A DNA stretch of 43,132 nucleotides from Thermoplasma sp. (lineage in GTDB: Archaea > Thermoplasmatota > Thermoplasmata > Thermoplasmatales > Thermoplasmataceae), in assembly GCF_023256435.1 (NCBI RefSeq), contig NZ_JAGDXM010000019.1:1-43132 (forward strand). The letters run 5' to 3'. This document shows, piece by piece, positions 1-43,132 of the stretch. The notes beneath the pieces were generated by a model. The model had not been told where the DNA came from, made no database searches, and saw only the letters and a list, made by a program, of their open reading frames with translations. Each line of letters begins with the position of its first letter. Within the stretch, counting starts at the first letter, position 1. The position numbers and the translations under genes are program-made.

Positions 1-2
1 TC

Positions 3-65
3 CACGATAACCAAGTGGATGATACTTTAGTAAAATCGCTGAGATCCGAATATACGCCTGTGTAG
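3..65 (+). CDS. Possible 3' end of a CDS truncated at the window edge (…HDNQVDDTLVKSLRSEYTPV*)
   Basis: Frame 3 is open from the window edge to TAG at 63-65; very short, so weak support. Confidence 0.3.
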   Translation, partial: HDNQVDDTLVKSLRSEYTPV

Positions 66-170
66 ATCGTTACTTCGGGCTTATACGGATGTCCGGAAAG
101 GCAGATGTCTCAGAGAGAACAGGCCATACTCTAATGAGACTTATTCTACGATTTATGACAGAATACAGCC

Positions 171-1703
171 TCATCTTACCTTAACCGCCACACCCTTCTT
201 CAATTCTATCATTGCCCTTGCCGGCATCTTTGCGATGCCGACCCCACGGATCTCACCATTATGGACAAGCACAACTTCGTCTTCCTGTCTTATGTCCTCA
301 GTGGCATCAACAACTCCCATAGCGTATACGTTTGAGGTGGGTTTGAAATCATCTATCTCGACAAGGAATTTTCCATTGTTCAGAAACATGTCTGCTGAAG
401 CCTTATTTATTGTGAACTTTCCCATCTTTTCATTGTATACAAAGAGAATTTTCCCATCCTTTACTAGCATATCCTGATTGTAATTTCTCCTTATGGTGTA
501 TCCAGATATCAATGGCATTAGCCAATCCCCAAACTGGTATTTAAGTATGGAATTATATTTGACAATTTTCTGATTTACTGATTTACCGGAATCTACCTCT
601 TTCTTCAATATATCATTTAGTTTCGACAGATTTGTAGATTTGAACTCTATGACTTCATATGGATATGGTATGGCCTCAGTGATAAATTCCAGATCATCAG
701 GAATGAAGGCTACTACCTTTCTGTATCTGTTGCGATCCATATAGCTCCGCATCATGCGTTTCATCATGACCTTTTCATCCTCATACCAGAGCCCGATCAC
801 AGGTATGTCGTAAAACCTCGGCGGATACGTTTCTTCCAGCTCCCTGGGTACTATACCAAGAGGTGATGTAACTATTATCTCATGAATATATTTTCTCAGA
901 TCACCTATGGCCCCGATCACCTTCTGATGGCTTCTGGAATAAGAATAGGGCTTCTTTGCAGAGCATGGAAGTATAAGCGCCACATCCAGATCTGGCTTGA
1001 CGTATGAGTTGCTTATATAATTACGATATCTTATCAGGTCTGGCCTGTACAGATCCTCTATGGTGTTCGCCTTTATGTAAGGAGTACGCGCAGGAAATAC
1101 GATCTCGAATTCCTGATAATATGAATAATCGGCTATGCGCACTATCTCTGCAGCCTTGCTGGATACGACGGTTTTTTCGACAATTTCTCTCAGCGTACCG
1201 TCTGCTATTGAGCTGCGTATGTCCTGGATGATCTCAGAGATGAACGCATTATTCTCAGCTGAAACGTCATGATCCGTTCGATCTATTCCGAATGGAGTGA
1301 ATCTATAGCCCATCTTACCCTGCATATCCAGGACTGAATCATCGAAAAACGATACACCGAGGTAAACTAGCGCTGGTATCGAATAGGGATCGCTCAATCC
1401 TGAGATAAATATCAACTTGGAGAAACCGTATTTCGAATGTATATCCATGATCAGCCTGACAAGATCCTTTGGTCTCCTTACAAGTTCCATGCCGTTGGGT
1501 ATTATGATGAGATTTTCGGTCTCCAACAATTCCTGCTTTATCTTTGCTGGATAGAGTATCTGCCTCGGTATTCTCTCTCCAAGAATTTCGATATATTTCT
1601 CATCATAATTTATATCAGATGCTGTTCTGAGTAATGCCGGAAAAACTACATCGCCAATTTTTCCGTACCTGGAATAACCGAATATGGCCTGATCCTCAAT
1701 CAT
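171..1703 (-). CDS. arcS: Archaeosine synthase-like protein (TGT paralog with C-terminal PUA domain)
   Basis: 510 aa; PCSAKKPYS motif typical of ArcS/TgtA2; C-terminal PUA-like segment (…GEIRGVGIAKMPARAMIELKKGVAVKVR). Confidence 0.8.
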   Translation of the reverse strand: MIEDQAIFGYSRYGKIGDVVFPALLRTASDINYDEKYIEILGERIPRQILYPAKIKQELLETENLIIIPNGMELVRRPKDLVRLIMDIHSKYGFSKLIFISGLSDPYSIPALVYLGVSFFDDSVLDMQGKMGYRFTPFGIDRTDHDVSAENNAFISEIIQDIRSSIADGTLREIVEKTVVSSKAAEIVRIADYSYYQEFEIVFPARTPYIKANTIEDLYRPDLIRYRNYISNSYVKPDLDVALILPCSAKKPYSYSRSHQKVIGAIGDLRKYIHEIIVTSPLGIVPRELEETYPPRFYDIPVIGLWYEDEKVMMKRMMRSYMDRNRYRKVVAFIPDDLEFITEAIPYPYEVIEFKSTNLSKLNDILKKEVDSGKSVNQKIVKYNSILKYQFGDWLMPLISGYTIRRNYNQDMLVKDGKILFVYNEKMGKFTINKASADMFLNNGKFLVEIDDFKPTSNVYAMGVVDATEDIRQEDEVVLVHNGEIRGVGIAKMPARAMIELKKGVAVKVR

Positions 1704-1804
1704 TTATTTACGATATTTTGACGGGATTATTTAAAGTTCGTATCACAAAAAATACTGCCCCTCTATTCGGCCTTCCGCTGAATATTTTTATAGATTAGGA
1801 AAAA

Positions 1805-1886
1805 CGCGGGGAGTGGGATTCGAACCCACGCTCTCATAAGAGAAACAGCTTAGCAGGCTGCCGCCTTACCTCTGGGCCATCCCCGC
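1805..1886 (-). tRNA. tRNA-Ser(GCU)
   Basis: Reverse complement GCGGGGATGGCCCAGAGG…CTGCTAA…GGGTTCGAATCCCACTCCCCGCG; acceptor stem GCGGGGA/TCCCCGC, T-loop GGTTCGAATCC, long variable arm, anticodon GCT. Confidence 0.95.
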
Positions 1887-1894
1887 CCACAATC

Positions 1895-2056
1895 TCACTG
1901 GCTGAACCTCTCCTGAAGGTCGTTGGCTATCTGCTCCAGCATCTCTTCGAAGTCCTCGTTCTCAAAGGTGAATATTTCTCCGCTCGGTAGAATTATTTTC
2001 GCATAATATATATCGCCATCCTTAGATACCTCAACCTGAGCCAGTTCCTCTGTCAT
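1895..2056 (-). CDS. Small acidic protein, 53 aa, unknown function
   Basis: ATG…TGA reading MTEELAQVEVSKDGDIYYAKIILPSGEIFTFENEDFEEMLEQIANDLQERFSQ; below the ORF-track length cutoff; protein-like composition; stop 8 nt upstream of the tRNA-Ser 5' end. Confidence 0.65.
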   Translation of the reverse strand: MTEELAQVEVSKDGDIYYAKIILPSGEIFTFENEDFEEMLEQIANDLQERFSQ

Positions 2057-2072
2057 ACCTATCAAGCCTTAA

Positions 2073-3161
2073 ATGATTTGCCTATATTATACTTTTACGC
2101 AAATGTCCTCTGGCGTCCGAAATGATCATGATCGCGTTTATATGTCGATGTACATACACGATTGGATGAGATCCAAGGCCTATCTTATTCCACGCAGCTT
2201 AGCCGATCGGGTCATAAGGGATCTGATAGCATCTGGTAGGATCAGAAAGGATCTGAAGATCCGCAAGATCGGGGATTATGTTGCAGTTCCAATATTCGAT
2301 GAGGATACTTCATATAATTTCGAATCAAAGTATTTGGAATTTGAAAGCAGAAAGGATGCCAATGTGAAGGATATGATAGGTGATATCCTTTCCAGGGAGT
2401 ATGGATACACTGGATATATACCTGAAAAATGGGTGAGGTATGGAAACAGCCTCTTCCTGAATAGACCTGTCGAAGAATCTGTCTTTGAAGTTATGAAGCG
2501 TGTTCTCGGTATAGATTCGATATACGTCTATCATGGAATCGCATCAGCAGAAAGGATACCGGTGGTTGAATTTCTATATGGGAGGAGAGGCGAGGTTCTT
2601 CATATAGAAAATGGCATAAGGTATCTCTTCGATCCGGAGAAGGTTATGTTTTCCCCTGGAAATACCAATGAAAGAACGAGGATGAGCCTTCTAAAATTTC
2701 AGGGGGAAACCGTGCTTGATATGTTCTGTGGCATAGGTTATTTCACTCTGCCCATCGCAAAATATGGCCAGCCGGAAGAAGTATATGCCTGCGACATAAA
2801 TCCATTGGCAGTTCATTATCTAAAGGAGAATGCTAGAATTAACCGTGTGGAAGAGAGAATAATACCAATCATCGGAGATTCAAGAGTCTCATGTCCCAAG
2901 GGCCCATTCGATTCCATAATCATGGGCAATTTCAAATCCCTGATGTTTCTACCCGCAGCACTCAAGCGATCGAAGGAAAACACGAGAATAATACTCCACC
3001 ATCTTGTATCGCAGGAAAATCTCACCAGATATAGATATGATATAATGCACTATACATCCACGATGGGCTATCTTTCATCGGTGGAGGACTCCCATATTGT
3101 AAAGTCGTACGCACCCAAGATGTTTCATGTTTCAACCACGCTGAGGATACTCCGGATATGA
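2073..3161 (+). CDS. taw2: Trm5/TYW2-family protein, probably Taw2-like tRNA(Phe) wyosine-pathway aminocarboxypropyltransferase
   Basis: SAM-binding motif DMFCGIGYFTLPIAKYG…VYACDINPLAVHYLKENARIN…GDSR resembles TYW2 more than Trm5; true start is probably an internal Met (e.g. MRSKAYLIP at 2166). Confidence 0.7.
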   Translation: MICLYYTFTQMSSGVRNDHDRVYMSMYIHDWMRSKAYLIPRSLADRVIRDLIASGRIRKDLKIRKIGDYVAVPIFDEDTSYNFESKYLEFESRKDANVKDMIGDILSREYGYTGYIPEKWVRYGNSLFLNRPVEESVFEVMKRVLGIDSIYVYHGIASAERIPVVEFLYGRRGEVLHIENGIRYLFDPEKVMFSPGNTNERTRMSLLKFQGETVLDMFCGIGYFTLPIAKYGQPEEVYACDINPLAVHYLKENARINRVEERIIPIIGDSRVSCPKGPFDSIIMGNFKSLMFLPAALKRSKENTRIILHHLVSQENLTRYRYDIMHYTSTMGYLSSVEDSHIVKSYAPKMFHVSTTLRILRI

Positions 3162-3319
3162 ATTGCGCAAAATAAGAGGCAAACCGTTCACTAAAATATC
3201 AACAACCGCATCATCAAAAATAAGGTAATACAAAAATGTAAAGTTTATCTACCAAACCGTTTCTCATCGATCCGATATAAAATCGGTTGAGTTAACTGAA
3301 TTTTAATTCACTCACCTGA

Positions 3320-3553
3320 TTATTTTGGTACTATTCTTACAACGTTGCTTCCTCTAACCACTACCGTGCCAAGTTTCCTTGATACGTTTTCGCTGCTTTC
3401 GTCCACATCATCCAGTACCATATTCATATACTCGTCAAATCCTGTGAGCACGCCTTCAAGTACACGGTTATCCTTCAACAGCAAAGAAACCCTTTTATTA
3501 ACGCTTTCCTCAAGCATTTTCATTGGCATCATCAATATCATTTCACCCCTCAA
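3320..3553 (-). CDS. Archaeal Sm-like (Lsm/SmAP) RNA-binding protein
   Basis: Sm1/Sm2 motifs: VSLLLKDNRVLEGVLTGFDEYMNMVLDD…GTVVVRGSNVVRIVPK. Confidence 0.9.
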   Translation of the reverse strand: MRGEMILMMPMKMLEESVNKRVSLLLKDNRVLEGVLTGFDEYMNMVLDDVDESSENVSRKLGTVVVRGSNVVRIVPK

Positions 3554-3714
3554 TTGTATTCATCATCATCAAAGTTATCTTCGCGGCTCATTATGACCTG
3601 TATCAGACCACGGAGTACCTCTTTAACATCATCCAGCTCCTTTCTCATATTTTTGACTTCCTTGTTGAGTGCCTCAACATCCTTCGCCTTATCATTACCT
3701 GCGTATTTCATCAT
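3550..3714 (-). CDS. Small acidic coiled-coil protein, 54 aa (start trimmed from the 70-aa ORF)
   Basis: MMKYAGNDKAKDVEALNKEVKNMRKELDDVKEVLRGLIQVIMSREDNFDDDEYN; heptad-like helix; stop overlaps the Lsm start; lies between csl4 and lsm on the same strand. Confidence 0.7.
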   Translation of the reverse strand: MMKYAGNDKAKDVEALNKEVKNMRKELDDVKEVLRGLIQVIMSREDNFDDDEYN

Positions 3715-3724
3715 CAAAACCCCC

Positions 3725-4339
3725 TTAATTTTGCCTGCGGGCCTCACCATGGCTGTTGCCATGGGTTATCCTGTTTTCGTAATTGAATATATCTACATTG
3801 CCATAATCATCCGCTATCTTGCGTATCTCCGTGCGCTGACAGTTCTCACAGTACAGAGTTATATTCTTCTTCACGAGAGGCTGCCTGCATCTGGAACATA
3901 CCGCACTTATGACTCCATAATGGTTGCCATTTATTGATATTTCCGGCATATCTCCAGTCCTCACCACATAACCCCTTATCAGATCTCCCACAGAGATGAA
4001 ATCGGACTGGGGCCTCTTGGACATTCCAAAAGAAAGCTGCATCTCTTCATCAACTTCCTTCAGGCCTGTTCCTCTCTGGAAGACACCAACAACCCTGACT
4101 ATGTATCTGTGCGAATCGTTCTTTATTACCTGCCCATACACAACATCGCCCTTTTTCAATGTGAACTCCTTTTTTTCAGTATCCACTGATATCATGAGGT
4201 TTATATCATCCCTGATTATATTCCCGAATTTTGTTGCTACTATCTCACCGTTCTTCTCCTCAGTATTGCGTCCTGGCAGGTATTCCTCCGTAGTGGCTAT
4301 TATGTCCCCGGGAAAAGCAACTTTCTTTTCTCCTTCCAT
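3725..4339 (-). CDS. csl4: Exosome RNA-binding subunit Csl4
   Basis: N-terminal FPGDIIATTEEYLPGRNT, S1-like middle domain, C-terminal zinc ribbon CSRCRQP…YCENCQRTEIRKIADDYG. Confidence 0.88.
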   Translation of the reverse strand: MEGEKKVAFPGDIIATTEEYLPGRNTEEKNGEIVATKFGNIIRDDINLMISVDTEKKEFTLKKGDVVYGQVIKNDSHRYIVRVVGVFQRGTGLKEVDEEMQLSFGMSKRPQSDFISVGDLIRGYVVRTGDMPEISINGNHYGVISAVCSRCRQPLVKKNITLYCENCQRTEIRKIADDYGNVDIFNYENRITHGNSHGEARRQN

Positions 4340-4562
4340 GGATATTCCTTTGTAAACTTTGGCCTATGCGGCTATATCGACATATGATCATACATATTTA
4401 AGTTTTTTTCCACTGAAAACGTAAGTATTCGCTCATCATATAGTCGTTAACCATGCACCTGTATGGAGGTGAACCAGTTATATGGGGCCCATAATTCAAT
4501 TTCATGATAATCCTTTCACTCTCAATAAAAGTTATATTATTTTTTAGCATATCCTGAATATT

Positions 4563-6085
<1,523 letters not shown>

Positions 6086-6095
6086 AAAGTACATC

Positions 6096-6854
6096 ATGAC
6101 GCACTACGCATTCAAATTCGGTTATGAGGGTCAGTATTTTACAGGGTTCCAGAGAGGTAATGGTGAACACAGCATAGAGGATGCAATAATCTACGTCCTC
6201 CGAGAAAATAACTTCGAATATGATATAAGAACCGCAGCAAGGACCGATCGCTATGTCTCGGCAGTTTCCAATGTTTTCGCTCTAGAAACGATGAGGGAAC
6301 CCGATTCAGTGGCCAATCTTATAAACTCAAAGGAAAGACATATCTTTGTGCATTCATATGCGGTTGTTCCGGATGACTTTAATCCCAGACACTGCACATA
6401 CAAGACATACAGATATTATCTCTTTGATGATATAGACTGCCGGGCCATGGAAAATGTTATCAGGAAATTCATAGGAACGCATGATTTTCGCAGTTTCGCA
6501 AGGGTAGACAGCAGAAGGACGATGAGAACGATACTCGATGCAAAATGCGGTGAAGAGGATAATCACAAATATATTGAATTTAAAGCCAGAAGTTTTCTCT
6601 GGAATCAGGTCAGAACCATGGTGGCATTTGCACAGGATAATGCTGAAACCGGAATCGATCCGTTTTCGATAGAAGGCAGATATCCTAGAGTTGCAAGACC
6701 GAATAATCTGATACTCTGGGAAATATATTACGAAGGAGTTGATTTCAAGGTGGTAAGAAGGACGCCGAAGAAGATGCGCGAACTCTATGAAGACAGCAGT
6801 ATAGACGCCATGCTGCTTGAAAACTTGATCCAGAAATTTAATCACAGCATCTAG
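6096..6854 (+). CDS. truA: tRNA pseudouridine synthase TruA family
   Basis: FKFGYEGQYFTGFQRGNGEHSIEDAI, AARTDRYVSA, FNPRHCTYKTYRYYL, FIGTHDFRSFAR, SFLWNQVRTMVA. Confidence 0.9.
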   Translation: MTHYAFKFGYEGQYFTGFQRGNGEHSIEDAIIYVLRENNFEYDIRTAARTDRYVSAVSNVFALETMREPDSVANLINSKERHIFVHSYAVVPDDFNPRHCTYKTYRYYLFDDIDCRAMENVIRKFIGTHDFRSFARVDSRRTMRTILDAKCGEEDNHKYIEFKARSFLWNQVRTMVAFAQDNAETGIDPFSIEGRYPRVARPNNLILWEIYYEGVDFKVVRRTPKKMRELYEDSSIDAMLLENLIQKFNHSI

Positions 6855-6895
6855 ACTGATACAGTTTTATTAAGCCTATACATTTCCCTATCCAA

Positions 6896-8026
6896 ATGGA
6901 TTACAGGCCCAAAGCTTACAGCATAATATTTGCCAGATCTCTGTACGCGCTTAACTGGTTCGATATTGCGCCAGCGCTGAAATACATATCAGCGGATCTA
7001 CACATGAACGTCATACAGATAGGGTTGGCCACCACTTCATTCTATATAGGTCTGGCTCTTTTCCAGCTTGTGGGCGGATCTCTGGCGCATCGTATCGGGA
7101 ATCTGGTTGTATCGGTAACTGGTCTTGGGATACTTGGGACATTTGGTATATTTTCTGGGCTCTCCACAAACTTCGTGGAACTGTCTATATCCAGGTTCAT
7201 GGCTGGAGCCGGATCAGCACTGTTCTTTTCGCCTGCGCTTGGCATAATATCAGATATAGTACCGGTTGAAAGATACGGATCCTATGTGAGTGTTTACAAT
7301 GGAGCGTTCAGTTTCGGAGCTGGAACGGGCATATTTGCCTTCGGTTACCTAGACACGATCACTGGCTGGCGTCTATCCCTTGTCATTGGCGGTTTGCTTC
7401 TCATTCTGGCGGATCTTGCTCTGTTTATACTGATGAGGAGAGAAAATCTGAAGAAGAGAAGGCCGATGAGCGATCTCATAGCTGCCGTGAAGAAGCCTGC
7501 CCTCTGGATTCTTCCAGTTGTTACCGTTGGAAGTGCGGTTTCTGAAACCATAATGGGACAGCTATTTGTCTATTATCTTGAAGAGTACAGACATTTCTCG
7601 GCGATAATTGCATCCCTTGCTGGATCGTTTTTCCTCTTTGTTGGATTGCCTGGAGGCTTTATCTCTGCATTTATAATACGCAGGTACAGCAGGAAGGCGC
7701 AGGTGACGTCACTCTTTGTCCTGATGTCTCTCATATTCTTCTTTGTCCCCTTTGAGAGAAATCTGGCCGAGATATTGATCACGCTTTTCGCATTCAGCGT
7801 CCTTTCAATCTATGGGTTTTCATATCTCTATATGGAGGCCAGTAACATAAACAGATCTGCCGTCTCCTTCTCGCTCTCTGTGGTTAATTTTGTTCAGATG
7901 ATGATAAGCTCTGCTGTACCGTATTTGTATACATATGCAATATACAGCGTATCCGTGAATACTGGATGGTATCTCCTTGGCATAATTTCCCTTGTGCCTG
8001 CCCTCTTCATCGTAAAAATAAAGTGA
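6896..8026 (+). CDS. Major facilitator superfamily transporter
   Basis: About 12 hydrophobic segments; MFS-like SRFMAGAGSALFFSPALGIISDIVPVERYG. Confidence 0.8.
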   Translation: MDYRPKAYSIIFARSLYALNWFDIAPALKYISADLHMNVIQIGLATTSFYIGLALFQLVGGSLAHRIGNLVVSVTGLGILGTFGIFSGLSTNFVELSISRFMAGAGSALFFSPALGIISDIVPVERYGSYVSVYNGAFSFGAGTGIFAFGYLDTITGWRLSLVIGGLLLILADLALFILMRRENLKKRRPMSDLIAAVKKPALWILPVVTVGSAVSETIMGQLFVYYLEEYRHFSAIIASLAGSFFLFVGLPGGFISAFIIRRYSRKAQVTSLFVLMSLIFFFVPFERNLAEILITLFAFSVLSIYGFSYLYMEASNINRSAVSFSLSVVNFVQMMISSAVPYLYTYAIYSVSVNTGWYLLGIISLVPALFIVKIK

Positions 8027-8144
8027 ACCATCTTAAGGCTATCATGAAAATGGTAAATGAAGTGCCATTACGGTTAAACGGTCAGGGCTTCAGGCCGAAA
8101 AAATGACCAGATAGCCTGTATGATGCCCAAAATGATCAAAAAAA

Positions 8145-9365
8145 TTATGAGACGAGAACGTCTTCGAGTACGTCTCTGTCCATAAGTATATGCGAGATCA
8201 GACAGAATTCATCTGGCTTGTGGGCGTTCTCCTCTATCGTCGTGAACCACACGACTGCTGGCATGCCAAGCCTCCTGAAAAATGCGGCGCATGTTCCTCC
8301 GCCGATGCCTATGGCCCTGGGTTCCTTTCCCCTCTTCTTTTTTATTGATTCCTTCAGTCTCGTCACAACTTCTGAATCTTCCGGAGTCTTCGCCGGTGCT
8401 TGTTCCTTCTGTATGAGTTCGTAAGTTATTCTGGCTTTGCTCTCCTTCTGAAAACTGCTTATGGCGCCATCTATCGTTTTCAGAACGTCATCAAGATTGT
8501 ACTCCGGCAGGACTCTGCAGTCAAAGTAAAAGACGTCTGTTCCAGGTATTGTATTGACGTTGTCCACATTCTTTTCATGTTTAGTGGGCTCAAAGGTAGA
8601 ATATGGAACGTTGAAGAGATCGTCCCTTGCCGTGTATTTCTCATGAAGGATCTTATCGAGATCAAGCATGAACCTGGCACCTTCCCTGAAGGCGTTTATG
8701 GCGTTTACAGGCATGCTCGCATGCCACTGCTTGCCCATCACGCTGAATTTTACCCAGAGGATGCTCTTCTCCGCCACCTCTATTGTCATACCATCCTCGC
8801 TTCCAGCGTCCGGCACTATTATAAGATCGGATTTGCCGAATATATTCTTGTCAAGAAGGTACTGTATTCCGTATTTGCTTCCCATCTCCTCATCAGCAAC
8901 AAAAGCCACACCGAAGCCTATTTTGGACTTCAGATTCTTGACTTTCATATCTCTGAGGATAAGGAGCGCAGTGAACACAGCCTGACCATCATCCTCAGTT
9001 CCCCTTCCATACATCCTGTCTCCATCCACTGTAACGTCGAATGGCGGTTTTGTCCACAGTCCAGGATCGCCAACAGGAACAGTATCTATGTGAGCTACAA
9101 GCCAGAGCGTTTTCTGTGCATTTCCTGTCCTCAGGACTATGTTTGACCTGATCTTTCCGTATTCATCCTTGGTATCATATCTCTTGTAATCACTATAACC
9201 AAGCTCTTTCAATATCTTTTCCAATTCGTCTGCCCTGTTCTTTTCTCCTTCTCCACCGGAGGCTGGGGATATGGCCGGTATCCTTATAATTCTCCTCGCA
9301 ACCTCAATTACAAAATCCCTATCTGGCATAGAAATGAGATCCATGTCGGAGTATATCGCTAACAC
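8145..9365 (-). CDS. M20-family metallopeptidase/deacylase (DapE/ArgE-like)
   Basis: HIDTVPVGDPGLWTKPPFDVTVDGDRMYGRGTEDDGQ; ADEEMGSKYG; IIVPDAG; C-terminal ENAHKPDEF. Confidence 0.88.
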   Translation of the reverse strand: MLAIYSDMDLISMPDRDFVIEVARRIIRIPAISPASGGEGEKNRADELEKILKELGYSDYKRYDTKDEYGKIRSNIVLRTGNAQKTLWLVAHIDTVPVGDPGLWTKPPFDVTVDGDRMYGRGTEDDGQAVFTALLILRDMKVKNLKSKIGFGVAFVADEEMGSKYGIQYLLDKNIFGKSDLIIVPDAGSEDGMTIEVAEKSILWVKFSVMGKQWHASMPVNAINAFREGARFMLDLDKILHEKYTARDDLFNVPYSTFEPTKHEKNVDNVNTIPGTDVFYFDCRVLPEYNLDDVLKTIDGAISSFQKESKARITYELIQKEQAPAKTPEDSEVVTRLKESIKKKRGKEPRAIGIGGGTCAAFFRRLGMPAVVWFTTIEENAHKPDEFCLISHILMDRDVLEDVLVS

Positions 9366-9604
9366 GTTAAAATTTTCCCTGTCTTATCCGCATCGCATGG
9401 ATCTGATACGTTTGACATATGCATAACCACACTGCCATTCAATCTGAAGAAGATGAACAATATGCATAGCAGCGATGTTTCCTGTCTGCATTGTTATAAC
9501 CGTAATAGAGTATATGTCATGAGATGCGTCGTACTGAATCGAAGAAACATACCGATGAGAAGCCCCGCCACCGGCAAAGATTTAACATAGTATAAGTTGC
9601 CCTA

Positions 9605-10192
9605 ATGATGTTTCACAGACCAGAGTATGCATATATATACAGAGGCATAACAGTTATGGTCGCCTTCACAATAATGGTAGATATTCTGCAATCTCTGGTG
9701 CGTATATATTTACCTCTTTCCAGCCTCAATTTCATAGTATTTTACATAAATACCTTTTCCCTGGGGATACTGTTTGCTCTCCTCATTACATATGGATTTC
9801 TTGAGGGATCTACATCCATAAAAATATCTGCCATCTTTCTTCTGGCCTATTTTATAATGGACTATTCCAGGCCGCTGATCGTGCCTCATGCGGACGTAAG
9901 TTTTTCGGCTCTTTATGGTTTTTTACTGCTCTTTCTGCCCATAACCTCCAGAACACTTGCTCTGTTCTATTATCCAAATATGCTAACAAGATTTCTCACG
10001 CTAATATTCTTCGTAGTTGGTACAGCATCCGCACTGATAACCTTTCATGGACTCATATACATCCACCATCCTATGAAGCACATCCAATTCGAACTCCTGA
10101 TGATGTATCTTATATTATCGCTCCTGTCATCCATTATGATATTCTGGTATGCGAAAAAGCATGCCCGGCATCAGGATGAACCTGTGCAATGA
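9605..10192 (+). CDS. Uncharacterised multi-pass membrane protein (195 aa)
   Basis: Multiple predicted hydrophobic helices; preceded by TATA-like sequence (tttaacatagtataag). Confidence 0.65.
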   Translation: MMFHRPEYAYIYRGITVMVAFTIMVDILQSLVRIYLPLSSLNFIVFYINTFSLGILFALLITYGFLEGSTSIKISAIFLLAYFIMDYSRPLIVPHADVSFSALYGFLLLFLPITSRTLALFYYPNMLTRFLTLIFFVVGTASALITFHGLIYIHHPMKHIQFELLMMYLILSLLSSIMIFWYAKKHARHQDEPVQ

Positions 10193-10202
10193 TATTTTCG
10201 TT

Positions 10203-10847
10203 TCAGGCCTTTATATCATCCTTCAACATCTGGATTAGTTTTCTCATATCGTAGCCCAGTGGTATCTCACCATTGATGCCTCTGTTGCCTATCACGAAGG
10301 CCTTGGAAGAATTCTCATGGATCTTTCCGTTTTCCATCTGATCTCCGATCGATACAGTCTCATTCCTTGATATTTGAAGCTTCATCTGAAGATTCTGTAC
10401 TGCTATGTCTTTGTGCTCAGGTATGACTTGTATCCTACCATACGGTTCAACGAAGCCATGTTCATCTGTGCCTATGACGTTTGATATATTGTAGTCCAAC
10501 TTCATACTCTCGCTCAGTATATCAAAAAGCCAGGATATACCTCCAGAAACAACAGCAGTTATCACACCTGAATTCCTGAGCGTTTCTATAACCTCCATAA
10601 CGCCTTCTCTGATCCTTATTTCACGTAGGATTTCCTTGATGTCATTCTTCGTCAATCTCGGATGCATCCTCAGCCATGCCATAACGTCGCTTCTGAAAAA
10701 CTCCTCGTATGTAATAAAACCATTTTTATAAAGTCTGAAATTTCTGTGGTTGTCTGTTCGCAGGCGTCGATGAACATATTCCCAGCTGCTAGGCTCCTCC
10801 GTTAACGTGCCATCCATATCAAAAATGGCCAGTCTTATCATCTGCAC
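10203..10847 (-). CDS. HAD-superfamily phosphatase, phosphoserine phosphatase-like
   Basis: DMDGTLTEEPSSWEYVHRRL; VVSGGISWLFD; SIGDQMENGKIHENSSKAFVIGN. Confidence 0.82.
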   Translation of the reverse strand: MQMIRLAIFDMDGTLTEEPSSWEYVHRRLRTDNHRNFRLYKNGFITYEEFFRSDVMAWLRMHPRLTKNDIKEILREIRIREGVMEVIETLRNSGVITAVVSGGISWLFDILSESMKLDYNISNVIGTDEHGFVEPYGRIQVIPEHKDIAVQNLQMKLQISRNETVSIGDQMENGKIHENSSKAFVIGNRGINGEIPLGYDMRKLIQMLKDDIKA

Positions 10848-10853
10848 TATCCT

Positions 10854-12242
10854 TCAATAAGATCTGGAAAAGACGGCCAATTTACCTTCCTTACCGCACA
10901 CCACACATTTGCCAGTCTCCTTCGCGTCAACCATGAACCCGAGTGCGGATTTCTCTGTCTTCGCCTCTATGCTGTCTGAACATTCCTTCGAACCACACCA
11001 GAACGCTGTTATAAGACCGTCCCTATTGAATTCTTCAATACTGGAGGCCTTAAACACATGCTCATTGAACTGCCTTTTCGCATCGTCCATCATCTTCTCT
11101 CTTATCCTTATGAGCGTGTCCGGTATCTCGTATATGAGTTTCGATCTGTCTATTGTTATCTTACCAGGAATGTTCCGCATGGATAATGTGACAGTCTTAT
11201 TTTTGACCTCTCTCTCCCCTATCTCTATCCTGAGCGGGACTCCTCTCATCTCCCAGTCATTGAATTTATAACCCGGGGTGAAGTTTTCTCTGTCGTCAAC
11301 CTTCACACGAACGTTTATGCTGTTCAGGGTGTTCTCAATATCCCTGGCATATTCCATTACTCCATCACCGGGGATCGGAACTATTATTACCTGTATAGGT
11401 GCCACGTCAGGCGGAAGTATGAGACCTTTATCATCTCCATGTATGCCTATGATGGCGGCCAGCAACCTCTCGCTCATACCATAGGTTGTCTGATGAGCAT
11501 AATCGAATGTTCCGTCTTCCTTGAGATATTTTATGTCATAGTTCTTCGAAAAGTTTGTGCCGTACTGGTGTATCGTACCTATCTGCAGCGATCTGCCTGA
11601 GGGGAGAACGGTATCAAAAGCGATGGTATACATGGCTCCTGGGAACTTATCCCAGTCTGGCCTCTGATCGTAGAAGTACGGGAGACAAAGCTGGGCGGAT
11701 ATTTCCCTCCATATCTCCTTGTACTGATCCATCTGCGCTTCAGCATCCTCGTAGGTCGCATGGGCAGTATGAGCCTCAAAGAAGTGTATTTCCCTTATCC
11801 TTATGAAGGAACGGGTATGCTTGGTCTCATACCTGTAGACGCTGACTATCTGGTATATTTTCAGCGGAAGATCAGCATGAGATCTGACCCAAAGTGAGAA
11901 CATTGGATACATCGCAGATTCGCTTGTGGGACGCAACGCGAGTTCCTCCTCAAGGTTCTCCTTGCCTCCTTTGGTGACCCAGTAAATCTCATTTTCGAAA
12001 CCCCTTATGTGTTCAAACTCAACCTCAAGCATGCTGCGGCCTATGAGAACTGGAAAGTTAACCTCTTGAAAATTCCTCTTATCCACCGCCTTTCTAACTA
12101 TTGAATCGATCAGACTCATTATCTTCCAGCCATAGGGAAGCCACACATTCATTCCCTTCACTGGGTACCTTTTATCGCTTAGTCCCGCAAGTGTGATTAT
12201 CTCGTTATACCATTCGCTGAAGTTATCCTTCTTGTTCTCCAT
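10854..12242 (-). CDS. proS: Prolyl-tRNA synthetase, archaeal type
   Basis: Class II aaRS motifs; LRPTSESAMYPMFSLWVRSHADLPLKIYQ; C-terminal Cys-containing domain FWCGSKEC…CVVCGKEGK…SY. Confidence 0.95.
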   Translation of the reverse strand: MENKKDNFSEWYNEIITLAGLSDKRYPVKGMNVWLPYGWKIMSLIDSIVRKAVDKRNFQEVNFPVLIGRSMLEVEFEHIRGFENEIYWVTKGGKENLEEELALRPTSESAMYPMFSLWVRSHADLPLKIYQIVSVYRYETKHTRSFIRIREIHFFEAHTAHATYEDAEAQMDQYKEIWREISAQLCLPYFYDQRPDWDKFPGAMYTIAFDTVLPSGRSLQIGTIHQYGTNFSKNYDIKYLKEDGTFDYAHQTTYGMSERLLAAIIGIHGDDKGLILPPDVAPIQVIIVPIPGDGVMEYARDIENTLNSINVRVKVDDRENFTPGYKFNDWEMRGVPLRIEIGEREVKNKTVTLSMRNIPGKITIDRSKLIYEIPDTLIRIREKMMDDAKRQFNEHVFKASSIEEFNRDGLITAFWCGSKECSDSIEAKTEKSALGFMVDAKETGKCVVCGKEGKLAVFSRSY

Positions 12243-12304
12243 TTTGCTTAGAATTTAAGAACGATATTTAAATTTCTTTGTCTCTTCATATTGTGTTTCC
12301 GCAA

Positions 12305-12649
12305 TCATTTCTCCATCCTAAATTCTTCTATGACTGCACCAGGCCCAAATTTTACATAGAAACTCAGGGAATTCTTTTCGTTATTTATAACGACATGTCT
12401 TCCGTCTCGATAATTTCCATTTATTCTTAGTTCATCTATTTTATTAATTGGAGTATTCTGCAATGCCTTCTCGATCATGTTTCTGAACTCGGCAGCACAT
12501 ATGTCGCAGCAGAAGAACAGATCCTCACCGAACATCTCCTCGTGATGATCGCCCCATGTTGCTCCGCAAAGCGCACAACCGGTGGCCTTGCTACCGGCCC
12601 TGACTCCGTTGACGATTATATTCAAGTCATTCACCCCAAGCGGCTTCAA
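12305..12649 (-). CDS. TA0938-like Cys-rich putative zinc protein (114 aa)
   Basis: CALCGATWGDHHEEMFGEDLFFCCDICAAEF metal-binding motif; recalled resemblance to T. acidophilum TA0938; start overlaps the 3' end of the upstream gene. Confidence 0.75.
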   Translation of the reverse strand: MKPLGVNDLNIIVNGVRAGSKATGCALCGATWGDHHEEMFGEDLFFCCDICAAEFRNMIEKALQNTPINKIDELRINGNYRDGRHVVINNEKNSLSFYVKFGPGAVIEEFRMEK

Positions 12650-13517
12650 GCATTCTTGATCTTCTCAGCCTCGCGTTTAAATATAAATAAAAAGCGTCCA
12701 TCGAACGGATCATTATTGATCTTGTTGTAAGATCGTCCATGGTCTCCGATTCCACTATCTTCAAAGCTTTTCCAGCATGATCCACGTCCGCTTTATAACC
12801 TTCCATCAGAAAATCCCGTACCTCCTGTGGATATTCTGAACTATTGAGTATGCCTGGATCGAAGTAATGCATCTTGGCACCATCATCCACAAGCGTCCTG
12901 TCGGCAACAAGTTCAAGCACATGCATTGCACCCATAGTATCCACCCAGGAATAGTGACTGGATATACTATACCAAACCTCAATTGCCTTCGAGGTCTCCG
13001 GTAACGGTGTGTATTCCATTATACGTTTTCTTGTCATGCCAAGAGCCTCACCCATCCTGATGAGCAGATCGAGATGCGATGGTCTTCCGTTGAAGCCTAT
13101 GTATTCCGTCGCCACGTTCTCAATCTCATAATTGAATGCTTCTTCTGAAGTTGTGGAATGTATAACGGATGAAAGAGTCCTGATCCAGTTTCTGAGGAAA
13201 AATCTGTGTTCAATAACGTATCCTAGCAATACTGGAATGCTTGGCCTCTGCATTGCCTGTATGAATGGATGCGGATCTGTGTAGAATTTTCTAATGAATG
13301 CGAGTCTCGCCCATTTCGCCAAGGATACTTGCGGAGAGAATACCATATCGAAGGCTTCTTCCAAATCAGAATAATCCATATACTTACCTCCCAGCTCGGC
13401 ATAGATCCATGAGGTGTGGTTTGCATCACCCCTGATTGACATATTTCCGAAATGAACGCCGAGATCATGAAGCGTCTGCACTTTACCCTCACATACTGGA
13501 CAGATCATAGTGTACAT
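12627..13517 (-). CDS. N-terminal zinc finger plus TenA/PqqC (heme-oxygenase-like) helical domain protein, function unknown
   Basis: MICPVCEGKVQTLHDLGVHFGN (C2H2-like); EHRFFLRNW…YEIENVATEYIGFNGRPSHLDLLIRMGEALGM and DVDHAGKALKIVES resemble helices of the TenA/PqqC/HDO superfamily. Confidence 0.55.
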   Translation of the reverse strand: MYTMICPVCEGKVQTLHDLGVHFGNMSIRGDANHTSWIYAELGGKYMDYSDLEEAFDMVFSPQVSLAKWARLAFIRKFYTDPHPFIQAMQRPSIPVLLGYVIEHRFFLRNWIRTLSSVIHSTTSEEAFNYEIENVATEYIGFNGRPSHLDLLIRMGEALGMTRKRIMEYTPLPETSKAIEVWYSISSHYSWVDTMGAMHVLELVADRTLVDDGAKMHYFDPGILNSSEYPQEVRDFLMEGYKADVDHAGKALKIVESETMDDLTTRSIMIRSMDAFYLYLNARLRRSRMLEAAWGE

Positions 13518-13701
13518 ATACTTAAAGTCTATTTAAATTTAAATAGATTTAGAATGATATATATTTTAGAATAGTGATTGCTATAATCATGCATTGAACA
13601 AATTGAGTGCGAGAACACTGCACCGATTGACCTTGAAAAATGACAAAATTTATGCCCTTCATTAAGATCTGCTTCCGCTGATCCTGAGGGTGAATGTATC
13701 T

Positions 13702-13786
13702 GCAGAGGTTGCCGAGTCAGGTCAAAGGCGGCAGACTCAAGATCTGCCTCCGTAGGGATTCGCCGGTTCGAATCCGGCCCTCTGCA
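13702..13786 (+). tRNA. tRNA-Leu(CAA)
   Basis: GCAGAGGTTGCCGAGTCAGGTC…GCAGA CTCAAGA TCTGC…GCCGGTTCGAATCCGGCCCTCTGCA; acceptor stem GCAGAGG/CCTCTGC; class II variable arm; no intron. Confidence 0.95.
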
Positions 13787-13802
13787 TCTTGGAAGTGAGG
13801 AA

Positions 13803-14033
13803 ATGCGATCAGAACTTTTCATAGATGATCGGGATTGCGATCCATTTCTAAAAACCATTTCCCCAGATAATTATGGCAACATAAAGATGGAATGCAACAG
13901 CGAGAGAATAAAAATAACAATAGATGAAGATAAATATGGTACGGTATTCACATTATTGGACGATATACTGAGAAATTATGAGGTTTTCAAAAAAATAAGG
14001 GATCTTATGTCGCAGATCACTGTTCAACGTTGA
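13803..14033 (+). CDS. Pcc1-like KEOPS subunit (putative)
   Basis: 76 aa; [60 protein letters not shown] fits the small Pcc1 alpha/beta pattern in size and layout. Confidence 0.6.
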
Positions 14034-14955
14034 GCTGCAGTTTTTCTGTCAGTTCCTTGTATCTGTTTCTTATGGTCACTTCGGTCACACCAGCTACCTC
14101 TGCGACCGCCCTCTGAGTTCTCCGTTCTCCAGTCATAAGTGATGCTATGTATATCGCAGCTGCTGCCACACCTGTCGGACCCTTACCGGACGTTAAACCG
14201 GCATTTTCAGCGGTTCTCAGTATCTCAAGTGCCTTGTTCCTGGTATCCATGGACAGCTTCAGCTTGGAGCAGAATCTGCTGATGTAGTCCTCAGCCTTTG
14301 AAGGCATTATGTTTAACTTCAAGTATCTGCTCATGATCCTGTATGTCCTGCCTATCTCCTTCTTCTTGACTCTGGTTACGGACGCTATCTCACCAAGAGT
14401 CCTAGGTACGTTTGTTATCCTGCATGCGGCATAAAGTGCTCCAGCAACTACGCCCTCTATGCTCCTTCCCCTGATCATGTTCTGTTTGACGGCTTTACGA
14501 TAAATGACCGCCGCTGTCTCCTTCACATCATCAGGTATGCTCAGATTCGAGGCCATTCTCTCAAGTTCCTGAAGCGCCTGGGAGAGGTTCCTCTCGGCGG
14601 CGTTTGAAACCTTAATTCTCTTCTGCCATTTCCTGAGCCTGTACAGCTGCGCTCTGTTCCTAGTGGGTATAGATCTTCCGTAAGAATCCTTATTCTTCCA
14701 TGATATATCTGTTGAAAGACCCTTATCGTGAATGGTGTACGTCATCGGAGAGCCGGCCCTTGCTCTGCTCTCATTCTGCTCTGAATCAAATGCCCTCCAT
14801 TCTGGACCCTGATCGATGTATGCATCCTCAATGACAGCTCCACATTCACCGCAAACAAGTTCACCGTGTTCATAATCTCTTATGAGGTTTGTGGAACCAC
14901 ATTCAGGGCATCTTTCTATCTCCTCTACCTTTTTCTTCTTCGTATTTTCAACCAT
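14017..14955 (-). CDS. tfb: Transcription initiation factor B (TFB), copy 1
   Basis: Zn ribbon [29 protein letters not shown]; two cyclin repeats; [29 protein letters not shown]. Confidence 0.95.
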
Positions 14956-14966
14956 CCTAAATCACC

Positions 14967-15173
14967 TCAATTAACATAAACAACATCTGTCTGCACGCCC
15001 TGACTGTCCAAACTAACGAGCCCATAGGGCTCATCTACAGGTCCCATTATCTTGACGAGTACCCCTATCTTCTTTCCACTAGCATCGTATATCTTAGTCT
15101 TCAGATCCAGGGGCTTATCCAGCTGAATCACCATATCTCTACCTCTGATGTTGGTTACCTTATAAGCGTGCAT
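14967..15173 (-). CDS. gar1: H/ACA RNP component Gar1
   Basis: KIYDASGKKIGVLVKIMGPVDEPYGLVSL is the Gar1 core; immediately upstream of tfb as in many archaea. Confidence 0.88.
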   Translation of the reverse strand: MHAYKVTNIRGRDMVIQLDKPLDLKTKIYDASGKKIGVLVKIMGPVDEPYGLVSLDSQGVQTDVVYVN

Positions 15174-15482
15174 TCAGATTATCATATCACATCGAAGTAT
15201 TTAAACATTACGAAATGTATTTAAGTTTTTTATTTCCATTATTAAAACTTTGATGTCAAAAATCGTCCACTGCATCGAAAATAACTGGATAAAGTCTACT
15301 TGCTATTTAATGATAATAAATCAATATTAATAATAGTAATCATTTAAAAATATCAGTGAACATAGTATAAATCACAATTCTATTATGGAAAAATATCTAT
15401 TTAGAAGATCCTGCATAAACCATACGTCTCCTTTCGGTAACAATTCGATAATGATTTATCGCCGGTAATACTACAGGTAGGA

Positions 15483-16442
15483 ATGCTACTAAAGATACCC
15501 ACAGTGCTCAGGGGACAAGAGCTTATTGATAAGGCCTTTTCGAGGGCAAGTAGAATTGAAGAACCATATTATCCCGATAAGGTAGAAAGAATAAAGAAGG
15601 AGGTACAGGATCGGATATCGACCATTGAAAGTATAAGCGTATCCTTCCTTGATAGGCTTGTTAAAAAATTTCCGTCGATAAACAACCTTCATCCATTCTA
15701 CAGCAGTCTCATAGATCTGATGTTCGATATAGATCAGTATAAGATCTCACTATCGAAGATCGACCGAACGGCACAGATGATAGAACAGATAAGCGGCGAT
15801 CATATAAGAAGACTGAAAGCTGTAAAAACCGTGGAGGATGCAAACAGAATAATGAGATCCTACTACGGTAGATTTGCCTCCATAGTACATGAAATAGATC
15901 AGGATCTCGTGTTTCTCGGAAAATGCAGAGATTACATGAAGAAGATACCAGACATAGATGTAAATCTGCGTACATATATAATAGCTGGTATGCCAAACGT
16001 TGGTAAGAGTTCCCTGCTGGCTGCATTGACCACAAAGAAGCCCCAGATCGCGCCCTACCCATTCACAACCAAATCTGTATTGATCGGAATTGCCGAGCAT
16101 GGGCATGAAAGAATACAGTTCATAGATACCCCTGGAATACTTGATCGCGATTTCAGTGAGATGAATCAGATCGAAAAGAATGCTGTTCTTGCCCTGAGGC
16201 ATATTCAGGGTACAGTCATATTTCTCTTTGATTACAGCGATGAATCCCTATATTCATCGGAAATGCAGGAGCATCTCTATAGACAGATAAAGGATCATAT
16301 TAATCCGAATGTTATTAGGGTTCAGACGAAAATGGACATAAGCAAAGAAAAGAGGGAAGAGATAGCCATTTCCGTCAACTCCGAGGGTGGCCTTGATCCA
16401 CTCAAGAATGTCATATTCGGAGGGAGTGATGATCATGTATGA
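15483..16442 (+). CDS. Nog1-like GTPase
   Basis: GMPNVGKSSLLAALT, DTPGILDRDFSEMNQIEKNAVLALRH, QTKMD; N-terminal NOG1-type helical domain. Confidence 0.88.
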   Translation: MLLKIPTVLRGQELIDKAFSRASRIEEPYYPDKVERIKKEVQDRISTIESISVSFLDRLVKKFPSINNLHPFYSSLIDLMFDIDQYKISLSKIDRTAQMIEQISGDHIRRLKAVKTVEDANRIMRSYYGRFASIVHEIDQDLVFLGKCRDYMKKIPDIDVNLRTYIIAGMPNVGKSSLLAALTTKKPQIAPYPFTTKSVLIGIAEHGHERIQFIDTPGILDRDFSEMNQIEKNAVLALRHIQGTVIFLFDYSDESLYSSEMQEHLYRQIKDHINPNVIRVQTKMDISKEKREEIAISVNSEGGLDPLKNVIFGGSDDHV

Positions 16443-18081
16443 GGACGACATAAGAAGGATAGCCCTTATCAATGCGTATCAGCACGATGGAAAAGCCGAT
16501 GTAAAATCAGTCATGGGAAAGGTGATGGCAGAGATAGCCGATCTGCGCCGTGATCCAAAAGCAGCAAAGGATCTCGTCACACGCATAGTTGATGAGGTCA
16601 ATGCAATGAGCCCTGCCGAAATAAAGGAGATCGTGGAGAGCAGGTATTCATCATCCATCAAAAAGGAAAAGAAACCGGAGGATCACAGGCTACCCGATCT
16701 TGAAGGTGTCGATGGTCCTGTTGTAATGAGGATGGCACCTTCACCCTCAGGCCCACTTCATGTTGGACATACAAGGATGGCAATACTTAATGATGAATAT
16801 GTCAAGCGCTATGGCGGCGAACTTATCCTGAGAATTGAGGACACGAACCCAAAGAATATAGATCCTGAAGCTTACCATATGATACCTGAGGATCTGCAGT
16901 GGCTGGGCGTCAATGTTACGAAGACAGTCATTCAGAGCGATCGCTTCGATCTTTACTATGAGGAAGCTAAAAAGCTCATAATGAATGGCCATATGTACAT
17001 CTGCACCTGCCCCAGAGAGGAGTTCAAGAAGAAGAAATTGGAGTCGATTCCATGCAAGGATCGTGATAATCCGCCTGAAAAGAACATGGATCTGTTTGAG
17101 AAAATGCTTGACGGTACTATAAATGAGGGTGAGGCCGTAGCCGTCGTCAAGACGGATCTAAATCATCCAAATCCGTCGGTGAGAGACTGGATCGCATTCA
17201 GAATAATAAATGCCGTTCATCCAAGGGTAGGAGACAGATACCGCGTATATCCTATGATGAGCTTCAGTGTCGCTATAGATGATCATTACCTGGGATTGAC
17301 GCACGTCCTAAGAGGAAAAGATCAGCTCACGAATACTGACAAACAGAGGTACATCTTTGAATACAACGGATGGAAGAGACCGTATTACTATCACTATGGA
17401 ATGATAAAATTTCCAGGCCTGAAGCTGAAAACGTCGCTGATGAAGAAGGGTATTCTGAGTGGCCAGTATGATGGGTGGTCAGATGTCAGGCTTGGCACAG
17501 TTCGCGCATTTGCAAGGAGAGGTTATCAGCCTGAAACTTTCAGAAGATACTGGATAAATTCGGGACTTCGAGAGATCGACGCAATATTCTCCATAGAGAT
17601 ATTTGATTCCATTAACAGAGAGATCGTGGATCCAAAATCATATCGTTTTTCTTTCGTCAAAAATCCCGTTAAAGTTGTCATAGATAACATGCCGAGGATA
17701 AAGTCAAAACTTCCACTGCATCCAACGCATCCTGAGTACGGGTTCAGGGAGTACGAGGTTGAAGGGGCAGTGTATCTATCCGAATCCGATCTTACAAAGA
17801 TGGACGAAGGAGAAAGGATCAGACTCAAGGATCTCTGCTATATCAGAAAAAAAGGCGACAGGATATCATACGATGGACTTGATATGACTGAAAAGACAAA
17901 GATAATAAACTGGTGCCCTGATGGATCTAGGGATTTCTCAGTACTGAGGCCAGATGGATCGATAGATCGCGGACTGATAGAACCCATGTCAGCGGGCTAT
18001 AGAGGAATAGCACAACTAGAAAGATACGGATATGTGAATATAGCCGACAGTGACAGCGTGGCCTATTTCACTCACTCATGA
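16435..18081 (+). CDS. gltX: Glutamyl-tRNA synthetase
   Basis: RMAPSPSGPLHVGHTRMAILNDEY; archaeal class I GluRS; start trimmed to ATG at 16435 (MYEDDIRRIAL), overlapping the nog1-like stop. Confidence 0.95.
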   Translation: MYEDDIRRIALINAYQHDGKADVKSVMGKVMAEIADLRRDPKAAKDLVTRIVDEVNAMSPAEIKEIVESRYSSSIKKEKKPEDHRLPDLEGVDGPVVMRMAPSPSGPLHVGHTRMAILNDEYVKRYGGELILRIEDTNPKNIDPEAYHMIPEDLQWLGVNVTKTVIQSDRFDLYYEEAKKLIMNGHMYICTCPREEFKKKKLESIPCKDRDNPPEKNMDLFEKMLDGTINEGEAVAVVKTDLNHPNPSVRDWIAFRIINAVHPRVGDRYRVYPMMSFSVAIDDHYLGLTHVLRGKDQLTNTDKQRYIFEYNGWKRPYYYHYGMIKFPGLKLKTSLMKKGILSGQYDGWSDVRLGTVRAFARRGYQPETFRRYWINSGLREIDAIFSIEIFDSINREIVDPKSYRFSFVKNPVKVVIDNMPRIKSKLPLHPTHPEYGFREYEVEGAVYLSESDLTKMDEGERIRLKDLCYIRKKGDRISYDGLDMTEKTKIINWCPDGSRDFSVLRPDGSIDRGLIEPMSAGYRGIAQLERYGYVNIADSDSVAYFTHS

Positions 18082-18302
18082 ACCATTTGCAATGTAGATC
18101 TCAAAAACATACTGCATTTTTAATTTCATTCCGCAGATAGTAATATGACGCATTTATCAGCAAAATACATCTTGAACCATTCTTATTTGAAATGTTGATG
18201 TATTAGCTACCGAAAATAGTCCATTTTCTTCGCCTGATCGCGTGATGTTCTTTGAATATATCATCCATTATCAGAAGAAACACGCTTGTTGAAAGCTAGT
18301 GA

Positions 18303-18572
18303 TCATATATGCATCAGATCTGGAAATGACTTCAGTATTACTATATCTCCAATTGATTTTACATAATTGTATGGTATGGATATAGGATCACCGTTCTTCA
18401 CCAGTTTATCATTGCTATCCATGATGAATAGGCCATGAATCTGATTCTTATCAAAATCGAGCACTATATCTGTGACCTTGCCGACCCTGATGCCCTTCAT
18501 TGTATAAACTTCTTTCCCGATCAGATTTGTTATCTCGAAAGTGTAGCCTGCTTCAGACGCTTCATCCAACAT
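18303..18572 (-). CDS. PRC-barrel domain protein (89 aa)
   Basis: LIGKEVYTMKGIRVGKVTDIVLDFDKNQIHGLFI…ISIPYNYVKSIGDIVIL. Confidence 0.85.
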   Translation of the reverse strand: MLDEASEAGYTFEITNLIGKEVYTMKGIRVGKVTDIVLDFDKNQIHGLFIMDSNDKLVKNGDPISIPYNYVKSIGDIVILKSFPDLMHI

Positions 18573-18715
18573 TTTACCTCTGCCATTTAACGTACTGCAA
18601 AAAAGATAACGATGAAAATCGTATTAAATTTTGTGATCCATCCGTTCATCTTTCGCGAGATGAAACCTTCCACCGTTCCTACGCGAAAAACTTTGTTGCC
18701 GTAAGGCCCATCTTC

Positions 18716-18747
18716 AATAAAAAATAGTGTCCGTAATCATAACGGAC
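18716..18747 (-). terminator. Hairpin plus T-tract downstream of guaAA
   Basis: Minus strand reads GTCCGTTATGATTACGGACACTATTTTTTATTG: 6-bp stem GTCCGT/ACGGAC followed by a T-rich run, just 3' of the guaAA stop at 18760. Confidence 0.5.
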
Positions 18748-18759
18748 GGATCAGTCAGT

Positions 18760-19362
18760 TCATTGCTGGGAACTTTCCTTCTGCAGATCCCTGTGCGATA
18801 GGCAGATCGATATGAAATTTTTGAATATCTCATGCCCGAATTGCGTATGCTCAACTTCAGGGTGAAATTGGGTAGCGTAGATAGGCCGTGTTTTATGATA
18901 GAATCCCTGTACCTGGCAGGTGCTTGAAGATGCGGCAAGGACAAAATCATCCGGAAGCCCCATTATCTCGTCATTATGATTTTCCCATACAGTTATCTCC
19001 GATGGAAGCCCATAGAAGATGTTTTCAGATCGCATGACTGAAATCCTTGTTTTGCCGAATTCTGGATGCTTTGCCTTCACGACCGATGCACCGAAATGCA
19101 ATGCAATGAACTGAGCCCCAACGCATATGCCCAATATTGGATAATTATGATCGTCTATGTATCTTCCAACGTTTCCAAGTTTATCTATTTCCTCGTCTAT
19201 GTTTGGAGCTCCACCACTGAGCACAAGACCGTCGAGCCCATCAAGATCGCTGGAATCTATGTCGTTAGGGACTATCTTCGTATCCACACCAAGCTCCCTG
19301 AGCACGCGCCATTCTCTGTGTGTCCACTGCCCGCCATTGTCTACAACGTATATCTTCAACAT
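18760..19362 (-). CDS. guaAA: GMP synthase, glutamine amidotransferase subunit
   Basis: IYVVDNGGQWTHREWRVLRELG; LVLSGGAPNI; LGICVGAQFIA; QFHPEVEHTQFG. Confidence 0.92.
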   Translation of the reverse strand: MLKIYVVDNGGQWTHREWRVLRELGVDTKIVPNDIDSSDLDGLDGLVLSGGAPNIDEEIDKLGNVGRYIDDHNYPILGICVGAQFIALHFGASVVKAKHPEFGKTRISVMRSENIFYGLPSEITVWENHNDEIMGLPDDFVLAASSSTCQVQGFYHKTRPIYATQFHPEVEHTQFGHEIFKNFISICLSHRDLQKESSQQ

Positions 19363-19364
19363 AT

Positions 19365-20306
19365 CTATTCTGAGATTGAAATATTCAATGCTTTGCTTAT
19401 CTCCTTGTATCTATTCCTTATGGTGACCTCAGTTACTCCTGATATTCTCGCTATTTCCTTCTGTGTTCTTGGCTTACCCACTTTCACCGAAGCTATGTAT
19501 ATCGCAGCTGCTGCTATACCTGTTGGGCCCTTCCCCGAAGATATACCCATGGACATGGCCTGCCTTACGATATCTTCACTTATGACGATGGCCTGCTTGT
19601 CCAGATCGAGTTTATTGCAGAACTGTGATATATAAGAGAATGGTGTGGTTGGCTTCAGATTGAGATCAAGTTCCTTTGCTAGATGCCTATAGGCCTTTCC
19701 GATCTTCTTCTTGTTGACTTCTGAGGCCTTTGAGATCTCATCCAGTGTGCGCGGTATATTGACTTTCCTGCAGGCAGCATAAATTGAAGCGCACACGATA
19801 CTCTCGATGCTTCTCCCCCTTATGAGGTTCTTTTCCACAGCTTTTCTGTAAATCAACGCAGCTGTTTCCTTAATGTCCTTTGGAATACCTAGCTTTGCAC
19901 CTATATCGTTCAGAAGCTGAAGCGCGAGGGAAAGATTCCTCTCGGCAGCGTTGGAGACTCTGATTCTCTGGTGCCATTTTCTTACACGATATATCTGGGC
20001 TCTATTCTTATGTGGTATTCTCTTGCCATAATAATCTTTATTGGACCATGATATCTCCGTTGCCAGCCCCTTATCGTGGCTTAGGTATGTCATAGGCGAT
20101 CCGGTTCTAGCCCTTCTCTCGTCCTGATCAGAATCAAAAGCCCTCCATTCTGGGCCCTGATCGATGTATGCATCCTCAATGACTGCACCACAGTCAGCAC
20201 AAATAAGCTCGCCATGCTCATAGTCTCTTATCAGGTGTTCAGAATTGCATTCAGGACACCGCTTTGGTGTTTCTCCCTCAACAGTCATCTTATCACTATA
20301 ACGCAT
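19365..20306 (-). CDS. tfb: Transcription initiation factor B (TFB), copy 2
   Basis: Same architecture as 14017-14955: [57 protein letters not shown]. Confidence 0.95.
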
Positions 20307-20573
20307 CTACATCATTGGATCTATTTAAACATTTTTTATTTTTAGTTACTCCTTAATAATATACACTCATATCATTTCTATACAAATTTTTCATATTCTG
20401 CAAACAATACGATAGAAAATTAAAATAGCAATCATTTTATACCCAAAGATATAAGTACGATGGATACCCATAGATCGAAATGTATTTTAATTTTTGTTCT
20501 CATAGCGTGAAAAGAATATTTCAGTTATAATGTATCTTTCTTTGAACAATATGCATATTTTTCATCAATGATC

Positions 20574-20601
20574 GTCCTTACGATTTTCGTAGGATAAGGA
20601 C
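20574..20601. other. Inverted repeat / hairpin in the tfb2-aspS intergenic region
   Basis: GTCCTTACGATTTTCGTAGGATAAGGAC: 7-bp outer stem GTCCTTA/TAAGGAC plus inner CGA/TCG. Confidence 0.5.
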
Positions 20602-20738
20602 AGTCATCGAAAACGCATCAAACATATTGTATATGATGGCCTGTTATGAAGCCGATACGGATAAGATACCACCAATAGGGAGCTGGTATGGTCATATGCG
20701 GCTGGGATAATTTAATATAGCGTTTGCAATAAACGGCT

Positions 20739-22025
20739 ATGCCCAGAACATACATAGGTGCTCTCAGGGGATTTGACGATGGTACCGATGTGGTCATATA
20801 CGGTTGGCTGCAGGAAGCCAGGATCATGAAAAATGTCTCATTCCTCATTTTAAGAGATAATACAGGAATAATACAGGCAACATTCAAGAATGATGAAGCC
20901 ACTCTTGAAACCATCAAACGAATCAACAGGGAAAGCATTGTGAAGGTTCAGGGCGTGATCAATAAAAAGAGTGTAAGTAAATCAGGTATAGAGATAAAGG
21001 GAACCTCAGTGTCTGTGGTAAATGAGGCTGAAGCTCCACTGCCATTGCCAGTTATAGATCCCGTTCAGGCGGATCTTGAGACCAGGCTTAACAGCAGATT
21101 TATCGATCTGAGAAAGAGAAACGTTTCGGCCATATTTCGCATTGAAAGCTCGCTTCTGTGGGGCATAAGAGAGTATCTGCATGGGCAGAATTTCATAGAG
21201 GTTCATACGCCCAAGATAGTCGCGGCTGCTACAGAGGGGGGCGCCGATCTCTTCCCAGTCCGTTATTTTGAGAAGGATGCCTATTTGAATCAGAGCCCAC
21301 AGCTCTATAAGGAGGTTCTGATGTCCGCTGGATTCGATCGCGTTTTCGAGGTAGGCCCTGCGTTCAGGGCAGAGGAGCACAATACCACCAGACATCTGAA
21401 TGAGTTCACATCGATAGATATAGAGATGAGCTTCGCAGATCACAATGATGCTATGTCAATGCTCGAAAATGCAATAAAGTCTGGTGTAGAGAATGCAATA
21501 AGGACAAACAACGATGACTTCGAGGCTCTTGGAATATCAATCAGTGTTCCGGAAACTCCTTTCCCCAGGATAACCTATGAGAAATGCATAGAGCTACTAT
21601 CCAGCGAAGGTATTGATTTCAAGTTTGGTGACGATTTTTCCCCGGATCACCTGAGGATGATCGGATCCAGGTTCAAGGGCTTCTATTTCATAACAGAGTG
21701 GCCAGCATCCGTGAGACCATTCTACACAATGCCAAAACAGGATGACCCTAAGCTCACCAATTCATTCGATCTTCAGTACCGTGAGATAGAGGTAACATCA
21801 GGTGCGCAGAGAGTACATGATCCGAAAATGCTGGTGGAAAGATTCAGAGAAAAAAAGTTGGATGTTAAATCATTTCAGTTCTATATAGACGCATTTAAAT
21901 ATGGAATGCCTCCACATGCTGGGTGGGGGCTAGGGCTTGAACGCCTTACCATGATTCTTCTAGGACTAAACAATATAAGAGAAACCACCTTATTTCCTAG
22001 GGATAGAACCCGTATTGTTCCTTGA
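20739..22025 (+). CDS. aspS: Aspartyl-tRNA synthetase (archaeal type)
   Basis: N-terminal OB fold, [63 protein letters not shown]-like TTTAATATA about 25 nt upstream. Confidence 0.95.
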
Positions 22026-22124
22026 TCTCCTATCTTTTCTACCCTCGTCAAAGACTAACCTATCCATGTCGTCGGACGATCCAATCTCGTCCTTCAATAT
22101 GTCGTCGAGTTTTTTCGAGCCCAT
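21990..22124 (-). CDS. Possible small protein, 44 aa, overlapping the aspS 3' end
   Basis: ATG…TAA reading [44 protein letters not shown]; shorter than the ORF-track cutoff. Confidence 0.35.
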   Translation of the reverse strand: MGSKKLDDILKDEIGSSDDMDRLVFDEGRKDRRSRNNTGSIPRK

Positions 22125-22290
22125 TGCTCAACATGAATTATTACACAATTTCACTATATAAATTTTTTTATCCTGTTCTGCGATAAAACGTTCATGGATG
22201 AAATCGTGATGTTAAATTCCTGATCTATAAAATACCATGCTAAGACATGTCAGCAGCGAAGACATTTATCCCATATCTGGATACTTTCTC

Positions 22291-23235
22291 ATGGAGATCA
22301 AGACCGTTGGAGTGATCGGAGCAGGCACAATGGGTTCTGCTATAGCCGAACTCTTTGCCTATAATGGGTTTAATGTTGTTCTGAAGGATCAGAACATGGA
22401 TCTGGCCAGATCAGGATACTCGAAGATAGAGAAGATAGTGAACGATCTGAAGAGGATAAACGATGAAAAACCTGACAAAGAGATAGCCAGAATAGAGAGT
22501 TATGGAATAAGGCTGAGCGATGATCAGAAAGATGCCATAAAAAAGAAGCTCAAGGTCAATATCGAAATAGAACCCATACTGAGAAGAATAAAGATAACGG
22601 ATCAGTACTCGGATCTTTCCGAGTGCGAACTGATCATCGAGGCCGCATTCGAGGATCAGAAGGTAAAGGATCAGATCTTCTCGGATCTGTCAGGATTCTC
22701 TGAAAGAGCCATAATAGCATCAAACACTTCTTCCCTGAGCATAACCGAGATGGCGGGCTTTCTGAGGAAGCCCGAAAACGCATTGATACTTCACTTTTTC
22801 AATCCGCCATATCTCCTTCCTCTGGTGGAGATTGTTCCATCCATGTATACATCCAGTGAGATCAGAGATCTTGCATTCAATCTGATATCCAGAATGAAAA
22901 ATCACAGGGAAGGTATGGTCCCTGTGATGGTAAAGGAACGTGAAGGGTTCATCGTCAACAGACTCCTTATACCGATGATAAATACGGCTGCAGAAATGCT
23001 GGACAGTGGCATGGCCTCCGCAAAGGACATAGATACGGCAATGAAGAAAGGAGCAGGCTTCCCGATGGGACCACTTGAACTTGCAGATATGATAGGTATA
23101 GATGTGGTGGTGGACGTCATGGAGGTGCTTGAATCTGCCTATGGCGAACGTTACAAACCATCGGTAATATTGAGAAGGATGAGGGAGGCAAAACAACTTG
23201 GAAGAAAAACAAGAAGTGGGTTTTATAAATATTAA
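22291..23235 (+). CDS. 3-hydroxyacyl-CoA dehydrogenase
   Basis: GVIGAGTMGSAIAELFAYNGFNVVLKD; EAAFEDQKVKDQIF; ASNTSSLSIT; HFFNPPYLLPLVEIV; start trimmed to ATG 22291. Confidence 0.92.
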   Translation: MEIKTVGVIGAGTMGSAIAELFAYNGFNVVLKDQNMDLARSGYSKIEKIVNDLKRINDEKPDKEIARIESYGIRLSDDQKDAIKKKLKVNIEIEPILRRIKITDQYSDLSECELIIEAAFEDQKVKDQIFSDLSGFSERAIIASNTSSLSITEMAGFLRKPENALILHFFNPPYLLPLVEIVPSMYTSSEIRDLAFNLISRMKNHREGMVPVMVKEREGFIVNRLLIPMINTAAEMLDSGMASAKDIDTAMKKGAGFPMGPLELADMIGIDVVVDVMEVLESAYGERYKPSVILRRMREAKQLGRKTRSGFYKY

Positions 23236-23236
23236 T

Positions 23237-23557
23237 TTATTTTATAGGGGTAAGATCAGTTCTCTGTTTGTTGAGCACCACGACTGTGGGCTCAACTATG
23301 TATTTTGACTTTGAGATCCGTGTAATAGAAATTAGGGCAGACTTTCTATTGTTGTTGGCAAACATCTTCCGAATCTCATACACAAGACTCTTATTCACAA
23401 ACAGTTCGACATATATGGGTACACCCCTGTTGTACCATATGGCGATTATCGAACCCTTGGAGACTCGCTCAATATCCTCCCTTTCTACTTCAACGTCTAT
23501 TCGTTGCCCTATTTCTATTTTCAATTTGCTTACCCAATTTCTAATAAAAAAGACCAT
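23237..23557 (-). CDS. Uncharacterised protein (106 aa)
   Basis: Complete ORF MVFFIRNWVSKLKIEIGQRIDVEVEREDIERVSKGSIIAIWYN…; convergent with the HAD-family dehydrogenase gene; start uncertain. Confidence 0.6.
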   Translation of the reverse strand: MVFFIRNWVSKLKIEIGQRIDVEVEREDIERVSKGSIIAIWYNRGVPIYVELFVNKSLVYEIRKMFANNNRKSALISITRISKSKYIVEPTVVVLNKQRTDLTPIK

Positions 23558-23678
23558 TATATAAGCTTTTCCTGTATTAAAGGTTAAAATCGTTTAATTT
23601 CGATAATAACCCATTTAAGCCATTTCAGAGAGCCGCAGAGACGTTTATGTAGCAATTATGTCATATCAAAAAAGACCG

Positions 23679-24107
23679 TCAGGAGCTTTTCTCCACAAGG
23701 GTTATGCCAAGTATCTTCTCAAGTTTTCTGGCAATCTTCAGGTCAGGCATCAATTCTCCTCTCTCTATGCTCGCTATTACATTTTTTCTTTCAAATATCT
23801 TGGCTGCCAGATCCGCCTGCGACATAGCAAGCCTTTCCCTTGCGTTCTTCACCAGTTCTGCATAATCCTCCACGATATCGAGATCCTCTTCGTTTACCCT
23901 TCTGGCTGGTTTCTTTGCCGCGACAACCTTGGGCTGAGGCTTATCCGGAAGCTGCACCTTTATCGGCTGTTCAACAGGCTTGAACTTGTTATGTTCTATA
24001 ACGGGAGTGCCAAATTTGGCGCAGTCATCGCATACATTGAGGACGGCACCATCAATAATGATCTTCGTTGTCTTTGATACTTTTTTACCACACATTTCGC
24101 ATTCCAT
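23679..24107 (-). CDS. Multiprotein bridging factor 1 (MBF1)-like protein
   Basis: N-terminal zinc ribbon CEMCGKKV…LNVCDDCAKFG; C-terminal Cro/C1 HTH ARERLAMSQADLAAKIFERKNVIASIERGELMPDLKIARKLEKILGI. Confidence 0.92.
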   Translation of the reverse strand: MECEMCGKKVSKTTKIIIDGAVLNVCDDCAKFGTPVIEHNKFKPVEQPIKVQLPDKPQPKVVAAKKPARRVNEEDLDIVEDYAELVKNARERLAMSQADLAAKIFERKNVIASIERGELMPDLKIARKLEKILGITLVEKSS

Positions 24108-24317
24108 AATGATTTATGCATGCCTTCAGGATAATTAATCTTTTACCAAGTTGATGCAGAATGTAGAAGTCATGCTTCATGGAATGTGCACCATAGCATG
24201 ATGATACGACATTTCGACCATCAACTGTACACCCATCTCTCTGATCTTGATATTACGTCCAGACATTTCAAGCAAACTTCCCAATTTATTTATATTGATT
24301 AAAGATGCTAATTCGGG

Positions 24318-24998
24318 ATGGCAGAAAGAAAGCAGAAAAGATCAGTCCAACCAGTATTTCTATATGGTTCGAAGAGTATATTGAAGATCGGAACAAAGAT
24401 ATACACCAGAACAAATAAGAACAAGAAGGTTTACGGTGAGGACATAATTAGATTCGATCATAACAATTACCGAGAATGGAAGCCGGAGAGAAGCAAGCTT
24501 TCCGCAGCCATATTGAAGGGACTTCATCATATGCCGATAGGCGAAAAAAGCTATGTTCTCTATCTGGGAGCATCAACAGGTACAACTGTAAGCCATATCT
24601 CGGATATAGCTTCCCAGGGATCCATATTTGCAGTTGAGGTGGCCTACGAACCCTTTTCAAAGCTTCTCGATCTGGCTGAACAGCGTGATAATATTTATCC
24701 GATTATGGAAGATGCCAACTTACCAGAAAGATACAGTTTCTTCATAGATCATATCGATGTGATGTATCAGGATATATCACAGAGAAATCAAATCGCAATA
24801 TTCCAGAGAAACATGGAAAAATTCAACCCAAGATCAGCATTTCTTATATTGAAGACCAGATCGATAGCCTCAACGCAGGATTCGAGGACAATTCTCAAAA
24901 ATACCGTAGATCAGATGTCCTCATATAACATCAGGGAGATCATAGATCTTTCACCCTACGACACCGATCATTACATGATCCTCGTAGACGCTAGATAG
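24318..24998 (+). CDS. flpA: Fibrillarin-like rRNA/tRNA 2'-O-methyltransferase
   Basis: REWKPERSKLSAAILKGL; VLYLGASTGTTVSHISDIASQGSIFAVEVAYEPFSKLLDLAEQRDNIYPIMEDAN; DVMYQDISQRNQ. Confidence 0.95.
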   Translation: MAERKQKRSVQPVFLYGSKSILKIGTKIYTRTNKNKKVYGEDIIRFDHNNYREWKPERSKLSAAILKGLHHMPIGEKSYVLYLGASTGTTVSHISDIASQGSIFAVEVAYEPFSKLLDLAEQRDNIYPIMEDANLPERYSFFIDHIDVMYQDISQRNQIAIFQRNMEKFNPRSAFLILKTRSIASTQDSRTILKNTVDQMSSYNIREIIDLSPYDTDHYMILVDAR

Positions 24999-25293
24999 TT
25001 CGAATGGTATATGAATGATGGTATTTCATAGTTTATTCTGCGACATCTAAGTTGCATTTCTCGCTGAAACTTTTCAGTCTCTGTTCAATCGAAGAAGATA
25101 CTAAATCTATGAAACGTTTGAGCGATACCACTTTTGAAAAATGCATTTGTTTACTGTACCAAAATGCGTAAATCACACTTTACAACCATATTTCTTTAAT
25201 CTCAGGATACGGTCACATGGCCAGCAATAACATTATCAAGAGATGGGGGCAGAATGATCATCGATAATATATATTCATGTTCAATAGGGTATT

Positions 25294-25767
25294 ATGAGAT
25301 TGACTGTGAATGGCTGGTATACCAATATGCGGTTTTCGGCCGCGCATTTCATACCATCACACATAAAGTGCTCTCGTCTTCATGGTCATGACTATGGGAT
25401 AATAGTGAACGTTGAAGGCGAAATGATAGATGGTATGCTTATAGACTTTATTGAGCTTAAGAATGCAATAAGATCTGTCATCAATGAAATGGATCATAAA
25501 CTTCTTGTTCCTGCAAAGGCAAATGTAGCTAAATACGACGAAGAAAAGGACGAATATGAGATAGTGTACAGCAACAAGAGGATGATCATCCCGGGCGAAT
25601 TCGTGTATCTCGTTGACGTGAACAACACAACCAGCGAAGAGCTATCTGCCTACGTAGCAAAGCGTGTCGGTGAAAAACTAAGGCTGAAGAAGAACATCAG
25701 AAAGCTTGAGATTTCCGTGGAGGAAGGACCGGGTCAGGGAGTATTCTCAGAGGCTATGCCTCCTTAG
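25294..25767 (+). CDS. queD: 6-pyruvoyl-tetrahydropterin synthase/QueD family
   Basis: FSAAHFIPSHIKCSRLHGHDYGIIVNVEG; MLIDFIELKNAI; MDHKLL; SVEEGPGQGVF. Confidence 0.9.
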   Translation: MRLTVNGWYTNMRFSAAHFIPSHIKCSRLHGHDYGIIVNVEGEMIDGMLIDFIELKNAIRSVINEMDHKLLVPAKANVAKYDEEKDEYEIVYSNKRMIIPGEFVYLVDVNNTTSEELSAYVAKRVGEKLRLKKNIRKLEISVEEGPGQGVFSEAMPP

Positions 25768-25792
25768 ATCGGAACTTGAGGGTGAAGAGGAG

Positions 25793-26512
25793 ATGGATGA
25801 GAAGAGAAAGGCTGTCGTGCTGCTCTCCGGCGGACTTGACTCAAGTACTGTTCTAGCCTACGCCATTTCGAAAGGCTATGATGTCCATGCCATTTCCTTT
25901 GATTATGGCCAGAGGCATTCAAGGGAGATGAAAAGTTCAGAGGATCTAGCGAAATATTACGGCGTGGATAGGAAAATAGTACACGTGGATCTCAGATCCA
26001 TCGGGAAGAGCGCTCTGACCGATGATATAGAAGTTCCCACCAGAAGCCTGGAATCAATATCAGATGAGATCCCGGTCACCTATGTTCCGGCAAGAAACAC
26101 AATATTTCTGGCCATTGCTGCAGCATATGCGGAATCGATTGGATCAACGGACATATTCATCGGTGCAAATGCGATAGACTACAGTGGATACCCTGACTGC
26201 AGGCCGGAATATTTCAATGCCATGGAGAACGCGCTCAGCCTTGGGACTGAGATAGGATTGAAACATGGGATGCATATTAACGTTCCTTTGCAGTATCTTA
26301 CAAAAGGAGAGATAATAACACTTGGTATGAAGCTCGGCGTTCCATATCGTCTCACTTGGTCATGCTATCGTGGTGGAGATAAAGCCTGCGGTGAGTGCGA
26401 TTCATGCCAGCTGAGACTGAAAGGATTCATGGAGGCTGGATTGGAAGATCCTTTAGAATATGAAAAATATCCAAAATTCTACGAACAGTATCTAAAAGGT
26501 AGAAAAAAATAA
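25793..26512 (+). CDS. queC: 7-cyano-7-deazaguanine synthase QueC
   Basis: VLLSGGLDSSTVLAYAISKGYDVHAISFDYGQRHSREM; YVPARNTIFL; C-terminal Zn motif SCYRGGDKACGECDSCQLRLKGF; start trimmed to ATG 25793. Confidence 0.95.
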   Translation: MDEKRKAVVLLSGGLDSSTVLAYAISKGYDVHAISFDYGQRHSREMKSSEDLAKYYGVDRKIVHVDLRSIGKSALTDDIEVPTRSLESISDEIPVTYVPARNTIFLAIAAAYAESIGSTDIFIGANAIDYSGYPDCRPEYFNAMENALSLGTEIGLKHGMHINVPLQYLTKGEIITLGMKLGVPYRLTWSCYRGGDKACGECDSCQLRLKGFMEAGLEDPLEYEKYPKFYEQYLKGRKK

Positions 26513-26518
26513 TTTGGA

Positions 26519-27496
26519 TCAGTGGTTGTGCTTTGTGATCCACTCATCCACTTTCTTTGAGCTGGCCTCCACCGAGGCAACGCTCTTCTTCCAGAGTTCC
26601 AGCTCATCCGGTTTGAAATCTATATCATAGATCTCTTCCACACCCTGTTCGCCTATCTTTATCGGCACGCCTATGAACTTGTCCTTAATTCCATAGTGAT
26701 CCGCATGCTTTCCGGTTATGTATGCTGCGCACGGGATCACGCGCTTCTTGTCCATGATCACAGATTCAACCATGGCGGTTATGGATATGCCTGGCGCATA
26801 GAACGCGCTGCCCGTCTTCAGGTAATTTACTATCTCCCCACCGCCGAATCTTGTCCTTTTGACTATTTCGTCAATCTTCTCCTTCGACAGAAGATTCTCA
26901 ATGGGTATACCAGCTACGCTTGAGTATCTTATGAAGGGTACCATATCATCGCCGTGTCCTCCTATAACGAATGCGTTCACGTCCTCAACGGATACGTTAA
27001 GCTCCTTTGCAAGGAATGTCCTGAATCTTGAGCTGTCCAGAGAACCGCCGAGGCCCATGATCTTGGACGGAGTGATGCCCGTAAATTTCTGAAGCGCGTA
27101 GGCCATGATATCCGCAGGGTTAGATACTACAACGATGATCGAATCCGGTGAATATTTCTTTATATTCCTGGACACATCTGAGATTATCTCAACGTTCTTG
27201 TCGAAGAGATCGTCCCTGCTCATACCTGGTTTCCTTGCAAGTCCTGCAGTTACGACTATTACATCACTTCCCTCCATGTTCTTATACTTCGATTCATCGC
27301 TGGTGCTGAATCCGACTACATCAAGATCGTATCTCCAGTGTGGTGCACCTTCCTGAATATCGAGTGCCTTTCCCTCAGGAATACCATCAACGACATCGAA
27401 AAGGTAAACATCGCCAAGCTGCTTTGCGGCCAAAAACTGAGCAACGGTTGCACCGACATTACCGGCGCCTATTACAGAAATCTTCTTTCTTGCCAT
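26519..27496 (-). CDS. mdh: Malate dehydrogenase (LDH-like family)
   Basis: KKISVIGAGNVGATVAQFLAAKQLGDVYLFDVVDGIPEGKALDI; VTAGLARKPGMSRDDL; VSNPADIMAY; GGHGDDMVPF; start trimmed to ATG 27496. Confidence 0.93.
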   Translation of the reverse strand: MARKKISVIGAGNVGATVAQFLAAKQLGDVYLFDVVDGIPEGKALDIQEGAPHWRYDLDVVGFSTSDESKYKNMEGSDVIVVTAGLARKPGMSRDDLFDKNVEIISDVSRNIKKYSPDSIIVVVSNPADIMAYALQKFTGITPSKIMGLGGSLDSSRFRTFLAKELNVSVEDVNAFVIGGHGDDMVPFIRYSSVAGIPIENLLSKEKIDEIVKRTRFGGGEIVNYLKTGSAFYAPGISITAMVESVIMDKKRVIPCAAYITGKHADHYGIKDKFIGVPIKIGEQGVEEIYDIDFKPDELELWKKSVASVEASSKKVDEWITKHNH

Positions 27497-27643
27497 GGAT
27501 GAGTATCTCTTCTTTATTAAAAAATTGTTCTCATTTTTATGTATTAACTGCAATGAAAAATGTGGAAAATTTAGCCATTCGTAAATAAATTAATATATAG
27601 AAAAAAGTTAGACATAACATAATCTGGGAGGCGTCGATGTAAC

Positions 27644-29068
27644 TTGGCTACCGATCCTATCATGTATATATTCGAGCAATTTTTCGATCAACGTTTCGGA
27701 AAGTCCATGGTTATTAAGGGAAAACCTGGATCTGGAAAAACAACCTTCACACTTGATTTTCTCACGTCCATAAGGGATCATCATCCCGTGTATTACATAT
27801 CATCAAGGACCACTGAAGCTTCGATAGCGGATGCCTATCCCTGGATCAAGGAACGATTCAGCGGTGAGGGTGAGATAAAGAAGGTTAGAACCGACTATCT
27901 GAACCGCTTCGAAAAGATGGTTGAAGAAGGAAAGTTTGGTGATTACCTTCGGGATGGCCTCATCATAGATACAAAGAAGATCGTGCCCGTTATACATTCT
28001 CTTTACGAATTCGTCGATGCCCACAGTGGTGAGAGACCAATCATTGCTCTAGACTCAATTGATGCTATAGCTGAGGAGTACAACATACCAGAGGATTTTC
28101 TCTTTCTGATGCTTAAGAATGATCTCGTTGAAGGATCCGGAGCAAACCTGATCTCCATATTGGAGGCGAAGCAAAATGAGAGGCTGGAATACTTCGCAGA
28201 TGGTGTTGTAAGCCTGGATTACAACATAAAGAATGATATGCTCATAAGGTCGCTCACGCTGGAGAAGATGAGGGGCATATCCATTGGGCCTTATCCAAAC
28301 TACATGTTCTCTCTAGCCGGTGGTAAGTTCAATAGCGTGATGCGTAGCAGCCTTGTATTTCCTGATGTTAAATATGAGCCAACAAGAATATCCGATCCGG
28401 CCGAATTCCAGGTATCTCTCGGTGATCTGGAGTATGGGAAGCTAACGCCTGAGGGTACAGATACTGTACCTGGAGGTTCAATCGTTATTCTGCATATCAA
28501 GGATAAAGGGCCATCGGTCAACGACTTCATATCGTTATTCAAGACGAACCTCATCATCAACAACATCATTCAGGGACGTGGTGTGATCGATGTTACCGCC
28601 AGCGGATATGAAACATACACTGTTCTTCTCAAATCTCTGGCTGGAAAATATCTCAACAACTACATAACGACCTCAAAATCAGATTTGATCAACCCGTACG
28701 TTATCTCGCTCAAGGGCATTCGGTTAAAGGATGATATTAACCGTGAAATAATAGAGGTTAAACTGGCTCAGTCAAAGGGCCCATATGTATACTTCCTCTC
28801 CTCCGATTATCTCTACCTTGTATATGGACCTGAATTCCTCAATCAGATCATAGAGGTGGTGGATGACATAAGGACCACCGGCGTGATATTCATAGTTGCG
28901 GACGATACAACTTACGATAAGATGTTTTCAGCATCACATATTTCCCTGGATATATTTTCAGTCAATGGATATGCTGCGGTTTCCTCCAACAAAACATCAT
29001 CTTATCTCGTGCAGATAATACCTGATGAAAAAAGATGGCCAAAAATAAGGTTTATAGAGATTGAATAA
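27644..29068 (+). CDS. GvpD/KaiC-like P-loop ATPase
   Basis: Walker A VIKGKPGSGKTTF, Walker B PIIALDSIDAI; RecA/KaiC-like N-terminus and long C-terminal domain; start is TTG (27644) or ATG (27662). Confidence 0.75.
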   Translation: MATDPIMYIFEQFFDQRFGKSMVIKGKPGSGKTTFTLDFLTSIRDHHPVYYISSRTTEASIADAYPWIKERFSGEGEIKKVRTDYLNRFEKMVEEGKFGDYLRDGLIIDTKKIVPVIHSLYEFVDAHSGERPIIALDSIDAIAEEYNIPEDFLFLMLKNDLVEGSGANLISILEAKQNERLEYFADGVVSLDYNIKNDMLIRSLTLEKMRGISIGPYPNYMFSLAGGKFNSVMRSSLVFPDVKYEPTRISDPAEFQVSLGDLEYGKLTPEGTDTVPGGSIVILHIKDKGPSVNDFISLFKTNLIINNIIQGRGVIDVTASGYETYTVLLKSLAGKYLNNYITTSKSDLINPYVISLKGIRLKDDINREIIEVKLAQSKGPYVYFLSSDYLYLVYGPEFLNQIIEVVDDIRTTGVIFIVADDTTYDKMFSASHISLDIFSVNGYAAVSSNKTSSYLVQIIPDEKRWPKIRFIEIE

Positions 29069-29070
29069 TT

Positions 29071-29682
29071 TTATTTTACAAATTTGAGATACCAGGTCTT
29101 CACGCCGGGTTCTCCATCTCTCTTCAGGCTGGCCTCCACTGTTAAGGGTGCTCCTTCTATTCCCTCCTGGCCAGGCTGCCAGTTTGCAGGTGTTGCTAGC
29201 TTGCGTTCCCAGTTGAACTGGAGCGCTTTTATGACTCTTATTATCTCGTCTATGTTTCTTCCGGTTTCGGCTGGATAATATATCATCCATCTTACTATCT
29301 GATTGGGATCTATGATGAATACTCCCCTCACCGTAGCTCCAGATTTCTCGTCTATCAGGTTATACTGCCTGGCAACTTCCTTATCGATATCAGCTATTAT
29401 AGGAAACGGTATCTCTATCCCGAAATGTTCCTTAATGTCTCTTATCCATGCAATGTGGCTGTATACGCTGTCAATACTGAGGCCAATGAGCTCTACGCCC
29501 AGAGCTTGAAAATCTTTATAGCGTTCCGTGAATGCTATGAACTCTGTGGTGCATACCGGCGTGAAGTCGCCTGGATGCGAAAACAGCAAAACCCATTTTC
29601 CCCTGTAGCTTGACAGGGTTATAGGACCCTTGGATGTGTTCACGGTAAAATCCGGAGCCTTTTGTCCCAATGTAACTGGCAT
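29071..29682 (-). CDS. Peroxiredoxin (AhpC/Prx6-like)
   Basis: LGQKAPDFTVNTSKGPITLSSYRGKWVLLFSHPGDFTPVCTTEFIAF (peroxidatic Cys in PVCTTE). Confidence 0.95.
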   Translation of the reverse strand: MPVTLGQKAPDFTVNTSKGPITLSSYRGKWVLLFSHPGDFTPVCTTEFIAFTERYKDFQALGVELIGLSIDSVYSHIAWIRDIKEHFGIEIPFPIIADIDKEVARQYNLIDEKSGATVRGVFIIDPNQIVRWMIYYPAETGRNIDEIIRVIKALQFNWERKLATPANWQPGQEGIEGAPLTVEASLKRDGEPGVKTWYLKFVK

Positions 29683-29756
29683 TTAGATCACCATAGGAAC
29701 AATGATAGAAAAAATATAAGGGTATTGAATTGTGCAATGCTAATATTTAATCTATA

Positions 29757-30719
29757 TTATTTTGAATCAGTTAGTATTTGTTCGGTGAAATATGTTATAA
29801 CGATGTCCGCACCTGCTCTGAATATTGATACGATCGATTCTCTTATGGCGTCCTCTGAAAGATAGCCGTTCTTAATGGCATTGTAGATCATGTTGTATTC
29901 TCCACTCACGCTGTATGCGGCCAGCGGCAGATCAAATCTTTCTCTGGCCTTTGCGATGATATCGAGATAGAACAGGGCAGGTTTAACCATAACTATGTCT
30001 GCACCTTCATAAATATCGAGGTCAATCTCCCTGAGCGCCTCTCTCTGATTCCTGTAATCCATCTGATAACTCTTCCTGTCTCCCACCTTTGGAGCGGATT
30101 CTGCGGCTTCCCTGAAAGGGCCGTATAAATTGGATGAGAACTTTGAACTGTAGGCCATTATCATCACATTTTCAAAGCCGTCACTGTCCAGCTCGTCTCG
30201 GATCGCCGATACCTGACCGTCCATCATTCCACTTGGTGCTACTATGTCGACACCAGCTTCAGCATAACTCTTCGCTATCTTTCTGTATACTTCTAGAGTA
30301 GAATCATTGTCCACATAGCCATTCTTTATCAATCCACACTGGCCTGTGTCGGTATATTCACACAGGCAGAGATCGGCTATCGTGATGAGATCGGTGTTTT
30401 CTTTAATCGAGGATATCGCCCTCTGTATGACTCCATTCTGATCATATGCGCTGCTGCCCGTGCTATCCTTATGCGCCGGCACACCGAACAATAGCACGGA
30501 TCTGACGCCTATATCCTCAAGATGCTTTGCATAATCCTTCAACTGGTTCAGCGGATACCTTTGTATTCCTGGCATAGACGCTATTTCAACAGGTTTCTGG
30601 ATTCCTTCTTCAACGAATATGGGCATGACAAGCTTCTCTGGCCTTATATCTGTCTCTGAGAAAAGATCTCTGAAATTCTGTTTTTTTCTGTACCTTCTCA
30701 TCCTCACGATTGGGAACAT
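29757..30719 (-). CDS. hemB: Delta-aminolevulinic acid dehydratase (porphobilinogen synthase)
   Basis: RMRRYRKKQNFRDLFSETDIRPEKLVMPIFVEEG; DLCLCEYTDTGQCG; VAPSGMMDGQV; MVKPALFYLDII; YSVSGEYNM. Confidence 0.95.
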   Translation of the reverse strand: MFPIVRMRRYRKKQNFRDLFSETDIRPEKLVMPIFVEEGIQKPVEIASMPGIQRYPLNQLKDYAKHLEDIGVRSVLLFGVPAHKDSTGSSAYDQNGVIQRAISSIKENTDLITIADLCLCEYTDTGQCGLIKNGYVDNDSTLEVYRKIAKSYAEAGVDIVAPSGMMDGQVSAIRDELDSDGFENVMIMAYSSKFSSNLYGPFREAAESAPKVGDRKSYQMDYRNQREALREIDLDIYEGADIVMVKPALFYLDIIAKARERFDLPLAAYSVSGEYNMIYNAIKNGYLSEDAIRESIVSIFRAGADIVITYFTEQILTDSK

Positions 30720-30803
30720 GATGGTGCATTGCTTCTTGAGATAAATAGTATGTACAGGTTCAATTATTAGCTGAAATTACTTGTTAAATAAATTATAGTA
30801 TGA

Positions 30804-31151
30804 TTGAATATCCAGATCATGACTCTTTGCGCAATGTACAATATCTCGATAGCTGGATCTCATCCCACCACAATATGCGTGGTTATGGAGAGATTTCTCG
30901 AATCGTTTAACGAGCTATATGACGTAATCGACGAGGACGATCCTGACGTGATGATGGATTTTATATCTAGATATGCCAGAACAGACGAGATAATGCCGGA
31001 CGATAAGACCGTTGGCTTTGTCGTGATAAATGCACAGAAGAAGCTTATGTCGGTTTCATTCTCAGATATAGATGAAAACATGAAGCGCATCATAAGATCC
31101 ACGGCAGAAAAATTCAAGAATAAAGGATTCAAGGTAGAAGCTGATCTCTAA
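30804..31151 (+). CDS. Uncharacterised protein (about 105-115 aa)
   Basis: Complete ORF divergent from hemB and convergent with the nuo operon; start uncertain. Confidence 0.6.
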   Translation: MNIQIMTLCAMYNISIAGSHPTTICVVMERFLESFNELYDVIDEDDPDVMMDFISRYARTDEIMPDDKTVGFVVINAQKKLMSVSFSDIDENMKRIIRSTAEKFKNKGFKVEADL

Positions 31152-31172
31152 AAAAGAATGAAAGTATCGTCA

Positions 31173-31418
31173 TCAGTACATGGTTAGATTGTATTTTTTA
31201 TCCATGTACTCATAGTCCCTGCGATTTCTAATATTCAACAGTTTCGTCAGTTCTTCCATCTTTTCTCTGTACCTGTCATCATAGATCTCTCTGCCGAGGA
31301 CGAGCCTGCCAAGGTCATCATCGTACATGACCTGTTCGCCGTATTTCTTGAGACAGTGAATGCATTCTGCGGCTTCCTCCTCATCCTCGACATGCTGAAA
31401 GCATTTCTCGAAGCTCAT
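31173..31418 (-). CDS. Uncharacterised Cys-containing protein (81 aa) at the end of the nuo operon
   Basis: MSFEKCFQHVEDEEEAAECIHCLKKYGEQV…; start overlaps the upstream stop; same strand as nuo. Confidence 0.75.
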   Translation of the reverse strand: MSFEKCFQHVEDEEEAAECIHCLKKYGEQVMYDDDLGRLVLGREIYDDRYREKMEELTKLLNIRNRRDYEYMDKKYNLTMY

Positions 31419-31768
31419 CTGTCATCACACCTCTTTCCATCATAGTACGGGAATCGTACGTTGTATCTGTCTATTGAGAAGAAGAGATAGTATGGAAAAC
31501 TCTTAAGGAAATCTGGATCAACGTAAGCTGACAGTTTCTCAAAATTCTCATCCGTATATGTTTTTAGGTCCTTCCAGCTCCGCCTTCCCCTCACGACTTC
31601 ATCAAGTAGGCTTATGAAACCATAGTACACGTCGTATCTTGAGTCGCCTGTTGTCGATTTGTAGAGCTCTATCCTCTTCTTAGCGTTGAAAATTACTTTG
31701 TATGCATCGTCAATCTCGCCCGCCAGCAGGGCGCTTCTTATAACATCCATGTTTAAATTTCCATTCAT
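31415..31768 (-). CDS. Uncharacterised protein (117 aa) in the nuo operon
   Basis: 4-nt gap after nuoN and 4-nt overlap with the next ORF, both typical of operon packing. Confidence 0.75.
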   Translation of the reverse strand: MNGNLNMDVIRSALLAGEIDDAYKVIFNAKKRIELYKSTTGDSRYDVYYGFISLLDEVVRGRRSWKDLKTYTDENFEKLSAYVDPDFLKSFPYYLFFSIDRYNVRFPYYDGKRCDDR

Positions 31769-31772
31769 CTTT

Positions 31773-33182
31773 TCACCCCACTATCTGCGATGAGATATTG
31801 ATAAGCATCGGGAATATTACGTAGAGAAGACCGAGCAGCACAACAAGAGCTGCAGATATGATGACCATTGCCTTATTCCCGATATCAGTGGAGAATTCAC
31901 CCTTTGGATCCTCCCAAAACAGGTATCTCATCACCTTCATATAATAGAAGACTGAAATGGCGCTGTTCAATATGGCTATTACAGCGAGCCACCAGAGCCC
32001 TCCATCTATGACGGAGAGGAAGAGGAAATATTTGGCCAGGAAACCTCCGGTCAGAGGTATGCCCGCCAGACTAAGCAGCAGTATGGAGAAACTCGCAGCG
32101 ACATATGGTGATTTCTTTCCAAGCCCAGCAATTGCATCGAACGTAACGTTATCCTGTTTCACCATGTTCATGGCGAGGAAAGAACCTCCCTTCATGAATA
32201 TATATACCAGAGAATAGAACATACCTGAGGCTATGGCAAGATCAACCGCCTTTGAACCGCTCCCTATTCCAACATAGGATACAACAGCAAGCACAAGTAT
32301 AAGATATCCGGCCTGAGCCACTGAAGAATATGCAAGCAGTCTCTTAACATTATTTTGTGAGAGCGCTGCCACATTGGCATAGGTCATAGTCAACACAGAA
32401 AGAACAACGAAGAAATAGTATACCGGAGCAGTGTAAGCGCTGAAACCAACCAGGAATATCTTCAGGACTATCACAAAGGCCATTATCTTTGTTCCTGTAG
32501 AGAGGAATGCTGATACATCGTTCTCAGTTCCATCGTAGGCATCGATAGCCCACTGATGCATGGGGAATATTGCAAGTTTGAATCCAAAGCCTATTAGAAG
32601 AAATAGCAGTGCAAGTAGCATCGATGGCCTGGTTGCGATTGAAATGATATTATTCGTAGATAGGACAAACGTGTGTACGGAGAAGAAATAGAATGCTACC
32701 CCCAATATTATAAAGGTGGTCGCGATGGTTCCGGTGAAGAAATACTTTACAGTTGCCTCCAGATTCCTCTGCTTACCACCGTAAGCAGACATAACATAGG
32801 TCATTATACTAACGGATTCGAATGCCACAAATGCTATTATCAGATTCCAAGTCGCAGCGACAAGTATCATACCGAGTGAAGAGAATATTAGCGCAGAGTA
32901 GAAGATCTCTGATCTTTTTCCGAGGTATTTGGCAACTGGCAGCGAGATGAAGAGGGCCGATATCAACAGAACTATGGCGAAATATTCAGAGAATTTGTTC
33001 ATTGTTATTCCGTATGCTGAAGAGTATGGGGTAAACAATATTATGATTATTGCTACCAGAAGTGTCGCAAACGTTATTCCTGCATTGACGTTCGATTTTC
33101 TGATTGGTATTCCAACGGCCAGGACCACAAAGCCCATGATCGCAAGGAATATCTCTGGATAGAAAAGATCTATAGCGTTCAT
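31773..33182 (-). CDS. nuoN: Complex I subunit N
   Basis: Antiporter-like membrane subunit; FVAFESVSIMTYVMSAYGG…EATVKYFFTG. Confidence 0.93.
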   Translation of the reverse strand: MNAIDLFYPEIFLAIMGFVVLAVGIPIRKSNVNAGITFATLLVAIIIILFTPYSSAYGITMNKFSEYFAIVLLISALFISLPVAKYLGKRSEIFYSALIFSSLGMILVAATWNLIIAFVAFESVSIMTYVMSAYGGKQRNLEATVKYFFTGTIATTFIILGVAFYFFSVHTFVLSTNNIISIATRPSMLLALLFLLIGFGFKLAIFPMHQWAIDAYDGTENDVSAFLSTGTKIMAFVIVLKIFLVGFSAYTAPVYYFFVVLSVLTMTYANVAALSQNNVKRLLAYSSVAQAGYLILVLAVVSYVGIGSGSKAVDLAIASGMFYSLVYIFMKGGSFLAMNMVKQDNVTFDAIAGLGKKSPYVAASFSILLLSLAGIPLTGGFLAKYFLFLSVIDGGLWWLAVIAILNSAISVFYYMKVMRYLFWEDPKGEFSTDIGNKAMVIISAALVVLLGLLYVIFPMLINISSQIVG

Positions 33183-34666
33183 GATACCACCTTAAACACA
33201 TTGCTGGTATAGTTAACCAGATTATGGAATATGAGATTGGGATATATTCCAAGAAGGAATATCACCAGCACGAGGAATATCAGGATCAGGAATTCTCCTG
33301 CTCTCACATCCCTTATGAATCCCAGATTCTCATTGTACGGCCCATATAATGATCTCTGAGCAGTCCAGATATGATATGATGCGGTTATTATCATACCGAA
33401 TATAACGAAGAATATATACCAGCTAATCGCCTGAAACACCCCTACAACTATTGAAAATTCTCCAATGAAGCCAGCGAAACCTGGCAATCCCAGGGACGCG
33501 AGGAATCCGATCAGAGAAAATGAAGCGAGCATGGGTGCCTCACGATATATACCTCCGAGTCCGTACACGGAGTCCGTCCTCGCGTTTCTGCTGATATAGT
33601 AAAGCGCAGAGAATACAAGGGCCATTATGAGACCATGTGCAACTATCTGGAACATTCCTCCTGAGGCTTCTATGAGTTTCACGCTATATTCAGAACCGGT
33701 CGATTCTATTATGGATGCGGCAAATGATAGCGTCACAAATCCCATTGCGGAGGCGCTTGCGAAGGCCATCATCTTCTTTATGTTTCTCTGGAACATTGCG
33801 GTAAGTGCAAAGTATATGATACTTATGATTCCAAGAGCGATCAGGAAGTAGAGAACCCAAAGAGGTATTGCCGTATACGCCTCCATCAGGATGCCGAACA
33901 GCCCATAGCCGCCCATCATTGAAATTGCACCTGCCAGAATAACGGTTGCCGGGTATGGCGCCGAATAATAGGAATCAGGAAGCCAGGAATGTATCGGGAA
34001 TGATGGCATCTTTACCAGGAATCCGAACAGGAACCCGAAGAGCACGAAGCCGAGTTCAAATGGAGGCAGAAGGTGAACTATGCTCATCAATGGCCCAATC
34101 TCAAATGTATAACTGCCTAAATATGTAAATGAATAGGAGTAAAGAGTAAATATTGAAAGCAGAATGAAGACGGATCCTATGTGCGTATAGACAAAAAATT
34201 TCAATGATATCGAATCCTTGTTGTCTCTACCATAACGCCCTATCATGAAGTAGACGGGAACGAGGACCAGCTCCCAGAATATGTAGAAGAAGAGGAAATC
34301 TCTAGAGATCAGAAGGCCTATGAGGCCCACCTCAACGAGCATCTCAAGACCAAAGAAAGCTGAACCATACTCTCTTCCGGTTATGAGTATGGATACGAGC
34401 ATAACTATGCCGGTCAGTATGAGCAGAGCATCGGTCAGACCGCTGACGCCAACTGAGAAATACAGGCCTATGCTGCTGGATATTGTAATGCTGTAGGATG
34501 AAACGAAACCACCCGTATAGGAGGAGAACCTCAGTATGGAGAATGCAGCGATCAGTATGAGCAGCACTCCTGAGAGGATCGATGCGACCTCCTTAGCATA
34601 ACGTCCAGTGAAGAAAGTTGCGATCCCGAATACTATTGAAATTATCAAAATATCAAAAGCCAACAT
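33179..34666 (-). CDS. nuoM: Complex I subunit M
   Basis: FYIFWELVLVPVYFMIGRYG; VKMPSFPIHSWLPDSYYSAPYPATVILAG; start trimmed to ATG 34666 following nuoL. Confidence 0.93.
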   Translation of the reverse strand: MLAFDILIISIVFGIATFFTGRYAKEVASILSGVLLILIAAFSILRFSSYTGGFVSSYSITISSSIGLYFSVGVSGLTDALLILTGIVMLVSILITGREYGSAFFGLEMLVEVGLIGLLISRDFLFFYIFWELVLVPVYFMIGRYGRDNKDSISLKFFVYTHIGSVFILLSIFTLYSYSFTYLGSYTFEIGPLMSIVHLLPPFELGFVLFGFLFGFLVKMPSFPIHSWLPDSYYSAPYPATVILAGAISMMGGYGLFGILMEAYTAIPLWVLYFLIALGIISIIYFALTAMFQRNIKKMMAFASASAMGFVTLSFAASIIESTGSEYSVKLIEASGGMFQIVAHGLIMALVFSALYYISRNARTDSVYGLGGIYREAPMLASFSLIGFLASLGLPGFAGFIGEFSIVVGVFQAISWYIFFVIFGMIITASYHIWTAQRSLYGPYNENLGFIRDVRAGEFLILIFLVLVIFLLGIYPNLIFHNLVNYTSNVFKVVS

Positions 34667-34667
34667 T

Positions 34668-36578
34668 TTACACCAGCTCCACGATTTCAATAACGATGAA
34701 AATAACAATCGCAGCTATTATGAGCACCGCAACATAGTTCTCAAAAACACCAGACTGCAACCTTCTGAAATACGATCCAGTTGAAACAGTGTCTGATCCA
34801 AACCTGTTAACTGAATTGTTGTACGCATTTTCGAAGCCGCTGAAGGCTGCGGATAGAGGCAATATGACACGCTCTGATATGATCCTGGTATAGAGAACGT
34901 CCATGTAGAATTTGTTCTTAACAAGCTTATAATACCAGGTTCTTGAAATGTCCCATGTCTTCCACTTCTCGAATCCGTATATGTAAAGATCCACGAAAAA
35001 GCCTATCGCTAGCAATATAATAGGAAGCGTAGTTATGTAAACTGGTGCCGTGGGTACGGATACTGTATAATGAGCGATGTCCAGCGTGGGCTTAACGAAG
35101 CTGTAGAACGGGGCCTGCCATACACCCAGTATCAACGCAAATATGGATAACACGATGAGGGGCAACAGCGCGATCACAGGCGGATCCTTTGCCCTTTCAG
35201 CCAGCGTTGATCTGGGCTTGCCTGTAGCGACCAGGAAGAACATCCTGAACGTATAAAGCGTCGTCAACAGCGATCCTGTTATCAGAAATAGAAACGGCAG
35301 GAAACCTGAGAAAGAAGGCGATGATGTGAAGTAGTTGTAAGATGCAAATATTATTGGATCCTTGGAGAAATATCCGGCTGTTCCTGGGAAGGCCACCAAC
35401 GCCAGAGATCCTATGAAGAACAGTGTGGTAGTTATGGGCATTCTCTTCCATAGTCCGCCCATCTGCTTGGCATCCCTCAGATCCATCATAGCAACTAAGA
35501 ATGCACCTGCACTCATGAAGAGCAATGCCTTGAAGATTGCATGGGACACCAGGTGAAACATACCGAGCGAAACGGCAACTCCACCTATTATGGGCGCGAG
35601 GCCTATAGCTGCCAGCATGTATCCAAGCTGGCTTATGGTGGAATAAGCAAGTATTCTTTTAACATCGTTGACAACCAGACCAACTATACCTGCGTACAGC
35701 GCCGTAAACGAACCAACAATGGCCACAGCATACATGGCAAATGGAGCCGCGTACAGGAAAACCTGGAACAGCCTTGCAACCAGATAAACACCGGCGGTGA
35801 CCATCGTGGCTGCATGGATGAGCGCTGAAACGGTAGTAGGGCCTTCCATTGCATCCGGTATCCAGACATGCAACGGAAACTGCGCTGATTTTCCTATTGC
35901 AGCACCAAGAATAAATATCGCTATTATTCCAAGCCTTACCTTGCCTATGGCTACGGCTATGGAGCTAGCATTGCTTATGAGGTATGGTATACTAAGAGGA
36001 TCCTTTGTAACGTTGATCAGCGAATAGTAGAGGATAGACATCCCTATTATGAATGAAAGATCGCCAACTCTTGTCACTATGAATGCCTTTTTGGCCGCTG
36101 CGGTAGCATTTGGTTTGAAGAACCAGAAACCGATCAGCAAGTATGAACAGAGACCAACGAGCTCCCAGAACAGAAAGAGAAGCACAAGATTGGACGAAAT
36201 AACCAATCCTAGCATACCTGCTGTGAACAGTGCAGTTTCAGCGAAATATACATGCTTGTTTGGATCGTCCTTCATGTAGTATATTGCAAAGAGATGTATC
36301 ATCAGCGAGACGAAGGAAACCATTATCGCCATGACAATTGCGAGGTTATCGATGTAGATCCCGAAATCTATGTTGTAGAACCAGGTATAGTGATTATAAA
36401 TTGGATGTTTTATAACCGTGAAATACGTGATTACCGAAAATACAAATGCCAGAAAGATGAAGAACGAAGCTACCGCTCCAGACCATTTTCTGTAATACTT
36501 CCCGATTATAAGAGTCAGCAGAAATCCAATGAGAGGCGAAATGAATATCATCCAGCCATATACATACATATTTACCAC
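34668..36578 (-). CDS. nuoL: Complex I subunit L
   Basis: FLFWELVGLCSYLLIGFWFFKPNATAAAKKAFIVTRVGD; SAQFPLHVWIPDAMEGPTTVSALIHAATMVTAG. Confidence 0.95.
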   Translation of the reverse strand: MVNMYVYGWMIFISPLIGFLLTLIIGKYYRKWSGAVASFFIFLAFVFSVITYFTVIKHPIYNHYTWFYNIDFGIYIDNLAIVMAIMVSFVSLMIHLFAIYYMKDDPNKHVYFAETALFTAGMLGLVISSNLVLLFLFWELVGLCSYLLIGFWFFKPNATAAAKKAFIVTRVGDLSFIIGMSILYYSLINVTKDPLSIPYLISNASSIAVAIGKVRLGIIAIFILGAAIGKSAQFPLHVWIPDAMEGPTTVSALIHAATMVTAGVYLVARLFQVFLYAAPFAMYAVAIVGSFTALYAGIVGLVVNDVKRILAYSTISQLGYMLAAIGLAPIIGGVAVSLGMFHLVSHAIFKALLFMSAGAFLVAMMDLRDAKQMGGLWKRMPITTTLFFIGSLALVAFPGTAGYFSKDPIIFASYNYFTSSPSFSGFLPFLFLITGSLLTTLYTFRMFFLVATGKPRSTLAERAKDPPVIALLPLIVLSIFALILGVWQAPFYSFVKPTLDIAHYTVSVPTAPVYITTLPIILLAIGFFVDLYIYGFEKWKTWDISRTWYYKLVKNKFYMDVLYTRIISERVILPLSAAFSGFENAYNNSVNRFGSDTVSTGSYFRRLQSGVFENYVAVLIIAAIVIFIVIEIVELV

Positions 36579-36886
36579 CTTATCTCCCTGAGCAGTGATA
36601 TATCTATCTTTCCGAATCTGTGATACACTGCTATCAGAAGCCCGAGACCTACAGCAGACTCAATCACACCTATGGCGATCGCAAAAAGAGCAAAGACGTA
36701 TGGGGATATCGTTCCAGAGCCGGCATAGAAATAAGATCCTATACCTATAAGATTGAGAATGGCCGAATTTATCATTATCTCGATCGAGATCAGCATCTTG
36801 ATTCCAACTCTTGATGTGATAACGCCATAGAGACCGATAGCGAAGAGCAGTATTGCAACAAAGCTTATGGCTGAAACAAACATCAT
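36572..36886 (-). CDS. nuoK: Complex I subunit K
   Basis: LFAIGLYGVITSRVGIKMLISIEIMINSAILNLI…AIGVIESAVGLGLLIAVYHRFG. Confidence 0.93.
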   Translation of the reverse strand: MMFVSAISFVAILLFAIGLYGVITSRVGIKMLISIEIMINSAILNLIGIGSYFYAGSGTISPYVFALFAIAIGVIESAVGLGLLIAVYHRFGKIDISLLREIRW

Positions 36887-37101
36887 TCATCACCCCTTGC
36901 AACGTATATTATACCCAGTATGGCGCCAACTATAACGACAGATATCAGCTCAAATGGTACAACATATTGGTTAAACAGATCGTAGCCATAGAATGTTATA
37001 TTCTGTGAAACCGGGATAAACGCGCCTGACATCATCAATACAGGCACTATCACCGCAATGAAGAAGAGAATAACAGATACAAGAGCAAGATACTTATTCA
37101 A
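36883..37101 (-). CDS. nuoJ: Complex I subunit J, C-terminal half (split NuoJ)
   Basis: 72 aa with two hydrophobic segments between nuoJ N-terminal half and nuoK. Confidence 0.75.
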   Translation of the reverse strand: MNKYLALVSVILFFIAVIVPVLMMSGAFIPVSQNITFYGYDLFNQYVVPFELISVVIVGAILGIIYVARGDE

Positions 37102-37342
37102 TTTCCTTACCTCCGGTCAACATCACAGTGAATGCGAGTATAGTTACAACAGCACCAATATACACCAGCACTTCCACAGCAGCTATGAATGAAGCACCCA
37201 TGAATAAAAATTCAGCAGAAAGGATAACCAGAAATAGGAAAAGGTAGATGACGGAATGTATTAAATTCCTCTCTCGTACTGACATAACCGAGAAGGCGAT
37301 TAATAATATGGCTATCAGCGAGAATATAAGTGTATATATCAT
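37094..37342 (-). CDS. nuoJ: Complex I subunit J, N-terminal half (split NuoJ)
   Basis: VRERNLIHSVIYLFLFLVILSAEFLFMGASFIAAVEVLVYIGAVVTILAFTVML. Confidence 0.88.
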   Translation of the reverse strand: MIYTLIFSLIAILLIAFSVMSVRERNLIHSVIYLFLFLVILSAEFLFMGASFIAAVEVLVYIGAVVTILAFTVMLTGGKEIE

Positions 37343-37770
37343 TTCTTCACCTCGCTCTCAGTCTTCTGCAGTTCCTCTGGGCTGTAGAAGAAATTGTTCC
37401 TCGTTCTTGCAGTTTCCAGCTCATGGGTGAGGTATATGGCCTCAGTTGGGCAGATCTCCTCACAATTGCGGCATACAGTACAGGTTCCGAAGTTCACCTG
37501 AGGGTACAGATTTCTCTTATTGTGCGGGTTGTTTCTCTCCACCACTATCATTCTTATTGATAGATTTGGGCATACCTGTTCACATAGTGTGCATCCGACA
37601 CAGTCATCCATGCTCAAGAAAATCCTGAACTTGAATCTAGCCGGCGTGTAGGCCTTTTCCTCAGGATACTGCACCGTTATAGGCTTCTTGAAGAGATGCT
37701 TGAACACCGTATACATACCCTGAAGTGAACCTATCAGCGGTATTCTCTTTGGTTCCTTTACCTCTATCAT
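37339..37770 (-). CDS. nuoI: Complex I subunit I (2x[4Fe-4S])
   Basis: CVGCTLCEQVCPNLSI and CTVCRNCEEICPTEAI. Confidence 0.95.
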   Translation of the reverse strand: MIEVKEPKRIPLIGSLQGMYTVFKHLFKKPITVQYPEEKAYTPARFKFRIFLSMDDCVGCTLCEQVCPNLSIRMIVVERNNPHNKRNLYPQVNFGTCTVCRNCEEICPTEAIYLTHELETARTRNNFFYSPEELQKTESEVKK

Positions 37771-38807
37771 GAGATCACCCCCAAAGTCAAAAATCCTGCC
37801 CAGATAAGATTGATAATAGATATGGGCAGAAGTATCTTCCAGCCGAAATTGATGAATCTATCTACCCTTATCCTGGGCATTGAAAGCCATATCAGGAACG
37901 ATATGAGTACCAGAATGAGGCCTTTTATGAGCAGGTACACAAAACCTGCGTACGATGAGTATGGACCGTTGAAGCCGCCTAGATAGAGGAGAGAGACAAC
38001 AAGCGAACCCAGGAATATGCTACCGAACATACCCATGTAAAATAATCCAAATCTCATTCCAGAGTATTCAGTTGAATAACCTGACACGATTTCGCTATCG
38101 CTTTCCGCCAGATCAAATGGCGTATAGGAAGATCTGGCTATCATAGCTACCATAAACACGAAGAGGCCCAGCGGCTGCAGTATCCCGAAGGGAATGAACT
38201 GTGTTGAGACAAGGGTCTCAAAATTTAACGGTGTTCTGCTGAGGGCAGAATCCATCATGACGAGCGCAACCGCGCTTATCATCATGGGTACCTCGAAAGA
38301 GACATCCTTCGCAATGCCCCTGAAGGCGCCTATTACAGCATATTTGTTGTGGGAGCTTATTCCAGCCAATACCTCACCTATGGGCATCATGGCGATGGCT
38401 CCAAAGAATAGAATCAGCGATACGTTGGAATGAGTTATCGTCAGAGAACCTATCCAGTAGAAGCTGCCATATGGTATGAGAACGAAACCGACTACAAGGC
38501 CAATAAACACAATATACGGAGCTGCCTTGTAGGCAAAATCATCCCTGAGCTTTGGTATGATCGACTCCTTGCCGACCAGCTTCAGGGCGTCGGCTATAAG
38601 CTGCAACAGACCAAATTTACCTACTCTGTTAGGGCCAATCCTGAGCTGAAGCCTAGCCATGTATTTCCTGAAGATGTATATCATAGCTATGAGAGCTATG
38701 ACCACAAATATTAGGAAGAATATGGTCTCGAATATATAGGCAAGAAAGTAGGATGCGTAATGACCAGTTATCTGGAAAAAGAGCTGCAATCTTGTAAGTA
38801 TATTCAT
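37767..38807 (-). CDS. nuoH: Complex I subunit H
   Basis: RLQLRIGPNRVGKFGLLQLIADALKLVGKE; FDLAESDSEIVSGYSTEYSGMRFGLFYM. Confidence 0.95.
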   Translation of the reverse strand: MNILTRLQLFFQITGHYASYFLAYIFETIFFLIFVVIALIAMIYIFRKYMARLQLRIGPNRVGKFGLLQLIADALKLVGKESIIPKLRDDFAYKAAPYIVFIGLVVGFVLIPYGSFYWIGSLTITHSNVSLILFFGAIAMMPIGEVLAGISSHNKYAVIGAFRGIAKDVSFEVPMMISAVALVMMDSALSRTPLNFETLVSTQFIPFGILQPLGLFVFMVAMIARSSYTPFDLAESDSEIVSGYSTEYSGMRFGLFYMGMFGSIFLGSLVVSLLYLGGFNGPYSSYAGFVYLLIKGLILVLISFLIWLSMPRIRVDRFINFGWKILLPISIINLIWAGFLTLGVIS

Positions 38808-39913
38808 CTGTCCACCTCACCAAAAACAAGATCGATTGAGCCACCTATGGAAATTAGATCAGCTATCATCTGATCCTTTGCCAAAGCCGGCAAAACTGAG
38901 AGATTTTTGAATGTGGGGCTTCTTACCCTCACACGATATGGCCTGAGAGAGCCATCACCTATCAGATATACTCCAAATTCACCCTTAGGAGATTCTGTCC
39001 TGGCATACACCTCTCCCTGACCACGGAGCCTTATCATGAGCGGCTTTTTGGCTTTCTGATTGAAGTATGGACCCGCAGGAAGCTTCTGGACTGTCTGATC
39101 GATTATCTTGATAGACTGTCTCATTTCCTCAACCCTGACAAGGAATCTTGCAAGGTTGTCTCCCTTGAATGATACTGGGATATCGAAATTTACCTTATCG
39201 TATACAAGATATGGCTGAGCCTTCCTTACATCATATTCCACTCCGGAGGCCCTGAGCATTGGCCCTGTTACACCATAATCGATTGCCATCTCCTTGCTCA
39301 ACACGCCTATGCCCTTAGTCCTAGATATGAAAACATCGTTTTTCACGAAAAGACTCTCTATCTTATTCAACTCCTTTGGAAATTCCTTTATAAAGGTCCT
39401 TATGTGATCAAGCGCTTCATCAGTTACATCCTGGTATACACCGCCTATGCTCATATAATTGAGCTGCTGCCTCGATCCTGAAACTTCAGTAAATATCTTA
39501 AGGATCTTTTCTCTTTCCTTGAAGCAGTAGAAGAAGGGAGTGAGCATTCCAAGATCAAGACCAAAAGCGCCCAGCCACACCAGATGGCTGGCGATCCTGT
39601 TGAGCTCTGCCATCATGACACGGATCCACTGAGCTCTCTCGGGAACCTCTATATCCAAAAGCTTTTCGGCTGCTTCAAGGTAGCCTACCTCCATGTTCAT
39701 CGCTGCGACATAATCCATCCTGTCGAAATATATCATATTATCGCAATAAAACTGAAGTTCCCCTATCTTTTCGGCATTTCTGTGAAGATAGCCTATGATT
39801 GGCTCCACTTCTTTCACTATCTCTCCATCGAGCTTAACCCTCAATCTGAGCACGCCGTGCATTGAAGGGTGCTGAGGGCCAAAGTTAACCTCAGTCCACT
39901 CAGCCATCACCAA
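38804..39913 (-). CDS. nuoD: Complex I subunit D
   Basis: FGPQHPSMHGVLRLRVKLDGE; IGYLHRNAEKI; NRIASHLVWLG; ESPKGEFGVYLIGDGSLRPYRVRVRSPTF. Confidence 0.95.
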   Translation of the reverse strand: MVMAEWTEVNFGPQHPSMHGVLRLRVKLDGEIVKEVEPIIGYLHRNAEKIGELQFYCDNMIYFDRMDYVAAMNMEVGYLEAAEKLLDIEVPERAQWIRVMMAELNRIASHLVWLGAFGLDLGMLTPFFYCFKEREKILKIFTEVSGSRQQLNYMSIGGVYQDVTDEALDHIRTFIKEFPKELNKIESLFVKNDVFISRTKGIGVLSKEMAIDYGVTGPMLRASGVEYDVRKAQPYLVYDKVNFDIPVSFKGDNLARFLVRVEEMRQSIKIIDQTVQKLPAGPYFNQKAKKPLMIRLRGQGEVYARTESPKGEFGVYLIGDGSLRPYRVRVRSPTFKNLSVLPALAKDQMIADLISIGGSIDLVFGEVDR

Positions 39914-40362
39914 CCACCCTCCGGATCAAATGTAACGTAGTCATTGCCCTCTTCATCCATATTAACATACTGAGCTTTGCTCAGGTCGTAGTTCTTCCTC
40001 AGAGGATGACCGACCCAACCCTCTGGCAGGAAGAGCCTCTTCAGGTTAGGATGACCGTCAAATATCACGCCAACCAGATCGTATTCTTCCCTCTCATCCC
40101 AGTTGGCTGCATTCCAGAGGGAAGTGAGACTTGGAACATGGTTATCTCTGGTTTCAGTCTTCACTATGATGTATTCGTTCTTCTGCATATTATAGACATG
40201 GTATACAACCTCAATGCGATCGATGTAGTCCACCGCGGTGGTAAGCGAAAGGTTGTATCCCTGCGACTTGAGTTCCTTCATGAGTTCGATAAGGTTTTCC
40301 TTTGCTACCCTGATCACCTTTCTGCCATCTTTCGTCTTTTCCTCCGCTAGAATGTCCACCAT
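39907..40362 (-). CDS. nuoC: Complex I subunit C
   Basis: SLTSLWNAANWDEREEYDLVGVIFDGHPNLKRLFLPEGWVGHPLRKNY. Confidence 0.95.
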   Translation of the reverse strand: MVDILAEEKTKDGRKVIRVAKENLIELMKELKSQGYNLSLTTAVDYIDRIEVVYHVYNMQKNEYIIVKTETRDNHVPSLTSLWNAANWDEREEYDLVGVIFDGHPNLKRLFLPEGWVGHPLRKNYDLSKAQYVNMDEEGNDYVTFDPEGGW

Positions 40363-40835
40363 TATCTATCAGCCTCCCCCCTTATCTTCTTCTGCAACAG
40401 GATAATTCCATTGGTTAGCGCTTCCGGCGTGGGCGGGCATCCAGGTATATAAACATCAACCGGAACAACGCGATCCACGCCGAGAACAACAGAATAACCC
40501 TGATTATATGGGCCGCCCTGTATTACGCAAACGCCCTGTGCAATCACGTATTTAGGGTACGGCATCTCATCGTATATCCTTCTAACCCTCGGCGCCATCT
40601 TCTTCGTAACAGTACCGGAAACGATCATAAGATCCGATTGTCTGGGAGAATTTCTGAAGATCTCACTGCCGAACCTAGATATATCCATATCTGAAGCCTG
40701 TATCGCCATCATCTCTATGGCGCAGCAGGCCAATCCGAAGGTGAGTGGCCACAGCGAGTTGCTTCTGGCCCATTCAAGTGCCTGATCAAGCGTGGTAGTG
40801 ACCACGCCAACCTCTCCAGTCTTTATTTCAACCAC
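40362..40835 (-). CDS. nuoB: Complex I subunit B
   Basis: [44 protein letters not shown]…[31 protein letters not shown]. Confidence 0.96.
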
Positions 40836-41278
40836 CTCATGTAACCGTGTTTAAAGGCATAATAAACTCCGAATAGCGGCATGGCCAGAAATATCAGAGT
40901 TTCGATAAACTTTATAAGGCCAAGCTGTTTGAAATCCACAGCCCATGGAAATAGAAGGAGCATATCAATATCAAAAACAATGAAGAGAAGAACAACGACA
41001 TAATACTGATTTATTGATGGTTTTCCCCATATCTCCCTTGCCACCTCTCCGCTTTCATAGGGTTCAAGATATTTCTGGTCAACGCCAGGTGGAGCATCCT
41101 CATATGCTGCCTTTTTCAATATGGTTTCTGGATCTAGCTTAATCGTGTTGTCTCCATACCTGTTGGCACCAAGGGCGGGCAGAATTTTAAAGCCGAATAT
41201 CAATGCCAGAGGTATAACGACGATGATTATGAGCAGAGGGATATACCCATCTAACATATTGAGAGTATCGTTTGACAT
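40823..41278 (-). CDS. nuoA: Complex I subunit A
   Basis: [35 protein letters not shown]; start trimmed to ATG 41278 ([11 protein letters not shown]), since the track start is TTG. Confidence 0.9.
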
Positions 41279-41417
41279 TATATAAGATTTCTTTTGTAAA
41301 TCCTGACCGATAATGTGATAATTTGAATTCGTGTATTTTTTTAAGATAATCGTCAAATCATAACCTATAACGTAATTGAATGAATCTTTCTGATCCAATC
41401 ATTCATAAATATGATCA

Positions 41418-41444
41418 AATTAGATGAAAAACTAACCTTTATAT
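41418..41444 (+). promoter_or_regulatory. BRE/TATA-like element between nuoA and gatE
   Basis: aattagatgaaaaactaacctttatataacgc: A-rich stretch followed by CTTTATATAA, matching the archaeal promoter layout on the + strand; the TATA core is near-palindromic and could serve either strand. Confidence 0.4.
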
Positions 41445-41497
41445 AACGCATTCATACATTTTATTAATATTTTTAGATAAAATATATATTAAATTAA

Positions 41498-43132
41498 TCA
41501 TTTTTTATTTTTTATTTCAAGGAAGCATTCGATCGCTACTCTGGGATCGAATACTCTCTCAGTACGATCCTTAATCAGTGCAATCACTGAACCCTGACTC
41601 ACGTCGCCGCGATCTCTTAAAATTTCTTCGATCATGTTTCTCAGATCTTCCTTCGTGAGTTCTTGTATCCTCGGATCACGTAATGCTGACTCAACATCCC
41701 CGGTCTCATAAGCTATTTCGAAGGCCTTTTCCAGCTGATATCTGTCAAAATGCAGTTCACTTGATCTCCTGCACAGATCCAAGATTACGTCCTGATCCAG
41801 CGCCCTCTTGTACTTCCTTTCAAGGTCAGGTATGATCTGCGTGATCAATCTTGCGGCCTCTCTAGCGTCCACAAGATCTGCCATTTTTTCAAAGGTATAT
41901 ACAAGCATTTCGGACGCTATATATTCAGCGTTCTGCCGCGATATTGCGTATTTCACCACGAGATCCTGCACAACTTCATTGTACGTTCTGGATTTTATGG
42001 AATCGGCAAGGGCCATCAGATCATCGTCAACTGAAATCAATGGTACATCGGTCTCTGGATACATCCGATCTTTTCCAGGCATAGGCCTTAGAAATACGGT
42101 GCCTTCGCTGGATGGCCCCCTAGTTTCCGACAGATCCATGCTCAGGATCTTTTCAATCCTATTGAACACTGCTGATTCTATGACGTTTACACGCGATGGA
42201 TCCATGGCTATCAAAATCACTGCATCCTCCTCCCTCTTGCCGAAGAAAGAGTATATGTCCTCTATCTCCTCCTCGCTCAGACCGTATCCTGGCAGTTCAT
42301 CGGAGTGTATCACACCCTTGATACCATAGGATTTCACTAGATCCGCTATCTCCTTTCCCATCCTCAATTTACCGTTTTTAAGGGTTCCGGCCATATTTCT
42401 CAGAAGCGATCCATAAATTCTGCCCTTCTCCAGCCCGCTTCTGATGATCTTGGATTTCGTGTTTTTGAAGCGATCCGATACATCCACAAGCCTGAAACTT
42501 GATCTGTCAATTCCGCCTCTTGATTTTATTATATCTACGGCAACTCGTAGATTCTCCTGCCTCTCTTTTTCATATTCTATAACGTCCTTGATCTGAGCAA
42601 GCTTCGAAACTCCCTTGATTTCAACCCTGCCATATCCCATTGAAAAATTGACATCCTGCCTGACGGCGTCGACCGTTCTCCGCGCATTTCCAGTTGAGAT
42701 GACCATGTATCCGATGGTGCGCGCCACTTCGACCGCATGCTCCTCATCTATTATATCGGGCTCTGTTGATATTTCAATCAACGGTATACCAAGCCTGTCA
42801 AGCGAATACACCACCTTACCTCCGTTTTCCTCAATTTTCCTGGCAGCATCCTCCTCCAGACAGACCGTAGAAATCCTGACTGACCCCCTGCTTGTATCGA
42901 CATGACCATTTATCCCTATTATGGCTGTCCTTTGAAAACCCGTGGTATTCGATCCATCTATCACTATCTTCCTCATGTATGTTATATGATCCAGAATATC
43001 GCACTTCAGGGCCCTGCTGACTGCAATGGCTGTGGCTATTGCTTTGGGATCTGGCCTCTTTGGAGGCTCTTCATCCATCTCCACCAAGCAGGAATTATCT
43101 GTAGCTATATATTCAAAAACTCTTGAACGCAT
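41498..43132 (-). CDS. gatE: Glu-tRNA(Gln) amidotransferase subunit E, truncated at the window edge
   Basis: ETDVPLISVDDDLMALA; GatB/GatE-type central and C-terminal domains; N-terminus continues past 43132. Confidence 0.92.
   Translation of the reverse strand: MRSRVFEYIATDNSCLVEMDEEPPKRPDPKAIATAIAVSRALKCDILDHITYMRKIVIDGSNTTGFQRTAIIGINGHVDTSRGSVRISTVCLEEDAARKIEENGGKVVYSLDRLGIPLIEISTEPDIIDEEHAVEVARTIGYMVISTGNARRTVDAVRQDVNFSMGYGRVEIKGVSKLAQIKDVIEYEKERQENLRVAVDIIKSRGGIDRSSFRLVDVSDRFKNTKSKIIRSGLEKGRIYGSLLRNMAGTLKNGKLRMGKEIADLVKSYGIKGVIHSDELPGYGLSEEEIEDIYSFFGKREEDAVILIAMDPSRVNVIESAVFNRIEKILSMDLSETRGPSSEGTVFLRPMPGKDRMYPETDVPLISVDDDLMALADSIKSRTYNEVVQDLVVKYAISRQNAEYIASEMLVYTFEKMADLVDAREAARLITQIIPDLERKYKRALDQDVILDLCRRSSELHFDRYQLEKAFEIAYETGDVESALRDPRIQELTKEDLRNMIEEILRDRGDVSQGSVIALIKDRTERVFDPRVAIECFLEIKNKK

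Follow-up and report, generated by a model that had tools for sequence, protein, structure and literature searches.

Two overlapping genes on the minus strand of the window (the whole 43,132 nt stretch of DNA that was analyzed) may form a module in which an HDO-type oxidase or oxygenase is accompanied by a dedicated metal-binding partner, the latter most likely loading or stabilizing the metal of the enzyme. We rate the chances of this reading as about even. Judged by their linkage and by the residues they lose, the two genes look like one working unit, tight and repeatedly co-lost.

Gene pair and overlap

Gene 1 (12627..13517, minus strand) encodes a protein of 296 aa with an ATG start, combining a zinc finger with a heme-oxygenase-like domain, and is referred to here as the putative enzyme. 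Its N-terminal C2H2 finger (13416..13502, minus strand; C6, C9, H22 and H34) matches PF16293 (zf-C2H2_9) at E=7e-8, with 32.7 bits against a cut-off of 29, and belongs to the CPVC...H...H start that had been pointed out in the earlier note on this DNA. Residues 69-285 (12663..13313, minus strand) make up the TENA_THI-4/heme-oxygenase-like domain, recognized by Pfam, AlphaFold2 and Foldseek; the best Pfam family is PF03070 (TENA_THI-4, E=7.5e-45), and PF14518 (Haem_oxygenas_2) matches at E=5e-11. The closest solved structure by sequence is 4LQX (E=1.2e-89). Gene 2 (12305..12634, minus strand) encodes a Ta0938 family protein of about 109 aa if read from GTG, or 114 aa if read from the TTG at 12649. 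It matches PF11494 (Ta0938) at E=1.2e-37 (128.6 bits, cut-off 27), and its closest solved structure is 2FQH (E=1.6e-45), in agreement with the likeness to TA0938 proposed before. Immediately upstream of both genes, the opposite strand carries a tRNA-Leu (CAA) gene (window positions 13701-13788).

Both reading frames are present on the minus strand and overlap as previously described, but the reported 23 bp is probably 8 bp (12627..12634, minus strand; GTGAATGA), with the start of gene 2 lying within the stop of gene 1. This shorter overlap is most likely because the first residue of TA0938 aligns to the GTG at 12634, and its second to the next codon, rather than to the TTG at 12649, and because the same GTGAxTGA junction (GTGAGTGA) with the upstream gene is found in a T. 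acidophilum-like homologue (G099), where Ta0938 reads as the 2FQH sequence. Across 60 related loci, 1-73 nt (median 7) separate the enzyme stop codon from the first Ta0938 cysteine codon downstream of it, so that a gene 2 start within the upstream gene is usual, and the pair is probably translationally coupled.

Linkage and mutual decay of the two genes

Among 390 genomes of the window's phylum, Ta0938 was found above the Pfam cut-off in 27, and 26 of these also have the enzyme gene, always immediately adjacent and on the same strand (Fisher p ~2e-34 for co-occurrence, a value to be read with the caution that related genomes are not independent). The sole exception (G328) lacks the enzyme and carries a decayed Ta0938 without the first CxxC. 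A contig scan with a single protein as query gave no loci, while an alignment-led scan yielded 62 further loci from Thermoplasmatota, Sulfolobales, Acidilobaceae, Nitrososphaerota and one Heimdallarchaeota bin, with Ta0938 directly downstream in 60; the other two are L119, which ends at a contig edge, and L115. In the Thermoproteota group (280 genomes) each Ta0938 match above 100 bits adjoins an enzyme match, except for the second copy in G673, and the enzyme reading of G560 is cut short. Neither gene is present in G054 and G096, which belong to the same genus as the window. Co-occurrence in other genomes, which had been set beforehand as a test of the pair, is thus nearly exceptionless. Both genes appear in a 2007 list of 30 proteins common to Thermoplasmata and Sulfolobus (PMC1852104), and beyond this list no paper on the pair was found in a literature search that left most subscription journals outside. 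Among L061-L122 and the window pair, the Thermoplasma genes lie near those of Sulfolobales in both gene trees, and transfer of the pair as a unit between Sulfolobales and Thermoplasma was considered, but was not upheld, as grouping with the other Thermoplasmata was not rejected (AU test, p=0.16).

Putative ligands were surveyed at 13 candidate positions in 86 aligned enzyme sequences. In 80 of these the full putative ligand set is present and the 13 positions are the same, save for Gly/Thr at position 240 and one Phe at 279. Of the 80, 79 are copies linked to Ta0938, with one genome entering twice, and the last is 4LQX, included irrespective of its neighborhood. All six copies without a Ta0938 neighbor have changed several putative ligands, with E138 and/or H148 altered in each. 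One of them, L115, carries E138R, H148Y, G240H and H247R; the other five are paralogues with several ligands changed, and are adjoined or overlapped by a different protein of ~90 aa in place of Ta0938. The unpaired copies have two independent origins in the tree, L115 being placed beside L048 (100/82) and the paralogues forming a single clade (100/100). At the paralogue locus (L172-L176) the ligand-poor copy sits in a conserved neighborhood of other genes. The reciprocal situation, Ta0938 without the enzyme, is seen in G328, where the first CxxC is gone, and in the second copy of G673, where the first Cys is gone.

Across archaea, loss of either the enzyme or Ta0938 thus appears to go together with decay of the one that remains. 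We regard this evidence as strong but not conclusive, since the unpaired copies are few and the genomes are related. The zinc finger behaves differently: all four of its residues are kept in the six copies that lack Ta0938, and three family f5 enzymes lack the finger but have the ligands and Ta0938, so that the presence of Ta0938 goes with the metal site rather than with the finger. At a further locus (L060, in G219) what looks like an internal deletion has linked the enzyme gene to a stretch similar to the C-terminus of Ta0938; the gene may be decaying, or this may be an assembly effect. The third small gene, described next, is intact upstream.

A survey of the neighborhood for a substrate pathway revealed no further gene conserved across lineages. 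Convergent gcvT/pdxT/glyA-like neighbors at about ten Thermoplasmata loci were considered and look like lineage inheritance, and a gene of the cation-efflux family lies directly upstream of the enzyme at four Thermoplasmata loci (L111, L112, L114 and L117). The third small gene, encoding a ~75 aa protein (LLxGMGNCYxAC...EYxxLRxRLPxEFP) with no Pfam family, is found directly upstream of the enzyme in G568 and throughout one well-supported clade of 13 rows (97/87); L075 is too near a contig start to be judged. This protein may conceivably be the substrate in a peptide modification, although against such a reading G219 is the sole genome to have it among 380 from the window's phylum, there too next to the enzyme, and it is absent from the window locus and the window genome.

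Fold and putative metal site of the enzyme

The enzyme was modeled by AlphaFold2 with 41 aligned sequences (pLDDT 95, pTM 0.93), and the model has the seven-helix heme-oxygenase fold of HDOs. A Foldseek search returned 4LQX at the top (TM-score 0.94), then metal-loaded CtCADD (8va9; TM 0.82 by target), followed by other CADD chains, PqqC, UndA, TenA, BesC and HrmI. At the sequence level the family profile reaches CADD at 4.5e-7, along with pABA synthases. The resemblance to TenA, PqqC and HDOs suggested in the earlier note is correct at the level of the fold, and the heme-oxygenase fold, set as a test there, is borne out by the predicted structure, with metal-loaded CADD as its nearest match after 4LQX.

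In alignments with CADD, the ligands E81, H88, E142, D178 and H181 correspond to E138, H148, E202, D244 and H247 of the window enzyme, and CADD H174, the first histidine of the HxxxDxxH motif, aligns to G240, which is Thr in family f5. The residues lie in three stretches of the minus strand: E138 ... H148 at 13074..13106, H199-x-x-E202 at 12912..12923, and G240-x3-D244-x2-H247 at 12777..12800. Five of the six CADD dimetal ligands are kept, giving the set E-H-E-G-D-H, and of the 80 otherwise intact sequences 77 have Gly at the fourth motif position and three have Thr. The segments YEIEN, RPSHLDLL and DVDH, previously singled out, are indeed conserved and hold the putative ligands E131, E138, H148, D244 and H247. 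In the literature the HDO motif reads E-H-E-H-(D/E)-H (PMC11363339), from which the window sequence (E138-H148-E202-G240-D244-H247) departs at the fourth ligand, and for this reason the enzyme is termed HDO-like rather than a canonical dimetal HDO. With the expected site 1 histidine missing, a regular dimetal site cannot be taken for granted.

The alignment offers further active-site candidates in the invariant residues E103, H104, E131, N134, H199 and R286. E103-H104 (13206..13211, minus strand), in helix 94-121, is invariant in all 72 aligned sequences and may supply extra metal ligands. H199 was considered as a replacement for the missing histidine, but in 9pj4, a 4-aminobenzoate synthase, a His occupies this position and the third helix has its two histidines as well, so that H199 may instead be a second-sphere residue.

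Role of Ta0938 and relation to known systems

Within the Ta0938 family (23 aligned rows) C20, C23, C42, C43, C46, W27, G28, F41 and D67 are invariant, and the cysteines form a TRASH/YHS-like CxxC-x18-CCxxC site (12497..12577, minus strand). PF24273 (TRASH_HVO_1752_C) matches 20 of the 23 members at a permissive E<=1 (best E 3.5e-5), and YHS matches five of the 23. The window protein itself reaches E=0.03 against PF24273, with ~15 bits compared to a cut-off of 27, and falls outside TRASH/YHS on that score. Its model (pLDDT 91) consists of a hairpin, a helix and a beta sheet, and a Foldseek search of the PDB gave no fold relative among the matches listed, 2fqh not being among them. The metal-trafficking TRASH/YHS domains share a CxxC ... 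FCCxxC pattern with Ta0938, which differs from them in the window protein's score below the cut-off, its extra beta domain and the lack of a fold match; given this weak likeness and the absent fold relative, metal trafficking by Ta0938 is a lead and not a demonstration. At one locus (L088:10797-12365) Ta0938 and an alpha/beta hydrolase (PF07859) form a fusion, with a proline-rich linker between them. As a clue to function this was set aside, being a single case in one MAG.

According to the preferred reading, the helical domain of the enzyme would bind iron (or Fe/Mn) through E138, H148, E202, D244 and H247, with H104, H199 or E103 perhaps standing in for the absent first histidine in the third core helix, or with a single-metal site. 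The loaded enzyme would then activate O2 on a small molecule or protein. The CxxC/CCxxC site of Ta0938 would hold a metal, and the protein would most likely load the labile metal site of the enzyme or keep it stable. The fold, the conserved ligands, the close linkage and the mutual decay have computational backing; metal binding, O2 chemistry, physical contact and the direction of metal transfer are all steps that we infer. The likeness of Ta0938 to TRASH/YHS motifs and the cation-efflux gene at four loci also speak for this reading. The earlier idea of an oxidase or oxygenase with a metal partner fits the conservation of the ligands and the mutual decay, while its activity, its metal and the role of its partner are putative. 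A more specific version, to be taken as tentative and on balance doubtful, is that of a new archaeal HDO subfamily, E-H-E-G-D-H, needing Ta0938 as a metallochaperone (with a third Cys-bearing protein in one clade) whose chemistry would rest on a single metal at site 2, or else on a dimetal center that has been re-wired.

HDO cofactors are labile and the third core helix is flexible (PMC13108848), and one HDO has a redox partner (PMC13185094), so that a metal loader and an electron donor are both plausible roles for Ta0938. As a rubredoxin-like donor holding Fe via CxxC/CxxC it would re-reduce the metal center, as MboB does for MboA. In its favor, an Fe(Cys)4 center could sit in CxxC-x18-CCxxC; an outside reductant is required by SznF, UndA and BesC for multiple turnovers (PMC11363339), and MboAB is possibly the first dedicated pair of HDO and redox partner (PMC13185094). 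Nevertheless, Ta0938 resembles TRASH/YHS domains, a rubredoxin model matches just once (E=0.19), and no reductase gene is found among the conserved neighbors, making this reading quite unlikely. It is somewhat improbable that Ta0938, its zinc being structural, serves as a subunit with a structural or substrate-handling role, capping the site or presenting the substrate without transferring metal: coupling and co-decay would appear identical, and Ta0938 has a conserved C-terminal beta domain beyond the metal hairpin, but this reading lacks positive evidence and requires a heterocomplex.

The remaining alternatives concern the enzyme itself. It could do without metal, as a TenA (thiaminase II) or PqqC-like protein whose Glu and His residues are merely acid-base or structural, given that PF03070 is the best Pfam family and PqqC works without metal (PMC11363339). 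This is very unlikely, as no Cys outside the zinc finger is invariant or nearly so in 41 sequences, where thiaminase II would have a catalytic one, and the invariant CADD-like carboxylate/His cluster disappears as a set from unpaired copies. We consider a role as a self-sacrificing 4-aminobenzoate synthase of the CADD type, serving pterin/folate synthesis, extremely unlikely. CADD and NePabS-type synthases are its nearest solved relatives after 4LQX, but alignment inspection found no conserved Tyr/Lys counterpart to CADD Tyr27 and Lys152 (PMC11965152), the Tyr27 stretch lying just outside the HMMER alignment, and one metal histidine is missing.

Of the characterized proteins, CADD and NePabS are the nearest in both fold and sequence, with five of six metal ligands aligning; the window enzyme differs in having Gly/Thr for the first His, no conserved Tyr/Lys, and a tightly linked Ta0938. 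FlcD (E-H-E-H-V-R), in which one iron is bound by E181, H191 and H274 (PMC11363339), resembles it in having non-canonical ligands and the same 10-residue Glu-His spacing within the first core helix (E181/H191 and E138/H148), but in FlcD the site-1 His is present and the final two ligands are gone, the reverse of the window enzyme. The pair is reminiscent of MboA-MboB, an HDO with a dedicated partner protein (PMC13185094), except that MboB is a flavin/Fe2S2 reductase, whereas Ta0938 is a small Cys-rich protein without such a cofactor domain. A 2026 review covers the HDO sequence landscape in bacterial species and makes no mention of archaea (PMC13108848). Orthologues of both proteins have been solved: 4LQX (SSO2700, a TENA/THI-4 domain protein of S. 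solfataricus) has the same zinc finger and all putative ligands and is an uncharacterized structural-genomics entry, with no paper discussing SSO2700 or 4LQX found in our literature search, and 2FQH (TA0938 of T. acidophilum), the orthologue of gene 2, was deposited as a hypothetical protein with no partner named.

HDOs perform unusual oxidations, and the joint decay of ligands and cysteines in this pair makes the question of how cells fill labile HDO metal sites testable within one operon. The E-H-E-G-D-H set, as the reverse of FlcD, would test the purpose of each metal position, and two structural-genomics orphans, 4LQX and 2FQH, would gain a joint hypothesis.
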